Source of the DNA: Gammaproteobacteria bacterium
GTDB lineage: Bacteria; Pseudomonadota; Gammaproteobacteria; Xanthomonadales; Wenzhouxiangellaceae
Length of the DNA: 64,000 nt
Direction: 5' to 3'
NCBI GenBank assembly: GCA_003567685.1
Contig: PWYW01000099.1
Coordinates: 1-64,000 of the forward strand
Shown: positions 1 through 64,000 of the stretch, one piece after another
Numbering within the stretch: the first letter of the stretch is position 1
Layout: each line of letters starts with the position of its first letter
Notes under the pieces: generated by a model
What the model saw: the letters and a program-made list of their open reading frames with translations, nothing else
The model's database searches: none
What the model was told of the DNA's origin: nothing
Translations under genes and position numbers: made by a program

Positions 1-1
1 C

Positions 2-268
2 AGCCAGCTGATGCACCAACTGGTCGCGCTGGAAAACGAAGTGGCACTGATGCGCGAGGGCTACAACAACAGCGTCGAGCGCTACAACATTCGCCGCCAG
101 CATGTGCCAGAGGTGCTGTTCGCCCGGCTGTTCAAGTTTGAACAGGCTGAGCTGTTCCGCGCCGAGATTCAGGTCAGAGCGCTGCCGGCGCTTGCCCTTG
201 AAGACAGCCAGCCTGCCAAGCCGCAGGAAGCCCCCAAACGGCGCCGACGCAAGGTTTCTTTTGACTGA
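2..268 (+). CDS. LemA family protein, C-terminal part (5' truncated by window edge)
   Basis: Only the last 88 residues are in the window; the frame is open from base 2, so the start lies upstream. The helical stretch with ENEVALMREGYNNSVERYN followed by VPEVLFARLFKFEQAELF matches the end of LemA proteins, in which a conserved YN-x3-YN segment precedes a hydrophobic FGF-like motif. LemA proteins are N-terminally membrane-anchored helical bundles of uncertain function. The tail is basic (KRRRRK) and longer than usual. The assignment rests on this C-terminal pattern alone. A 170-base gap separates it from the next gene. Confidence 0.68.
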   Translation, partial: SQLMHQLVALENEVALMREGYNNSVERYNIRRQHVPEVLFARLFKFEQAELFRAEIQVRALPALALEDSQPAKPQEAPKRRRRKVSFD

Positions 269-447
269 CTCGAGGCTCCTTCGGTTGTTCCGGCCGGGCC
301 AAAGTCGAATAGCGAACCATTTTCAACTTAATTTCAAGCCAATTTCATGTTTGCCGTGGCGCAAGCGGTGAAGCTGTGAGGCAGGAAAACTGGGGCTGGG
401 CCAGTATCGGCCTCGCGCTGAAAGAGCAAATTGGGAGATTAGTGAAC

Positions 448-3400
448 ATGACAATCCGGCAGCTAGTTTTTGGCATCATTTTGGTCGGCCTGGCGGGCTT
501 GGCCCAAGCGGCGACCATTGTGGTGACGACTCACCTCGATGTAGTCGACAACGATGGATTGTGCAGTCTGCGCGAGGCGATGCTGAATGCTGAAAATGCG
601 AATCAGTCCGGGTCGACAGACTGCGCCGCTGGTTCGACTGGCGGCAACCAGATCCTGTTTGATGATGCTTTGATTGGAGCTACCATCCTTCTCAGCGGTC
701 AGGCCTTGCCAACTATTACCCGCAACCTGGAGCTTGTCGGACCTGTTCGTGGCAATCCCGGCGGCCTGACCATCGACGCTGAGTATGCCTCGCGCATCTT
801 TGCAGTCGCAGGCGCTAACGAAGTCGTCATCAGCGATCTGAGCTTGACACAGGGCCGCACTTTTAGCGAGACATACCCCGGCAGCACCATTTATCTTGCC
901 AACAGCGGGCTGGTGCGCCTGGAGCGGATTTCGATAGTGAATGGCATTACCGAGGGTGCAAACAATCACGGTGGCGCCATCGCGATGTTCGACTCAACGG
1001 TGACCATTGAGGAGAGCGTTTTCAATGCCAATACGGCCGACGGCGGCGGTGGCGTGATCTTCTCAGCCAACAGCAAGCTCGAAGTGGTTGAGACAAGCAT
1101 GGGCCTGAACTCGACCGTCGGTCGCGGCGGTGCCATTCATGCGGTAGGCGGTAATGTGACGATCAGTGCCAGCCAGATCAACTCAAACATTACAACCGGC
1201 AGCTCGGCTTGGGGCGGCGCCTTGTTCATGGACGGGGCCGATCTGCAGTTGTCCAATGTGGTTTTGGCCGGGAATACCACGACTGGAGCAAACGGACACG
1301 GTGGTGCGCTCTATCTGCGCAACGCTGGGCTGACCATGGTCGGCGGTCGGGTTCAAGGGAACTCAGTCCAGGGTAGTGGCGGCAACGGTGGAGGGATTTC
1401 TACTATCGGTGCCAACGTCAACCTTTCTGGCGGCTGCGAAATTCTGGATAACAGTACCCAGCAGGACAGTGGCAGGGGCGGTGGCATGCGGATTGCCAAT
1501 GGCGACCTGATAATGCATAACTGTCTGGTTTCCGGCAATCAAGCCATGGGCGACTCTGCGGAGGGCGGCGGGATCTATATCAATAATGGTAATGCCACAA
1601 TCATTCAGAGTCAGATTGTCAATAATCAGACGCAAGCTGATTCAGCGCATGGGGGTGGTGTAAGAGTCAGAAACGGTCAGCTGGACATGACCGACACCCT
1701 GGTTCAGGGCAATGCCACACACGGTGATGAAGCCCGAGGTGGCGGTATCTATCATCGCGATGGCGATAGCCAGCTGATGTCGGTGACAATTGTTGGCAAC
1801 TCCACTCTTGGAGCCAGTGCCCGGGGTGGCGGTCTGTACCTTTCCGACAGCCAGGTCACCATGGTTAATGGCACCATTTCAGGCAATCAGCTGGGTTCTG
1901 CCACGGGCCCGGGCTTGTTTGCCACGCGAAGCAAAGTTGATCTTTTTCATGTCACGGTCGCAGACAACATCAATGCACCCGGACGACTGAGTCACTTGTA
2001 TGTCACTGGATCGGATTCCAACTTTGGGTCTCTGAATCTGTATAACAGCCTGGTGGTCAACAACCGCTGCGGCAGCGGCGATTTCGGCGATGTGACGGGC
2101 ACTGGCAATATCGTCACGCATTCGACTTGCCCGGGGCTGCTTGTTCCGAGTGCCAATGCCATTGAGCTCGGCGCTTTGACCAACAACGGCGGCCCGACGC
2201 CGACGCACGCCATCGGCCAGGGCAGCCTGGCGATCAACGCCGCCGGCAATTGCCTGTCCACATACGGCATCAACACCGACCAGCGCGGTGCAACGCGGCC
2301 GGGCGGCAGTTCCAGCGCCTGCGATGTGGGCGCTTACGAGACCGACCAGCCGCCGGCACCGGTTGATCTGGCAGTGGCCTTGACCATTGATCCACCCGCC
2401 GTTGCAGTCGGCCAGCAGGTCGAGATCGTGATCGATGTCAGCAATCAATCAGGCAGTTGGGCGAGCGAGGTTGAAGCCCAGATCGATCTGGGTAGTGCCT
2501 TGATCTTCCAGAATGCCGATCATGGCAGCGGCACGTTTGATCCTGGAACTGGGCAATGGAAGGTCGGTTTTCTGGGGCCGGACGAAAAGCAAACGCTGAC
2601 CCTAACTGTCGAGTTGGGCACCGCAGGCGGCCAGGAAGTTGCCGCTTTGGTCAGCGGCTTCCAGCCAGATCCTGTGGCTGTCAACAACCAGGCTAGCGGT
2701 GAGGTTGTCGAGTTACCGGTGCCGGTCACTATGGTCGTCAATACCTTGCGCGGCTATTCAGATGACGATGGCCTGTGCAGCCTGCGCGAGGCGATCATCA
2801 ATGCCAATAACGCTAACCAGTCCGGGTCTTTGCATTGCGCCTCGGGCAGTCTTGCGCTCAACACGATCACGTTTCATCCGGATCTGATCGGCGGCACGAT
2901 CGAGCTACTGGAATCCTTGCCGACTATCGTCGCCGATCTGTCGATTGTTGGGCCGGCGCCAGGGCCTGATAGCCTCACCATTGATGCGATGGGCGCATTC
3001 AGGGTGTTTCATGTGAGTCAAACACGGCAATTTCAGCTCCAGGATCTCACCGTGACCCGGGGGCGAACCACGGACGGTGGAACTCCTGGTGCCGGCCTCT
3101 TCGCTTTGACCGGCAGCACAGTCATGCTTGAGCGAGTTCGATTCATCAATAATGTTGCCGAATCCAGTCTAGGAGGAGCAATTGCATTCAACGGAGTCAG
3201 CCTTAGCATTGTTGACAGTGAGATTGCAGATAATCAGGCATTGAGCTCAAGTGGCGGCGGTATCAGCGCGAGGACTGGGGCGCAGGTCAATATTGAGCGA
3301 ACAAGCTTCATCGGCAACCAGGCCCGCTGGGGTGGTGCGATCAGTCTGATAGAAGGCACCGAGCTCAACATGAGCAACAGCACTGTTTCTCAAAATGTTT

Positions 3401-4689
3401 CAGAATTCAATGGGGCGGGGATCAGTATTACCCGAAGCAGTGTTCGATTGATCCACAGTACCGTGGCTTTCAACCAAGCCGGCTCACCCAACGTTGATCC
3501 AGCATTGGGCCAGGGCATATACCTGCTCGGTATTGCTGACGAGCCAGCAACGCTGGAGCTTGAGAACAGCCTTGTTGTCCAGTCTGATCCCTTCCAGGTG
3601 GCTTGCCACACAGCCAATACCAACACGAGCATCGTCAGCGTCGGCAGCTTCAGCACGCACGCAAGCTGCACCGGCACGGCCACGGCAGCCGCAGCCATTG
3701 GCCTGCTACCCCTGGCTGACAACGGTGGCTTTACGTCCACCCATGCCCTGGCCTTGGGCAGTGTCGCCATCTCGGCGTCCGGCGACTGTTCAGGCGACTT
3801 CGGTATCACCGACGACCAGCGCGGCCTGCCGCGACCAGGCGGAAACACCAGCGCCTGCGATGCCGGTGCGTACGAGCGCCAAGACCACGACCAGCCCAGC
3901 GATCGGATATTCCATAACCGCTTCGAAGTCGGCGCGGGCAGTATTCTGAGAGACTGCACTGACTGCCCGGACCTGGTCGTGATCCCCGCTGGCAGCTTTA
4001 CCCAAGGCAGCCCGGAAAGCGAACCCGAGAGCCTTGGAAATGAAAGACCTCAGCGTCTGGTCAATGTCCCGATGTTTGCCATGGGGCGGTATCCGGTTAC
4101 TTTCGCCCAGTGGGATGCCTGCGTGGCTGATCAGGGCTGCACGAACAGCCCCAGCGACAACGGCTGGGGGCGCGGTGATCGGCCGGTGATCAATGTCACC
4201 TGGAACGACGCCCAGGAATATGTCGCCTGGCTGAGCAGCACAACCGGTCAGCAATACCGCCTGCCCTCGGAGTCCGAATGGGAATATGCCGCCCGCGCTG
4301 GGAGCATCGGCCGCTACAACATGGGCAACTGCATCACCACCGATCAGGCCAACTTCCGCGGCACAACCCCTGCCCAGGACTGTCCGGAGGGGATTGATCG
4401 CCAACAAACCCTGCCGGTCGGCAGCTTCACTGCCAATACCTTCGGCCTGTTCGATACCCACGGCAATGTCTGGGAATGGACCCAGGACTGCGCCAATGCG
4501 GATTACGAAGGTGCCCCGATTGACGGCAGCGCCTGGCTGGACGGCAACTGCGGCCAAGCCATGCTGCGCGGCGGCTCCTGGTTCAACGCTGGCCGAGATT
4601 TGCGCTCGGCCCGACGATTCAACGCGGGCCACAACCAGGACACCAACAATACGACCGGGTTTCGAGTAGCCAGAAATTTTTCCGGCTAG
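448..4689 (+). CDS. Secreted tandem CSLREA / beta-helix protein with C-terminal FGE-sulfatase-like domain
   Basis: A 1413-residue exported protein. The ATG at 448 follows a GGGAG site and starts a clear signal peptide (MTIRQLVFGIILVGLAGLAQA); the in-frame GTG at 442 is an alternative. Order: CSLREA motif near residue 38 (DGLCSLREA), a Gly/Asn-rich right-handed beta-helix to about 600, a second motif ACDVGAYE, a DUF11-like beta-sandwich at about 640-758, a second CSLREA unit from about 777 with its own helix and ACDAGAYE, an IFHNRFE motif near 1155, then an FGE-sulfatase (SUMF1-type) domain at 1172-1411 (VINVTWNDAQEYVAWL, YRLPSESEWEYAARAG, HGNVWEWTQD, LRGGSW). The active-site cysteines expected after GGSW in true formylglycine-generating enzymes are absent (GGSWFNAGRD), so sulfatase activation is unlikely. 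Role unknown; surface adhesion or binding is inference. Confidence 0.85.
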   Translation: MTIRQLVFGIILVGLAGLAQAATIVVTTHLDVVDNDGLCSLREAMLNAENANQSGSTDCAAGSTGGNQILFDDALIGATILLSGQALPTITRNLELVGPVRGNPGGLTIDAEYASRIFAVAGANEVVISDLSLTQGRTFSETYPGSTIYLANSGLVRLERISIVNGITEGANNHGGAIAMFDSTVTIEESVFNANTADGGGGVIFSANSKLEVVETSMGLNSTVGRGGAIHAVGGNVTISASQINSNITTGSSAWGGALFMDGADLQLSNVVLAGNTTTGANGHGGALYLRNAGLTMVGGRVQGNSVQGSGGNGGGISTIGANVNLSGGCEILDNSTQQDSGRGGGMRIANGDLIMHNCLVSGNQAMGDSAEGGGIYINNGNATIIQSQIVNNQTQADSAHGGGVRVRNGQLDMTDTLVQGNATHGDEARGGGIYHRDGDSQLMSVTIVGNSTLGASARGGGLYLSDSQVTMVNGTISGNQLGSATGPGLFATRSKVDLFHVTVADNINAPGRLSHLYVTGSDSNFGSLNLYNSLVVNNRCGSGDFGDVTGTGNIVTHSTCPGLLVPSANAIELGALTNNGGPTPTHAIGQGSLAINAAGNCLSTYGINTDQRGATRPGGSSSACDVGAYETDQPPAPVDLAVALTIDPPAVAVGQQVEIVIDVSNQSGSWASEVEAQIDLGSALIFQNADHGSGTFDPGTGQWKVGFLGPDEKQTLTLTVELGTAGGQEVAALVSGFQPDPVAVNNQASGEVVELPVPVTMVVNTLRGYSDDDGLCSLREAIINANNANQSGSLHCASGSLALNTITFHPDLIGGTIELLESLPTIVADLSIVGPAPGPDSLTIDAMGAFRVFHVSQTRQFQLQDLTVTRGRTTDGGTPGAGLFALTGSTVMLERVRFINNVAESSLGGAIAFNGVSLSIVDSEIADNQALSSSGGGISARTGAQVNIERTSFIGNQARWGGAISLIEGTELNMSNSTVSQNVSEFNGAGISITRSSVRLIHSTVAFNQAGSPNVDPALGQGIYLLGIADEPATLELENSLVVQSDPFQVACHTANTNTSIVSVGSFSTHASCTGTATAAAAIGLLPLADNGGFTSTHALALGSVAISASGDCSGDFGITDDQRGLPRPGGNTSACDAGAYERQDHDQPSDRIFHNRFEVGAGSILRDCTDCPDLVVIPAGSFTQGSPESEPESLGNERPQRLVNVPMFAMGRYPVTFAQWDACVADQGCTNSPSDNGWGRGDRPVINVTWNDAQEYVAWLSSTTGQQYRLPSESEWEYAARAGSIGRYNMGNCITTDQANFRGTTPAQDCPEGIDRQQTLPVGSFTANTFGLFDTHGNVWEWTQDCANADYEGAPIDGSAWLDGNCGQAMLRGGSWFNAGRDLRSARRFNAGHNQDTNNTTGFRVARNFSG

Positions 4690-5285
4690 GCCATTTCTGA
4701 GTCTAGCGTCTCGGCTGTTCGCCGGCGCTTCTGCTGCCCCCAAAGACCTGACATATACCAGCACCTGCATAAGTATTGCCACATTCAGCTTGTCTCTCGG
4801 CGTTCGTGGCAAGGCGTCGGCGCGCCGGTGTAGCGACCCTACATCAAGCGCCGCGCTTGTCGTGATAATCGCAGCCCACGGACGCCCAGAGGCAAGCCCG
4901 CAGGGGGCTCCTGACGAATCCGCCTGCGGCGTTAAAGTGGCTCGACGTAGAATCACTATGCCTTCGCCACTTTGCCTTGCAGGCGAATCCGTCAGGAGCC
5001 GTGAATGAGGCAATACTTATGCAGGTGCTAGTAAGCCCTCTACGCAATGGCTGAAGTAGGTAATCAGGTCAATCTTTCGGAGGCTGTTCAAGTTCATCCG
5101 ATAAGGTTTGTTAAACCGGCTCAGATTCGATGTCTGCCGGCAGCTCGCTACGGACTCGGGCAAGATCCTGGCGCGCTTGTTGTCCCCGGGTGCGAATGAT
5201 CAAGCGCCAGAGCAGGGCTCAATCATTCAAGGAATGCTCGTGCCTTGGATGATCGAAACTTGAAAGTTCGTTGGAATTTGCCTCT
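4690..5285. other. Intergenic region between CSLREA gene and TPR regulator
   Basis: No credible gene. Bases 4760-5029 are filled by a MITE-like element (separate entry). Short open frames inside it also occur in the second copy near 14.1 kb in the opposite orientation, so they are products of the repeat. From 5030 to 5285 I see no gene, RNA or clear hairpin terminator. The two flanking genes converge here. Confidence 0.6.
4760..5029. mobile_element. MITE-like element, copy 1 (terminal inverted repeats, no transposase)
   Basis: About 270 bp bounded by the inverted ends AGCACCTGCATAAGTATTGCC (left) and its exact complement (right). Inside there is a second inverted repeat: GCTCCTGACGAATCCGCCTGC near 4910 and its near-complement near 4975-5000. 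The whole element reappears in reverse orientation at 14079-14336. It encodes no transposase, so it would need one in trans. Target-site duplication is not certain: the left flank is CCAG and the right flank CTAG if the end is set at CACCTGC. MITE-like is inferred from structure; the parent transposon family is unknown. Confidence 0.75.
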
Positions 5286-8189
5286 TTACGGCTGAGCCAC
5301 ACCGGCGCGCAAGTCGCTGGCCTGAGTCAAAAGCGTCACGAAGCCTTGCTCTCGCGCCGTTTGTTCGACCCAGCCCAAACGCTCTTCGGCCAGTTCCGGT
5401 GGGCTGATCCGGCTGCGCAGCAGGGCCAGTTTCAACGCTTGTTCGGCGTCCGGTGCCTGCTCCAGCAGATCCTCGGCGCGGCTGATCTGATTATCAGCGT
5501 CATTCAGGCGCCCCTGTTCGATCAAAGCCGCGCCGAGCAGAATCAGCGCATCAATCTGGCGCGTCGGGTTGCGGATTTCGCCAAAACCAATGATCAGCTC
5601 ACGCCCGGCCTGCTCGGCTTGGACGGCGCGACCCAGGGCCAGATCGACCCGGGCCATATTGAGGCGCGAGACCAGCAAATGATTTTCCGCGCCAATGGTG
5701 GCCATCAAATCGTAGGCGCGACTGAACTCGGTTTGGGCGCCATCCACATCGCCCAGGGACAATGCGCGTTCGCCCAATACGGCGTGGTAAACCGAAATTT
5801 CGGCCGGGTCCTCAATGGATAGTCCGTCGAATCGTGCCAAAACCTCATCGACTTCGTCGTAGCGTCCTTTGCTGATCAGCATGGCACCAAGAGTGGTCAG
5901 TGTCCGGCCTTTCATCTGACTGGCGCCCTGGCTGCCGAAGGCTTCGGCCGACTGCCGGATGCGCTGCTCGGCTTTGTTCAGATCGCCACGCCGGCGGAGC
6001 AGGATACCCAAGTTGTAGGACACCCGGGCGATGTCCAGAGCGGCACCAAGCTGCTCGAATCCGGCCAGAGACTCCTCGGACAGCTCGATGGAGCGCCGCC
6101 AGTCGCGCCGATCACCGGCAATCCCGGCCAGATTGCCCAGGGCGATGGCCTGGCCGCGCAGATCGCCAACGTCACGGAAGGCTTCCAGCGAGCGCTCGAA
6201 AATGGGCTCGGCATCGATCAGGCGGCCGCCGCGCGCCAGCAAGGTGGCGTGATTGAGCAGCGCGGCACCCTCCCCCTGACGGTCACCGACCGCGCGGAAA
6301 TAGCGCGCACCCGACTCCAGCCGCTCGATGGCCTCTTCGATCCGCTGGGCACCAATCAGGCTGATACCCAGTTGCACCTTGCTGCGCTCCAGACGGCGCT
6401 GATCGCCCAGCTCTCGGAATTGCTCCACGGCCTGCTCCAATGCCGCGATCGAAGCTTCTGCACGACCGGCACGGTCGTGAATGGCACCGGTGATCAGCAG
6501 GGTCTCGGCCTGGCCGGCTGGGTGGGGAATGAGTTCGAACAGTTCCAGCGCTTGCTCGGCCGACACCAGGGCCGGGACCAGCTCGCCGCGCTGAAACTGG
6601 ACGCGGGCCAGGCTGGCGGTGGCCAGGCCCAGGGTGGCATCGCTGAGATCGGAGCCCAAGGCGAACAGATCATCGAGTACTGCTTGGGCCTGATCCAGTC
6701 GCCCTAGCTCGACGTTGGCTGCGGCTTCAGCCAGCAGACCGGCCGACATAACCTCGACCCAGTCCTCATCGCGCGCTTGCAGAACGGCGCGCTGGGCTGC
6801 CTCCAGGCGTTTTTCCTGATCACCTTCGGCTGCTGCCAGCTCGGCTTGCAGCAATGACACGCGCGGATCGCTGGGCCACTGGCGGCTGAATGAGTCCAGC
6901 GCCTCGGAGGCCGCGCGCAAGCGCCCGGCCTGAATCAGGGTTTCGATCAGGCGGCGGTTGGTGTCGGGCTCCGGATAGAACTGGGTCAGCGCCTGGAGAT
7001 TATCGGCGGCGCGCTCGAAGTCGAAATCCAGCAGAGCGGCAGTGGCTTCCAGTTCCAGTCGATCCCGGCGCGGCCAGAGCTGGGTCGCCACCAGCGCCGT
7101 TTCGCTGAACTGACGCGCCTGGTTCCAGTCGCCCTTAAGCTTGAAGGCCAGCGCCTGCAGATGATCCAGGCGCGGATTGTCCGGTTCATGCAGGCGCGCC
7201 TGCGCGATGGACTCCAGAGCAGACTGAGCGCGGCCCAGGCCGATGGACTGCAGCGCACCGAAATAGCTTTCCTGGGTGCTGGGCAAACGCGGCAGACGGG
7301 CGCGGATGGCTGCGCTGTCGGCACCGGGTGGGGCGGCAAAACCCAGCCGATCACGAATCGCATCGGCCATGTCGATGGCCAGCGCGGCCACGTCCCAGGC
7401 CCCCAGGCCGGACTCGAGGCTGCCCAGAATCTCACTAGATCCTGGCCGCCGCAGACTGGCCAGCAGACGCGAACCATCGACCCCGGCGGCCAGATAGCGA
7501 CCTTCGATTAGAAAGTCGATGTCATTGAGTCGGGATTCGTCCTCCAGCGCGATCGGGTCGATGACCACGACGCGAAAGCCGCCCAGCTCAACCAGGGCAT
7601 GACCGAGATAGGTTTCCAATGCCGGGCCGAGCCAGTTCAGGCCCGGATCCTCGGTCGCATTGACCATTTGCGTAACCGCCAAGGTTGGCGGTCCGTTTAG
7701 ACTGCGCAGCGGGTCTTCGCGCAGGCCGGGGCCGAGCAACAGCCAGGCCAGGCCCAAAAACATGACCAGGGTCAAGCCCCAAAGCGCCGGACGCGGCAGC
7801 ATGCTGGCCGGGGGCAGCGTATACGCCGAGTTATCTTTGGCAGCAGTCACCGTTGCATCCGAACCCGATTCCGTGTCGGGCTCGCGCCGAATGATGCCGA
7901 TGAACTGGTACCCCAGTCGGCGCCGGGTAGCAATCAGCTGGGGTTCGCTGCTGGAGTCCCCCAGCGCTTGACGCAGCTCTTTGATGGTCTGGGCGACCGA
8001 ACTGACCGAGGTGGCCTGATGGCCCCAGACTGCATCCAGCAGATCATCCCGGCTGACAACGGCCGGAGCCTGATCAATCAGATGACACAAGACAGCAAAG
8101 GTCTGCGGGCGCAAATTGACCGGGCCGTCTGGCCCAATGACCGACTTCTGTTCAAGATCGATCTGGAACTGGTCGAACTGAATTCTCAA
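5286..8189 (-). CDS. CadC-like winged-helix transcriptional regulator with TM segment and TPR sensor domain
   Basis: 967 residues. The N-terminal 100 residues form an OmpR/CadC-type winged helix (VNLRPQTFAVLCHLI, then VSSVAQTIKELRQALGD and ATRRRLGYQFIG). One transmembrane segment follows at about 136-153 (ALWGLTLVMFLGLAWLLLG). The remainder, about 300-960, is a long series of tetratricopeptide repeats, presumably periplasmic. The start is a TTG at 8189; it is favoured because GAGGGAG lies 8-9 bases upstream and the winged helix begins at once. This is a ToxR/CadC-like membrane-integrated one-component regulator without a phosphoacceptor domain. Ligand and targets are unknown. It is divergent from the TPP-riboswitch receptor gene. 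Confidence 0.88.
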   Translation of the reverse strand: MRIQFDQFQIDLEQKSVIGPDGPVNLRPQTFAVLCHLIDQAPAVVSRDDLLDAVWGHQATSVSSVAQTIKELRQALGDSSSEPQLIATRRRLGYQFIGIIRREPDTESGSDATVTAAKDNSAYTLPPASMLPRPALWGLTLVMFLGLAWLLLGPGLREDPLRSLNGPPTLAVTQMVNATEDPGLNWLGPALETYLGHALVELGGFRVVVIDPIALEDESRLNDIDFLIEGRYLAAGVDGSRLLASLRRPGSSEILGSLESGLGAWDVAALAIDMADAIRDRLGFAAPPGADSAAIRARLPRLPSTQESYFGALQSIGLGRAQSALESIAQARLHEPDNPRLDHLQALAFKLKGDWNQARQFSETALVATQLWPRRDRLELEATAALLDFDFERAADNLQALTQFYPEPDTNRRLIETLIQAGRLRAASEALDSFSRQWPSDPRVSLLQAELAAAEGDQEKRLEAAQRAVLQARDEDWVEVMSAGLLAEAAANVELGRLDQAQAVLDDLFALGSDLSDATLGLATASLARVQFQRGELVPALVSAEQALELFELIPHPAGQAETLLITGAIHDRAGRAEASIAALEQAVEQFRELGDQRRLERSKVQLGISLIGAQRIEEAIERLESGARYFRAVGDRQGEGAALLNHATLLARGGRLIDAEPIFERSLEAFRDVGDLRGQAIALGNLAGIAGDRRDWRRSIELSEESLAGFEQLGAALDIARVSYNLGILLRRRGDLNKAEQRIRQSAEAFGSQGASQMKGRTLTTLGAMLISKGRYDEVDEVLARFDGLSIEDPAEISVYHAVLGERALSLGDVDGAQTEFSRAYDLMATIGAENHLLVSRLNMARVDLALGRAVQAEQAGRELIIGFGEIRNPTRQIDALILLGAALIEQGRLNDADNQISRAEDLLEQAPDAEQALKLALLRSRISPPELAEERLGWVEQTAREQGFVTLLTQASDLRAGVAQP

Positions 8190-8328
8190 CGCTTGACTCC
8201 CTCGCTATTCGATCAGCCTTGCTTATGCTTGCGACGCCAACTATGAAGATTGCCATTGCCTTGGCGTTTTGTCACGCACTGGACGTCGATCCATCCGACG
8301 CCGCCGTCGGCTCGGCTATGGCATTTGC

Positions 8329-8334
8329 TAAACT
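8329..8334 (+). promoter_or_regulatory. Probable -10 box upstream of TPP riboswitch
   Basis: TAAACT within GCTAAACTAGCGG, about 12 bases before the aptamer begins. The same 13-mer occurs ahead of ibaG (43968-43980), which supports a real promoter core. No good -35 is visible at 17 bases. Confidence 0.4.
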
Positions 8335-8340
8335 AGCGGC

Positions 8341-8427
8341 CTTCCTCGGGGTGGCGTAAGCGCCTGAGACACTTGCAGCAAGAGTGGACCCGTTGAACCT
8401 GATCCGGTTAATGCCGGCGTAGGGAAG
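8341..8427 (+). ncRNA. TPP (THI-element) riboswitch aptamer
   Basis: The sequence carries the diagnostic THI-box elements in order: CTTCC...GGGGTG at the 5' side, CTGAGA (8363-8368), ACCCGTTGAACCTGATC (about 8389-8405), GGTTAATGCCGGCGTAGGGA, and a closing GGAAG pairing with the 5' CTTCC as P1. It binds thiamine pyrophosphate and lowers expression of the downstream gene. It lies 64 bases before a TonB-dependent receptor, which points to uptake of thiamine or a precursor. Recognition is by conserved primary sequence. Confidence 0.96.
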
Positions 8428-8455
8428 GATTGCTTTTACCCCCGCGTGCATGCCG

Positions 8456-8484
8456 GGTCTCCATTTCAATGATGTGCGGAGACC
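8456..8484 (+). promoter_or_regulatory. Shine-Dalgarno sequestering hairpin of the TPP riboswitch
   Basis: GGTCTCC (8456-8462) pairs perfectly with GGAGACC (8478-8484), and the GGAG in the 3' arm is the ribosome-binding site, nine bases before the ATG at 8491. This suggests translational control: ligand-bound aptamer lets the hairpin form and blocks initiation. No U-tract follows, so a terminator is less likely. Confidence 0.7.
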
Positions 8485-8490
8485 TAATCC

Positions 8491-10620
8491 ATGAGTTTTA
8501 CCCGATTGTTTTGCGCCGCCGGTTTGGCGCTGTCTTGCCTTGGCGCTGTTGCTGATGAGATTGCCAGCGATGACCAGCCGCTTGATGACGAACGCATCCT
8601 GGTAACCGCCGAATTCCGGCCGGTAGACCTGTTCGACAGCGCCGGCAGCACCAGCGTGATTGATGCCAATACGCTGCGCGAGCGCCAGGCCAGCCACCTC
8701 GAAGCCGTGCTGGACCTGGCACCCAACGTCAACTACTCGGCCGGCGCCTCGCGCGGGCAGTTCTTCCAGATTCGCGGCGTGGGCGAGCGCAGCGAATTTG
8801 TCGACCCGATCAACCCCTCGGTGGGCCTGATTGTTGACGGCATTGACCTGACCGGCCTGGGCGGCGCGGCCACCTTGGTTGACCTGGCCCAGGTGGAGGT
8901 GTTGCGCGGGCCGCAAGGCACGCTGAACGGGGCCAATGCCATGGCCGGCCTGATCAACCTGGTCTCGACCGCACCGGGAGCCACCACGTCGGGCTACGGC
9001 GAAGCCCGGATTGGCCAGCGCGGCCTGCGCCAGATTGAAGCAGCCCTGGGCGGCCCGGCCAGCGACCAGCTTGGCTACCGACTGGCCTACGGCAGCACCC
9101 GCTCGGATGGCGCCCAGCGCAATGTCTTCCTGGACCGCAAGGACACCGCCCGAATCGACGAGCAGACCCTGCGCGGCCGGCTGTTCTGGCAGCCGCATCA
9201 GCGCTTCAGCCTGGACCTGGTTGGCCTGTTGCTGGACATCGACAACGGCTACGACGGCTTTTCGCTGGACAACACCCGCCAGACCCTGTCGGATGAGCCC
9301 GGCTTCGACCGTCAGGACACCCGCGCGCTGGCCGCGCGAATGGCTTGGGAAGCCACCCCGGCGCTGGATGTCGAACTGGCCCTGAGCGGCCTGTCGGCGG
9401 ATCTTGAATACGGCTTCGATACCGACTGGGCCTTTGTCGGCATCTGCGAGGTGTTCGACTGCCTGGCGCCCGAGTACTCGGCGTTTGATAACTACGAGCG
9501 CAGCCAGGACAACCGAACGGCCGACCTGCGCCTGCTCTCGCGCGCCGAGGCCGGCCAGCCGGCCTGGGTGCTGGGCGCCTACTATCGCGATCAATCGCAG
9601 TCTCTCCGGCGCGAGTTCACCTTCCTGCCGGCCCCGTTCGAGCGCGATTTCGACACCGTCAACCGCGCCCTCTACGGCCAGATCGACTGGCCGCTGGCCG
9701 AGCGCTGGGCGGTGCAGACCGGGCTTCGCTACGAGCGCCGTTGGGCCCGTTATGAAGACAGCGATGGCGCGGCTTTCCGTCCTGCCGAGAGCATGTGGGG
9801 CGGGCGCGTGGCGGTGGAATACCAGACCGATGCAGGCCCCTTGCTCTATGGCCTGGTATCGCGCGGCTACAAGGCTGGCGGCATCAACAGCAACAGCGCG
9901 GTACCCGAGAACCTGCGCGAGTTCCAGACCGAAACCCTGTGGAACTACGAGCTGGGCAGCAAGGGGCGCTTCTGGGACAACCGTCTCGACCTGCGCGCCG
10001 CGCTGTTCTGGCAAGACCGCCGCTCGGTGCAGACCCAGCAGGCCATTCTGCTGCCCATCGAAGGCAACAACTGCCCCTGCGAGTTCGTTCAGTACACGGC
10101 CAACGCCACCGCCGGCCAAAGCTACGGCCTTGAAGCCGAGGCCAACTTCCGGGCCAGCTCGCGCTGGTTCCTGTTCGGCAGCCTGGGCCTGATGCGCTCG
10201 CGCTTCGACGGCTTTGAAAACTTCTCCCACGCCCAGGCCGACCCGGCCAACGGCATCCCCTTCGACATGGACGGGCGCGATCTGCCGCACGCGCCGGAGT
10301 ACATGTTTGCCCTCGGCAGCATCGTGCAGCTGGGCGATGGCTGGTCATTGCGCACCGAAATTGAGGGCAAGGATGCGTTCTACTTCTCCAGCCGGCATGA
10401 AGTGCGCTCGCAATCCTTCACCCGCCTGCATGCGCGTCTGGCCTACCAGACCGGCCAGTGGGAATGGGCGCTGTGGGGACGAAACCTGAGCAACGAAGAC
10501 GTTCAGGTACGCGGGTTCGGCGCCTTCGGCAACGACCCGCGCAAGGGCTACATCGAAGAACCCTACGTGCAGTTCGCCGAACCCCGAACCATCGGCCTGA
10601 GCGCCCGCTACGACTTCTGA
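8491..10620 (+). CDS. TonB-dependent outer-membrane receptor, predicted thiamine/precursor uptake
   Basis: 709 residues with a signal peptide (MSFTRLFCAAGLALSCLGAVA). The plug domain is at about 35-155: the region just after the signal peptide includes DDERILVTAEF, and the plug continues with QIRGVGER, VDGIDLTG and VEVLRGPQGTLNGANAMAGLINLVS. The rest is a 22-strand-type barrel ending in a terminal Phe (SARYDF) as Omp85 substrates do. The TPP riboswitch directly upstream is the functional clue: TonB receptors under THI elements are predicted thiamine or thiamine-precursor transporters. Substrate is inferred from regulation only. No inner-membrane thiamine transporter or thi gene is adjacent. 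Confidence 0.92.
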   Translation: MSFTRLFCAAGLALSCLGAVADEIASDDQPLDDERILVTAEFRPVDLFDSAGSTSVIDANTLRERQASHLEAVLDLAPNVNYSAGASRGQFFQIRGVGERSEFVDPINPSVGLIVDGIDLTGLGGAATLVDLAQVEVLRGPQGTLNGANAMAGLINLVSTAPGATTSGYGEARIGQRGLRQIEAALGGPASDQLGYRLAYGSTRSDGAQRNVFLDRKDTARIDEQTLRGRLFWQPHQRFSLDLVGLLLDIDNGYDGFSLDNTRQTLSDEPGFDRQDTRALAARMAWEATPALDVELALSGLSADLEYGFDTDWAFVGICEVFDCLAPEYSAFDNYERSQDNRTADLRLLSRAEAGQPAWVLGAYYRDQSQSLRREFTFLPAPFERDFDTVNRALYGQIDWPLAERWAVQTGLRYERRWARYEDSDGAAFRPAESMWGGRVAVEYQTDAGPLLYGLVSRGYKAGGINSNSAVPENLREFQTETLWNYELGSKGRFWDNRLDLRAALFWQDRRSVQTQQAILLPIEGNNCPCEFVQYTANATAGQSYGLEAEANFRASSRWFLFGSLGLMRSRFDGFENFSHAQADPANGIPFDMDGRDLPHAPEYMFALGSIVQLGDGWSLRTEIEGKDAFYFSSRHEVRSQSFTRLHARLAYQTGQWEWALWGRNLSNEDVQVRGFGAFGNDPRKGYIEEPYVQFAEPRTIGLSARYDF

Positions 10621-10699
10621 GAAGGTCTTTCCACCCTCTCCCGTCTTCCCTCTCCCATCTTCCCGCCCTACGCAGCCCCAGGCTGCATGGGGCAAGCCA

Positions 10700-11365
10700 T
10701 CAACCCGTGACCTGATCGCGCAGGTAAGTCGGCTCCAGCGAGTAGGCGTCGATGGGCTCCACCTGTTGGGCCAGTGAAAGCAGCGCCGGGGCGCCGGGCC
10801 AGTGCTCTTCATCGGCAAAGCGGGCTTTCGTGCCCAGGGCCTTGCCGGTGATTTCCTTGTAGGCTCGTGCGCCCGGGCCGGTGACGACCCAGTCTTCTCC
10901 ATCGGGCAGGCTGAGAGAGGCCGGCGGCAGCAGGGCTTCATCGCCAACGCGCAGGCGCTTTCCATCCCGGCAGCGATACCAGCCGGCATAGACCTCGCCC
11001 ATGCGCGCATCCAGCAGGCAGAGCAGGGCAGGTGCCTGGCAGTCGGGGTCAACCGTCTGGGCCAGCGCCTCGAGGCTGGATACCGGGTAGATGGGAAGAT
11101 CGTGGGCCAGGGCCACGCCCTGGGCAATGCCAAGCCCGATACGCAGGCTGGTGAAACTGCCCGGCCCGCGCCCGACCACCAGCCCGTCCAGGTCGTTGAA
11201 GCCCAGCCCGGCTTCAGCCAGCAGGGCCTGCGACCAGGGCAAAATGCGCTGGGCATGGCCGCGCGGCTCCACCGCCTGGCGCTCAAGCCGCTGACCACCG
11301 GCTTCCAGCGCGACGGAGCAGTTCTCGGTGGATGATTCAATCGCAAGAAGATTCATGCTGGGCAT
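10700..11365 (-). CDS. tsaB: tRNA threonylcarbamoyladenosine biosynthesis protein TsaB
   Basis: 221 residues, the usual length. MNLLAIESSTENCSVAL at the N-terminus and GRGPGSFTSLRIGLGIAQG at about 65 are typical of the ASKHA-fold TsaB/YeaZ family, which partners TsaD and TsaE in forming t6A37 on ANN-decoding tRNAs in the cytoplasm. Two starts are close: ATG at 11365, preceded by GGGA, and ATG at 11356 (MNLLAIE), the usual family start. It lies downstream of the YoaA-like helicase on the same strand; a long palindrome separates them. Confidence 0.95.
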   Translation of the reverse strand: MPSMNLLAIESSTENCSVALEAGGQRLERQAVEPRGHAQRILPWSQALLAEAGLGFNDLDGLVVGRGPGSFTSLRIGLGIAQGVALAHDLPIYPVSSLEALAQTVDPDCQAPALLCLLDARMGEVYAGWYRCRDGKRLRVGDEALLPPASLSLPDGEDWVVTGPGARAYKEITGKALGTKARFADEEHWPGAPALLSLAQQVEPIDAYSLEPTYLRDQVTG

Positions 11366-11398
11366 TGTAGTCCCAGTGCCCTCAGTTGGCTTGGCGAC

Positions 11399-11517
11399 GG
11401 CCTGGACGAACGCCCGAAGCAGCCGGGGCGCGGGAACTTGGATATCGGCTGCACCTCAAGGCTCGATATCCAAGCCCCCGCGCCCCTTGCTGGCAGCTCC
11501 GGTCGCTCGTCCAGGCC
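11399..11517. repeat. Long imperfect palindrome between helicase gene and tsaB
   Basis: The outer arms GGCCTGGACGA (11399-11409) and TCGTCCAGGCC (11507-11517) are exact complements. The inner arms are stronger: GGGGCGCGGG (11425-11434) pairs with 11477-11486, and after a two-base mismatch CTTGGATATCG (11437-11447) pairs with CGATATCCAAG (11464-11474), leaving a 16-base loop. The outer middle part pairs poorly. It could end helicase transcription, act as an RNA-processing site or be a mobile palindromic repeat. No U-tract follows on the coding strand. Confidence 0.8.
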
Positions 11518-11564
11518 CCGGATTCTTCAAAAGAAAAACGACGAAATCGCCCCCCTTTTACCCT

Positions 11565-13484
11565 TCACCTTTCACCGCCTATCTCATGCTTCTGGCGAAG
11601 AAACGCCGCCGCCTCGGCTCCGCTGTCGACCGGTGTCATCGGCGGCAGGCTGTTAAGAAACAGCCGTCCGTAGGATTTGCTTTTCAGGCGCGGGTCGCCG
11701 ATCACCAGCACGCCGAAATCGTCGGCCTGGCGAATCAACCGTCCGACGCCCTGCTTCAGCGCCAGCACCGCCTGCGGCAGTTGCACCTGGCTGAACGGGC
11801 TTTCGCCGGCCTCGCGCACCGCCTTCATGGTGGCTTCGAGCACCGGGTCGTCGGGCGAGGCGAAGGGTAGCTTGTCGATGATGACCAGGCTGAGTGCCGG
11901 GCCGGGCACGTCTACGCCTTCCCAGAAACTGGCCGCGCCCAAAAGCAGGCTCCGGGGGGTATCCAGAAAGCGTTGCAGTAGCACCTGGCGCGGGGCTTCT
12001 TCCTGCACCAGCAGGTGGAAATCGCTGTGGGCGCGCAGCCATTCGGCCGCCTGGTTCAGCGCCCGGTGGGCGGTGAACAGCAAGAACGCCCGGCCGCCAT
12101 TGGCGCGCAGCAGCGGCATCACCTGTTCAAGCAACTGGGGCCCGAAACCCGGATCTCGCGGTTCGGGCAGACCGGTGGGCAGCCACAGCCGGGTTTGATT
12201 GGCGTAGTCGAACGGGCTGGCGATGATCACCTCGTCGGCATCGTCCAGCCCCAGGCGACGGGTGAAGTGGTCAAAGCGACGGGCCACCGCCAGGGTGGCC
12301 GAGGTCATGATCCAGGTGGCCGGGTTGTGTTCGCGCAGCGCGGTCAGCGGCCCGGCAATGTCCAGCGGGGTGATCTGCAGCGAGAATCGGCCGCGCCGGT
12401 TGGTGAACCAGCGCACCGTGCCTTCTTCGCCGGTCATGAAGGCTCGCAGGCCGTCCAGCAGCAGGCCGGCGCGGTCGGCGCAGTTGCCCATCTCGCGGGT
12501 CTGTTCGGCCACCGGGTCCAGCGCGCCTTTCAGTTCGGCCAGCCGCTGGGCCAGTGATTCGAAACGGGATTGCAAGTGAGTCAGACGGGCATGGTCGCCG
12601 CGTGGCGGCAGGTCGACGCAGGCGCTGACGCACTGGTCCAGTTCGTCACGCAGGGCCTGGATGGGCACGCGCAGCAGTTGCAGGCTGCCAGCGGCCTGGC
12701 CACAGGCGGCGAGGCTGTCGCGGGCCAGTTCCTTCACCTGCCAGGCGCTGACGCCGCGCGAGAAAAAGCGCATCGCCGTTTCCGGCACCTGGTGGGCCTC
12801 GTCGATGATCACCGCATCGGCGCCGGGCAGCACCTCGCCAAAGCCGGTGTGCTTTAGCGCCATGTCGGCAAACAGCAGGGGGTGGTTGACCACCACGATG
12901 TCGGCATCCTGGGCCTTGCGCCGGGCGTGGGCCAGCGGGCAGTCCTTGAGCATCGGGCAGTCGCTGCCCAGGCAGTTGTCCTGGGTGGAGGTCACCAGCG
13001 GCCAGACTGGCGAACGGGCGCTGATGCTCTCGATCTCGCTGATTTCGCCGCGCTCGCTGTGGCGTGCCCAGCGGGCTACTTCTCTCAGCTCGGCAGCCAG
13101 TTCGCTGTCGCGATCGCTCTGTTCGTCCAGATGGGTTTGCAGGCGCTGCGGGCACAGGTAGTTGGCGCGCCCTTTCAGCAGCGCCACGCGCTTTTCGACG
13201 CCGCTGGCCTTCAGCGCCAGCGGCAAGTCGCGGTTGAACAGTTGGTCCTGAAGGTTCAGCGTGCCGGTCGAGATGATGCTGCGCCCTTCGCGGGCCAGCA
13301 CCGGCAGCAGGTAGGCCAGCGTCTTGCCGGTGCCGGTGGCGGCCTCGGCGACCAGATCGCGGCCCTGGTCAAGGCAGGCAGTGATGCGTTCGGCCAGCTC
13401 GATTTGGCCGGGCCGGGGGCGGAAGCCGGGCAGCAGCTCGGCCAGCGGGCCTTCGCCGGCAAATTGCCTGGCCAGTTCGGTCAT
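11565..13484 (-). CDS. yoaA: YoaA/DinG-family Fe-S ATP-dependent DNA helicase
   Basis: 639 residues, matching YoaA. Walker A is EAATGTGKT at about residue 46-54. The XPD-type iron-sulfur cysteines are in NYLCPQR and in DNCLGSDCPMLKDCPLAHAR. The Walker B/DEAH box is VIIDEAHQ. C-terminal helicase motifs include FLLFTAHRALN, LLLGAASFWEGVDVPG and QGVGRLIRQ. The family unwinds DNA 5'-3' in repair and damage tolerance. The start at 13484 is seven bases after the upstream TPR lipoprotein stop, so the two are probably co-transcribed. Confidence 0.93.
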   Translation of the reverse strand: MTELARQFAGEGPLAELLPGFRPRPGQIELAERITACLDQGRDLVAEAATGTGKTLAYLLPVLAREGRSIISTGTLNLQDQLFNRDLPLALKASGVEKRVALLKGRANYLCPQRLQTHLDEQSDRDSELAAELREVARWARHSERGEISEIESISARSPVWPLVTSTQDNCLGSDCPMLKDCPLAHARRKAQDADIVVVNHPLLFADMALKHTGFGEVLPGADAVIIDEAHQVPETAMRFFSRGVSAWQVKELARDSLAACGQAAGSLQLLRVPIQALRDELDQCVSACVDLPPRGDHARLTHLQSRFESLAQRLAELKGALDPVAEQTREMGNCADRAGLLLDGLRAFMTGEEGTVRWFTNRRGRFSLQITPLDIAGPLTALREHNPATWIMTSATLAVARRFDHFTRRLGLDDADEVIIASPFDYANQTRLWLPTGLPEPRDPGFGPQLLEQVMPLLRANGGRAFLLFTAHRALNQAAEWLRAHSDFHLLVQEEAPRQVLLQRFLDTPRSLLLGAASFWEGVDVPGPALSLVIIDKLPFASPDDPVLEATMKAVREAGESPFSQVQLPQAVLALKQGVGRLIRQADDFGVLVIGDPRLKSKSYGRLFLNSLPPMTPVDSGAEAAAFLRQKHEIGGER

Positions 13485-13491
13485 CGGGCCG

Positions 13492-14040
13492 TCAGAACCG
13501 CGGCGGCGGCTCGACCTGGCAATTGTTCAGGCGCTGGCGCGCCTCGCTGGCTTCGTCGAAACGGGCTTCGCGTTCCATCGCCAGGGCAATGGTGCGCCAG
13601 TTGCGCTGGCAGATTTCGCCCACCCGTGGACCGGTATCAAACGAACGGCGAGCGTAGCTTTCCGCCTGCGACCAGTTGCCCTGGGCCAGGCGAATTTCGG
13701 CCATGTCCTGCAGCAACTCAGGGTCGCGTGATTCAATGCGAAGGGCGCGCTCCAGCAGCAGTGCGGCCCGGTCGAGATCACCACGGGCTTCGGCTTCAGC
13801 CGCTGAGTCACGCAGTTCAACCACGGCCGGGTTGCGCAGCGCATAAACCTGAAGCCCACGGGTTTCTTCGGCCGCTGGTGCGCGCACCTGTTCTTCCACG
13901 GTGCGCTGCTCGACCGGCGCCGGCGACAGCGACGTGGTCGCGCAACCGGCCAGCATGCCAAGTGCCAGCAGGGCTACAAGTGGAGTTAGCAGCCGGCGAA
14001 GAGTCGGCAGGGAAGTCGCTGGAGCGCAGCTTGAAGTCAT
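13492..14040 (-). CDS. TPR-containing lipoprotein
   Basis: 182 residues. After a basic N-terminus and a hydrophobic stretch (LTPLVALLALGMLAGC) comes a lipobox (MLAGC), so it is a predicted lipoprotein. Residues 80-150 form two or three TPR-like helices (AEARGDLDRAALLLERALRI, AEIRLAQGNWSQAESYARRS). Specific function unknown. It lies directly upstream of the helicase gene. The MITE-like copy 2 begins about 40 bases upstream of its start codon, so its promoter may be inside or next to that element. Confidence 0.8.
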   Translation of the reverse strand: MTSSCAPATSLPTLRRLLTPLVALLALGMLAGCATTSLSPAPVEQRTVEEQVRAPAAEETRGLQVYALRNPAVVELRDSAAEAEARGDLDRAALLLERALRIESRDPELLQDMAEIRLAQGNWSQAESYARRSFDTGPRVGEICQRNWRTIALAMEREARFDEASEARQRLNNCQVEPPPRF

Positions 14041-14078
14041 ATCGGGCGGTCTTGGGTGTGTGGCATCAATGGCTTACT

Positions 14079-14336
14079 AGTACCTGCATAAGTATTGCCT
14101 CATTCAGGGCTCCTGACGGATTCGCCTGCAAGGCAAAGTGGCGAAGGCATAGTTATTCTACGTCGAGCCACTTTAACGCCGCAGGCGGATTCGTCAGGAG
14201 CCCCCTGCGGGCTTGCCTCTCGGCGTCCGTGGACTGCGTTCTCGGCGCTTGATGTAGGGTGGCTACACCGGCGCGCCGACGCCTTGTCACGAACGCCGAG
14301 AGACAAGCTGAATGTGGCAATACTTATGCAGGTACT
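14079..14336. mobile_element. MITE-like element, copy 2 (inverted relative to copy 1)
   Basis: About 258 bp with ends AGTACCTGCATAAGTATTGCC and its complement. The inverted match extends six bases further out on both sides (CTTACT...AGTAAG). The interior is the reverse complement of copy 1 at 4760-5029, with small indels, and contains the same internal inverted repeat (GGCTCCTGACGGATTCGCC near 14106 and its partner near 14195). Flanking CTAG on both sides could be a target duplication or part of the repeat. No transposase frame. Confidence 0.78.
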
Positions 14337-14364
14337 AGTAAGAGTATAGCGGAGGGCAATGGTT

Positions 14365-16674
14365 TCAGCGCCGTTGCCAGGGCCAGCGTCGTTCGGATTC
14401 CGGTTCGGGAATGCAGGGCGACAGCTGGCTGGGCTGGCTGCCGGCAATAAAGGGCAGGGCGCGGGCATTCGGGCAGTCTTCGCTGGCCAGCAGCGGGCTG
14501 GGCCAGTCGACCCAATACCAGTCAATCGAATCGGGCCAACTGGTCGGCTGATGGTCAATTGATAGCTGTGAGAACAACCGAGCCCAAACCGGCAGCGCCG
14601 CGCTGGAACCGGAAATGTTGGCCGGCTGGTTATCGTCGCGCCCGGTCCAGACCACCCCCAGCCAGTCGCTGCTGTAGCCGGCGAACCAGGCATCGCGGCG
14701 GTCATTGGTGGTGCCGGTCTTGCCGCGTACGCCCGGGTCGTTCGGCAAGCGCCAGGACAGGCTTCGGCCGGTGCCGTCGGTAACGGCATGGCGCATGGCG
14801 AAGTCCAGCAGCGCCAGCGCTTCGCGGTCACGGATCGGGCGCATCTGCATCGGGTAGCGGCCGATGGATTCGCCTTCGGCATTGATCACGTCGGTAATCG
14901 CGCGCAGCGGGGTGCTGTAGCCCTCCGAGGCCAGCGCCTGGTAAAGCTGGGCCACTTGCAGCGGGCTTAGCTCGATGGCTCCCAGCAGCGCCGACGGATG
15001 GACATCATTGCCAGGCTCGACACCCAACTGGCGCAACACCCGCATCAGCGCCGGAACGCCCACGTCCAGGCCCAGTTGCACCGTGGCCTGGTTCAAGGAG
15101 CGGCCCAGCGCGTCCATCAGGGCGACCTCGCCCTGGCTTTCACCATCGTAGTTGCGCGGCTCCCAGGCGGGTTGGCCGGGCAGGGGCACGCTGATTGCCT
15201 CGTCATTGAGCGTGCTGGCCAGGTGATAGCGGTCGGGCTGGGCCAGCGCCAGCAAGTAGACAAAGGGCTTGATCACCGAGCCGACCGGGCGGCGAGCGTC
15301 CAGCGCGCGGTTGAAGCCGCGACGCGAGGGTTGGCGATCACCCACCAGCGCGCGAATCTCGCCGGATGCCGGCTCCAGCAGCACGATGGCGCCCTGCAAC
15401 TCGTTCGGTTGGCGTTCCACGTCGGCAAGACCGGCTGCCAGTGCCTGTTCGGCATGGCGCTGGGCCGAGGGCGATAGCGTGGTGAAGATGCGCAAGCCGG
15501 TGCCGCGCAGGTCGCGATCGCGATAGTCCTGTCGCAGTTGGCGGGCGACCAGGTCCATGAAATCACTCTGGCCTCGCTGGCCACGCTGGGTGCGGGTGTT
15601 CACGCCTAGCGGCCGGCTTCTGGCGTCGGCATGTTCGGCGGCCGTCAGCAGACCGGTTTCCAGAAACATGTCCAGCACCAGGTTGCGGCGGTTCAGCGCT
15701 CGCTGGGGGTTACGCACCGGGTGGTACCAGGAGGCGCCGCGCACCATGCCAATCAACAAGGCAATCTGTTCGGGCGCCAGGGCCTGCACCGGCAAGCCGA
15801 AGTAGTACTCGCTGGCCCGGCCAAAGCCGTGAATGGCATTCGGGCCATCCTGCCCCAGGTAAACCTCGTTCAAATAGGCTTCCAGGATGTCGGCCTTGCT
15901 GAAGCGTCGCTCCAGGCTCAAGGCCATCACCGCCTCGTTGAATTTGCGCACCAGGCTGCGGTCGGGCGTCAGGAACAGGTTCTTGACAAGCTGCTGGGTA
16001 ATGGTTGAACCGCCCTGAACCAGCTGGCCATGGCGCAGGTTGGCCCAGGTGGCTCGGGCCAGGCCGCGCGGGTCAACGCCGTGATGGTGGTTGAAGGCAC
16101 GGTCTTCCACGGCCTGGATGCCGACAATCAACAGCGGCGGAAAATCCGGCAAGCTCACCAGCGTCCGGTCACGGTCATCCAGCGGCATCAGGCTGCCGAG
16201 CTCGGCCGGCGGCACTCGCGTCAAGGTGCCCTGTGGCGAGTCGATCTGGCCAATGCGCCCCTGGCTTAGCCCCAGCGACAGGCGGCTGGGTGGCTGGGCC
16301 CCATCCGGGAAGGCGAAGCCGGGCAGGTGGATATCAAAGCGGTCACCGTTGTGTCGGTACTGGCCTATCGAGGCGGGGGCGCCCTGGCTAAGCCCGCTGG
16401 CCTGCAACTCGAAAATCAAATCGCTGGCGCTGATGGCCAGGCCCGGATAAAGCTCCAGCGGCCGGGCATACACACGGCTGGCCTGGGTCCATTGGCGGTC
16501 TTCAAAGCGCTGGCCGGCCTGGTGGTCCAGCCACACCACCCAGGGCACCAGCAGGCCCAGCGACAGGCCCAGCACGAACAGGGTGGGCGGCAGCAGCCAG
16601 CGCCGGAACAATCCGGGCTTTTTCGGCGGTGGTGACGCGCGGCGTGGGCTGCGCTTTTTCGAAGGCCGGCTCAT
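14365..16674 (-). CDS. mrcB: Penicillin-binding protein 1B (bifunctional glycosyltransferase/transpeptidase)
   Basis: 769 residues. A Lys/Arg/Pro-rich cytoplasmic start is followed by one TM segment (about 26-49) and a UB2H-like region (WTQASRVYARPLELYPGL). The GT51 domain has EDRAFNHHHGVDPRGLARA (Glu near 187), QGGSTITQQLVKNLFLT and RRFSKADILEAYLNEVYLG. The transpeptidase has SxxK in GSVIKP (near 463-467), SxN in GRSLNQA and KTG in VRGKTGTTND (near 650). It polymerises lipid II and cross-links peptidoglycan at the inner membrane. Monocistronic in appearance. Confidence 0.96.
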   Translation of the reverse strand: MSRPSKKRSPRRASPPPKKPGLFRRWLLPPTLFVLGLSLGLLVPWVVWLDHQAGQRFEDRQWTQASRVYARPLELYPGLAISASDLIFELQASGLSQGAPASIGQYRHNGDRFDIHLPGFAFPDGAQPPSRLSLGLSQGRIGQIDSPQGTLTRVPPAELGSLMPLDDRDRTLVSLPDFPPLLIVGIQAVEDRAFNHHHGVDPRGLARATWANLRHGQLVQGGSTITQQLVKNLFLTPDRSLVRKFNEAVMALSLERRFSKADILEAYLNEVYLGQDGPNAIHGFGRASEYYFGLPVQALAPEQIALLIGMVRGASWYHPVRNPQRALNRRNLVLDMFLETGLLTAAEHADARSRPLGVNTRTQRGQRGQSDFMDLVARQLRQDYRDRDLRGTGLRIFTTLSPSAQRHAEQALAAGLADVERQPNELQGAIVLLEPASGEIRALVGDRQPSRRGFNRALDARRPVGSVIKPFVYLLALAQPDRYHLASTLNDEAISVPLPGQPAWEPRNYDGESQGEVALMDALGRSLNQATVQLGLDVGVPALMRVLRQLGVEPGNDVHPSALLGAIELSPLQVAQLYQALASEGYSTPLRAITDVINAEGESIGRYPMQMRPIRDREALALLDFAMRHAVTDGTGRSLSWRLPNDPGVRGKTGTTNDRRDAWFAGYSSDWLGVVWTGRDDNQPANISGSSAALPVWARLFSQLSIDHQPTSWPDSIDWYWVDWPSPLLASEDCPNARALPFIAGSQPSQLSPCIPEPESERRWPWQRR

Positions 16675-16755
16675 CGGGTCAAGGGCATGGGTGGCTAAAC
16701 GTTTGCGGCGGGGGGCTGTCTACGAGGTCATGACAGTGCGTGATATTATGAACCA

Positions 16756-17127
16756 ATGACAAAGGCGTTTGCCCAGCGATCTGCAGTGCTGTTCAGCCTG
16801 GTGCTTCTGGCCCAGGTGATCATGCCGTGGCACGCCATGCACATGGCGGCGCTGGCCGACGTCTCTGCTTCGGACGACGCTCAACAGACCGCGCCGCTGG
16901 TTGCCGGTTCACCCTGTCATCCACCCATGGCCGCTAATGGCGGCAACGACGAAAGCGAACCGCCCATCGTCGGCTTTTGCGAATGGCTTTGTGCCCAGGC
17001 ACAGTGCACGCCGGCCTTTGACGGCCTGATGCAACTGGTGGCTGCCCCCGCAGGCCCGCCATCCGGTCTGCTGACCAATTTCGACTCCCTGGTTTCCCCG
17101 GTTCCGACACCCCCTCCAATCGTTTGA
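16756..17127 (+). CDS. Small secreted Cys/His/Met-rich protein, first gene of putative metal operon
   Basis: 123 residues, family not recognised. The N-terminus is a signal-like hydrophobic stretch (AVLFSLVLLAQVIM) followed by PWHAMHMAAL. Possible metal ligands are HAMHM, PCHPPM and CEWLCAQAQC. The tail is Pro-rich (VPTPPPIV). The start is uncertain: no good ribosome-binding site precedes the ATG at 16756, and a -10-like TATTAT at 16744-16749 would give a near-leaderless message; GTG at 16789 is an alternative. It precedes a barrel-like protein, a MerP-like protein and a MerT-like carrier, so a metal-binding role is inferred from context and composition. Confidence 0.6.
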   Translation: MTKAFAQRSAVLFSLVLLAQVIMPWHAMHMAALADVSASDDAQQTAPLVAGSPCHPPMAANGGNDESEPPIVGFCEWLCAQAQCTPAFDGLMQLVAAPAGPPSGLLTNFDSLVSPVPTPPPIV

Positions 17128-17199
17128 CTTCATGCCCCTGAAGTAACCGCCGCCTGGCCTTTGCCGGTGGTGGCAACCCTTATTGCATGGAGAAAAACA

Positions 17200-17847
17200 A
17201 TGATTTACCGAATTCTGGCCGTGGCAGCGGCCGGCCTGCTGGCCCTGTCGGCTGACCCGGCCTGGGCCCGCCCGATTACCTACACGGGTGGTCAGGTGCT
17301 GGTCACCGAAGCCCAGGCCGATCAATGGCAGGCTCGCTATACCTACTCGCATTCCTTCCGCCACTCCACCTCGGTGGGCTATCTGCGCATGACCGATTTG
17401 CGTGAAACCGGCGAGCTGGACGTGGCCTACCTGCGCGTAGCAGGCCTGGCCGGCCGATGGAACCGCCCCGGTAGCCAGGGCAATCTGTTCTTTTACGGCG
17501 GGCTTGGCCACGCTCGAACCGACATCGGCAACGGCGCCAGCGGACACGTTGGCTTCCAGGCCGATTGGGAAACCCGGCGCATCTACACCGCGGCCATGAG
17601 CGAACTGCACGACGGCTCCGGCTGGCGCCATCGCAACGACACCCTGGCCCTGGGTATTGCCCCCTTCGAGCACGACTTCGACCGCACGGCGGTCTGGCTG
17701 GTGGGCAAGGGCATGCGCACCACCGGCATGAACGACAGCGGCCGAAAAGGCGCCCTGGTCTTGCGGCTCTTCAACCCAAGCTGGTGGCTGGAAGCCGGAG
17801 TGGATACCAACGGCAAGCCGCTGGCCTTTTTCATGATCAACCTGTGA
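17200..17847 (+). CDS. Probable outer-membrane beta-barrel-like exported protein in metal operon
   Basis: 215 residues; the ATG at 17200 has GGAG eight bases upstream. Signal peptide MIYRILAVAAAGLLALSADPAWA. The mature part has many short alternating aromatic/polar strands (ARYTYSHSFRHSTSVGYLRM, GNLFFYGGLGHARTDIGNG, TAVWLVGKGMRTTG, WWLEAGVDTNGKPLAFFMIN), as small outer-membrane barrels do. It ends in Leu rather than Phe or Tyr, so barrel insertion is not certain. No family recognised. It sits between the small secreted Cys/His protein and the MerP-like gene on the same strand. Confidence 0.65.
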   Translation: MIYRILAVAAAGLLALSADPAWARPITYTGGQVLVTEAQADQWQARYTYSHSFRHSTSVGYLRMTDLRETGELDVAYLRVAGLAGRWNRPGSQGNLFFYGGLGHARTDIGNGASGHVGFQADWETRRIYTAAMSELHDGSGWRHRNDTLALGIAPFEHDFDRTAVWLVGKGMRTTGMNDSGRKGALVLRLFNPSWWLEAGVDTNGKPLAFFMINL

Positions 17848-17891
17848 ACCGAACAAACGAACACGCATTCAACGAATCTGGAGATATCACC

Positions 17892-18239
17892 ATGAACAAG
17901 CTTATTCAAACCACTTTGATGGTCTTTCTGCTGGCCCTGCTGTCAGCCCCGCTGGCCGCTGACACGGCCAATGCCGAAGCCAACAACGTGCGCGTGGAAG
18001 TCAACGGCCTGGTGTGCGCCTTCTGCGCGCGCGGCATTCGCAACAGCTTCAACCGCGAAGAGGCCACTGCCGACGTGCTGGTCAGCCTGGAAAACCGCCT
18101 GGTGGCGGTGGAGTTCAAGCCGGGCATGAACCTGAGTGACGAGGCCATCACCAAGCTGCTTACCGATGCCGGTTACAGCGTGGTCGACATCACCCGCACC
18201 GACGAAAGCGTGGCGGCCATTCGTTCGAGCATCGAGTAA
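17892..18239 (+). CDS. Periplasmic heavy-metal-associated (HMA, MerP-like) protein
   Basis: 115 residues. ATG at 17892 is preceded by CTGGAGATATCACC. Signal peptide MNKLIQTTLMVFLLALLSAPLAA. The mature part is a single HMA ferredoxin-like domain: VRVEVNGLVCAFCARGIRNSF carries the CxxC metal site, followed by the second beta-alpha-beta half ending LLTDAGYSVVDITR. This resembles MerP or copper-chaperone domains that capture a soft metal in the periplasm. The stop overlaps the next start in TAATG, so it is translationally coupled to the MerT-like carrier. Metal identity is unknown. Confidence 0.88.
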   Translation: MNKLIQTTLMVFLLALLSAPLAADTANAEANNVRVEVNGLVCAFCARGIRNSFNREEATADVLVSLENRLVAVEFKPGMNLSDEAITKLLTDAGYSVVDITRTDESVAAIRSSIE

Positions 18240-18634
18240 TGGACGAACGCTTGGACGAGCAACCGATCACGGTTGACCGGCAAGGCCTGTGGGGCGCCTT
18301 TGGCGCCCTGCTGGCCAGCGCCGGCACCCTGGTGTGTTGCGTACTTCCGGCGGTGATGGTCAGCCTGGGCGCCGGCGCGGCGCTGGCCAGCCTGGTCACC
18401 GCCGTGCCGCAGTTGATCTGGCTTTCCGAGCAGAAGCTGCTGGTATTCGGCGTGGCCTTTGCCGTGCTGGCGCTGGCCGGCTGGCTGTTGTGGCGGGCAC
18501 GCTTCGCCCCATGCCCGGCCGACCCCAAACTGGCCGCCCACTGCATGCGGCTTCGTCGCTGGTCACAACGGCTCTACATCGTGGCCGTGGTCGCCACCGT
18601 GCTGGGCGCAATCTTCGCCTTCGCGCTAGTTTGA
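18239..18634 (+). CDS. MerT/MerC-like inner-membrane metal transporter
   Basis: 131 residues with about three hydrophobic segments. The first contains a Cys-Cys pair (GTLVCCVLPAVMVSLGAG), as in MerT and MerC; a second Cys pair lies in a loop (CPADPKLAAHC), comparable to the cytosolic cysteines of MerT. The start overlaps the MerP-like stop (TAATG). No merA, merR or merB is within the window, so mercury specificity is not supported; another soft metal is possible. A good intrinsic terminator follows. Confidence 0.75.
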   Translation: MDERLDEQPITVDRQGLWGAFGALLASAGTLVCCVLPAVMVSLGAGAALASLVTAVPQLIWLSEQKLLVFGVAFAVLALAGWLLWRARFAPCPADPKLAAHCMRLRRWSQRLYIVAVVATVLGAIFAFALV

Positions 18635-18662
18635 AAGTGGACGCTTGAGCAACTGGCTGATA

Positions 18663-18694
18663 GGCCGGATTGCCCATGCAGTCCGGCCGTTTTT
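18663..18694 (+). terminator. Rho-independent terminator of the metal operon
   Basis: GGCCGGA (18663-18669) and TCCGGCC (18682-18688) form a perfect seven-pair stem with a 12-base loop, followed by GTTTTT. It lies 29 bases after the MerT-like stop codon and marks the end of the four-gene unit. Confidence 0.85.
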
Positions 18695-19239
18695 AGCCGG
18701 TGGTCAACAGCACTCAGCCTCCGGGTTAGAACCAGGTAGATTAAATCTGCCGCGCTTCAACCTTTTACATCACCATCTCGGAAGGCATTTCACCCTTGAG
18801 CCCGAGACCAACGGTTCAGGGGCTATAGGGCACTCTGCCGTGTCATAGGAAGCCCGTCGATCATCAGGGCGAACTATCTCAATTGCGAGCTGACCGCGGC
18901 GGGTCCGGACCAAACCCGGGGTGGCGATATCACCTACATCTGAATTCTGGAGAAAGATCGGATCAAAAGGCATGTCCATATGACACGTGACCTAGAACTC
19001 ACCGATATCCTCGATTACCTTGAACGAGGGTTCATTTGAACCGGCTGGCACTGCCATCCGGGCGGGGATCAGCTCCGAGCTCCTTGAGCAGGCGTTATCG
19101 TGAGAGTCTGGAATCTCTGTGAATCGGTGGGAATTCATTTGCTCTCGTTGCCAGGTGTGCTAGCGTCATCTTGGTTATTCAGCAGTTTTGAGTGTCTGGC
19201 TATCTTGATTGGGGGTCAGGCGATTTTGAAGAGGAATTT
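18695..19239. other. Gene-poor intergenic region with possible decayed fragment
   Basis: No gene can be supported. At 18980-19039 a short frame starts MTRDLELTDILDYLERGF; shifting frame by one base at about 19033 continues FEPAGTAIRAGISSELLEQALS to a stop near 19100. This looks like a small protein broken by a frameshift, but I recognise no family. Base composition becomes less GC-rich toward the next genes, in keeping with accessory DNA. Confidence 0.35.
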
Positions 19240-19638
19240 ATGGTTGAAGAGATTCATGTAGATGGGGAATCTCAGGGCGTCAACGTTGTGCCGTGTCAAT
19301 ATGCGATCTGTACTTGCATGACGCGGTTTTTCAAGGTTGGATTGATTAGTTTCGTCCTATGGGGCATTTCGGCCAGTGCTGAAGATTCCTTCCAGATAAC
19401 CGCTTCATCCATTTCGGGTGGCGGGATCATCGAGTCCGAATCATCGAATGGAGACTGGGAGCTGGCGGGAACGATTGGTCAGTGGGAGGCGACGCGAGGA
19501 AGGTTCCATTCTGCACCGCCTTTTCAGTCGACCGGGGGGTTTTGGGCATTGAGTCTGCCTGATCTGCCCGACTCATTGTTCATGGATAGATTTGAGGCTC
19601 AGAATGTCGGTCAGCATCCGGACCAGTCCACGGATTGA
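19240..19638 (+). CDS. Secreted short protein with GTIGQ/GGFW pattern and LFMDRFE motif
   Basis: 132 residues from the ATG at 19240, which has GAGG six bases upstream. An internal ATG at 19318 gives a canonical signal peptide (MTRFFKVGLISFVLWGISASA) and 106 residues, but lacks a ribosome-binding site; either start is possible. The mature sequence shows SGGGIIES...LAGTIGQ...STGGFW, a pattern I know from short exported proteins with 'GG-x-F-x-L-x-GTIGQ ... GGFW' repeats. It ends with LFMDRFEAQ, a motif shared with two other exported proteins here. Function unknown. Confidence 0.65.
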   Translation: MVEEIHVDGESQGVNVVPCQYAICTCMTRFFKVGLISFVLWGISASAEDSFQITASSISGGGIIESESSNGDWELAGTIGQWEATRGRFHSAPPFQSTGGFWALSLPDLPDSLFMDRFEAQNVGQHPDQSTD

Positions 19639-19748
19639 CAAAGATCCAAGTTTTCCGTCCGAGGGTCTGTATTCGGAATGATGCCGAAGCAGTTCGGATT
19701 TGGGCACGTTTTCGTATGGTTTTAATGGAAAGGGTGGGAGAGGCGTAA

Positions 19749-21338
19749 ATGCGTAATTACTTGATAGGTTTCATTGCTGTTGTCTTTTGCGCGTCATTAT
19801 GGGCAGCGCCGATTACTTATCAGGGTCAGCTCCAGCAGCAAGCACAACCCTTTACAGGTTCTGTTGACTTGGAGTTCCGATTATTTGACGAGCTGGTTGA
19901 TGGCGCTCAGGTTGGACCGTCGCTTGAGGTGCGGAATGTTTCAGTGGTCGATGGTCTGTTCCAGGTTGAGCTGGATTTCGGGCCTGGGGTTTTTGATGGA
20001 ACTCAGCGATATCTTGAGATCTATGTTGATGGCGTTGCATTAACTCCACGCCAGAGGGTGGCAGCGGCTCCGGTTGCATTATTTGCGCTTGATGGCAATC
20101 CAGGCCCAGAAGGCCCGCAAGGGCCTCAGGGCGACCCGGGCCCTCAGGGCGTGCCGGGTGAGCAGGGCCCGGAAGGCCCGGAAGGCCCCGAAGGCCCGCA
20201 GGGGCCTGCCGGTGAAGCCGGCCCTCAGGGCTTGGCTGGTGAGCAAGGTCCGGAAGGTCCAGTGGGCCCAGTCGGCCCGCAGGGGCCTCAGGGCGACCCG
20301 GGCCCCCAGGGCGTACCGGGCGAGCAGGGTCTAGAAGGGCCGACGGGCCCAGTCGGCCCGCAGGGTCCTCAGGGTGTGCCGGGAGAACAAGGGCCTGTCG
20401 GCCCGCCTGGTCCCTCAGGAATAGCCAGCTTGATTTATCACACTGAAACCAGGGTTCAACAGACTGACAACTCAGTTCAGGATCAAAATATTATCTGCCC
20501 CGATGACCGGCAGGTGATTTCTGCGGGGTGGCGAGTTATTGATCTGAATCCGTTCAGTCTCTATGTGCACGGCTCATGGCCGAATGTAAACAATTCTTCG
20601 AGATGGGATTTTCAATTTAGGTACGCTGGAACCGGTAATAACACCGCCACCCTTCAGCTCTGGGCGCTATGTGCTCAGAGTGACGGTTCCGAGAATGGCG
20701 GAGGGCCCGAAAATGCTTGGCCGGACGACTATGTGCATGTTGGCGCTCCAACAGAAATAGTGGATGTGACCAATCCAATTACGGGTAGAACGTGGATGGA
20801 TCGGAATCTTGGTGCCAGTCGGGCCGCGCAAAGCGTCGATGACACTGAGGCGTATGGTTCTTATTTCCAGTGGGGTAGATTTGCCGATGGTCATCAGTTC
20901 AGGTTTTCCGATACTCAGACTCAGCTGAGTGATTCTGATCGCCCGAATCACGGGCGTTTCATACTTTCCCAGAATACTAATAATTTTTCTGATTGGCGGT
21001 CGCCTCAGAACAGTTCCATGTGGGGTAATGACGGTTCCATTAACGATCCTTGCCCGACAGGCTATCGCATTCCAACGGCTTCTGAGCTACAACAGGAGAT
21101 GGCCAGCTGGAATGAAAACAATAAGCATGGAGCATTTGACTCGCCCCTGCGCTGGCCTTCTGGAGGCTCTCGAAGGAGGAACGACGGGCTGGTCACTGGT
21201 CAGGGCTCATTTGGTTTTGCCTGGGCCGGAAGTTCTGGTACCGAAGCACGAATCTTGCGTTACCTTGGTAATCAGGCTGACGTAATTACGTTGGGGCGGG
21301 CAGTTGGAGCCCCTGTGCGATGCATAAAAGAGCTTTGA
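19749..21338 (+). CDS. Secreted collagen-like protein with C-terminal FISUMP domain
   Basis: 529 residues. Signal peptide [21 protein letters not shown], then a beta-rich head (ITYQGQL...[10 protein letters not shown]...APVALFA) to about 115. Residues about 117-225 are 36 uninterrupted Gly-X-Y triplets rich in GPQ, GPE and GEQ, able to form a collagen triple helix. From about 336 ([17 protein letters not shown]) to the end is a Fibrobacter succinogenes major-paralogous (FISUMP) domain, with [15 protein letters not shown] typical of it. Codon use is less GC-rich than neighbours, which suggests transfer. Probably a trimeric surface fibre; partner unknown. Confidence 0.85.
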
Positions 21339-21897
21339 AATAGCAATTGTTTTTGTTGACACCGTGTCCGAAGCCTTTGTATTCACCGGGCTGGGAGCAG
21401 CGCGGGCGCAATCTGTTTTTGAGCTACCGGGCTTCGGGGTCATGTTGTCGGGCCTGACCCAAGGCATTGAGTAGACGCTTGTGTTTAGCACAAAAGATCC
21501 GATTTCCTGAATTTCCGGGCTACAAGATCAAGACAGTCGAACGCTTCAGGTCAGAGGCAACGTTCCATTTTGGGCTTTTCCAAAGTGCTCGAGTTAACGG
21601 AAACCTGACTGATAAACTGCACCCCACCGCATTCCTGGCCATCTCTTGACGTCGAGTTAGCCTCAGAGTTTTTCCTTGATTACCTCCTGGCGAATCTCGG
21701 CCTTTCCCCGCTCATCGTCATGCATGTTGCTTAGCCTGTAGTTCTCCGGCTCAGGTTCCTTGAAACGGGCCATGAGGGGATGTACTTGCCGCTTTTCGAG
21801 CGGACTACTCTTTCCGGCTGGATTTCCAGCGGTGGACTGGTTTGCGGTCAATCCGGGATAATGGCGGGCTTGTCTTGCTGATTTCTCAAGTGTTTTG
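21339..21897. other. Intergenic region without recognisable genes
   Basis: 560 bases between the collagen-like gene and the large glycosyltransferase. Short open frames are present on both strands, but none has a ribosome-binding site or recognisable sequence. No RNA gene, terminator or repeat was identified. Confidence 0.5.
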
Positions 21898-24800
21898 ATG
21901 ACTGCACCGCTTGCTGATGCCGCGTTGAACCTGGTTTGTCTGCCCGATGCCGCTGGCGGGGTTGATTCTGCGTGGCTCGATTTGTTGAGAACGCAGTTTC
22001 CGCAGGCGCGTTTTTGGGCGGCTGGTCGTCTGGCCGGGTCATTGGGGCTTGACGCGCTGCCGGCGGGTGGTTCGGTGATGGAAGGCGTGGCCGAGCCGGC
22101 TGCCAAGGATCCGTCCTCGGCCTGGTTGCTGCTGGAAAGCGGGCTGGTGTTGCCGGAAGGCTTGATGCCTCGGCTGCGCGGATGGGCCAGTCGTTTGCCG
22201 GCCGGTAGCCGTCTGGTGCTGCCGGGCAATTACGACCGGCGCGTGGATCCTTTGCTGGGCTCGGAAATCCATCTTTCCGCGTCACAGGTGGATACGGCGA
22301 TGGGCCTGGTGGCGCCGCTGAATGCTTTGTCAGTGGCGGATCTGCCGTTGCGCGCGGTGTTCATCACTCCGGGGGCTTCAGCGTCGGATAGCGATAGCCA
22401 CTGTCTTTTGGCGGACGATATGTATGTGCTGGCCCCCGACCAGCCGCGCGGCCAGCTTTCGAAGGACGAGGCGGTGCATCCGGGCCAACTGGCACTGGGC
22501 CAGTTACGCCTGGGGCTGGAGCGGTTGGCCTCGGAAGGGTTGCCGGAACTGCCGCGCACCGGTTTCGATGACAAGCCGGTGGTGCTGCATATCAGTCACG
22601 CCTGGGGCGGCGGCATTGCTCGCTGGATTCGCGATGTGGTCAAGGCGGATGACCAGGCTCATCATCTGGTGCTGGCTTCCAACGCGGCCCGAGACAGCCG
22701 CCACTACGGCGAGCGTCTTCGGCTGTTTGCCGCCGGCCCGGACCGGGGGCTGCTGGCTGAATTCCCGTTGTCCCCGGCCATTGCCGACACCGCGCGGGTC
22801 CATGCCGACTATGCCGCGGTGTTGAGCTCGGTGATTGGCCGTTACCGGGTGGGCAAGATCATTGTGTCGTCGCTGATTGGCCATGCCCTGAATGCCTTGA
22901 CCACGGGCTTGCCCACGCTGCAGGTGCTGCACGATTTCTACCCGGCGGTGCCGGTGCTGGATCGCGACCCGCTGGACTTCTGCCGACCAGAGGGCGGGCT
23001 GGATATGTCTGCCTGCCTGAATGCATTGAAGGCCGGCGGGCTGTTCGACCGCCGTGAACCTGAGCACTGGCACGCGCTGCGCCAGGCCTGGCTTCAGGCC
23101 GCCCAGCATGAGTCCTTTCGCATGCTTGCCCCTAGCCAGCACGTGGCCAAGCGCTGGCAGGCGCTGTTTGATCAACCCTTGCCGGAAATCGCGGTGGTTC
23201 CGCACGGCTGGCCGGGTGATTGCGCCGCCAGCACGCCGCCGGCCCGTCGCCCTCGGGCGGATGGCAAGTTGTCGCTGGTGGTGGTCGGTCGCCTGAACGG
23301 CGGCAAGGGGCTGAATTTGCTTGAAGCCGCGCTGCCAAGGTTAAATGAGCGCGCCCACATCACGCTGCTGGGTGCCGGCCAGGCGGCCATGTCGCTGTTT
23401 GGCAAGGCCGGCGTCGATGTGGTGTTGAATTACCAGCCCGATGAATTGCCCGCCCTGTTGGATACGGTAGCGCCCGAAGCGGCGCTGTTTTTGTCCACCG
23501 TGCCGGAAACCTGGAACTACGTGCTCAACGAACTGCGCGCGCTCAAGCTGCCGGTGGCGGCTACCGATATCGGGGCCTTTGCCGAGCGTATCGAGGACGG
23601 CAAGGACGGCCTGCTGTTCGAGCCCAACGCCGATGCATTGGTCGCGGTGGTTGACCGGCTTATTGAGCAGCGCGATCGCCTGCACGAGCTGGCTGAAGCC
23701 GGCCCGCAAGAGCCGGGTATGCCGGAAACGCTGGCCCGCTACCGTGAACTGCTGCCCTTTGCCGACGTATCGGCTACCGCCCAGCCGCTGCTCGCGGCCC
23801 TGGGCCCGCAGACGGCCACGGCCCTGGCCTTTCAGCTAAGCCGGCAAAACACCCGGCTGAGCGCCCAGGCAGAGCGCATCGAGACGCAAGAGGCCGAGCT
23901 GGCCCGGCGTGCCGAATGGGCCGAGCGCCTGGGGCACCAGCTGGCCAATCGTGATCAACGCGTGTTGCGCCAGCAGCAAGAAATCGACACCCTTTCGCGC
24001 CAGGTTCAATCGCTGCACGAACAGCTCGCAGACTTGACGGCCCGTTTGCACGCCGAAAGCGGCCGTGCCCAGTCGGCCGAAGACCATCTGATGATGGTTC
24101 ACCAGAGCTGGTCGTGGCGCCTGACCCTGCCGCTGCGGCTGTCCATGCGGGCGCTGCGGTCGGCTCGCGAGGCCCGGCTTTGGGACCCGCGCGGCTGGGT
24201 TCCCGGCCTGAAAACCATCCGCCAGGGCTTGGCAGAGCAGGGCGCCAAAGCGGCCCTGATGAGCTGGTATGTCGGGCAGGGCTGGCTGCCGGCGCCGCCG
24301 GTGGCGGCACACCCGCTGGACGAGCAGGACGTGGAAGCCATTACCGGCCCGGCGATTGACCCGGCCCGTCTGAACGAGCCGGTCACCCATCGGCCGCCGG
24401 CGAATCCGCTGATCAGCATCGTCATTCCGGTGTTCAACAAGCGCGAGGTGACTGCCGCTTGCCTGCATAGCCTGGTGAATACCGAGGCCGGCCGGGAATT
24501 TGAAATCATCGTGGTCGACGATTGTTCCAGCGACGACACGCCCGACTACCTGGCTGCCTGCCGGGGCCTGACCGTGCTGCGCAACGAGGAAAATGCCGGG
24601 TTCATCGACACCTGCAATCGCGGCGCGGCGGCGGCCCGTGGTGACTTCCTGGTTTTCCTGAACAACGACACCACCCTGACGCCTGGCTGGCTGGACGCGC
24701 TGGTTCGGGTGTTCGAACAACAGGATCGGGTGGGCGTAGTCGGTGCGCGGCTGGTCTATCCGAACGGCCGCTTGCAGGAAGCCGGCGGCATTATCTTCAA

Positions 24801-26313
24801 TGACGCCAGCGGCTGGAACTACGGCCGCAACCAGCACCCGGACGCCCCGCAGTACAACGTGCTCAGCGATGCCGACTACGTCTCTGGCGCTTGCCTGGCC
24901 ATTCCCCGGCAACTGTTTGAGTCGATGGACGGCTTTGACGTGCGCTACCGCCCGGCCTATTACGAAGACACTGACCTGTGTTTTCGGGTGCGCGAGGCGG
25001 ATTACCGGGTGGTCTACCAGCCGCTCTCGACCGTGGTTCACCACGAAGGCGCCAGCGCTGGCACTGACCTGGCCTCGGGCATGAAGCGTTATCAGGTGGT
25101 CAACCAGCAGCGCTTCCGCGAGCGCTGGGCCGAGGCGCTGCAGCGCCAGCCCGCGCCGCCGGCCGATGTTGACCGTCAGGATCCGGTCCGTCATCAGCGT
25201 TTCCGGCCCCATGCCGGCCATGTGCTGGTGATGGACGCGGTGATGCCGCAGCCCGATCACGACTCCGGCTCCGTGCGCCTGGTGGCCATGCTGACGCTGA
25301 TCCGCGACATGGGCTTCCACGTCAGCTTCGTGCCGGAAAACGGCCAGCGCCTGGACGCTTACGGCGATGCGCTGGCCGAGGCCGGTATCGAGGTGTTGGC
25401 CGGGCCGGTATTCACCGGGCTGGACGCCTGGCTGGCCGAGTTTGGGCCTGAGCTTGACTGGGTAATCGTCAGCCGTCACTACGTGCTGGCGCCCTGGCTG
25501 GACCGCATTCGCCAGCATTGCCCGAAGGCCCGGCTGGTGTTCGACACGGTTGATCTGCACTACCTGCGCGAGCAGCGCGAGGCCGAGATTGCCCAGTCTG
25601 ATGCCATGGCGGCCGAGGCCGCGCGCACCCGCGTTCAGGAACTGCGCCTGATTCGGGCCTGCGACCAGACCCTGGTGGTTAGCCCCATCGAGCAGACCCT
25701 GCTGGCCCGCGAAGTGCCCGAGGCGGACGTGCGCATCGTGTCCAATATTCATTCGGTGCACGGCAGCGCTACGCCGTGGGCGCAACGCAAGGGCCTGATG
25801 TTTGTCGGTGGCTTCCAGCACGTGCCCAATGTGGATGCCGCGCTCTGGCTGGTCGAGTCGATCTTCCCGCTGATTCGTGCCGAACTGCCCGATGTGGAAC
25901 TGCATTTGATTGGCAGCCGCATGCCGCGCGAGATCCTGGCCATAACCCAGCCCGGCGTTCGCGTTGAAGGCTTCGTGGCCGATCTTGACCCCTTCCTGGC
26001 CGGCTGCCGGATTTCGCTGGCGCCGCTTCGTTATGGGGCCGGAGTAAAAGGCAAGGTCAACCAGGCCATGAGCCACGGCTTGCCGGTGGTGGCCACGCCC
26101 TGTGCTGCCGAAGGCATGTTCCTGGTCGACGGCCAGGACGTGCTGGTGGCCGAACAGGCCCAAGACTTCGCCCGCGCCGTGGTGCGCCTGTACCGCGACC
26201 GCCAGCTATGGGAGCGCTTGTCAGCCGGTGGCCTGGCCAACGTCGAGAATTATTTTTCACTTGATGCGGCCCGGCGGGCCTTGTCCGATCTGCTGCAGGT
26301 CAGTCAGGATTGA
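21898..26313 (+). CDS. Giant three-domain glycosyltransferase (GT4-like / coiled coil / GT2 / GT4-like)
   Basis: 1471 residues from the ATG at 21898. A GT-B domain lies in the N-terminal half (VVLHISHAWGGGIARWI near 220; VVVGRLNGGKGLNLLEAAL near 460; NELRALKLPVAATDIGAFAE near 545). About 640-745 is a Gln/Glu/Arg-rich coiled coil. A GT2 domain occupies about 835-1075: PLISIVIPVFNKREVTAACL, VVDDCSSDDT, FLNNDTTLTPGWLD, SGACLAIPRQLF and YEDTDLCFRVREADYRV. The third domain, about 1105-1470, is again GT-B-like (RKGLMFVGGFQHVPNVDAAL, PLRYGAGVKGKVNQAMSHG). Such multidomain enzymes build surface polysaccharide at the inner membrane; sugar specificity is unknown. It converges with a GT2 gene only 13 bases away. 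Confidence 0.9.
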   Translation: MTAPLADAALNLVCLPDAAGGVDSAWLDLLRTQFPQARFWAAGRLAGSLGLDALPAGGSVMEGVAEPAAKDPSSAWLLLESGLVLPEGLMPRLRGWASRLPAGSRLVLPGNYDRRVDPLLGSEIHLSASQVDTAMGLVAPLNALSVADLPLRAVFITPGASASDSDSHCLLADDMYVLAPDQPRGQLSKDEAVHPGQLALGQLRLGLERLASEGLPELPRTGFDDKPVVLHISHAWGGGIARWIRDVVKADDQAHHLVLASNAARDSRHYGERLRLFAAGPDRGLLAEFPLSPAIADTARVHADYAAVLSSVIGRYRVGKIIVSSLIGHALNALTTGLPTLQVLHDFYPAVPVLDRDPLDFCRPEGGLDMSACLNALKAGGLFDRREPEHWHALRQAWLQAAQHESFRMLAPSQHVAKRWQALFDQPLPEIAVVPHGWPGDCAASTPPARRPRADGKLSLVVVGRLNGGKGLNLLEAALPRLNERAHITLLGAGQAAMSLFGKAGVDVVLNYQPDELPALLDTVAPEAALFLSTVPETWNYVLNELRALKLPVAATDIGAFAERIEDGKDGLLFEPNADALVAVVDRLIEQRDRLHELAEAGPQEPGMPETLARYRELLPFADVSATAQPLLAALGPQTATALAFQLSRQNTRLSAQAERIETQEAELARRAEWAERLGHQLANRDQRVLRQQQEIDTLSRQVQSLHEQLADLTARLHAESGRAQSAEDHLMMVHQSWSWRLTLPLRLSMRALRSAREARLWDPRGWVPGLKTIRQGLAEQGAKAALMSWYVGQGWLPAPPVAAHPLDEQDVEAITGPAIDPARLNEPVTHRPPANPLISIVIPVFNKREVTAACLHSLVNTEAGREFEIIVVDDCSSDDTPDYLAACRGLTVLRNEENAGFIDTCNRGAAAARGDFLVFLNNDTTLTPGWLDALVRVFEQQDRVGVVGARLVYPNGRLQEAGGIIFNDASGWNYGRNQHPDAPQYNVLSDADYVSGACLAIPRQLFESMDGFDVRYRPAYYEDTDLCFRVREADYRVVYQPLSTVVHHEGASAGTDLASGMKRYQVVNQQRFRERWAEALQRQPAPPADVDRQDPVRHQRFRPHAGHVLVMDAVMPQPDHDSGSVRLVAMLTLIRDMGFHVSFVPENGQRLDAYGDALAEAGIEVLAGPVFTGLDAWLAEFGPELDWVIVSRHYVLAPWLDRIRQHCPKARLVFDTVDLHYLREQREAEIAQSDAMAAEAARTRVQELRLIRACDQTLVVSPIEQTLLAREVPEADVRIVSNIHSVHGSATPWAQRKGLMFVGGFQHVPNVDAALWLVESIFPLIRAELPDVELHLIGSRMPREILAITQPGVRVEGFVADLDPFLAGCRISLAPLRYGAGVKGKVNQAMSHGLPVVATPCAAEGMFLVDGQDVLVAEQAQDFARAVVRLYRDRQLWERLSAGGLANVENYFSLDAARRALSDLLQVSQD

Positions 26314-26326
26314 ATAGGCGGGCCCA

Positions 26327-27292
26327 CTAGCGTTTGCTGCTTGGCCACCATGAAAATGCCCTGGTAAGGTCAAGGCTGGACGCTTTTCGATGGCGCTGTA
26401 TGGCTTTGCGCTCGGCCCATCTTGCTGGCAACGCCTTCCAGGCCGCGATGAAGGCTTTGCCGATGGATCTGCCCTGGTTGCCGGGACCATGGCGCAGGGT
26501 CAGATAAATCTGTGCCAATAGATGCACCGGCAAGAGAAGCAGCAGCAGTGGCCAGGGCATATTGCGAAAGAATGTCCAGACCAGGTTGCGATGCCCGTGA
26601 AACAGGGCAAACTCGCTGTCTTTGCCGGTGATGGCAGAGCCGTGGTGCAGCGCGACGGCTGAAGGCACCAGCCGGCAATCGTAGCCCGCCAGGCGCAGCC
26701 GGAAGCCAAGGTCGATGTCTTCCTGGTAGCAAAAGTAGGGCTCGAAAATCCCGCCAACTTCGTCCCACGCACTGCGCCGATACAGGGCCGCCGCGGCACA
26801 TGCCGAAAAACAGCGCGTTTCAAGCGGGCGAAAGCCTGACAGCGCCTGTCCGTGACCCTGGCGCCAGACCAAACCGCTGGCGTGATAGGCATCGCCGGCA
26901 CCGTCAATGATGTCCGGCTTGCTTGTGTTCAGGGTCAGGCTGGCAAAGCTGGCTGTATCGGGGTGGCGCTCGGCTTCTTTTAATAGTTCGGCAAGCCAGT
27001 CAGGCCGTGGTGCGGCGTCGGGGTTGACCAGGGCGATGTAGTCGGCGCTGGCATCGGCCTTGACTGCCAGGTTGTTGGCTGCGGCAAAGCCGATGTTGGT
27101 CGGCTGTCGAAGAATATCCACCCCCTGGAATTCCGCTTCGATCGCCTCTAGCGAATCGTCACTACTGGCATTGTCGACAATGAGGATTCGGTCGAAGGCA
27201 CGGCTCTGGGAGAGCAGGCTGCGAACGCACTCTGAAAGAAGCCGGCCGCCGTTGTAGTTCACCACAATGGCGATGACGCGATGGGAGATCAC
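26327..27292 (-). CDS. GT2 family glycosyltransferase (rhamnosyltransferase-like)
   Basis: 321 residues. GT-A motifs: VIAIVVNYNGGRLLSECV, LIVDNASSDDSLEAI, NIGFAAANNLAV, ALVNPDA, and a catalytic-region FCYQEDIDLGFRLRLAGYD. Hydrophobic MPWPLLLLLLPVHLL near 250 suggests membrane contact. The ATG at 27292 overlaps the stop of the preceding two-domain glycosyltransferase (ATGA). Last gene of a relA-led operon. WbbL-like rhamnosyl transfer is a guess from family resemblance. Confidence 0.88.
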   Translation of the reverse strand: MISHRVIAIVVNYNGGRLLSECVRSLLSQSRAFDRILIVDNASSDDSLEAIEAEFQGVDILRQPTNIGFAAANNLAVKADASADYIALVNPDAAPRPDWLAELLKEAERHPDTASFASLTLNTSKPDIIDGAGDAYHASGLVWRQGHGQALSGFRPLETRCFSACAAAALYRRSAWDEVGGIFEPYFCYQEDIDLGFRLRLAGYDCRLVPSAVALHHGSAITGKDSEFALFHGHRNLVWTFFRNMPWPLLLLLLPVHLLAQIYLTLRHGPGNQGRSIGKAFIAAWKALPARWAERKAIQRHRKASSLDLTRAFSWWPSSKR

Positions 27293-29193
27293 GGCGTTGC
27301 GCTCGAGCGGTCTTCGATCAACTGGATGAGTCTTTTGCGTCGCAGGCGGAGCAGGTACTCATAGACGGATCGTCCACCCGGCAGCTTGCGGATGATGCCG
27401 GCAACCAGCGGTTGCCATCGTCTGGGCCCACTTTCGTGATCGGCGAGTTCATCGACCAGGTCAGCCACCGCATCATGGCCCTGCTTGCGACAACGCTCAA
27501 TATTGCTTGCCCGTATTGTTTTCTGCGCATCATAAAGCGCCTGCTCGCGCTCCATGCGTTGTTCGTTGTTGGCGGGCGTTCGGAATACCGAGCTGAGCTT
27601 GTCCAGCCCCAGAAAGTCGCCGGCCTGGCTGTAACGGGCCCACAACTCCCAGTCCTCAAGCAGCTCCAGGTTTTCGTCAAACCCCCCGTGCTGGTCGAAA
27701 AGCTCGCGCCGAAACAGTACCGATTGAATCGGCAGGAAGTTCAAATATTGCAGTAGCGCGCGGTTGAAGCGAGTCTGCCAGTGGACCAGGCGCCGATAAA
27801 CCCGGAATGTCCAATGTTCGGCGTCGTCAATCTCGATGATTTCTTCAGCCGCTGGACTGAAGGCCGCAACAAACGCCTCGTTCCGGACCAGGCCGTCAGC
27901 AAGCAATTCGATATGATCGGCAAACAGCAGGTCATCATCATCGAGAAAGCCCAGGAAATCGCCATTGCACAGCGCCAAACCCGCATTGCCCGCACGGCAG
28001 CGCCCCGAGGCCGGGATGCTGTCGTAGAGGATTCGTCGCCCGCGTGTGCCGTCGAGTGACTGGCAAAGTGATTCCGACTCATTCGAGCCATCTTCAATCA
28101 CGACGATTTCCAGCGCTGGCCAGGTCTGGTGGATCAGTGACCAAAGCGCCTCATTCAACCGTGCTCTTCGGCCTTTCATGGTGCGGACGACGATGCTGAC
28201 AAGCGGCCTGTCGGCGGGGGGAGAGGGGGTCGCATGAAAGGCCCCCGTGCGCCGCCAGCCATAATCCAGGCCCAGAGCCTGGAATTCGCCCCGGTACGCG
28301 CTTCGACTGGCCAGAAACCGTGGTGCCTGTCGCAGGGCCGAGATCGCAGTCAACGCAATTTGATGCCGTTTCAGCGGGCGGCGACCACGGATGAACAGCA
28401 TGGCGATCAGAACCGGTATCCAGGCAATTTCGAGATACCGTCCAAAACGCAGGCGAAGCAGGATATTGGCCGCGATTGAGCCCTTGGCCTGGGCGGTTTT
28501 CAACTCGCCGGGCTTTTCATGGCTGTGATGCTGGCAGCAAATCCAGGGCAGATAGCGAAGCCGGTAGCCCTTGGCCTTGAGCCGCCATGAAAGATCGACA
28601 TCTTCGCCGTACAGGAAAAAGCGTTCATCAAAGCCGCCGGCCTCGTTGAAAGCGCTTCGACGAAACAGGACTGCCGCCCCGCTGCACCAGGTGGTTTCCA
28701 GCGAGACCGGGTCGTAGTATTTGGGGTGCTCGAACGGCTTTTGGCGAAGCTCCCAGGCTGCCGTGTCGTCGGTGTCACGGGCGGCGAAATCAAGCAGCGT
28801 GCCAAGGCACTCATGTTCCAGCTCGCAATCAGGGTTCAGCACCAGAACCCAGTCAGCCAGTGCGCGGTCAACATTGCGATTCTGGCCGGCGCCGAATCCA
28901 ATATTGCTCCCGGCTTCGACTTCAACCGCATAAAACCGGTCACGATGCGTGTCGGCCAGCGTTTGCGCCAACGCCAGACTGTCATCGGCCGAGCCGTTAT
29001 CTCTGAGCAGCAGCTGGATGTGTCGGGTCGGCAGAGCCTGGCTGAGAATGCTGTTGATCAGGCCCGGCAGCCAGGCTTCCGAGTTGTAGGTGACGACGGA
29101 AATGGTCAGCCGAACGACCGGGTGCCCCGAGGATCCCGACGATAAAGCCTCGCTGGCTGCGGCGGGTGTGTCGGGTAATGGATGCTCATTCAT
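27289..29193 (-). CDS. Two-domain GT2 glycosyltransferase
   Basis: 634 residues. The first GT2 domain starts at about 27 (LTISVVTYNSEAWLPGLI) and includes LVLNPDCELEHE and FLYGEDVDLSWRLKAKGYR; the second starts near 325 (PLVSIVVRTMKGRRARLNEA) with VVIEDGSNESES and LGFLDDDDLLFADHIE. The start at 29193 is chosen because its ATG overlaps the upstream stop in ATGA; an upstream extension to 29439 would run through most of a neighbouring domain end. It also overlaps the next gene by ATGA. Probably adds two sugars to a surface glycan. Confidence 0.87.
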   Translation of the reverse strand: MNEHPLPDTPAAASEALSSGSSGHPVVRLTISVVTYNSEAWLPGLINSILSQALPTRHIQLLLRDNGSADDSLALAQTLADTHRDRFYAVEVEAGSNIGFGAGQNRNVDRALADWVLVLNPDCELEHECLGTLLDFAARDTDDTAAWELRQKPFEHPKYYDPVSLETTWCSGAAVLFRRSAFNEAGGFDERFFLYGEDVDLSWRLKAKGYRLRYLPWICCQHHSHEKPGELKTAQAKGSIAANILLRLRFGRYLEIAWIPVLIAMLFIRGRRPLKRHQIALTAISALRQAPRFLASRSAYRGEFQALGLDYGWRRTGAFHATPSPPADRPLVSIVVRTMKGRRARLNEALWSLIHQTWPALEIVVIEDGSNESESLCQSLDGTRGRRILYDSIPASGRCRAGNAGLALCNGDFLGFLDDDDLLFADHIELLADGLVRNEAFVAAFSPAAEEIIEIDDAEHWTFRVYRRLVHWQTRFNRALLQYLNFLPIQSVLFRRELFDQHGGFDENLELLEDWELWARYSQAGDFLGLDKLSSVFRTPANNEQRMEREQALYDAQKTIRASNIERCRKQGHDAVADLVDELADHESGPRRWQPLVAGIIRKLPGGRSVYEYLLRLRRKRLIQLIEDRSSATP

Positions 29194-30188
29194 GGGCGGT
29201 CGCGCCCGCCGTCGGGTTTTGGCGATATCGGCTGGCTCTTGAAGCGCTGGCGCAACGACCAGGAGCCAAGGGTTCGCCGGGCGGCACTTGCCCGACGAGC
29301 CGCTCTCAGACCTTTCAGCGCCTGCCTCAGGGTTTGCCAGTACTTGCCAAAGGGAATCACCTCCACATCCGGGTGGCGGGCGGCCAATACGCAGTAGAGG
29401 GCCAGCCTCGCGAGCCGGATCGTGAACCAGAAGGACCATTGAAGCAGCAGTAGTGGCGGCAGGTTGTTGATTGCCACCCAGATCTGGTTGCGCCAGGAAC
29501 GCAGAAGCACTTCTTCACTGGTGCTGGCTGTCGATGCCCCCCGGTGGTGATAGACAATCGCTGTGGGGATGTATTGACAGCGATGGCCCGCCAGTTGGGC
29601 GCGCATGCTCAGATCGACGTCCTCGAAGATCAGAAAAAAGGCTTCGTCGAACAGTCCGATCTGTTCAAAGAGACTGCGCCGGTAGATGGCGGCACCGGCG
29701 CAGGCACCGAATACCCAGCAGGGTTCGGCGTGGCTGTCTGCCGGGTCACCCGCACCGATATTGAAGCCGCCGAGCTTGATGTCAAACCCGTCTCCGGCCG
29801 AATCAATCGCGTGTGGTGGCGCATGCAGAAGGATCTTGCAGGCCCCGAATGAAGCCTGCAAATTCTCATCCATGGCGTCGACCAAGTTCTTCAACCAGTT
29901 CTCATCCGGGATCGTGTCGTTGTTGAGAAGAACCACGTACTCCGCCTCACTGGCCTCGATGCCTCGGTTGACGGCGTAAGGGAAACCGGTGTTTCGGTCG
30001 AGAAGAATGGAGCGAACCCTGCCTGCTTGCTGCTTTAGCCAGGCGACCGAGCCATCACTGGAGCCGTTGTCGACCACGATGGTTTCGAAGTCGGTAAAGA
30101 CCTGGCCATCAAGTGCGGTCAGGCATTCCTGCAGCAGGTGCAAGCCGTTCCAGTTGGGAATGACGATACTGACTCTGACTGCGCTCAT
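29190..30188 (-). CDS. GT2 family glycosyltransferase
   Basis: 332 residues. RVSIVIPNWNGLHLLQECL, IVVDNGSSDGSVAWL, NTGFPYAVNRGIE, VVLLNNDTIPDENWL and FLIFEDVDLSMRAQLAGHR are the expected GT2 motifs. A hydrophobic stretch LPPLLLLQWSFWFTIRLARLALYCVLA is near 235-262. It begins three bases after the relA stop codon and overlaps the next gene by four bases (ATGA), so it belongs to a relA-GT operon. Acceptor unknown. Confidence 0.88.
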   Translation of the reverse strand: MSAVRVSIVIPNWNGLHLLQECLTALDGQVFTDFETIVVDNGSSDGSVAWLKQQAGRVRSILLDRNTGFPYAVNRGIEASEAEYVVLLNNDTIPDENWLKNLVDAMDENLQASFGACKILLHAPPHAIDSAGDGFDIKLGGFNIGAGDPADSHAEPCWVFGACAGAAIYRRSLFEQIGLFDEAFFLIFEDVDLSMRAQLAGHRCQYIPTAIVYHHRGASTASTSEEVLLRSWRNQIWVAINNLPPLLLLQWSFWFTIRLARLALYCVLAARHPDVEVIPFGKYWQTLRQALKGLRAARRASAARRTLGSWSLRQRFKSQPISPKPDGGRDRP

Positions 30189-30191
30189 GGC

Positions 30192-32366
30192 CTAGCGAAG
30201 GCGCCGCGCGCTGGTCACGTTGGGGATGGTTTGCATCTTGCTCAGCAGGCTGGCCAGTTGCTCGAAGTCGGCAACCTGCACGGTCAGTTCAATGGTGACT
30301 TGTTCGGGCGGGTCGCTGTGCTGGGCATTCATGGCCGAGACGTTGATGTTCTCGGTGGCCAGCAGCGTGCCGATGTCGCGGATCAGCTCGCGTCGATCCC
30401 AGGCATCCAGGCGAATACGGGCCGGATAGCGACTGGCCGAGCGGTCGGCCCAGCGCACGTCCATCACGCGTTCCGGGTGGCGTTTGCTCAGGCTGATGAA
30501 CTGGCGGCAGTCCTGGCGATGAATGCTGATGCCGCGCCCGCGGGTGATGAAGCCGCCAATGCTGTCGCCCGGCACCGGTTGGCAGCAGCGTGCCATCTGG
30601 TGCATCAGGTTGCCGACGCCTTCGATCTGGACATCGCTTTTGTTGTCGCGCTCGGCTTGAGGCCGCTTCTGCAGATTGAGGCTGCTGGGCGGCGCGGCCT
30701 GGGCGGCGTGCCAGCGTTCAACCGCGCCGGCGACCTGGCTGGCGGTGATGTCACCGCTGCCGACGGCGGCCAGCAGTTCATCCACTTCGCGCAGGTTGAA
30801 GTTGCCTACTACCTTGGCCAGATCGCCGGTGTCCAGGTCCAGGCGGCGGAATTCGGCCTCGACCGTTTGTCGTCCGGCGGCCAGGTTGTCTTCAAATTGC
30901 GCATGGCGGAACCACTGCCTGACCTTGCTGCGGGCCCGTGCCGTTCTCAGGTAGCCACTGCGCGCGCTCAGCCAGTCGCGTGAGGGCCGCGGCTCTTTGG
31001 CCGTCAGAATTTCCACTCGGTCGCCGTTTTTCAGCTCGGTAGTTAGCGGCACGATGCGCCCGTTGATGCGCGCGCCACGGCAGCGGTGGCCAATTTCGGT
31101 GTGCACCAGGTAGGCAAAATCCAGCGGCGTTGCGCCGGCCGATAAATCCCGCACCTCGCCCTTGGGGGTAAGCACATAAACCCGGTCTTCGCTGGTGACG
31201 TTGCTGAAGCTCTCCAGCAGGTCCTCGTCGTCCTGGCCCTCGCCGCTCTCAAGCAACTTGCGCATGGCGCCGATGCGCTTTTCCAGCCCGGGGTCGCGCG
31301 GGCCGCCTTCCTTGTAGCGCCAGTGTGCGGCCACCCCCAGCTCGGCGTGGCGGTGCATGTCGTGGGTGCGGATCTGCACCTCGACCACCCGTCCGCCGGT
31401 GCCGGCCACGGCGGTATGCAGCGATTGGTAAAGGTTGGCCTTGGGGTTGGTGATGTAGTCGTCGAATTCGCCCGGGACGGGCTGCCAGTGGGTGTGGACC
31501 AGGCCCAGCACGGTGTAGCAATCGGCCACGCTGTCGACCATCACGCGCACCGCGCGCACGTCGAACAGCTCGTGAAAATCCAGGCCCTTTCGCTGCATTT
31601 TGCGCCAGATCGAGTAGATATGCTTGGCCCGGCCGCTGATGTCGGCCTGGATGCCTGCGTCGCCGACCACGGTTTCCAGCGTGGTGATGAAGCGCTGGAT
31701 GAAGGCTTCCCGGTCGGCCCGGCGTTCGGCCACCAGCCGGCGAATCTGGTCGTAGGTGCGCGGTTCCAGGTAGCGGAAGGCCAGGTCTTCCAGCTCCCAT
31801 TTGAGCTGCCAGATACCCAGCCGGTTGGCCAGTGGCGCGTGAATCAACTGGGTTTCGCGGCCCAGCTGCTGTTTGACCTCGGCGCTGGCGTTGCTGGCGG
31901 CTGCCCGCCGCAAGCGACCCAGTTGCCAGGCCAGGGCGATCAATACCACGCGCACGTCAGCGACCAGCGCCAGCAGCAAGCGTCTCAGCCCTTCGGCGCG
32001 GCTGTGGTCGTCGCTAAGGTAGGTCTGGCCGAACCAGGTCAGCCGGCGGAGTTGTTCCAGCAGTTGCTGAACCGCTGAGTCGGCAACCACGATCTCGTCG
32101 GGTAGCGGCCAATGATCATCATCGCTCAGTGGCAACAGCAAGCAGGCGGAAACGGTATCCGTATCGGGGGACAACAGACGCAGGGCGTTGAGCGCTTCCA
32201 GGCAGGTCAGCGCGGTTTCTTCGCCTTGAGGTTGCGAAATCAGTCGCTCCTGGAGATACGCCAGTGCCTGCCTGGACTGATCGCCAGATTGACCGCTGCG
32301 GGCAAGATAGCCTTCCAGCCATTCATCCAGCTTGCTGGCAGCGGCTTGTTGACTGGTGGAGCTCAC
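30192..32366 (-). CDS. relA: GTP pyrophosphokinase RelA (ppGpp synthetase, hydrolase-inactive)
   Basis: About 724 residues from the GTG at 32366; a longer frame reaches GTG 32462, and neither has a strong ribosome-binding site. The N-terminal HD hydrolase region lacks the His-Asp motif, as in RelA. The synthetase has FDVRAVRVMVDS and the EFDD motif (PGEFDDYITNPKANLYQSLHT) that marks RelA rather than SpoT. TGS (EDRVYVLTPKGEVRDLSAGA), zinc-finger/RIS-type Cys-His (MARCCQPVPGD) and ACT domains follow. It makes (p)ppGpp on stalled ribosomes. Three glycosyltransferase genes follow on the same strand. Confidence 0.94.
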   Translation of the reverse strand: MSSTSQQAAASKLDEWLEGYLARSGQSGDQSRQALAYLQERLISQPQGEETALTCLEALNALRLLSPDTDTVSACLLLPLSDDDHWPLPDEIVVADSAVQQLLEQLRRLTWFGQTYLSDDHSRAEGLRRLLLALVADVRVVLIALAWQLGRLRRAAASNASAEVKQQLGRETQLIHAPLANRLGIWQLKWELEDLAFRYLEPRTYDQIRRLVAERRADREAFIQRFITTLETVVGDAGIQADISGRAKHIYSIWRKMQRKGLDFHELFDVRAVRVMVDSVADCYTVLGLVHTHWQPVPGEFDDYITNPKANLYQSLHTAVAGTGGRVVEVQIRTHDMHRHAELGVAAHWRYKEGGPRDPGLEKRIGAMRKLLESGEGQDDEDLLESFSNVTSEDRVYVLTPKGEVRDLSAGATPLDFAYLVHTEIGHRCRGARINGRIVPLTTELKNGDRVEILTAKEPRPSRDWLSARSGYLRTARARSKVRQWFRHAQFEDNLAAGRQTVEAEFRRLDLDTGDLAKVVGNFNLREVDELLAAVGSGDITASQVAGAVERWHAAQAAPPSSLNLQKRPQAERDNKSDVQIEGVGNLMHQMARCCQPVPGDSIGGFITRGRGISIHRQDCRQFISLSKRHPERVMDVRWADRSASRYPARIRLDAWDRRELIRDIGTLLATENINVSAMNAQHSDPPEQVTIELTVQVADFEQLASLLSKMQTIPNVTSARRLR

Positions 32367-32565
32367 GCAACTAGCCCGGCGTAGTGTTGGGCTCGCGGAA
32401 TGATCGCGAAGGATATGGCGAATTCGGGGGATTTTCCGGTGACGCGTCGGACCGGTCCACACGGCGGACCCGAGTGAATCCGCCTGGCTGAAAATTGAAA
32501 AGCAAGGACGCGCGCAAATTACCCATCATTTGGGCTGGCTGGTCGCGCGACGCGTAACTGCACGG

Positions 32566-34377
32566 TCAGGGACTGCCAGTATCGACGACCGAGAAAGGAT
32601 CGCTATCGATAGGATCAAGGTTGCCACCTATGTCAACTGCGCGAAGCATGTAATCGGTGCCGATGTCGTTGATCGCCAGATTGGTGAAGGTCACCAGGCC
32701 CTGGTCGGCCTGATCAAGATCAAGACTGCCAATCGTTGAGCCACCCTGACGAAGAAACAGATTGATCTCGGTCTGCGAATCGTTGGTGACTCTGTTCCCG
32801 CCGGCATCCAGAATTTCGACCTCGACGGTGAAAAGTTCGCCGGTTTCCAGCTCGCCAGGCGCGCTGAAAAAGACCATCTCCACTGCGGCCCCGGGAATGA
32901 AGCTGACTTCGATATCGTCGCTGGCAACATCGGTTACGCCGAGCTCAATGGTGAAAGTGCCAGTGGCATTGGAAAACGCCTGGAAAGTGGCCACGCCGTT
33001 GCCATCGGTAAACGGGTCCGGGCTGCTGACTTCCATGAGACCGTCATCATCGACAACCGACACTTCGACCGCCGGTACCGGGTTCAGGAACGGATCCAGT
33101 ACGGTCAAGGCGACGACCGCCGGGGTGGTGCCGTCAGCCGTGCCCTCGCTGACCAGCGCGCTGGCCACTACGGAGTCTGGTTCTGCTGCCGTTACGACAA
33201 GCACGGCATCAGCCGTTCCCAGCCCGCTGGCGGCAAAGACGGGCTGGTAGCTACCGGCTGTTTCCGAGCTGGCAAGAAAAATTGCACTGCCGGTCGCCAG
33301 GGTGGTGGTTTCGGCCAGGCTCACGAAATTCAAGCCATCCTGGTCGTCCACTGTAATCTCCACGAAGGGGACCGGATTATTGTTGACATCAAGCGCGGTC
33401 ACTTCGATTTCGAATTCCAGCCCGGCGGTACCGCCGTCGCTGACCGCTGACAGGGATTCGCCTTCACCGATAACGATGATCTGTTCTTCAGCCACGTCCC
33501 ATCTGTTCTCGGACGCGACCGCAGCGTAGAGGTCCAGCAGGCTGCCTGATTCGGCATCGTTATTGACCAGACGGGTGATGTTGAACGTCAGGCTCTGTCC
33601 GACGCCCAGCGACAGGCCGCTGAAGCGAAGGGTGGAAAGACCCGATCCGACCGGCGGACACAGGCCGCTGGGGCCGCTGCAACTGGTCAGCGGCGAAGAC
33701 AGGCTGGCATCGAACTGATCCTCATTCAGGGGAACCAGCTCATGCAGGAAAAAATCGTTTTGAGCGACTGACCCGGTGTTGGTCACGATCAGCTGGTAGC
33801 TGATGGTGTCGCCAGGATTGACGAAGGCCGGCAGATTGTTGAAGCGCACCTCGATGTCTTCGTTTGCTTCGAAGCGATCGGCAAAGATCTGGTGCTCTAC
33901 CGGTCCGGTGGCGCTTTTCGGCAGCCCGAACAGGCCGAACTCTCCGCTGGCGTCGCCTCGGTAGAAGCATCGGCTGCCCGATGCTGGCTGGATGCGGAAT
34001 AGCGGGTTTGTGGCATCGGGCTGGTAGCGGATGCGGGGCGAGAAGGCGAGAGCCTCACTGACCGCGATGTCGTTGATGTCGGTCAGGTCCAGGGCCACGG
34101 CTCCGGGAGTGCCGAACTCGAAGCAGGTCAAGGGGCTGCGAAAACGTCCCGGTTGGTTTTGGCCGACAGCAAGGGCAATACGTCCGTTTCCGGTGTCGTA
34201 GCGCAGGACGCGCTCGCCATTGTCAACCGCTAGCGCAGGGAACAGGCCCAGATCGGCCCCGTCGATAACGACGGTGTAATTGGATGGCTCAAAATTCTGA
34301 ATGGCCTGCTCGTCCCCGAGGGCGGCGGATCCCGCAGCCAACAGGGCCAGGGCGGAAATGAAACGAGAAATCTGCAT
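32566..34377 (-). CDS. Secreted DUF11/invasin-like (Big-1 type) repeat protein with IFADRFE motif
   Basis: 603 residues from ATG 34377, which begins a signal peptide (MQISRFISALALLAAGSAALG); a start at 34467 would overlap hrpA and is rejected. After a unique beta-rich head comes HQIFADRFEANEDIEV near residue 165, then a DUF11-like domain (PGDTISYQLIVTNTGS). Three repeated Ig-like units follow, each with Big-1 features (TALDVNNNPVPFVEITVDD, LTVLDPFLNPVPAVEVSVVD, VEILDAGGNRVTND). Probably surface exposed or secreted. Function unknown. It is 77 bases downstream of the hrpA stop. Confidence 0.8.
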   Translation of the reverse strand: MQISRFISALALLAAGSAALGDEQAIQNFEPSNYTVVIDGADLGLFPALAVDNGERVLRYDTGNGRIALAVGQNQPGRFRSPLTCFEFGTPGAVALDLTDINDIAVSEALAFSPRIRYQPDATNPLFRIQPASGSRCFYRGDASGEFGLFGLPKSATGPVEHQIFADRFEANEDIEVRFNNLPAFVNPGDTISYQLIVTNTGSVAQNDFFLHELVPLNEDQFDASLSSPLTSCSGPSGLCPPVGSGLSTLRFSGLSLGVGQSLTFNITRLVNNDAESGSLLDLYAAVASENRWDVAEEQIIVIGEGESLSAVSDGGTAGLEFEIEVTALDVNNNPVPFVEITVDDQDGLNFVSLAETTTLATGSAIFLASSETAGSYQPVFAASGLGTADAVLVVTAAEPDSVVASALVSEGTADGTTPAVVALTVLDPFLNPVPAVEVSVVDDDGLMEVSSPDPFTDGNGVATFQAFSNATGTFTIELGVTDVASDDIEVSFIPGAAVEMVFFSAPGELETGELFTVEVEILDAGGNRVTNDSQTEINLFLRQGGSTIGSLDLDQADQGLVTFTNLAINDIGTDYMLRAVDIGGNLDPIDSDPFSVVDTGSP

Positions 34378-34454
34378 GAAAGCCAAAACCTGCTGGGTAC
34401 CAGACATGATGAAAGTCGCCGCAATTGTAACGCGTGGAATTATGTGCAGACCAT

Positions 34455-37400
34455 TCAGCGACTGCAAAAGTTTCGTTTAGACGACAAGGTGTCTTCCACC
34501 GCTGCCCAAAGCTCCCCCAGGCGTTTTGCCGAGACTTTCCCTTGCGTGCCCAAATGCTGGGCAAAAAGCTGCACCCGATACTCCTCGATCAGCCAGCGAT
34601 AACGGTCCAGCGCCGGGCCGTATTCGCCACTGGTTGCCAGATAACCGAGATAGTTTTCCCACCAGGGGGCCACTTCGGCCTGGCGGGCGGCATCTTTTAC
34701 CGGGTCGAGTTCCAGCGCGTTCAGGCGCAGCTTTACGGCTTTGAGGTAGCGCGGATAGTTGAGCAGGTTTTCGGCCTGGATATCGGCCAGAAAACCGGCA
34801 TAGAGCAGGTCGTCGAGCTGGCTGTCGACATCGGCAATGGCCTTGGGTACGGCCTGGCGCAGGGATTCGACCTGGCGGCTGAGTTCATGCCAGGCAAGCA
34901 CCGTGTGTTCAAGCGCCTTGGCCAGCGCCTGGTAGCGGGGCAGGTAGTCTCTTCGGCAGCGGTCGGTCAGGGCGTCGAACTGGGCCGGGCCGCGCACCGG
35001 CCAGGCATCGCCCAGGACATCTCTCAGCGCCAGTTCCCTCAGCGCCTCGCACAGCTCGCCAATGTCTTCAACGCGGGTCCAGGCCAGCTGGGCCTGGCGC
35101 GATAGCTCGGGCGAGCGTTTCAGGTATTTCCACTTGTCGGCCAAGGCGTCCTTGAGCAGGGCGAAGATACCTCCGTGATGGGCCTGGCGGGCGACATCAG
35201 GGTCATCAAATAGCCGGATGCCTACCAGGTGGCCCTGTTCAACCAGGGCCGGCCAGGCCTGATGGCCGCCGCGAGTGGTGATGGTGTCGGGCAATTCATC
35301 GATCTGGTCAATGCGCAGACCGTCACGCTGCCACTGGCTGGTCTGACGGCGCATGAATTCCTGGCGCGCCCGGCCGGCGAAGCGGTCCTTGAGCTGCTGG
35401 ATGTCGCGACCGGCACCAATCACTTTGCCGGCCTCGTCGCGAACCAGCACGCGCAGCTTGAAGTGCTCCGGCAGGCGGTCAAGCTGGAAATCGTCCGGGC
35501 CGATGTCCAGGCCGGACATCCGGGACAGCTCCCTGGCCAGTCGCTCGCGCAGCGCGCCCTCGGGTTTTTCCAGCGCTTCGGTGGCGGCGCGACCGAATTC
35601 GGCCGCCGGCACCAGGGCGCGACGTTTCGACTTGGGCAGGCTGGCAATCAGCGCGGTGACTTTGTCTTCCAGCATGCCGGGTACCAGCCAGTCGAGCTGG
35701 CCCGGGTCCAGCCGGTTGAGCAGGTGCAGCGGGCAGTGCAGGGTGACGCCGTCGCGCTCGTCGGCCGGGTCGAAGTGATAGTCCAGCACGAAATCTTCCT
35801 GGCCGATGCGCAGCCGCTCGGGGAAGGCCGTCTGGCCGGCCAGCGGGGCGTCTTCGCGCAGCAGGGTGGCGCGGTCATACAGCAGTTGCTCGCGTTGGTC
35901 GGGTTTGAGCCGGTCGTACCAGCTGCCGAAGGCCTTGGCGGTGAAGATATTGCCCGGCAGTCGTTCATCGAAGAAAGCTTCCAGTGCTTCCTCAGTGGCC
36001 AGCACGTCGCGCCGCCGGCGTTTGTGCTCGTGTTCGGCCAGTTCCTCGCGCAGGGCCTGGTTGCGCTTGAGGAATTCCGCGCGATGGTTGATTTCGCCGC
36101 GAACCAGGCCGTGGCGAATCAGCAGGAAGCGCGCGGTTTCCGGGTCGTGCGGGCCGTAGTGAATGCGGCGTTTTTCGGCCAGCACCAGCCCGTGCAGGCT
36201 GATCTGTTCATAACCCATCACCCGGCCGCTGCGGCGGTCCCAGTGCGGGTCGTACACCCGGCGTTTGAGCAGATGATCCGCCTGCTGCTCCAGCCAGGCC
36301 GGCTTGACCGGTGCGACCAGCCGGGCGTAGGTGCGGCCGGTTTCAACCAGCTCGCCGGCCATCACCCAGCCGGGCTGCCGTCGGGCCAGCGCCGAGCCGG
36401 GGAAGATCCGGAATTTATGCCCGCGTGCGCCCTGGTACTCGCCCTTTTCCTGGTGCTGGCCAATCATGCTCAGCAGGCCCGCCAGCAGACTCCGGTGCAC
36501 GGCCTCAGTATCCGCCTGGCCAATCGGCCCCGTCCGCCAGCCTTCGTCGCGAGCAATCTGGCCAAGCTGGCTGTGCAACTGACCCCACTCGTACAGCCGT
36601 TGCGGGCTAAGGAATTGCTTGCGCGCCAGCTTGTCGGCCTGGCTGCGGCTGTTTTCCTTGCGGGCCTGCTGCCACCACTGCCACAGTTTCAGCAGGCTGG
36701 AGAAATCCGAATCGGGGTCGACGAAGGCCTGGTGGGCCTGGTCGGCGGCCTGCTGCTGGTCCAGCGGTCGCTCACGCACGTCGGCAATACTCAGGGCACT
36801 GACCAGCACCAGCGCTTCGGCCAGTGCGCCGCGTGAGTGCGCCTCGACCAGGATGCGCCCGTGGCGGGCATCTACCGGCAGCCGGGCCAGCTGTTTGCCC
36901 AGCGGGGTCAGCGCCTGGTTGTCATCGGTGGCGCCCAGCTCGAACAGGCTCTGCCGGGCTTCGCCCAGCAGGCGCCGCGGTGGCGGATCGATGAACGGGA
37001 AGGCTTCGGGCTCGCCCAGCCCCAGGGCCAGCATCTCCAGCACTACGCCGACCAGGCCGGAGCGTTGAATTTCCGGCTCAGTGAACTCCGGCCGGGCGAG
37101 GAAATCGTCTTCCTCGAATAGCCGGATGCAGACGCCCGGGCCAATTCGGCCGCAGCGCCCGGCGCGCTGCTGGCAAGCGGCCTGGGAGACCGGCTCGACC
37201 GGCAGCCTTAGTACCCGCGAATGGGCCGCGTAGCGCGAAATTCGGGCCAGCCCGGAGTCGATCACGAAGCGAATCCCGGGCACGGTGAGTGAGGTTTCGG
37301 CCACGTTGGTGGCCAACACGATGCGCCGGGCGCTGCCGGGCGAGAAAATCCTGTCCTGGCTGGCCGTGGGCAGCCGGGCATACAGCGGCAGTACTTCCGT

Positions 37401-38339
37401 GTGTTTCAGATCAACCCGTCGCAGATGGCGGGCGACCTGAAAAATCTCGCGCTCACCGGGCAGAAAAACCAGGATGTCGCCGCGCGGGTCAAGCCGGCTG
37501 GCGGTTTTCACCGCCCGCGACACCTGGCCGGCCAGGTCTTCGCCCTCATTGGCGGCCTGGTACTGAACCTCGACCGGGTAGCCACGGCCTTCAACGGTGA
37601 CCACCGGCGCCTGGTCGAAGTGGGCCGAGAAGCGTTCGGTATCAATGGTGGCCGAGGTAACGATCAGCTTCAGGTCGGGGCGCTTTTTCAGCAACTGCTT
37701 GAGGTAGCCCAGCAGAAAGTCGATGTTCAGGCTGCGCTCGTGGGCCTCGTCGATGATCAGCGTGTCGTAGCGGTCCATCCAGCGGTCGCCGTGGATTTCG
37801 GCCAGCGCGATGCCGTCGGTCATGAACTTGATGCGGGTTTCCCGCGACAGCTTCTCGTTGAAGCGCACCTGGAAGCCCACCGACTGGCCCAGCGTTTCGC
37901 CCAGCTCCTCGCCGACCCGCCGGGCGACCGAGCGCGCGGCAATGCGGCGCGGCTGGGTGCAGCCAATCAGCCCGCGCTGGCCACGACCGGCCGCCAGGCA
38001 CAGCAGTGGCAGGCGGGTGGATTTACCCGAGCCGGTTTCGCCGGCCACGATCAGCACCTGGTGGTCCTTGATGGCCTGGATCAGGTCGTCTTCATGGGCG
38101 CTGATTGGCAGCTCTGGCGCCGGCGGCAGGCTGAATGCCTGTTCGGCCCGTGCCTGCCGCTGGGCCTGCGATTGGCTCAGGCGGGTTTCATAGCCCTTGA
38201 TCAGCCCCTGTTTCTTGTCCGCCTGACCGCTGAAGCGCAGAATTTGCGCGCGCCGTCGCTTCAGCCAGGCCAGATCGGCCTGCATCACGGATTCCGGGTC
38301 GAAAGAAAGCGGGGCAGTCATGGGTAGAGATTTTCGCAT
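34455..38339 (-). CDS. hrpA: ATP-dependent RNA helicase HrpA
   Basis: 1294 residues, the usual HrpA length. Walker A is VAGETGSGKSTRLPLL near 95; DEAH box is IIDEAHERSLNIDFLLGYLKQ (partly) near 200; SATID and QRAGRCGRIGPGVCIRLF are motifs III and VI. HA2 and OB-fold domains follow, then the large C-terminal HrpA extension. HrpA acts on structured RNA and rescues collided or stalled ribosomes in E. coli. The start is ATG 38339; ATG 38321 is also possible. Divergent from the threonine-aldolase-like gene, with a REP-like pair between. Confidence 0.96.
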   Translation of the reverse strand: MRKSLPMTAPLSFDPESVMQADLAWLKRRRAQILRFSGQADKKQGLIKGYETRLSQSQAQRQARAEQAFSLPPAPELPISAHEDDLIQAIKDHQVLIVAGETGSGKSTRLPLLCLAAGRGQRGLIGCTQPRRIAARSVARRVGEELGETLGQSVGFQVRFNEKLSRETRIKFMTDGIALAEIHGDRWMDRYDTLIIDEAHERSLNIDFLLGYLKQLLKKRPDLKLIVTSATIDTERFSAHFDQAPVVTVEGRGYPVEVQYQAANEGEDLAGQVSRAVKTASRLDPRGDILVFLPGEREIFQVARHLRRVDLKHTEVLPLYARLPTASQDRIFSPGSARRIVLATNVAETSLTVPGIRFVIDSGLARISRYAAHSRVLRLPVEPVSQAACQQRAGRCGRIGPGVCIRLFEEDDFLARPEFTEPEIQRSGLVGVVLEMLALGLGEPEAFPFIDPPPRRLLGEARQSLFELGATDDNQALTPLGKQLARLPVDARHGRILVEAHSRGALAEALVLVSALSIADVRERPLDQQQAADQAHQAFVDPDSDFSSLLKLWQWWQQARKENSRSQADKLARKQFLSPQRLYEWGQLHSQLGQIARDEGWRTGPIGQADTEAVHRSLLAGLLSMIGQHQEKGEYQGARGHKFRIFPGSALARRQPGWVMAGELVETGRTYARLVAPVKPAWLEQQADHLLKRRVYDPHWDRRSGRVMGYEQISLHGLVLAEKRRIHYGPHDPETARFLLIRHGLVRGEINHRAEFLKRNQALREELAEHEHKRRRRDVLATEEALEAFFDERLPGNIFTAKAFGSWYDRLKPDQREQLLYDRATLLREDAPLAGQTAFPERLRIGQEDFVLDYHFDPADERDGVTLHCPLHLLNRLDPGQLDWLVPGMLEDKVTALIASLPKSKRRALVPAAEFGRAATEALEKPEGALRERLARELSRMSGLDIGPDDFQLDRLPEHFKLRVLVRDEAGKVIGAGRDIQQLKDRFAGRARQEFMRRQTSQWQRDGLRIDQIDELPDTITTRGGHQAWPALVEQGHLVGIRLFDDPDVARQAHHGGIFALLKDALADKWKYLKRSPELSRQAQLAWTRVEDIGELCEALRELALRDVLGDAWPVRGPAQFDALTDRCRRDYLPRYQALAKALEHTVLAWHELSRQVESLRQAVPKAIADVDSQLDDLLYAGFLADIQAENLLNYPRYLKAVKLRLNALELDPVKDAARQAEVAPWWENYLGYLATSGEYGPALDRYRWLIEEYRVQLFAQHLGTQGKVSAKRLGELWAAVEDTLSSKRNFCSR

Positions 38340-38383
38340 TATGGCGGGTAGTAAAGGGTAATGAGAGGGAGACGGGAGACGGA

Positions 38384-38509
38384 AGCCAACAACCTGTCAT
38401 CCCGGAATCGCGAAGCGATATCCGGGACCTCCAAAAGGGAAGTGGAAGACAGAAGACGAAAGCCAACAACCTGTCATCCCGGAATCGCGAAGCGATATCC
38501 GGGATCTCC
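38384..38509. repeat. Pair of REP-like hairpin repeats
   Basis: Two 49-base units (38384-38432 and 38461-38509) are almost identical and 77 bases apart. Each contains TCCCGGAATCGCGAAGCGAT followed by ATCCGGGA, an imperfect palindrome (TCCCGGA-ATCGC-GAA-GCGAT-ATCCGGGA) that would fold as a REP-type hairpin. One base differs (GGGACCTCC against GGGATCTCC). The repeat sits in a 240-base divergent intergenic gap. It may be a target for a REP-associated transposase, not present here. Confidence 0.75.
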
Positions 38510-38578
38510 AGCCCCGAGACGGGAGAGTGATCCGGATTGGGTACACTCGCGTCTGGACTGGTTCACCTCTTTTACATC

Positions 38579-39607
38579 ATGAATTTCAAGAGTGACAACG
38601 AAGCGCCGGCGCATCCGGCGGTGATGGACGCCCTGATGGCGGCCAACGAGGGCTATGCCACCGCCTACAGCCAGGACCACTGGAGCCTGGCGCTGAATGA
38701 GCGGCTGTCCGAGTGGTTCGGTACCGAGTGCCAGGTGCTGCCGGTCTCGACCGGTACGGCGGCCAACTGCATGGCGCTGGCCGAGATCAGTCCGCCGTGG
38801 GGTGGCATTGTTTGTCACCAGGTAGCGCATATCCAGAACGACGAGGGCGGCGCGCCAGAGTTCTACACCCACGGTGCCAAGCTGATGCCGCTGGCCGGTG
38901 ACAACGGCAAGCTGGCCCCGGATGTCGTCGCCCAGGCCATCGACCGGGCCGGCGTCCACGGCGTGCACAACGTCAAGCCCTCGCTGGTCTCCATCACCCA
39001 GGCGACCGAATGCGGCACGGTCTATCGTCCCGACGAGGTCAAGGCGCTGGCCGAAGTGGCCCATCAACGTGGATTACCGCTGCACATGGATGGCGCACGC
39101 TTTGCCAATGCTCTGGCCTGGCTTGATTGCACGCCGGGCGAGATCACCTGGCAGGCCGGCGTTGACGTGCTGTCGCTGGGCCTGACCAAGAACGGCGCGC
39201 TAAACGCCGAGGCGCTGGTGGTGTTCGGTCATCCGGAATGGCTGGAGGGTCTGGAGCGCCGGCGCAAGCGCGGCGGGCATTTGCTCTCCAAGATGCGCTA
39301 CGTGTCGGCCCAGATCCTGGCCATGCTGGATGATGAGCTTGCGCTGAGTCTGGCCGCCCAGGCCAACGCCCGGGCCGCCGAGCTGGCCGCCGGCATCGAA
39401 GCCAGCGAGCGGGCCAGTCTGCACTGGCCTACCGAGGCCAACGAGGTGTTCATGCGGGCCGATCCGGCCGTTCTGGCTGCCTTGAAGTCAGCCGGTTTTG
39501 CCTTCCATATCTGGCCGGGATACGACGACGTGGCCCGCCTGGTCTGTTCCTGGGCCACCCGCGAAGAGGATGTTGCTGCGTTTGTCGACGCGCTTAGGGG
39601 CGTTTAG
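38579..39607 (+). CDS. PLP-dependent threonine aldolase / beta-eliminating lyase family enzyme
   Basis: 342 residues from ATG 38579 ([20 protein letters not shown]); a longer upstream frame is not family-like. Fold-type I PLP motifs include [28 protein letters not shown] and the Schiff-base region [17 protein letters not shown] with Lys near 203. The family cleaves L-threonine or allo-threonine into glycine and acetaldehyde. It is closer to the Pseudomonas-type low-specificity enzymes than to E. coli LtaE, by memory of N-terminal sequence. A TACACT -10-like box is near 38541. Confidence 0.88.
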
Positions 39608-40323
39608 AGCTTGAAATCGCTGCCCAGGTAAACCTCGCGCACGCTCTGGTTGGCCAGCACCTCGTCCGGTGAGCCGTGGGTCAGAACGCGGCCTTCGCTG
39701 ATGATGTAGGCGCGGTCGCAAATGCCCAGGGTTTCGCGAACGTTGTGGTCCGTAATCAGAATGCCGATGTTGCGGTCCTTGAGCTGGCGAACGATTTTCT
39801 GGATATCGCCGACTGAAATCGGGTCGACGCCGGCGAAGGGTTCGTCAAGCAGAATGAAGTTCGGGTTGCCGGCCAGTGCGCGGGCAATTTCAACCCGGCG
39901 TCTTTCCCCACCCGACAGCGATACCCCGGGCTGGTCGGCCAGGTGGCTGACGTGGAATTCATCCATCAGCCGGGTGAGTTCGTTGCGCCGGCCCTGGCGG
40001 TCCAGGTCCTTGCGTAATTCCAGGATGGCCATGATGTTGTTGGCCACGCTCAGCTTGCGGAAGATCGAGGCTTCCTGCGGCAGATAGCCCAGACCTCGGC
40101 GGGCGCGCTGGTGCATATTGGCCTGGGTCAGGTCGTGGTCGCCCACCTGGATCTTGCCGCCGTCGGCCGGTACCAGGCCAACGACCATGTAAAAGGTCGT
40201 GGTTTTGCCGGCACCGTTGGGCCCCAGCAGGCCGACGATTTCGCCCTGGGCGACCTGTAGCGATACGTCATGAACCACGGCCCGGCCGCGGTAGCGTTTG
40301 ACCAGTTGCTCGGCTACCAGCAT
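39604..40323 (-). CDS. lptB: LPS export ABC transporter ATP-binding protein LptB
   Basis: 239 residues from the ATG at 40323, which has GGGAG upstream and matches the usual LptB start ([17 protein letters not shown]). Walker [19 protein letters not shown]-loop [13 protein letters not shown], signature [18 protein letters not shown], Walker [14 protein letters not shown] and H-loop ITDHNVRE are all intact. It powers LptFG to extract LPS from the inner membrane. The start lies five bases after the lptA stop. Its 3' end overlaps the convergent threonine-aldolase gene by four bases. Confidence 0.97.
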
Positions 40324-40327
40324 GGTC

Positions 40328-40891
40328 TCAAGGCTCCCCGTCGTCTGGCGGCGTTGTGCGGCCATTACGATCTCTGGCGCCGGGGCGGATGATCAGGTTG
40401 ACGCCGCCGTCACCGACCAGGTTTTGAGTGTCGAGGTCATACACCAGCGTGGCGCCGCTGAATGAGCCCTGCGGATTGCGGATTCGGGCCTCGGAGTTCA
40501 TGGTGATGTGGTTTCGCACGAAGTCATAGATCAACTCTTCCGACTCTCCATGAACCTCATCGCCGTCTTCCAAGCGATCGCGCCAGGTGACCGGGCTGCC
40601 GTAGAGCTCGATTCGCTCGGGCTCGCCCTGGTCATCACTGAACGACAGCGCGCGGTCGGCGTTTACCACTAGCTCGCCACGGGTAATCACCACGTTGTCG
40701 AGCAGTTCGTAGGCGCCGGTTCGCACGTCAAGCCCACCCCGGTCTGCCCGAACGTTGATGTCTGGTTCGTCCGACTCGTTTGCCGCGATTCCGAATGCCA
40801 CCAGCAGGGCGCAGACAGCCAGTACCCAGCGGGTTGGGCTGGCGCTCCAACGGAAATAATGGCTAGGGTTGCGTGCGGTGTATTCGTCCAT
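40328..40891 (-). CDS. lptA: LPS transport periplasmic protein LptA
   Basis: 187 residues. A hydrophobic export signal ([17 protein letters not shown]) follows a polar start. The mature part is an OstA-type beta-jellyroll ([39 protein letters not shown]) ending in a charged tail. LptA bridges LptC and LptD across the periplasm. It overlaps the lptC stop by 29 bases if the first ATG is used, and is immediately followed by lptB. Confidence 0.93.
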
Positions 40892-41414
40892 GGACCTGAT
40901 CGCTCAATTGAAGGGTGTCGTCATCCAGCCTGATGGTCAGACCACCGGCGGTCAACAAGGTGCCCGGGCCGGTCAGGCGCACGGGCTCGTCGCCCAGAAT
41001 TGTACGCTCGGCTCTCAGATGCTGCAGTCGCTCGGTCTCGATCTGGTGTCGGCCGCGCTCGCTTTGCTGTTCGATGTGCACATCGCCAGCCAGCGTCAAG
41101 ATGTCGCCGTCGCGCTCGAACAGCGCCTGTACGGCCCTGCCATCCCAGGGCTGCTGCTGGCCAAACCAGCGAAATCGTGGCTGGTCCAGCGTGGCGGTGC
41201 GCTGGCTCTGGTCGTGCACCAGGCGAGGCCCGCTGACCAGAAGTTCCTGCTCGCCATCGGGCGCGTAAAAACGGGCTTCAAAGTCGCTGAGCGTGTAGTT
41301 GAAGCGGGTGTCGGGGAGGCTGGGCAGACTCTGCTCAAGACGGTCGCCTGGCAGCCACCAGCGCAGCAGGAACACCGCAATCAGGGCCAGGACAGCCGTG
41401 AGGATCAGACGCAT
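40863..41414 (-). CDS. lptC: LPS export protein LptC
   Basis: 183 residues. One N-terminal TM anchor (LTAVLALIAVFLLRWWL) and a periplasmic OstA-like fold (FNYTLSDFEARFYAPDGEQEL, VSGPRLVHDQ, LTLAGDVHIEQQSERGR) identify LptC, which hands LPS from LptFG to LptA. It overlaps kdsC by ten bases and lptA by 29 bases, in the conserved order kdsD-kdsC-lptC-lptA-lptB. Confidence 0.94.
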   Translation of the reverse strand: MRLILTAVLALIAVFLLRWWLPGDRLEQSLPSLPDTRFNYTLSDFEARFYAPDGEQELLVSGPRLVHDQSQRTATLDQPRFRWFGQQQPWDGRAVQALFERDGDILTLAGDVHIEQQSERGRHQIETERLQHLRAERTILGDEPVRLTGPGTLLTAGGLTIRLDDDTLQLSDQVHGRIHRTQP

Positions 41415-41950
41415 GCGACCTGCTGCTGCCAGGCTTCCAGTCGACCCTGGGCGGCGAGAAGGAATTCACAAACTTCGCGAACTGCGCCCTGGCCGCCGGG
41501 TAACGAGGTGACCCAGTCGGCTCGTTCGCGTATCCAGCCGTTGGCATCGGCGGGTGCAAACTTGGCACCACACTGGCCCATGGCCGGCCAGTCGAGCAGG
41601 TCATCGCCGGTGTAGGCCGCCTGGCTGGCGCTCAGTTGGTGGCGTTCGAGCAGGTCGGCCAGGGCTTCGTCCTTGCGTCGGCAGCCCTGAATGAGGTCGT
41701 TGATGCCCAGCTCTGTCATGCGCCGGGCGACCAGTTCAGACTGGCGGGCAGTGATCACGGCCACGACAATCCCCTGGCTCATCAGGCCCTTCAAGCCCAG
41801 TCCGTCGCGGCTGTGGAACGCTTTGCTCTCGACACCGGCCTCGGAGTAGTGCAGTCGGCCATCGGTCATCACGCCGTCGACGTCAAACACGGCCAGGCGA
41901 ACGCCACGGGCTTGGGAAAGGAGTGAATCGGGGATGTTGTCGGTGTTCAT
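41405..41950 (-). CDS. kdsC: 3-deoxy-D-manno-octulosonate 8-phosphate phosphatase KdsC
   Basis: 181 residues, typical of KdsC. The HAD motif I is LAVFDVDGVMTDG, motif II includes VVAVITARQSELV, and the motif IV region is YTGDDLLDWPAM. It removes phosphate from Kdo-8-P to give Kdo. ATG 41950 overlaps the kdsD stop (ATGA), and this start gives the standard N-terminus; the longer frame upstream is rejected. Confidence 0.96.
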   Translation of the reverse strand: MNTDNIPDSLLSQARGVRLAVFDVDGVMTDGRLHYSEAGVESKAFHSRDGLGLKGLMSQGIVVAVITARQSELVARRMTELGINDLIQGCRRKDEALADLLERHQLSASQAAYTGDDLLDWPAMGQCGAKFAPADANGWIRERADWVTSLPGGQGAVREVCEFLLAAQGRLEAWQQQVACV

Positions 41951-42933
41951 ACCACGCCTGCCTGCAATAGGTCCTGGAAGTTCAGCGCGCCGGCCAGTTG
42001 GCCCTGGGCGTCGACCACCAGCAGGCCGCTGATGCGGTGATGCTGCATGATCTCGACGGCCTCGGCGGCCAGCGCGGTGGGCAGGATGGTGCGCGGCGAA
42101 CGGGTCATGATGCGCTCGACCGGCACCTGGCGAATATCGTCCAGCTCGCCGATATGGCGACGCAAGTCGCCGTCGGTGACCACGCCGGTCAGGGCTCCAG
42201 CCTCGTCCACCACGGCGCAAAAGCCCAGCCGCGAACGGGTCATTTCGAAAATCGCTTCGGCCAGGTTGGCCCGGTGGCCGACTTTCGGCAGGGTCTCGCC
42301 GCTGTGCATGACATCGGCAATTGTCACCAGCAGGCGCCGGCCCAATTTGCCGCCGGGGTGCGATCGGGCAAAGTCCTCGGCGGTAAAGCCGCGGGCGTCG
42401 AGCAGGGCCACGGCCAGCGCATCACCCAGGGCGAGCTGGGCCGAGGTCGAGGCGGTGGGCGCCAGGCCCAGCGGGCAGGCTTCCTGGTCAACGCTGGTGT
42501 CCAGGTGAATATCGGCATGCCGGGCCAGGGTGGAATCCGGTCGGCCGGTCATGGCAATCAGGCCGATCCCTGAGCGCTTGATTACCGGCAGCAGGCGAAG
42601 CAGCTCTTCGGTTTCACCGGAGTTCGACAGGGCCAGCAGCAGGTCATCGCGCTTGATCATGCCCAGATCGCCGTGGCTGGCCTCGGCCGGATGAACGAAA
42701 AAGGCCGGGGTGCCGGTCGAGGCCAGGGTGGCGGCAATCTTGTTGCCGATATGCCCGGACTTGCCCATGCCGGTGACGATCAAGTGGCCCTGGCAATCAA
42801 GCATGCGCTGGCAGGCGGCAACAAAGGCGTCATCGATTCGCTGAACCAGGTCATCGATGGCGCGCGCCTCGGTCTGCAGGACTTCGATGGCTGCCTGGCG
42901 GAGCCGTTCGGTATTGATGGGTTGCGTTGTCAT
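41947..42933 (-). CDS. kdsD: D-arabinose 5-phosphate isomerase KdsD
   Basis: 328 residues. SIS domain with GKSGHIGNKIAATLASTGTPA, FVHPAEASHGDLGM and ALSNSGETEELL; then two CBS motifs (CAVVDEAGALTGVVTDGDLRRH, ISGLLVVDAQGQLAGALNFQD). It converts ribulose 5-phosphate to arabinose 5-phosphate, the first step of Kdo synthesis. Overlaps kdsC by ATGA; seven bases downstream of the antiporter gene. Confidence 0.97.
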   Translation of the reverse strand: MTTQPINTERLRQAAIEVLQTEARAIDDLVQRIDDAFVAACQRMLDCQGHLIVTGMGKSGHIGNKIAATLASTGTPAFFVHPAEASHGDLGMIKRDDLLLALSNSGETEELLRLLPVIKRSGIGLIAMTGRPDSTLARHADIHLDTSVDQEACPLGLAPTASTSAQLALGDALAVALLDARGFTAEDFARSHPGGKLGRRLLVTIADVMHSGETLPKVGHRANLAEAIFEMTRSRLGFCAVVDEAGALTGVVTDGDLRRHIGELDDIRQVPVERIMTRSPRTILPTALAAEAVEIMQHHRISGLLVVDAQGQLAGALNFQDLLQAGVV

Positions 42934-42940
42934 GGGCTTA

Positions 42941-43927
42941 CTATCCTGCCACGGCCTGGTGGATGACGGCAGTTTGATACACCAGGTAGGAGAGCAGCAA
43001 CAGCAGCGCGGTTGGCCGGTTGATCAAGCCGTGCCCGCGACGCCGCCAGGCGAGAACAAACAAGCCAATCGTCAAAACGAACATGACCGTCACGTCCCGG
43101 TGCAGCAGGATGGTCTCGATGGTCATCGGGTGAATCAGCGCGGCAATGCCCAGCACGCCGAGCAGGTTGAACATGTTCGAGCCCAGGATGTTGCCAATCG
43201 CCAGGTCGTCTTCCTTTTTCAGCGCGCAGGCGGCTGCGGCGGCCAGTTCGGGGAGGCTGGTGCCGAGGGCGATGATGGTCAGGCCGATCACCGCTTCGGA
43301 CACGCCGACCACGGTGGCCAGGGTGACCGCGCCGTTGACCAGCACGTGTGCGCTCAGCGGCAGCATGACCAGACCCAGCAGGGTCCAGATGGTGGCCGCC
43401 CGGGTGCTCATGTCATCGGGTACTTCGTCGCTCAGGCTGGCCGCCATCGGATCTTTTCGGCCGTTGCGCAGCCCCACGTACACCATGCCACCGACCAGGG
43501 CGGCAAGACCGCCAGCCATCAGCAGGCCATCCAGGCGACTGAGGGAAAAATTCCACATCACCGCCAGGGTCAGCAACATGATGATGCCGAGGATCGGAAA
43601 CTCGCGCTTCATGGTGAGTTTCTCCACCCGCAGCGGGTAGATCAGCGCGGTCAGGCCAAGGATCAGGCCAACGTTGGCAATATTCGATCCGATCGCGTTG
43701 CCGATGGCCAGTGACGGGTTGCCGCGGACCGAGGCCATGGCCGACACCAGCATTTCCGGTGCCGAGGTGCCGAAGCCGACGATGGTCAGGCCGACCAGCA
43801 GTGGCGGCACGCCCAGGTTGCGGGCCAGAGCCGATGCGCCCGTTACCAGCCGACCAGCCGCCCAGATCAGCAGCACGAAGCCGGCGGTTAGTTCCAGGAG
43901 GGCAATAAACAGGGTGGAGGACATCAC
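42941..43927 (-). CDS. Calcium/sodium antiporter, YrbG-like
   Basis: 328 residues with ten hydrophobic segments in two inverted halves. Each half carries an alpha-repeat: VGLTIVGFGTSAPEMLVSA and GLTIIALGTSLPELAAAAA, with GNAIGSNIANVGLILG and GNILGSNMFNLLGVLG, the Glu and Asn residues of CaCA exchangers. Located at the head of kdsD-kdsC-lptCAB as in E. coli. Predicted inner-membrane Ca2+/Na+ exchange; physiological role in this operon is unclear. Confidence 0.94.
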   Translation of the reverse strand: MMSSTLFIALLELTAGFVLLIWAAGRLVTGASALARNLGVPPLLVGLTIVGFGTSAPEMLVSAMASVRGNPSLAIGNAIGSNIANVGLILGLTALIYPLRVEKLTMKREFPILGIIMLLTLAVMWNFSLSRLDGLLMAGGLAALVGGMVYVGLRNGRKDPMAASLSDEVPDDMSTRAATIWTLLGLVMLPLSAHVLVNGAVTLATVVGVSEAVIGLTIIALGTSLPELAAAAACALKKEDDLAIGNILGSNMFNLLGVLGIAALIHPMTIETILLHRDVTVMFVLTIGLFVLAWRRRGHGLINRPTALLLLLSYLVYQTAVIHQAVAG

Positions 43928-43970
43928 TCGAATACCGGGGACGGGGGCCGCCAGGCCAGGCGGTCTGCGC

Positions 43971-43976
43971 TAAACT
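43971..43976 (+). promoter_or_regulatory. Probable -10 box of ibaG-murA
   Basis: TAAACT inside GCTAAACTAGCGG, the same 13-mer found before the TPP riboswitch. It is 94 bases upstream of the ibaG ATG, in the divergent gap with the antiporter gene. No convincing -35. Confidence 0.4.
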
Positions 43977-44069
43977 AGCGGACCGAGTTGATCGTCTGAC
44001 CCTGCATCAAGCGCCAGGCCGCTGGCGAGGGCCGGGACGTTCGTTTTGATCACAGACACCAAGACCATC

Positions 44070-44303
44070 ATGAATCCATCGGAAATCGAATCCCTGATTT
44101 TACAGGCAATGCCCGGCGCGAGTGTGCGGGTGATGTCGGACGACAACGTGCATTACAGCGCGCGAATCGTCAGTGCCGACTTTTCGGGGCTGGGTCGTCT
44201 GGACCGCCATCGGCGGGTCCATGACGCCATCGGACCGTCGCTGGGCCGAGAAATTCACGCACTTACGCTTGAACTGAAAGCCCCGGACGAGGTCGATGAC
44301 TGA
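44070..44303 (+). CDS. ibaG: BolA family protein IbaG
   Basis: 77 residues from ATG 44070; a TTG at 44046 could extend it by eight. MNPSEIESLILQAMPGASV, VHYSARIVSADFSGLGRLDRH, and GREIHALTLELKAP follow the BolA fold, including the conserved H-A-L/V segment. IbaG proteins pair with monothiol glutaredoxins and affect iron-sulfur handling and envelope. It is upstream of murA, as in E. coli, but the mla genes that precede ibaG there are missing. Confidence 0.92.
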   Translation: MNPSEIESLILQAMPGASVRVMSDDNVHYSARIVSADFSGLGRLDRHRRVHDAIGPSLGREIHALTLELKAPDEVDD

Positions 44304-44340
44304 CTTGCAGTCTTTCTCTACATTGCTCAAGGGAGCCTAG

Positions 44341-45606
<1,266 letters not shown>

Positions 45607-45691
45607 CCTGTGGCACGGTTCACAGCGGCCCAAGGCCGGTACACTATCCTTGCTTTCGTTTGACCGTACGCGTATCCCTTAAAGAGGCCGC

Positions 45692-46351
45692 ATGTCGCTG
45701 AACCTTGAACAAGCCCGTTTCAACATGGTGGAGCAGCAGGTAAGAACCTGGGAAGTGCTCGATCAGCGAGTTCTGGATGTTTTGCGTTCGGTGCCGCGCG
45801 AAGATTTCGTGCCGAGCCGCTACCGCAAGATGGCCTTTGCCGACTTGCGCCTGCCGATTGGCGAGGGCGAGGTGATGATGAAACCGCTCGAGGAAGGGCG
45901 TCTGCTGCAGTCGCTGTCAATAGAGCCCGGTGAGCAAGTGCTGGAAATCGGTACCGGTTCGGGTTTCCTCGCCGCCTGTCTGGCGGCCCTGGGCGGCCAG
46001 GTCAAGAGCTTGGAAATCCAGGCCAGCCTGGCCGAATCCGCACGTGCTCGACTTGACCGAAGCGGCTTTTCGGCAATCGATATCGACTGTGCTGATGCCC
46101 TCGATACGGCGCTGCCCCAACGGGCCTTTGACGTCGTGGTGCTCACCGCATCTGTTCCCGACGTGCCGGATACCCTGCTGTCGGCCGTTGCCGAGGGTGG
46201 GCGTCTCTTCGCGGTTCGCGGCCGGTCACCTGCCATGGAAGCGGTTTGCCTGACTCGCCTGGCTGGCGGTCGCTGGCATGTCGAAAGCCTGTTTGAAACC
46301 GACCTGCCGCGCCTCCGCGGCGGCGAAGATCTTCCCACTTTTGATTTTTAG
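45692..46351 (+). CDS. Protein-L-isoaspartate O-methyltransferase family protein
   Basis: 219 residues. FNMVEQQVRTWEVLDQRVLD, VPREDFVP, VMMKPLEEGRLLQSL and the SAM motif VLEIGTGSGFLAACLA place it in the PCMT family. The variant with MVEQQVRTW is common upstream of tolC and may not repair isoaspartate as the canonical Pcm does. AAAGAGG precedes the ATG. A TACACT -10-like box lies at 45640-45645. The downstream tolC starts 13 bases after. Confidence 0.85.
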   Translation: MSLNLEQARFNMVEQQVRTWEVLDQRVLDVLRSVPREDFVPSRYRKMAFADLRLPIGEGEVMMKPLEEGRLLQSLSIEPGEQVLEIGTGSGFLAACLAALGGQVKSLEIQASLAESARARLDRSGFSAIDIDCADALDTALPQRAFDVVVLTASVPDVPDTLLSAVAEGGRLFAVRGRSPAMEAVCLTRLAGGRWHVESLFETDLPRLRGGEDLPTFDF

Positions 46352-46364
46352 CTGGAATCCTGTC

Positions 46365-47711
46365 ATGACCAAGACCAAGCTCTGGATTGTCGCCGCTGCC
46401 CTGGGCCTGATCCCTACCGTTCACGCCGTCGATTTGATGGGCGTCTACGAATTGGCCCAGGCCAACGATGCCGAGTTGCGCGCCGCGGAGCAGCGCCTGG
46501 CTGCGGCGGGTGAGATTCCCATTCAGGCTCGTGCCCAGTTACTGCCATCGGTCAATGCCCAGGTTGGTCGCCAGATCGGCAGCTCCAGCACACGGTTTGA
46601 TGGTGTCTCACGCGGCTCAACCGATGTTGATACCGAAAGCTACAGCGTTCAATTGACCCAGTCGATTTACGACCATGCCAACTACGGGCGGCTGTCGCGC
46701 GCACGGGCTGAACTGATGGCCGCCGACGCCCAGTATGCCGAGGCCTGGCAGGCATTTCTCCTGCGCGTCAGCGAGCGCTACTTCGACGTGCTGACGGCAC
46801 TGGATTCGGTTCGATTCGCCCAGGCGGAAGAAACCGCGCTGCGGCGACAGTTCGAGCAGGCCGAGCAGCGTTTTGAAGTGGGCCTGGCTGCCGTCACCGA
46901 CGTACATGAGGCCCGTGCCGTGTTCGACGCGGCCCAGGCTCGCGTCATCCTGAGTGAAAACGCGCTTGAAGATGCCCGCGAGGCCCTGCGTGAAATCGCC
47001 GGCACGCTGTTCGATGACTACTCTCGCCTGATCGACGACGTGCCGTTGGACGTGCCAACGCCGCTGAGCGCAGACGAGTGGATTGACCTGGCACTGGATC
47101 ACAGTCCGCAAATTCGCCAGCAGCGCGGCCAGCTTGACATCGCCGACGCCGACCTGCGCATTGCGCGGGCCGGCTACCTGCCCAGTTTGAACCTGACCGG
47201 TGGCTACAGCCGCAACGTGAACAACGAGGCCATCGGGCGCGACCCGATCACCCAGGAGCCCCTGGTTTCTTCGGAGTTGGTCAACAAGGGCTGGAACGTC
47301 AACCTGACACTGAACGTGCCGATTTTCCAGGGCTTCGCAGTCCAGTCCCGGAGTCGCCAGGCCGGTCTGCTGTTGAGCGCCGCTGACGAACAGCTCGACC
47401 AGGTCGAGCGCCGGGTCATTCGCCAGACCGAAAACGCTTACCGCGCGATTGTTGCTGGCGCTCGCGAAGTGGAGGCCCGCCGCCAGGCGCTGGTATCAGC
47501 CGAAAGCGCACTGGAAGCGACCAACGCCGGCTTTGAGGTTGGCACTCGAACCATCGTCGATGTGCTGCAGTCCGAGCAGCGCTTCTTCCAGGCCGAGCGC
47601 GATTTCTCTCAGGCTCGTCACCAGTTCATTCTCAATCAGCTTCGGCTGGCCCAGGCGGCCGGTCAGCTTGAGGAAGAGGACCTGGTTCGGGTCAATGGAC
47701 TGTTGCGCTAA
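46365..47711 (+). CDS. tolC: TolC family outer-membrane efflux/type I secretion channel
   Basis: 448 residues from ATG 46365, which starts a signal peptide (MTKTKLWIVAAALGLIPTVHA). Two OEP repeats are visible: the first with LAQANDAELRAAEQRLAAAG, SYSVQLTQSIYDHANYGRL; the second with DLALDHSPQIRQQRGQLDIA, LNVPIFQGFAVQSRSRQAG and GFEVGTRTIVDVLQSEQRFF. Forms a trimeric barrel-alpha-tunnel used by RND pumps and type I systems. Preceded by the PIMT-like gene; its end overlaps waaA by 20 bases (convergent). Confidence 0.94.
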   Translation: MTKTKLWIVAAALGLIPTVHAVDLMGVYELAQANDAELRAAEQRLAAAGEIPIQARAQLLPSVNAQVGRQIGSSSTRFDGVSRGSTDVDTESYSVQLTQSIYDHANYGRLSRARAELMAADAQYAEAWQAFLLRVSERYFDVLTALDSVRFAQAEETALRRQFEQAEQRFEVGLAAVTDVHEARAVFDAAQARVILSENALEDAREALREIAGTLFDDYSRLIDDVPLDVPTPLSADEWIDLALDHSPQIRQQRGQLDIADADLRIARAGYLPSLNLTGGYSRNVNNEAIGRDPITQEPLVSSELVNKGWNVNLTLNVPIFQGFAVQSRSRQAGLLLSAADEQLDQVERRVIRQTENAYRAIVAGAREVEARRQALVSAESALEATNAGFEVGTRTIVDVLQSEQRFFQAERDFSQARHQFILNQLRLAQAAGQLEEEDLVRVNGLLR

Positions 47712-48954
47712 GCCTTTCCAGGGTGCGGGCCAGGCTGCCACGCCCTGAATCCACCACCCGTCGGGCTGCCTGCCCCAGATTGTCGGCGTGTTCGGGGTCG
47801 TCCAGGCAACGCCTGACGGCCTGCTCGATGGACGCGCTGTCGGTCACGTTGATCAGCGCACCGGCATCGGTCAGGGCCTGCGCGCTGGCCGACTGGTTGT
47901 GCAGCCACGGCCCGGCCATCACCGGCTTGCCCAGGGCCGCGGGTTCCAGCAGGTTGTGTCCCCCAATGTCGACCAGGCTGCCCCCGACCAGTGCTACGCG
48001 GCAGTTGCCGTAACAGGCCATCAATTCCCCCAGCGTATCGACCAGAAGCACAGAGTGTTCGGCTGTGAGCGTCTGGTCAAACAGGCATCCGCTCAGCCTG
48101 GCCTTTCGGATCAAGTCGAGAATCTCGCCGCGCCGTTCCGGATGCCGTGGCGCCAGTAACAGCAGCGCGTCGGGATACCTGGCCAGCAGTTGACGATGCG
48201 CCTCCAGCACGAGGGTTTCCTCGCCAGGGCGGGTGCTGCCGGCTACCCAGCAGGGGCGTTGACCGATACGCTGTTGCAGCAATCGGGTGCGTTCGGGCAG
48301 GTCGGCGGGCAGCATCAGATCGAACTTGAGATTGCCGACCACCTCGATTTTTGCCCGATCCAGCCCGAGATCCCCGAATCGCTGCGCATCGTCGTCGCTT
48401 TGGACCAGGGCAAATGACACTGCGCTCAGCGCCTCGCGGAACAACGGCCGGACCAGTCGACTTCGGGTCAGGCCTTTCTGGCTGAGCCGGGCATTGACCA
48501 GTGCCAGGGGAATCTGGCGGGCCTTCAGCGCCCGAAATGTTTCCGGCCAAAGCTCGGTTTCCATGAACAGGGCCAGTATTGGCTGGCTGCGGTCCAGCCA
48601 GGCGTTGACGGCGGCCGGTCGATCGATCGGGGCCAGCCGGTGTTCGACTCGGTCGCCGAGCCGCTGGCGAGCATGGTTGGCGCCGCTCAAGGTGACCGTG
48701 CTGAGCAGGATCGACGGTGGGTTCGCGCGTTTCAGCATGGCTTCGATCAGGGGCAGCGCGGCGTTCACTTCGCCGACTGACGCGCAGTGCAGCCAGATGG
48801 CACCGGTCGGTGGCGAGCCGATTTGCCCCAGGCGTTCGCCCCGGCGGCCCGCGACCGCGGGAAAATCGCTCTCCTGTCGGTGCAGCAGGCGAAGCCCGAA
48901 GGGCGTGGCCAGGGCCAAAAGCAGACGATAGAGCGAGCGGTAGGCAAGCGGCAT
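47692..48954 (-). CDS. waaA: 3-deoxy-D-manno-octulosonic acid (Kdo) transferase WaaA
   Basis: 420 residues from ATG 48954 (MPLAYRSLYRLLLALATPFG). The N-terminal anchor and WLHCASVGEVNAALPLIEAML hold the catalytic Glu of the ASVGE motif; METELWP, NARLSQKG, SDDDAQRFGDLG and GGSLVDIGGHNLLEP (HNxLEP) are family motifs. It adds Kdo to lipid IVA at the inner membrane. Divergent from an LpxL-like gene with a 45-base gap. An upstream extension of this frame has no family sequence. Confidence 0.97.
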   Translation of the reverse strand: MPLAYRSLYRLLLALATPFGLRLLHRQESDFPAVAGRRGERLGQIGSPPTGAIWLHCASVGEVNAALPLIEAMLKRANPPSILLSTVTLSGANHARQRLGDRVEHRLAPIDRPAAVNAWLDRSQPILALFMETELWPETFRALKARQIPLALVNARLSQKGLTRSRLVRPLFREALSAVSFALVQSDDDAQRFGDLGLDRAKIEVVGNLKFDLMLPADLPERTRLLQQRIGQRPCWVAGSTRPGEETLVLEAHRQLLARYPDALLLLAPRHPERRGEILDLIRKARLSGCLFDQTLTAEHSVLLVDTLGELMACYGNCRVALVGGSLVDIGGHNLLEPAALGKPVMAGPWLHNQSASAQALTDAGALINVTDSASIEQAVRRCLDDPEHADNLGQAARRVVDSGRGSLARTLERLSATVH

Positions 48955-48999
48955 GTCGGCAGTGTAACTCGCGACGGCACAATCCCGGATAATGGCGTC

Positions 49000-49902
49000 A
49001 TGAGCCGACTGCGAAATGGAATGACACGGGCGGGGCTGGTGCCGGTGCGCGGACTTGGGCGTTTGCCGCCGGGTGCGGCGCGCGCGCTGACGGGCGGGCT
49101 GGCAGGCCCCATGCGCTGGCTCATGACGAGGCGGGTGGCCATTGCCCGCCGTAATCTGGCCCTGTGTTTCCCGGACTGGACATCGGCCCGGCTCGAGCAA
49201 ACCTTGCGTCTTCATTTTCGCCTGTTGGCGGAAAGCGTTGCCGACATTGCCCAGGCCTGGTGTCGCCCCGGTCGGCTGGATGAATCATTTGGTGAGGTCA
49301 TCGGGATGGAATACGTCGAGGCGGCCCGGGCCGGCGGCCGCGGCGTATTGCTCATTACCGGTCACGCCACTTGTCTTGAACTCGGCGCGCGGTTGTTTGG
49401 TGAGCGCGTCGAGGCCTGCGGGATTTACCGGCCGCTGCGAAACCCGGTGCTGGACGCTTTTCAGAACCGGGGTCGCGAGCGCTATGCCCGCCGCATGATT
49501 CCGCGCCATGATTTGCGCGCCATGGTCAAGCATCTGCGTGCCGGCGGCATTCTCTGGTACGCCCCGGATCAGGACTTCGGTCCCGATCGCAGCGAGTTCG
49601 TGCCGTTTTTTGGCCAGCCGGTGGCCACGGCCCGGGGGATCATCGAGCTGGCCCGCCTGGGTCGGGCGGCGGTCGTCCCGATGTACCCGCTGCAGTGCCT
49701 GGCTGATCGCCGTGTCGAAGTTCATGTCGAAGCAGAATTGCCCGACTTTGCCGATGCCCCCGCGATTGAGAGCCTGGGCGCTTTCAATCGATTTCTCGAG
49801 CGCCAGATTCGTCGTTCACCCGCGCAGTACTGGTGGCTGCATCGTCGATTCAAGTCGGCGCCGCCTGGCGTGGCTGATCGTTACCGGCAGACGCCGGCAT
49901 GA
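49000..49902 (+). CDS. Lipid A late acyltransferase, LpxL/HtrB family
   Basis: 300 residues from ATG 49000 (MSRLRNGMTRAGLVPVRGLG). RRVAIARRNLALCFPDW, the catalytic HxxxxE in TGHATCLELG, IYRPLRNPVLD, GGILWYAPDQDFGPDRSEFVPFFGQP and YWWLHRRFKSAP are conserved in lipid A acyltransferases. It transfers a secondary acyl chain to Kdo2-lipid IVA. The stop overlaps the next start (ATGA), linking it to an uncharacterised glycosyltransferase. Confidence 0.95.
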   Translation: MSRLRNGMTRAGLVPVRGLGRLPPGAARALTGGLAGPMRWLMTRRVAIARRNLALCFPDWTSARLEQTLRLHFRLLAESVADIAQAWCRPGRLDESFGEVIGMEYVEAARAGGRGVLLITGHATCLELGARLFGERVEACGIYRPLRNPVLDAFQNRGRERYARRMIPRHDLRAMVKHLRAGGILWYAPDQDFGPDRSEFVPFFGQPVATARGIIELARLGRAAVVPMYPLQCLADRRVEVHVEAELPDFADAPAIESLGAFNRFLERQIRRSPAQYWWLHRRFKSAPPGVADRYRQTPA

Positions 49903-50954
49903 GCCAGCGGTTGTTGTTCGTGCCGGCCAGCGGGCCGCGCGGGTCGGGCGAATACTATCGTTGCCTGAACCTGGCCCGGGCTGCACTGGTCGAGGCCGAG
50001 CGCCGCGGGCTGGCGCTGGAGTGTCATGTTCTGCTTCACCGCAAGGCCAGCGTGGAAACGGACTCCGCCCTGACGCCCCACGCGATCAGCGAAACACCCG
50101 CCCGGGCCTGCGCTGAGGTGGCCGACTGGCTGGCCCGCCTGAAACCCGATCTGGTGGCCTTCGATTGCAGCGGCCGGGCGCGCCACTTTCGCCAGGTTCG
50201 CCGGCAGGGTGGTCGGGTTGTCTGGATCAGCAACCGCCCCGGCAAACATCGGCGTGGATTCTCGCCGCGCGTACTGCCCTGGCTGAACGGGCATCTTCTG
50301 GCCGACTGCGACCCGGGTGATTTTCGTCGCCCCTGGCTGGCCCGGATAAGCCCGGGCTGGCTGGTCCACTGTGACTACTTGCCGGTGCGCCTGATTGCGC
50401 CGACGGCACAGGATCCCGGCATCGTCTTGCCGCCGCGCTTCGCTGCGTTTGTTGCTGGCGGCGGTGGCTACTGTCATGAGGGTCGGCCCTTGCCGGACAT
50501 TCTGCGAGATGCAGCCGCACAATTCAGCCAGCAGACGGGCCTGCCATCGGTTCTGGTAACGGGGCCGCAGTATGCCGAACCGATGGTCGGCAGCGAGCAG
50601 ATCACGGTGCTGTCAGCGTTGCCCACCCGAGGTCTGCAGTGGCTGCTGGGTCGCTCCCTGTTGGCGGTGACCGGCGCTGGATACATGCTCAGTTCTCAGG
50701 TGTTGGCCGAGGCCTTGCCTGCGGTAATGGTGCCAGCGGGAGGAAGCGATCAGCCGGGTCGAATTCGGCGGCTTTGCGAGCAGTCACTGGTGACGACCGC
50801 CAGTCCGGAGCCGGCAGCGCTGGCTGAGGCAGCCATCCGTCTCTATCGGGATGAGGGATTGAGACAACAGTTGACCGCATCAATCAAGGCCGCTGGACTT
50901 CGCAATGCGGCCGACCAGGCGGCATCCTGGTTGCTTGATCGCCTTCAGACTTGA
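49899..50954 (+). CDS. GT-B fold glycosyltransferase-like protein, coupled to LpxL-like gene
   Basis: 351 residues. A GT28/MurG-like plan is seen: N-terminal SGPRGSGEYYRCLNLARAAL, and a C-terminal half with VTGAGYMLSSQVLAEALPAVMVP then SDQPGRI and a helix-rich tail. The exact family and sugar are not recognised. Translational coupling to the lipid A acyltransferase and the facing WaaL-like ligase suggest an LPS core or lipid A decoration role (inference). Its last ten bases overlap the convergent ligase gene. Confidence 0.7.
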   Translation: MSQRLLFVPASGPRGSGEYYRCLNLARAALVEAERRGLALECHVLLHRKASVETDSALTPHAISETPARACAEVADWLARLKPDLVAFDCSGRARHFRQVRRQGGRVVWISNRPGKHRRGFSPRVLPWLNGHLLADCDPGDFRRPWLARISPGWLVHCDYLPVRLIAPTAQDPGIVLPPRFAAFVAGGGGYCHEGRPLPDILRDAAAQFSQQTGLPSVLVTGPQYAEPMVGSEQITVLSALPTRGLQWLLGRSLLAVTGAGYMLSSQVLAEALPAVMVPAGGSDQPGRIRRLCEQSLVTTASPEPAALAEAAIRLYRDEGLRQQLTASIKAAGLRNAADQAASWLLDRLQT

Positions 50955-52222
50955 GAGGGTTTGGCGGCGTTTGTCGCGCTCAAACCCAGTGATGCCGACA
51001 CCAGCAAGCCAAAGCTCACTATTCCCAGGTTTCGCTCGAACAGGGATTCGCTGGCGGCCATCACGCCGAGGACGGCCAGTGCGGCAAGGCCGCTCCAGGC
51101 CAGAGCGGCTTGTTCAGGCTGACGGTGAAACCGAGGTGATAGCAGATGAAGCATGGGCAGCAGAATCATCAAGGCAACCGCAAACAATCCCGGCACGCCG
51201 GCAATGTAAAGCGCCGAGAGGTACTGGTTATGGGGGTGGCGAAAGTGGGCAAAGTCGTTGTGGGCCAGGTGTCCCTGCTCGATCTGGACCAGAAGCTGCT
51301 CCCGGAAGCCCCCGGGCCCGGAGCCCAGCCAGGCCTGTTGCCACCAGGTGTCGATGGCAACTTGCCACATGGCTAGGCGCAAGCCGATGGCGCCACTCGA
51401 ATGGCCTTCCCGGGCCAGGATGGCCAGGTCGTCGACGGTCTCGCTGACGCGGCCATTGAGCAGCCAGATCAACAATACGCCGCCGGTCGCAACGATGCCC
51501 AGTAGCCACAACGGCCGAAGACTGCCGGCCACCAGTGCTGAGCGACGGCGTGACAGGGACATCAGAATCAAGGCCAGCAGGGGAAAGGAAAGCCAGGCCC
51601 CGCGAACGCCCGACAGGGCCGTCGCCGCCAGTGCCAGTGTGATGCAAATGACCAGGATGAGTCGTTGCGAAAGCGGCGCCTGGTTCGAAATGAAAAACCG
51701 GCCGAGCAGCATCATGGCAAACGCCAGGCAAAGGCTGCCGAAGTAAATCGGGTTGGTTACCCCGTCGACGCGGCTGCCGTAGTCGCCCTGTTGACCGCTG
51801 AACCAGAACCAGAGTGCATAGAACCCCGCCGTGCCGGCACCCAGCATCAGGCCGTGCCACCACCAGCTTGCCAGGCAAGGACGTTGGTGCATGAGCGGCA
51901 GAATGAAAAAGATCGGCAGCAGGCGCAAGAGCCGGCCAAGCCCGTCTCGGCCCGCATCGGAGAAACCGTTCAGTGCCCAGGCCGATAGCCAAAGCGTTAT
52001 CCAGGCCCCAATCGCTGCCAGGAACAGGCGCTCAAGCAGGGCCAGGTCGCTCAGGGAGGAGGGCCGGGCGATGAGTTGTGCCAGCCCGATCAGGCCGAGC
52101 AATCCATAGCTGGCGGCCAGGATGCCTGGTACCCACAAACCGAGCGCCAGGCCAGTGGCCAGAATCAGCCCGATCAGCTTGGTCAAGCGATCACCGGAAG
52201 GTCCTGCGGTGACCGCGCTCAT
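50945..52222 (-). CDS. O-antigen ligase (WaaL/Wzy_C family) polytopic membrane protein
   Basis: 425 residues from ATG 52222; the start at 52258 would overlap the zf-CHCC gene. About twelve hydrophobic segments. The Wzy_C region contains SGVRGAWLSFPLLALILMSL, a periplasmic loop with WLGSGPGGFREQ and FRHPHNQYLSALYIAGVPGL, in which the H-x-H-N motif is typical. It would join undecaprenyl-linked O-polysaccharide to lipid A-core, or polymerise glycan. Ligase versus polymerase cannot be told from sequence alone. Confidence 0.88.
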   Translation of the reverse strand: MSAVTAGPSGDRLTKLIGLILATGLALGLWVPGILAASYGLLGLIGLAQLIARPSSLSDLALLERLFLAAIGAWITLWLSAWALNGFSDAGRDGLGRLLRLLPIFFILPLMHQRPCLASWWWHGLMLGAGTAGFYALWFWFSGQQGDYGSRVDGVTNPIYFGSLCLAFAMMLLGRFFISNQAPLSQRLILVICITLALAATALSGVRGAWLSFPLLALILMSLSRRRSALVAGSLRPLWLLGIVATGGVLLIWLLNGRVSETVDDLAILAREGHSSGAIGLRLAMWQVAIDTWWQQAWLGSGPGGFREQLLVQIEQGHLAHNDFAHFRHPHNQYLSALYIAGVPGLFAVALMILLPMLHLLSPRFHRQPEQAALAWSGLAALAVLGVMAASESLFERNLGIVSFGLLVSASLGLSATNAAKPSQV

Positions 52223-52232
52223 AAGACAGCGT

Positions 52233-52448
52233 TTAGTCGACCAGTTCGTAGTTCGCACCGCAGTAAGGGCACTGGGCGCGACCGGTTTTTTCGATGGGAA
52301 GATAGACCCGAGGGTGGGAATTCCACAGCGCCATGTCCGGCGTTGGGCAACTCAGGGGCAGATCGCCGCGCTGCACCTGATAAACGCGCTCGGTGTTGGC
52401 CGGTTTTCCGGCCACGTTTCGTTTGCCGGGCGCGGTATTGAAGCTCAT
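52233..52448 (-). CDS. Zinc-finger zf-CHCC domain protein
   Basis: 71 residues. One Cys is in LPLSCPTPDMALWNSHPRVY, with His in NSHPRVYLPI, then CPYCGANYELVD: the C-H-C-C pattern of zf-CHCC (NDUFS6-like) proteins. Such small proteins are common beside LPS or purine genes in gammaproteobacteria and are of unknown function. It is upstream of the ligase (ten bases) and downstream of purC. Confidence 0.88.
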   Translation of the reverse strand: MSFNTAPGKRNVAGKPANTERVYQVQRGDLPLSCPTPDMALWNSHPRVYLPIEKTGRAQCPYCGANYELVD

Positions 52449-52502
52449 CTGGATATCCTCCTCGACTGGCCAGCATTGTAGAACCCGGCTGTCGTTGCCG
52501 CC

Positions 52503-53390
52503 TCATTGGGCGAGCAAGCGACGGCCGGCCTCCTCGTATCGGGTTCGGGTCTGATCAATGATTGTTTGGGGTAGATTGGGTCCCGGCGCGGTCTTGTCCC
52601 AGTCAAGGGTTTCCAGGTAGTCGCGCACGAACTGCTTGTCGAAGCTGGGCGGGCTGATGCCCAACTGCCACTCATCGACCGGCCAGAAGCGCGAACTGTC
52701 GGGGGTCAGTACCTCGTCAATCAGGTATAGCCGGCCTTCGCGGTCGGTACCGAATTCAAACTTGGTGTCGGCAATGATGATGCCCCGCTCGCGGGCATAG
52801 GCGGCTGCCCGGCGATAAATTGCCAGCGAGCTGTCGCGCACCTGAATGGCTAGCTCGTCACCAATCATCTCGCGCATCTGCTCGAAAGGAATGTTTTCGT
52901 CGTGGTCGCCGACCCGGGCCTTGGTGGACGGCGTGAAAATGGGCTCGGGCAGGGCCTCGGCCTGTGACAGGCCGGCTGGCAACCGAACGCCGCAAATCGC
53001 GCCGGTGGCCTGGTAATCCTTCCAGCCCGAGCCGGCCAGGTAGCCGCGCACGATCGCTTCGACCGGCAGCGGCCTGAGGCGTCTGACCAGCATGCTGCGT
53101 GGTGCCAGTTGGGCGGCCAGCTCGGCATTGCCGACAATCTCGACCAGCTCGCTGGACGGGTCCAGGCAGCACAGGTGGTTGCGGATCTGGTCGCCGAAAC
53201 GCTCGAACCAGAAATTTGAGATGCGGGTCAGGATTTCGCCCTTGCCGGGAATCGGGTCGGGCAGGATGACGTCGAAGGCCGACAGCCGGTCCGAAGCCAC
53301 AATCAGCAGGCGCTCATCGTCAACGGCATAGATGTCGCGGACCTTGCCCTGGTGCAGGCGATCAAGCGGTGGGACGGGATAGTGGCTCAC
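52503..53390 (-). CDS. purC: Phosphoribosylaminoimidazole-succinocarboxamide synthase PurC
   Basis: 295 residues, the longer PurC type. [58 protein letters not shown] and DTKFEFGTD are conserved. It joins aspartate to CAIR in purine synthesis. It begins with GTG at 53390. A perfect TATAAT -10 (53420-53425, minus strand) lies 30 bases upstream. Divergent from rpe across 50 bases. Confidence 0.97.
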
Positions 53391-53419
53391 GGCAGCGGGT
53401 ACAATGAAAGTTCTCCTGA

Positions 53420-53425
53420 ATTATA
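53420..53425 (-). promoter_or_regulatory. Probable -10 box of purC
   Basis: TATAAT on the minus strand, about 30 bases before the GTG start and with AGGAGA just downstream (ribosome-binding site). -35 is not clear. Confidence 0.5.
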
Positions 53426-53440
53426 AGCCGGACAACCCTC

Positions 53441-54103
53441 ATGAAACAGCCGCTGGTGATTGCGCCTTCGATTCTCTCCGCTGACTTCGCTCGCCTCGGC
53501 GACGACACCCAGGCCGTGCTGGATGCCGGTGCCGACTGGGTGCATTTCGACGTGATGGACAACCACTATGTGCCCAATCTGACCATCGGCCCGCTGGTGT
53601 GCCAGGCGCTGCGCGACTACGGCATTACCGCGCCAATCGATGTGCACCTGATGGTCGAGCCGGTTGACCGGATCATTCCCGACTTCGCCAAGGCCGGGGC
53701 CAGCGTGATCAGCGTGCACCCCGAAACCACCAAACACGTCGACCGCACCCTGGGGCTGATTCGCGAGTGCGGCTGCCAGGCCGGCCTGGTGTTCAACCCG
53801 GCCACTCCGCTGGACGTGCTCGACTGGGTCATCGACAAGGTTGACCTGGTGCTGATCATGTCGGTCAACCCGGGGTTTGGTGGCCAGGCCTTCATTCCGT
53901 CGGCGCTGGACAAGCTGCGCCGGGCGCGCCAGATCATCGACCAGTCGGGCCGGGCCATTCGCCTGGAGGTGGACGGCGGCGTCAAGCCCAACAATGCGGC
54001 CGACGTGATCGAGGCCGGTGCCGATACCCTGGTCGCCGGTTCGGCGATTTTTGGCGCCGACGACTACGCCCAGGTCATTCAACAACTGCGCGGCAATGGC
54101 TGA
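53441..54103 (+). CDS. rpe: Ribulose-phosphate 3-epimerase
   Basis: 220 residues. [58 protein letters not shown] and [11 protein letters not shown] are the family's metal-binding and catalytic motifs in a TIM barrel. It interconverts ribulose 5-phosphate and xylulose 5-phosphate. It lies upstream of the trp operon but a 696-base gap separates them. Confidence 0.98.
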
Positions 54104-54194
54104 ACGTCTCAAGCCCCTTCCTGATTAGGCCTTTGGCTCAGCCATTGCGGTGGCTGAGAACCAGCTCGGGACTTGATGCTGTAGAGGGCTCAGA

Positions 54195-54407
54195 GCATCC
54201 GGTGGCGCCAGGTGCTTCGGGCCGGCAGGGGCGTTCGGCTAGCTTGCCAGGTGAAGGTTCTCGGGAGCTGGGTGACCTCGAGATCACACCGAAAAGAACG
54301 CACGGATTCACGACTTCCTTGAGCACCAATCAAACGGATGGATGCTGAGAGTTACCGGGAAGCGTCCGCGCCCCGGCCGGCCCGAAGCACCTAACCCCAC
54401 CGGATGC
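54195..54407. repeat. Inverted repeat with 39-base arms and 135-base spacer
   Basis: The left arm (54195-54233: GCATCCGGTGG... GGGGCG) matches the complement of the right arm (54369-54407) at 35 of 39 bases, sharing the perfect core CCAGGTGCTTCGGGCCGG apart from edge mismatches. The 135-base spacer shows no open frame. This could be a palindromic mobile element or a large regulatory stem ahead of trpE. Confidence 0.7.
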
Positions 54408-54765
54408 AGCAGCTTGAGAGATCGCAGGGAGGTAAAGCCCGCCCTTTCCTCCAAACCCTCAGCGGGGAGTGGTGTTGGCTGATGGCGAGCACTGGCGCGC
54501 GGAGGCGGGTACGGTGTTTCAGCCGTTTCAGGCGCCCGGGACCCAGCCAGAAACCAAAGCACCATCAGTAGCCTCAATGGCATTCACTGGCACCCAAGCT
54601 CCCTTAAACCTGCAGAATTGACGCTGCCGGATAGCGCCAGCGCTCGCCAGCAGCCGGCACCGCTCGCCGCCTGCCTCCCGCCTCCCGCCCCCTGAATTCT
54701 CGGGGTTAGCATCAATGGCTGAGTTATGTGCGTAATCAGGAGCCCCTTTGTTGACCGGTCACGCA

Positions 54766-54771
54766 TACAAT
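54766..54771 (+). promoter_or_regulatory. Possible -10 box of the trp operon
   Basis: TACAAT, 34 bases before the GTG start of trpE. TTGACC lies only nine bases upstream, too close for a sigma-70 -35. No TrpR-type operator seen. Confidence 0.35.
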
Positions 54772-54799
54772 AGCGGCTCATCTTTTCCGAAGCGCTGCC

Positions 54800-56278
54800 G
54801 TGGATTTTGCCCGTTTCCAACAACTGGCCAGTCAGGGCCATCACCGCATTCCGGTCTGGCGGTCCATCGCGGCTGACCTGGATACGCCGCTGTCGGTCTA
54901 CCTGAAACTGGTCGACGGCCCCAACGGCTTCCTGCTCGAGTCGGTTCAGGGCGGCGAGAATTGGGGCCGCTATTCGATCATCGGCTTGCCCTGCCGCCGT
55001 GCCTGGCGGGCCAGTGGCCGCACCGTCGAAAAATTGGACTATGGCCAGGTGGTCGAGCGGTTTGATGACGCCAACCCACTGGACGTGATTGCCGATGTCG
55101 TTCGCCAGACCCAGTCGCCCCGGCTGCCGGACCTGCCTGGCTTTGCCGGCGGACTGGTGGGTTACTTCGGCTACGAAACCGTCGCGCTGGTTGAAGACCG
55201 GCTGGATTTCAGCGACAAGCCCGATGAGCTGGACGTGCCGGAAATCCTTTTGCTGGAAGCCGAAGAACTGGCCGTGTTCGACAACCTGGCCGGTCGGCTG
55301 AACCTGATTGTCAACGTCGACCCGCGCCGCCCCGATGCCTGGGACGAGGGCCAGCGTCGCCTGAATCAGCTCAGCCATCGGTTGCGCTGCGGCTCGCCGG
55401 GCTACCCGCCGCCGGTTGACTTGCCGGTGCCGGCCGAAAGCGATTACCGCTACGGCTTCAGCCAGGACGACTTCAAGGCCGCCGTGGAGCGGGTCCGCGA
55501 GTACATCCTGGCCGGCGACGTGATGCAGGTGGTTCTGTCGCAGCGCATGAGCGTCGAGCTGGCGGCCCGCCCGCTGGATGTCTATCGAGCGCTGCGAAGC
55601 CTGAACCCTTCGCCCTATATGTACTTCTTCGATTTTGGCGATTACCAGGTCGTTGGCGCGTCGCCGGAAGTGCTGGTCCGCGTGCAGGGCGGCGAGGCGA
55701 TGGTTCGCCCGATTGCCGGCACCCGACCGCGCGGCAAGACCGCCGAGGAAGATCGTGCCCTGGAAGCCGAATTGAAGGCCGATCCGAAAGAACTGGCCGA
55801 ACACCTGATGCTGATCGACCTGGGTCGCAACGACATCGGACGCATCGCCGAAACCGGCAGTGTCCAGCTGACCGACCAGATGGTGATCGAGCGCTACAGC
55901 CACGTCATGCACCTGGTGTCTGAAGTGCACGGTCGCATTGCTGGTGGTCGGGACGCGATCGACGTGCTGCGGGCGACCTTTCCGGCCGGCACGCTGTCGG
56001 GCGCGCCCAAGGTGCGCGCCATGGAAATCATCGCCGAGCTCGAGCCGGTACGGCGCGGCGTCTACGCCGGTGCGGTGGGCTACCTGGACTGGTTTGGCGA
56101 GGCCGACCTGGCCATTGCCATTCGAACCGCGCTAGTGCGATCCGGCACGCTGCACGTCCAGGCCGGCGCCGGCATCGTCGCCGATTCCGACCCCGATCGC
56201 GAATGGGAAGAAACGCTCAACAAGGGCCGCGCGCTGATCCGCGCCGTGGCCGAAGCCAGCGGAGGATTGCACCAGTGA
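54800..56278 (+). CDS. trpE: Anthranilate synthase component I
   Basis: 492 residues from GTG 54800 ([20 protein letters not shown]). N-terminal feedback-site LLES is in [20 protein letters not shown]; the catalytic half has [39 protein letters not shown] and [15 protein letters not shown]. It makes anthranilate from chorismate with TrpG. Tryptophan feedback is probable because the LLES element is conserved. The stop overlaps trpG (GTGA). Confidence 0.97.
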
Positions 56279-56856
56279 AGGTGCTGATGATCGACAACTA
56301 CGACTCGTTTACCTACAACCTGGTCCAGTACCTGGGTGAATTGGGAGCCGAGGTCGTGACTCACCGCAACGATGCCATCGACATCGACGGCATTCGCCGG
56401 ATCAACCCGGCCGGCATCGTGCTCTCGCCGGGCCCCTGCACGCCCAATGAGGCCGGCATCTGCCTGGCCGTGGTCGAGCAGCTGGCCGGTTTCTACCCGA
56501 TGCTGGGCGTGTGCCTGGGTCATCAGACCATTGGCCAGGTGTTTGGCGGCAAGGTGGTGCGCGCCCGGGAAGTGATGCACGGCAAGGTCTCGCCGATGTT
56601 TCATGTGGATAAGGGCGTGTTTCGCGGGCTGAGCAATCCCTTCGAGGCAACCCGCTACCACTCGCTGGTCGTCGAGCGCGACAGCCTGCCCGATTGCCTG
56701 GAAGAAACCGCCTGGACCGAACGTGATGGCCAGCGCGATGAAATCATGGGCTTCCGGCACCGAAGCCTGCCCATCGAAGGCGTGCAGTTCCACCCCGAAT
56801 CCATCCTGACCCAGCACGGCCACGCGCTGCTGAAGAACTTTCTGGACACGCTATGA
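56275..56856 (+). CDS. trpG: Anthranilate synthase component II (glutamine amidotransferase)
   Basis: 193 residues from GTG 56275 ([20 protein letters not shown]). Class I amidotransferase: [12 protein letters not shown], the nucleophile in [16 protein letters not shown], and VEFHPE-type [11 protein letters not shown]. Supplies ammonia to TrpE. Overlaps trpE by GTGA and trpD by ATGA. Confidence 0.97.
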
Positions 56857-57872
56857 GCAAAACCCAAGCAGCCCTGTTCGAGCTGGCCGAGGGCCAGGAT
56901 CTGTCGCCCGAGCAAATGCGCGCGGCGATGGAAGAGATCATGGCCGGCCAGGCCGACCCGGCCCAGATTGGCGCGTTTTTGATGGCCTTGCGGCTGAAAG
57001 GCGAAACGCCGGCCGAGATCGCGGCGGCCGCCGAAGTAATGCGAAGCGTGGCTGCCCGGGTCGACATCGACCGCAATGGCCTGACCGATATCGTTGGCAC
57101 GGGCGGCGATGGTGCCTCCTTGTTCAACGTATCAACGGCATCGGCCTTCGTCGCGGCTGAGGCAGGCGTTCGCGTGGCCAAGCACGGCAACCGCTCGGTG
57201 TCGAGCAAGTCCGGCGCGGCCGACGTGCTGGAAGCTGCCGGCTGCCGCCTGGACCTGGCACCCGCGCAGGTGGCCCAGTTGATCGACGAACTGGGCGTGG
57301 GCTTCTTGTTCGCCCCGCAGCACCACGCGGCCATGAAACACGCGATTGGGCCGCGCAAGGCGCTGGGCCTTCGCACCCTGTTCAACCTGCTGGGGCCGCT
57401 GACCAACCCGGCCCTGGCACCCAACCAGGTGCTGGGGGTGTTTTCGGCCGAGCTGGTGCGGCCGATGGCCGAGGTCATGGCCCGGCTTGGAAGCCGTCAC
57501 GTGCTGGTCGTGCACAGTCGCGACGGGCTTGACGAGATTTCGGCGGCCGCGCCGACCCTGGTGGCCGAGCTTCGCGACGGCGAAGTGACTGAATTCGAAC
57601 TGGATCCTGCCGATTTCGATCTCAAGGTCGACAGCCTGGCCGACCTGGCCGTGGCCGATGCCGCGGCCAGCCTGGCCATTATCGAGGCCGTGCTGGGTGG
57701 CCGGCCCGGTTCAGGCCACGCCATGATTGCCCTGAATGCCGGCGCGGCCATTTACGTCTCGGGCAAGGCCGGCACGCTGGGCGATGGCGTTGCCCGCGCC
57801 CGCGACATTCTTGCTACTGGCGCCGCGCTTTCCCGCCTGCAACGCTATGCCCAACGGAGCCAGACCCTGTGA
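56853..57872 (+). CDS. trpD: Anthranilate phosphoribosyltransferase
   Basis: 339 residues. The PRPP-binding motif [20 protein letters not shown] and [19 protein letters not shown], then [16 protein letters not shown] and GPLTNPA are conserved. It transfers phosphoribose from PRPP to anthranilate. Overlaps trpG and trpC by four bases. Confidence 0.97.
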
Positions 57873-58675
57873 GTGCCGATATTCTCAAGACCATCCTCGA
57901 TGCCAAGCGCGATGAAGTCGCGCGGCGCCGCGCTGATCGCAGCCTGACCGAACTCAAGGCCATCGTCGCCGACCTGCCGCCCACGCGCGACTTTGCCGGC
58001 GAACTCAAGACCCGGGCCGCCGCCACCCAGGATGCGGTCATCGCCGAGGTCAAGCGTGCCTCACCGTCGGCCGGCATCATCCGTGCCGATTTTGACCCCG
58101 AGGCGATTGCCCGCAGCTACGAGGCCGGCGGTGCCACCTGCCTGTCGGTGCTCACCGACGAGGGTTTTTTTGGCGGCCAGACCGCGTTTCTGGTCGAGGC
58201 GCGCAAGGCCTGCCGTCTGCCGGTGCTGCGCAAGGATTTCATCATCGACCCCTGGCAGGTGATTGAAACCCGCGCCATTGGCGCCGACGCGCTGCTGCTG
58301 ATCGTGGCGGCACTGAACGACGACCAGCTGGCCGAACTGGCCGGTCTGGGACGGGAGTTGGGGCTGTCGGTGCTGGTGGAAGTGCATGACGAGGACGAGA
58401 TGACCCGCGCCCTGGCCGTACCCGGTGACCTGGTCGGCATCAACAACCGCGATCTGCATCGTTTCAAGACCGATCTTGATACCACGCTGAAGCTGGCGCC
58501 AATGGTGCCGGGTGACCGGCTGGTGATCTCTGAAAGCGGCATCCACACCACCGACGACGTTCAGCGGCTGCAGGAGGGTGGAATCGGTGCCTTCCTGATT
58601 GGTGAAGCCTTCATGCGCCAGCCGGATCCCGGCCAGGCGTTGATCGAACTGGTCAAGGCGAGAGCGCCCCGCTGA
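57869..58675 (+). CDS. trpC: Indole-3-glycerol phosphate synthase
   Basis: 268 residues from GTG 57869 (overlapping the trpD stop). [76 protein letters not shown] and [12 protein letters not shown] form the TIM-barrel active site. It is a separate enzyme, not fused with TrpF. The operon ends here; trpF and trpBA are not in the window. Confidence 0.97.
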
Positions 58676-59716
58676 TCAGGCGGTTTTCGGCACGTCCGGC
58701 GCAAAATCGAAGCTGTCGTAGAACAGCCGGTCTTCGCTGACGCCAGCCTGCAAGAAGGCATCGCGCCCGGCCTTGACCATGGCCGGCGGGCCGCTCATGT
58801 ACACATCGTGCTCGGCCAGGTTGTCGACCTGGCGGACCACGGCTTCGTGAACAAAGCCGCGCTCGCCCTGCCACTGGGCATCGGCGTCAATCAGTACCGG
58901 GGTAAAGCGCAGGGCAGGGTGGTGATCCATCCAGCCCTCGATTTGTTGACGGGCATACAGATCGCGCTCGGTCTGGACGCCCCAGAACAGGTGCACCGGG
59001 CGCGGGTCACCGCTTTCGATCAATTCCTCGATCATGGATTTGAGCGGAGCAAAGCCGGTGCCGCCGCCCATCAGCACCAGCGCACGGTCTGAATTTCGGC
59101 GGATGAAAAAAGTCCCCAGTGGACCCTCGATGCGCAGGATTTCCCGCGTTTCCATGCCGTCGAAGACGTGGCTGGTGAAGCCGCCGCCGCTGACGTGCTT
59201 GATGTGCAACTCGATGAACTCACCCTCGGACGGCGCCGAGGCAATGGAAAACGCCCGTCGCTTGCCGCCCGGCAGCAGGATGTCGATGTATTGCCCGGCC
59301 AGGAACTGCAGTCGGGCCGCGCTTGGCAATTTCAGCCGCAGCCGCATCACTTCCGACGTGTATCTCTCCAGCGATTCCACCCGGGCCGGCAGGGTGCGAA
59401 CCGGGATGTCAGCGACCTGCTCGATTTCATGGGCGTCGATCACCAGGTCGCTGTTGGCAACCGCCTGGCAGCTCAGCCCCAGGCCGCGGCCAATGTCGTC
59501 AATGTCAAGCGCTTCCGGCGGCTTGCCCGGATAGCGCACCTCGCCGTCAAGAATCCGGCACTGGCAGCTTTTGCAGCTACCGTTCTTGCAGCTGTAAGGG
59601 AGAACCACACCGTGCCGAAGTGCGGCATCCAGCACGGTTTCGCCGGGGCGGGCCTGGAAACTGCGGCCGCTGTTGCTGAGTTCGATTCGGTGTGAGGCAG
59701 GGGCGGGTGCGGACAA
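58676..59716 (-). CDS. 2Fe-2S flavoreductase (CDP-6-deoxy-glucoseen reductase / FNR-like)
   Basis: 346 residues. N-terminal plant-type 2Fe-2S domain with CKNGSCKSCQCRIL and a fourth Cys in GLSCQA. FAD domain: RAFSIASAPSEGEFIELHIK; NAD(P) domain: LVLMGGGTGFAPLKSMIEEL and DVYMSGPPAMV. Such enzymes move electrons from NAD(P)H through flavin to iron-sulfur partners; the substrate is not known, and deoxysugar involvement is only a family name. It ends back to back with trpC. Confidence 0.9.
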   Translation of the reverse strand: MSAPAPASHRIELSNSGRSFQARPGETVLDAALRHGVVLPYSCKNGSCKSCQCRILDGEVRYPGKPPEALDIDDIGRGLGLSCQAVANSDLVIDAHEIEQVADIPVRTLPARVESLERYTSEVMRLRLKLPSAARLQFLAGQYIDILLPGGKRRAFSIASAPSEGEFIELHIKHVSGGGFTSHVFDGMETREILRIEGPLGTFFIRRNSDRALVLMGGGTGFAPLKSMIEELIESGDPRPVHLFWGVQTERDLYARQQIEGWMDHHPALRFTPVLIDADAQWQGERGFVHEAVVRQVDNLAEHDVYMSGPPAMVKAGRDAFLQAGVSEDRLFYDSFDFAPDVPKTA

Positions 59717-59840
59717 GACAAGGCTCCGGAAAGAAGGACGGCGGACGAGACAGTAGCTTGAATAGGTAAGGTCGGATAGCGGGAAATTCCAGCTATGCTA
59801 ACCTTGCGCGCTATCTTGATGCCCCCGCTGCTGGTATTCC

Positions 59841-60161
59841 GTGAAAGGCTGGAAACGATTGCATACCGCCGACAACCCGACTGAGATTGGCTTTGTCAGG
59901 GGTTTGCTTGAAGCCGAGGGCATTTCCACCCGGGTCCAGAGCATGGAGTTGTGGGCCGCAGCGGTCGAAATTTACTTTGCCGAAGGCGCGCGGCCCTCGG
60001 TGTGGGTGCCGGAGAGCCAGTTCCATCATGCAGAACGCGTACTCAAGGCCGCCGACCAGGCCCGGGATTTGCCGGCCTGGACGTGCAGCGCCTGTGGCGA
60101 AAAGCACGAGGGGCAGTTCACTGTCTGCTGGCGCTGCGGGGAGGTGTCTGATGACCGTTGA
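59841..60161 (+). CDS. DUF2007 protein with RanBP2-like zinc ribbon
   Basis: 106 residues from GTG 59841. LHTADNPTEIGFVRGLLEAEGI then VWVPESQFHHAERVLKAAD is a DUF2007 (putative signal-transducing) domain. The C-terminus WTCSACGEKHEGQFTVCWRCGEV gives CxxC...CxxC, a zinc ribbon. Function unknown. The plsC-like start is inside its last 11 bases (overlap). Confidence 0.88.
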   Translation: MKGWKRLHTADNPTEIGFVRGLLEAEGISTRVQSMELWAAAVEIYFAEGARPSVWVPESQFHHAERVLKAADQARDLPAWTCSACGEKHEGQFTVCWRCGEVSDDR

Positions 60162-60942
60162 TGCCGAGCCGCGCGACGTTCGACCGAAGCCCTGGTCGTG
60201 GCGCCTGTTGTGGCGATTGCCTTTGCTCATGCTGCATGTTCTTGTCGGGATCCCCTTGACCTTGCTGACCTTCCTGCCGCCGTTCCGGCATGTGCCGATT
60301 GCCGGCATGGAGCTGCACCAGTACAGCCATCAGCTTTGGGCTCGCGGCATGCTGCGGGTATTTGGTATCCGGCTGCTTTGCCGGGGGCGCTTGCCGGCCG
60401 GCCCTCATCTGGTAGTGGCCAATCACATCAGCTGGATGGATATTGTTCTCCTGCACGCGCTTTGGCCAATGTGGCTGGTGGCCAAGGCCGAAATTCGTGG
60501 TTGGCCGCTGATTGGCCTGTTGGCCAGCCTGGCGGGCACGCTTTTCATCGAGCGCGGCAGCGAGGAATCACGCCGACGTATCAGTCGTCGAATGGCCGCG
60601 CTGCTGAAGCGCGGCGACCGGGTCGGCATCTTTCCTGAGGCCGGCATTAGCGGTGAGGCCGGCGTGGGACGCTTTCATGCCCGTTTGTTTGCGCCAGCCA
60701 TCCGGGTCCAGGTGCCGGTTGTGCCGGTTGCCTTGCGTTATATCCGAGATGGCGAAGATCTGCATGATGCGGTGGTGTTTTCCAAAGGCGAGGACTTTTT
60801 TGTCAATCTCTTTCGTCTTCTCTCTCAACCGGCTTGCGAGGGGCAATTGCTGATTGGATCTGCTCTGCGTGGCCAGGCTGGCGGACGCAGTGATCTGGCC
60901 CGGCGGGCCCGGGATATTGTTGATGAGTATTACCATGCCTGA
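60151..60942 (+). CDS. 1-acyl-sn-glycerol-3-phosphate acyltransferase family (PlsC-like)
   Basis: 263 residues from ATG 60151 with GGGAGG 7 bases upstream. N-terminal TM (LLWRLPLLMLHVLVGIPLTLLTFLP). The HxxxxD motif is NHISWMD; other motifs include GTLFIERGSEE and IFPEAGISGEAGVGRFHARL. It acylates lysophosphatidate or a related lipid at the inner membrane. Overlaps the gene before (11 bases) and the YheT-like start follows. Confidence 0.92.
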   Translation: MTVDAEPRDVRPKPWSWRLLWRLPLLMLHVLVGIPLTLLTFLPPFRHVPIAGMELHQYSHQLWARGMLRVFGIRLLCRGRLPAGPHLVVANHISWMDIVLLHALWPMWLVAKAEIRGWPLIGLLASLAGTLFIERGSEESRRRISRRMAALLKRGDRVGIFPEAGISGEAGVGRFHARLFAPAIRVQVPVVPVALRYIRDGEDLHDAVVFSKGEDFFVNLFRLLSQPACEGQLLIGSALRGQAGGRSDLARRARDIVDEYYHA

Positions 60943-61951
60943 ATCTTCCGGCCATTCGTGGCCTCCGTTCGAGCCGGGTCCGGTGCTGGGCAACGCGCAT
61001 GTCCAGTCCGTATTGACCTCGGGCCCGATGCGCCGCAAGCGGGTTCAGCGCCGTGCTGTGGGCTACCTCCAGCGCAGTCGTTCGCAGGTGCTGGAGGCTC
61101 GGGACGGGACCCGCCTTCTTGGCCATGCGACTCGCACCGAACAACCGATGGCCGGTGTTCGGCCATTGGTCATCCTTCTCCACGGCTGGGAAGGCAGTGC
61201 CGAATCCAATTATTTGTTGTCGACGGCCGTGGCGCTGGATGAAGCCGGTTTCGACACCTTTCGGCTTAATTTTCGAGATCACGGCGAATCACACCATCTA
61301 AATCTTGGTTTGTTTCATTCCTGCCTGCTGGATGAAGTGCTGGATGCGGTCGCTCAGGTGGCCGGGCAGCATCACGACGGGCCGGTCTTCCTGGCCGGCT
61401 TTTCGCTGGGCGGCAATTTCACCCTGCGGGTGGCCCGCCATGCGCCCGGGCATGGCATTTCGCTGCAGCAGGCCTTTGCCGTCAGCCCGGTCATCCGGCC
61501 ACTGCACGTGCTGGATGCCCTCGAAAACGGCCCGGTGATTTATCATTACTACTTTGTGCGCAAGTGGCGGCGCTCGCTGAAAATCAAGCAGTCGCTCTAT
61601 CCGGATGTTTATCGGCTGGACGACTGGTTCCGCCTGAAGAATTTGCGTGAACAGACCGACTGGCTGGTCAGGAACGAAACCGACTTTGCCAGCCTGGACG
61701 ATTACCTTGAAGGCTATTCCGTCGCCGGTGATTACCTGACCGGCCTGAGCGTGCCCACTACCATTGTCACCGCCGCGGATGACCCGATCATCCCGGTGTC
61801 GGACTTCGAGCTGATCCCGACCCTGCCCGAACTGGCGGTCGAGGTGCTCGAGCAGGGCGGGCATTGCGGGTTCATCGAAAACTGGCGAATGGAAAGCTGG
61901 ATCGAAAAACGATTGATCGGAGAGTTATGTCAGACCATCAGGAACGTATAG
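60935..61951 (+). CDS. YheT-like alpha/beta hydrolase
   Basis: 338 residues from ATG 60935, overlapping the PlsC-like stop; ATG 60923 is possible. ILLHGWEGSAESNY (oxyanion region), FRLNFRDHGES, the nucleophile elbow GFSLGGNFTLRVARHAPG, Asp in TAADDPIIP and His in QGGHCGFIENW give a complete catalytic triad. The family is of unknown substrate (esterase/lipase-like). The next gene overlaps its end by 25 bases. Confidence 0.9.
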   Translation: MPESSGHSWPPFEPGPVLGNAHVQSVLTSGPMRRKRVQRRAVGYLQRSRSQVLEARDGTRLLGHATRTEQPMAGVRPLVILLHGWEGSAESNYLLSTAVALDEAGFDTFRLNFRDHGESHHLNLGLFHSCLLDEVLDAVAQVAGQHHDGPVFLAGFSLGGNFTLRVARHAPGHGISLQQAFAVSPVIRPLHVLDALENGPVIYHYYFVRKWRRSLKIKQSLYPDVYRLDDWFRLKNLREQTDWLVRNETDFASLDDYLEGYSVAGDYLTGLSVPTTIVTAADDPIIPVSDFELIPTLPELAVEVLEQGGHCGFIENWRMESWIEKRLIGELCQTIRNV

Positions 61952-63819
61952 TCGAAATTCGTCAGCGGCTTCAGGCGGGTGAGCTTGCTCAGGCTCGCGA
62001 GCAGCTCAATGAGGCGCTGGCCGAGCATCCGGACGAGGCGGATCTGGCGGTGCTGAGCGTGCTTTGCCTGGAGGCCGAGGGCGCAGCCGCCAGCGCTCGA
62101 ACCGAAGTGGCTCGCCTGCTTGAGCAATTCCCCCAGCACGCCCCCACGGCGTTCCATGCCGGGCGCCTTGCGCTTGCCGATGGACAGACGGATTTGGCGG
62201 AATCGCATCTTCAAACGGTACTGGCGCTTGACCCCAATCATGCAGCTGCCAGGACCCTGCTGGCGCGCATCAAACAACGCGCCGGCGACCAGGCGGGGGC
62301 GATCGAACTGCTGCGAACAGCGCTGCGCGCCGACGCCGATCACGTGCCAGCATTGATTGCCTTGTCGACCTTGCTACTGGCCAGTCAGGACGTGGCCGAA
62401 GCGCGTGAACTGGCCGCCAGGGCGGTCAGTCTTCGTCCGGAGGATGTGCCGGCCCAGATTGCCATGGCAATGGCGTTCAAGGCGGAAGGGCATGAAGAGT
62501 TTGCCCGGCAGTGTCTGCGTAACGCACTGGAAAAAATGCCGGGCGAACCGCGGCTGGAAAAAGCCTTGGCCGCGCTGGATGCTGCCCCTGACGAGTCGGC
62601 CGCCAACCCCACCATCATTCAGCAGGCCAGTGATGCGATGTTGCGCAACGACTTCGCCGCGGCCGAGCGCCTGTTGGGCGAGGCTGACCCAGAAGCCCCC
62701 GCCACCCGCCTTGCCATGGGTCGCTTGCGCTTGCAGCAAGGCCGACTGGGCGAAGCAGAGGCCAGTCTCAAGCCCTTGCTTGCGCAGGCGGAATTCGAGC
62801 ATCAACATGATGCGGCCCGCTTGTTGGCCGACTGCAAACTGGCCAGTGACGACCATTCTGGCGCCCTGGCGGTGCTTCTGCCACTGGTCAATCACCCGCG
62901 GTTGCCGCTTGATACGTCGCTCTATTTTGCTCGCCTGCAGCACTCCAACGGCCTGTCCAAAGAGGCAGTCGAACGTCTGGATACCCTGCTCGAAGGCCAT
63001 GAGGGTGAAGCGCAGGCCCGCATCCACAACATGATTGCCCGGATCGCCGATGAGGCGGGTGACATTGAAAAAGCCGCTCGTCATATCGACGCTGGCCAGT
63101 GCCGCCCGCCGCTGCTGGTCAATGAATTGAACGTGATCAGCCCGCCGGGTCTCCAGCGAGCCTGGCTGGAAGTGCAGGATTGGCCCTTCAATGACGTGGC
63201 CGATGGGCCCTTGCCGGTGTTGATTGCCGGTTGGCCGGGCAGTGGCCGCGAAATGCTGGTCTCGGCGCTAAGCGGCTCCGATGAACTGACCATGATGCCG
63301 CCGAATGAACTGGGCCGTCGCCGTCAACTGTTCAACTTGCCCAGCTGGCCGGAGCGCGTGCTCGGTCTGGACCCGGCCATGGCCAGGCGCCAGGCCCGGC
63401 GGTATCGCCAGAACATGCCCAGTGATCGGCCCCTGCTCGACACCGGTTGGTACGAGCCAGTGGCTCTGCCGGCCTTGTGCCGCGCATTGCCGGGCTTGAC
63501 GGTGATCAACCCTGTCGCGCGCGAAGAGTATCTGCGTCTTCAGTGGCGGCTTTCGGGTTGCCGGGACATCGGCCGCATGCTGGAAGTCTGGCAGGCCGAG
63601 CAGAGCCTTTTCGAGCACCTTCGCGGCCTGTTGCCCATTCGGGTGATCGACGTGGAGCTGAAGGGTCTTCTGTCCGACCCGAAGGCGGCGCTTGAGCCCG
63701 TTGCCAGTGCCCTGTCCATTCAACTGACCGAGTCGATGTTCGAGCGCCTGGAGTCGATCAAGGGCCAGTTGGGTCAGCGTGCGCCGGATCATTGGCGGGC
63801 GTATCAGACGGCAGGCTGA
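61927..63819 (+). CDS. TPR protein with C-terminal sulfotransferase-like domain (degenerate P-loop)
   Basis: 630 residues from ATG 61927 with GGAG upstream. Residues 1-400 are TPR repeats (ELAQAREQLNEALAEHP, LAESHLQTVLALDPNHA, AIELLRTALRADADHVP). From about 430 it looks like TPR-linked sulfotransferases: VLIAGWPGSGREMLVSALS resembles the PAPS loop, but the usual G-x-P-R-S-G-T-T is changed, and no clear conserved sulfate-binding Arg/Ser pair is seen. Catalysis is therefore uncertain. Last of a coupled four-gene run with DUF2007, PlsC-like and YheT-like genes. Confidence 0.8.
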   Translation: MSDHQERIVEIRQRLQAGELAQAREQLNEALAEHPDEADLAVLSVLCLEAEGAAASARTEVARLLEQFPQHAPTAFHAGRLALADGQTDLAESHLQTVLALDPNHAAARTLLARIKQRAGDQAGAIELLRTALRADADHVPALIALSTLLLASQDVAEARELAARAVSLRPEDVPAQIAMAMAFKAEGHEEFARQCLRNALEKMPGEPRLEKALAALDAAPDESAANPTIIQQASDAMLRNDFAAAERLLGEADPEAPATRLAMGRLRLQQGRLGEAEASLKPLLAQAEFEHQHDAARLLADCKLASDDHSGALAVLLPLVNHPRLPLDTSLYFARLQHSNGLSKEAVERLDTLLEGHEGEAQARIHNMIARIADEAGDIEKAARHIDAGQCRPPLLVNELNVISPPGLQRAWLEVQDWPFNDVADGPLPVLIAGWPGSGREMLVSALSGSDELTMMPPNELGRRRQLFNLPSWPERVLGLDPAMARRQARRYRQNMPSDRPLLDTGWYEPVALPALCRALPGLTVINPVAREEYLRLQWRLSGCRDIGRMLEVWQAEQSLFEHLRGLLPIRVIDVELKGLLSDPKAALEPVASALSIQLTESMFERLESIKGQLGQRAPDHWRAYQTAG

Positions 63820-63922
63820 GTCATTCATGTCGACCGAGCCTTCCCGGCGGGACTGTCATGAGTCTGTTACCTGACTATCGCTGGAATCGGCTACGATGCA
63901 CGGAAGGTTTCAACCCTTGAGA

Positions 63923-64000
63923 ATGACTTCCCTGATGAGATGGATCATGGCACTGGGCCTGCTGGGCCTGGTCACCGCTTGCTGCCAGGGCGAGCAGCTG
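63923..64000 (+). CDS. Predicted lipoprotein, N-terminal part (3' truncated by window edge)
   Basis: Only 26 codons are present. The frame MTSLMRWIMALGLLGLVTACCQ is a signal peptide with a lipobox-like VTAC followed by Cys. Starts at 63923, 63935 and 63947 are all possible. Family unknown. It runs off the end of the window. Confidence 0.5.
   Translation, partial: MTSLMRWIMALGLLGLVTACCQGEQL

Follow-up and report, generated by a model that had tools for sequence, protein, structure and literature searches.

The four genes p1 to p4 at positions 16756–18634 of the window, which is the whole stretch of 64,000 nucleotides analysed, are tentatively interpreted as an operon for transport across the envelope that is induced by copper through a CutF-type leader and would move Cu(I), with outward flow as the likelier direction. 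Three of the genes, p2, p3 and p4, encode a predicted outer-membrane barrel, a MerP-like protein and a MerT-like protein and form a real conserved unit. The putative sensor leader in front of them is of a known type, and the combination of transport genes is new. If this interpretation is right, leader peptides that sense copper are joined in one system with carriers of the MerT type, which are known for mercury import, and an ATP-independent copper route is predicted. The unnamed barrel family, which reaches from Bdellovibrionota to gammaproteobacteria whose genomes are close to 1 Mb, would also gain its first likely function.

Layout and conservation of the operon

The features of the operon are given below.

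16744–16749, + strand: -10-like box TATTAT, six bases 5' of the p1 start codon
16756–17127, + strand: p1, 123 aa, probable CutF/CopL-like leader with a putative signal peptide, CxxxC and C-terminal PPPIV
17128–17192, + strand: p1–p2 hairpin, 5' arm at 17128–17135 and 3' arm at 17185–17192, the latter with the GGAG Shine-Dalgarno of p2
17200–17847, + strand: p2, 215 aa, predicted 12-stranded outer-membrane beta-barrel (AlphaFold2 model) of an unnamed family, without a Pfam or NCBIfam family
17892–18239, + strand: p3, 115 aa, putative exported MerP/CopZ-like HMA domain with CAFC, from family scans
18239–18634, + strand: p4, 131 aa, predicted inner-membrane MerT-like protein with conserved Cys33, Cys34, Cys92 and Cys102 and a profile match to true MerT
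18663–18694, + strand: intrinsic terminator, a stem of 11 pairs at 18663–18688 followed by a T-rich tail

The open reading frames and the 11-pair stem confirm the four-gene, same-strand operon with a strong terminator that the initial annotation had described, where the end of p3 and the start of p4 have one base in common (TAATG). The terminator scan gave three terminator-like sites, where shuffled sequence leads one to expect 2.4; the call at 18663–18688 thus rests on the strength of the stem and not on the count. The divergent neighbour on the 5' side is a bifunctional penicillin-binding protein, and an ORF with no family match and a collagen-repeat protein lie on the 3' side; thus, no further metal gene is seen adjoining the operon. 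No MerR was found among the five neighbouring proteins scanned, and the best MerA match in the window's own genome reached 390 bits, below the cut-off of 454. Among 32 genomes carrying p2, MerA exceeded the cut-off in two. The absence of a standard mer operon noted in the initial annotation is therefore upheld, and the MerP- and MerT-like genes do not depend on the company of such an operon.

The distribution of p2 is patchy. The genomes that carry it number 10 of 61 among the close relatives (counting the window's own), 25 of 398 in the order, 12 of 321 in the class and 4 of 398 in the phylum. A scan of named genomes gave 22 p2 loci, which range from Wenzhouxiangella, Lysobacter, Rudaea, Silanimonas and Panacagrimonas to Comamonadaceae, Kordiimonadaceae and Bdellovibrionota. 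In total, 51 loci were laid out, where L170 is a repeat of L036, leaving 50 distinct p2 loci with the window included. These are all the p2 matches of the searches except a fragment on contig C95 of the window's genome, which is a second p2 copy of only about 40–70 residues at the contig end.

The genes p2, p3 and p4 occur together on one strand in 48 of the 50 loci, from Lysobacterales to Bdellovibrionota, and p3 lies 3' of p2 in 49. The exceptions are L125, where the contig stops just past p2, and L032, where it stops 277 nt past a shortened p3; in L090, one additional ORF separates p3 from p4. The genes are thus not unrelated neighbours in relatives, and the earlier suggestion of a single soft-metal module is borne out for p2, p3 and p4. 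On plasmids, no p2 was found, and p4 was found in five records (four Variovorax and one Vibrio); p2 is absent from the two of these records inspected (one Variovorax and the Vibrio). A search of open papers by title and the start of the abstract found none on an operon in which a leader precedes a barrel together with MerP- and MerT-like proteins. The barrel family and the gene combination are unnamed in the libraries searched, and the principle of leader control is published.

The leader p1 and the hairpin before p2

The first gene is probably a copper-sensing leader of the CutF/CopL type and not a metal carrier, as judged from its motifs and setting. In the window, p1 carries the CxxxC motif CEWLC, ends in PPPIV and is followed by a gap of 72 nt to p2. 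A p1 profile applied to all 50 loci found p1 in 26 and not in the other 24, of which three have no room upstream. All 26 p1-like ORFs are shorter than 150 aa with PP in the last 15 residues, and 19 of them contain CxxxC, whereas the corresponding values for 778 control ORFs are 11% for PP and 15% for CxxxC. Because 16 of the 26 were used to build the profile, the other 10 give the fairer count, which is 10/10 for PP and 6/10 for CxxxC, with one of them (L032) nearly identical to L031. A hydrophobic N-terminal stretch, a putative signal peptide, is plain in the sequences.

Family scans place p1 near CopL at most loosely. The window p1 matches no Pfam or NCBIfam family over the cut-off; it scores 11.5 bits against the cut-off of 40 for CopL_fam (NF033807; E 0.35) and does not match DUF2946 (PF11162). 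Among the 16 p1-like ORFs of the alignment, six match CopL_fam at E up to 0.05 (best 7.5e-6) and one relative matches DUF2946 (E 2e-4), and 11 of the 16 loci have no confident match, even a loose one, to either family. In the reverse direction, the p1 profile picks up CopL-like ORFs in four of six loci fetched around copB (E 2.7e-9 to 0.003).

Among the closest described counterparts is CutF of the CutF-CutO-CutG system of Rhodobacter capsulatus (PMC9973294). CutF is exported, as is putative for p1, and both are short leaders that contain CxxxC, end in a proline-rich stretch and precede a stem-loop in which the Shine-Dalgarno of the following gene is masked (PMC9973294). According to the account given there, copper bound to the nascent CutF delays its export, the stem-loop opens and cutO is translated (PMC9973294). 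The window p1 agrees with the features given for CutF-like leaders in the same source, namely length, PP, a close same-strand gene, CxxxC and a masking stem-loop (PMC9973294). However, CutF controls a multicopper oxidase and a chaperone, whereas p1 precedes the barrel and the MerP- and MerT-like proteins (PMC9973294). CopL, from the copLAB clusters found in Xanthomonas and relatives, is likewise a small ORF with Cys and His and an RPPI-type end, and is exported, as is putative for p1, although the genes 3' of p1 are unrelated to CopA and CopB. The account of copL varies within one copper paper, which names it a transcriptional activator and elsewhere describes its function as largely unknown (PMC10312155). 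The CruR-BfrG system of Bordetella pertussis has a copper-responsive upstream ORF that resembles p1 in its Cys motif, its C-terminal PP and its place as the first gene of an operon (PMC9426467). CruR differs in having CXXC, RAPP and a 162-nt gap, and in that copper shuts the operon off (PMC9426467). The initial annotation had counted p1 as a possible part of an undescribed metal module; p1 as a carrier was set aside, as its traits fit the published CutF/CopL class of regulatory leaders.

The start region of p1 differs from those of p2 and p3. A -10-like box lies 6–11 nt 5' of the p1 start in 9 of 16 loci, compared to 22 of 640 background placements, one of 15 p2 starts and one of 14 p3 starts. 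A Shine-Dalgarno core precedes 14 of 15 p2 starts and 13 of 14 p3 starts, compared to 2 of 16 p1 starts, and the p1 of the window has none. The closeness of the box to the start, together with the mostly missing Shine-Dalgarno, suggests that the p1 mRNA is leaderless; a sigma-70 scan found no full promoter at p1.

The hairpin between p1 and p2 in the window has an energy of −30.3 kcal/mol (z −4.69 relative to dinucleotide shuffles), its 5' arm begins immediately after the p1 stop, and the GGAG Shine-Dalgarno of p2 is paired with a probability of 1.0. The p2 Shine-Dalgarno is paired with a probability >0.7 in 17 of 24 testable gaps (mean z −2.0), compared to 2 of 13 control gaps between p2 and p3 (mean z 0.2), a comparison that is rough because the control gaps are mostly shorter. 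The partner of the Shine-Dalgarno is formed by the first four bases past the p1 stop in the window and in L022, L023, L024, L028, L031 and L032. Some p1 gaps, those of L027, L036, L095 and L030, leave the Shine-Dalgarno unmasked.

In the proposed mechanism, p1 would be translated from a leaderless mRNA and exported during synthesis. Copper bound to its CxxxC would slow the ribosome at the C-terminal PPPIV, and the delayed ribosome would open the hairpin that masks the p2 Shine-Dalgarno, leading to the translation of p2, p3 and p4. For the published leaders, a 2024 paper describes translation arrest of CutF or CruR as yet to be demonstrated (PMC10987492).

The barrel and the MerP- and MerT-like proteins

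The AlphaFold2 model of p2 consists of an N-terminal helix followed by 12 strands with a mean pLDDT of 91.4, and p2 is confidently predicted to be a 12-stranded outer-membrane barrel. The earlier description of p2 as a probable outer-membrane barrel that matches no recognised family is supported: no Pfam or NCBIfam family exceeded the cut-off, no PDB chain was matched by sequence, and Foldseek gave no match at E 0.001 or better, where the best (1.9e-3) were barrels. Solved barrels align along the whole p2 model. PcoB (7pge) aligns with Z 11.5 and rmsd 4.3 over 163 residues, which is no proof of kinship because unrelated autotransporter and KdgM barrels score higher (Z up to 17.3).

As a small barrel in a copper-linked operon, p2 resembles PcoB/CopB, although without kinship in sequence. 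A relationship to the CopB/PcoB family (PF05275) was rejected on sequence, with a profile comparison of 0.8% and no Pfam match. CopB was not found in any of the eight p2 genomes searched and was found in 5 of 13 other genomes searched. The profile comparison of p2 with the HDPVFG barrel that lies beside p3-p4 in other gammaproteobacteria gave 80% (E 1.4e-5), a match that could be due to shared barrel features; the HDPVFG barrel itself compared with CopB at 3.3%.

The MerP-like character proposed for p3 is supported. The protein has a CxxC motif (GLVCAFCA) behind a hydrophobic N terminus, and its match to HMA is weak (Pfam E 3.3e-4, below the cut-off). It is nearest to Cu-ATPase domains, CopZ and MerP, all below the cut-offs, and reaches 29.7 bits against the cut-off of 92.55 for MerP (TIGR02052). 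Its likeness to MerP thus consists in a putative exported HMA domain with CxxC.

For p4, the proposed likeness to MerT is strengthened by profile comparison, although no Pfam or NCBIfam family exceeds the cut-off and the MerT model (PF02411) gives no match at E up to 1, whereas four true MerT proteins match it strongly. The comparison of the p4 profile with true MerT gave 93% (E 3.4e-7). Cys33, Cys34, Cys92 and Cys102 are invariant among 22 sequences, where the CysCys pair sits in the first predicted helix and the two further cysteines lie about the second loop. By its profile and these four cysteines, p4 is identified as a remote MerT relative. It differs from true MerT, which has two Cys pairs, in the spacing of the second. 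The set differs from a mer operon in that p4 and p3 score far below the family cut-offs, no MerA exceeds the cut-off in the genome, and an outer-membrane barrel is present. The structural model of p4 is weak (pLDDT 74.5). Two bacteriorhodopsin matches of p4 at E 0.3 in a PDB-profile search were taken as chance.

Genes like p4 are commoner than p2, being present in 48 of 321 genomes of the class at E up to 0.001, where four of those without p2 are weak. A p3-like ORF accompanies p4 in 27 of 29 fetched p4 loci without p2, the exceptions being L094 and L097. A different barrel, of the HDPVFGLGPH type, lies 5' of p3-p4 in 9 of 17 p2-less loci read by eye (L100, L103, L105, L106, L109, L111, L112, L116 and L118), and four of six such barrels scanned match Phenol_MetA_deg. 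With another barrel recurring in this position, the grouping of a barrel with MerP- and MerT-like proteins may be a general one.

Metal, direction of flow and alternative readings

The metal of the operon is most likely copper, a reading of fair confidence on the basis of the genes near p2 in relatives. Of the 47 p2 loci with room upstream, 26 have p1 and 21 do not, and a CsoR-type repressor is found in 7 of the 21 loci without p1 and in none of the 26 with it. The CsoR-type gene lies just 3' of p4 in L090, L091, L092, L093, L096 and L099 and just 5' of p2 in L174, and all seven are confirmed by Pfam. One of the proteins can be aligned with copper CsoRs of solved structure, and the match includes the Cys, His and Cys positions that serve as ligands. 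Within 5 kb of p2 there are also a multicopper oxidase (L038, L086 and L169), CusF (L086), a cupredoxin (L042) and an HMA-bearing P-type ATPase (L030 and L031). Copper genes, CsoR included, are found in 13 of the 50 p2 loci as a raw count. A small upstream protein in L040 was dropped as a cupredoxin candidate, having no Pfam match.

With copper as the metal, the inner-membrane p4 would use its cysteines to hand Cu(I) over to the periplasmic CxxC protein p3 or to receive it from there, and p2 would serve as the outer-membrane channel. CutF-type leaders and CsoR answer copper excess, as would be expected of a defence role. Among the genomes sampled from the class, a strong Cu-ATPase match (TIGR01511 at E 1e-50 or better, a threshold set after the data were seen, with counts by eye) is absent in 10 of 12 p2 genomes compared to 50 of 309 without p2 (Fisher P 1.3e-6), where the genomes are not independent and kinship and genome size are ignored. 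Seven of the 10 p2 genomes concerned are 1.5 Mb or smaller. Among genomes with a clear p4 and no p2, the strong match is absent in 1 of 33. Fifteen p2 genomes were chosen, in part because the strong match is absent; no E1-E2 ATPase match was found in 11 of them and no heavy-metal RND match over the cut-off in 13, with weaker RND matches in all 15. However, a Cu-ATPase exceeds the cut-off in 9 of the 10 p2 genomes that were examined in the order of the window, and two do so in the window's own genome, so that the p2-p4 set is not needed there as a replacement. Outward flow is thus favoured and not established; a net flow of Cu(I) outward rather than inward is more likely. The import direction proposed in the initial annotation is thus disfavoured by the regulators of relatives, which are copper-excess types, and by the Cu-ATPase pattern of the class sample, which leans to export.

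Several observations count against a copper-export reading: the CruR-type shut-down by copper, the ZnuD-like receptors and cation diffusion facilitators near some loci, the import by MerT, the Cu-ATPases of the order, the 24 of 50 loci in which the profile shows no p1, the 11 of 16 aligned p1 loci without a confident match to CopL or DUF2946, and the weak p4 model.

Copper import, in which p2 or a TonB receptor would admit copper, p3 would take it and p4 would carry it to the cytoplasm while the leader and CsoR tune the supply, is considered somewhat unlikely. All known MerT proteins are importers, and p4 is homologous to them by profile. TonB receptors adjoin p2 in L090, L093 and L125, where that of L090 is nearest to siderophore receptors and those of L093 and L125 to the zinc receptor ZnuD, all below the cut-off. 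The related leader CruR controls a TonB transporter (PMC9426467). PcoB, a copper barrel that aligns with the p2 model, has been argued in one paper to import copper (PMC9210255) and in another to act in efflux (PMC12509749). However, CsoR and CutF-type control imply copper excess, and import would be costly in p2 genomes without a detected P-type ATPase to clear cytoplasmic copper.

A more specific form of the export interpretation is that p2-p3-p4 is a copper exit independent of P-type ATPases, with an outward-working MerT-type protein, a CxxC shuttle and a dedicated 12-stranded barrel, switched by the leader or by CsoR and acting as a main copper defence in bacteria where no P-type ATPase is detected. 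This specific form is considered somewhat unlikely.

A module for mercury or another thiophilic metal (Hg, Cd, Zn or Ag) with a broad sensor is improbable. The kinship of p4 and p3 with MerT and MerP speaks for such a module, as do the p2-less p4-p3 pairs with a true MerT gene no more than a few kb away (L089, L103, L108 and L118) and the ZnuD-like receptors already mentioned. Against it stand the scarcity of MerA among the p2 genomes and the copper type of the identified regulators and of several p2 neighbours.

It is just as improbable that there is no cytoplasmic transport and p3-p4 is a pair for thiol redox or delivery that serves copper proteins of the periplasm, with p2 as a separate pore, since the MerT-like cysteine layout of p4 suits the passage of metal through the membrane, although thioredoxin-like and DsbD_TM genes lie 3' of p4-p3 in the p2-less L109 (Pfam), similar ORFs are seen by eye in other p2-less loci, and the copper oxidase and CusF adjoin p2 in L086.

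Two further kinds of neighbour were observed around p2. ECF-type sigma genes lie divergent to p2 in L042 and L043, where the putative anti-sigma proteins have no supporting family. L034 and L164 each have a cation diffusion facilitator in the vicinity.

Start of the probable leader gene

In the window, the stretch 16744–16755 directly 5′ of the start of p1, the probable CutF/CopL-like leader gene, opens with a −10-like box (16744–16749) and has no Shine-Dalgarno sequence, and p1 starts of relatives are often alike. When the start regions were compared, such a box-adjacent start without a Shine-Dalgarno sequence was not seen for the barrel gene p2 or the MerP/CopZ-like gene p3. Judged from the position of the box and the missing Shine-Dalgarno sequence, the p1 mRNA looks as if it were leaderless.

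Small genomes carrying p2-p3-p4

No match to an E1-E2 ATPase was obtained in five p2-p3-p4-bearing genomes of 1.0–1.3 Mb (G201, G234, G313, G340 and G344). A CsoR-type gene lies 3′ of the MerT-like gene p4 in four of the five loci (G201, G234, G313 and G340), whereas the G344 locus, unlike these, has a p1-like gene.

p3-p4 pairs without p2

A different barrel, of the HDPVFGLGPH type, precedes p2-less p3-p4 homologues at L100, L103, L105, L106, L109, L111, L112, L116 and L118. Such barrels are partly assigned to Phenol_MetA_deg, and their loci sometimes include thioredoxin-like, DsbD_TM and MerR genes. The combination of a barrel with MerP-like and MerT-like proteins may be a wider arrangement.

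At L089, L103, L108 and L118, true MerT genes lie a few kb from the p2-less pair, and the pair can therefore share a mercury island.

Variants and other genes

In the window's own genome, contig C95 carries at its end (bases 4–186; L021) a fragment resembling p2, perhaps part of a second p2 copy. At L038 (2094–2471), the assembly has an in-frame stop near the end of p4, reflecting either an error or a real shortening. On a Vibrio diabolicus plasmid (L129, 5748–7392), genes annotated as a GDCCVxC (seleno)protein, a p4-like protein with a heavy-metal-associated domain and a hypothetical protein follow in this order.

Beyond the operon, the window encodes:
19749–21338, collagen triple-helix repeat protein, 529 aa
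21895–26313, protein with several glycosyltransferase domains, 1472 aa
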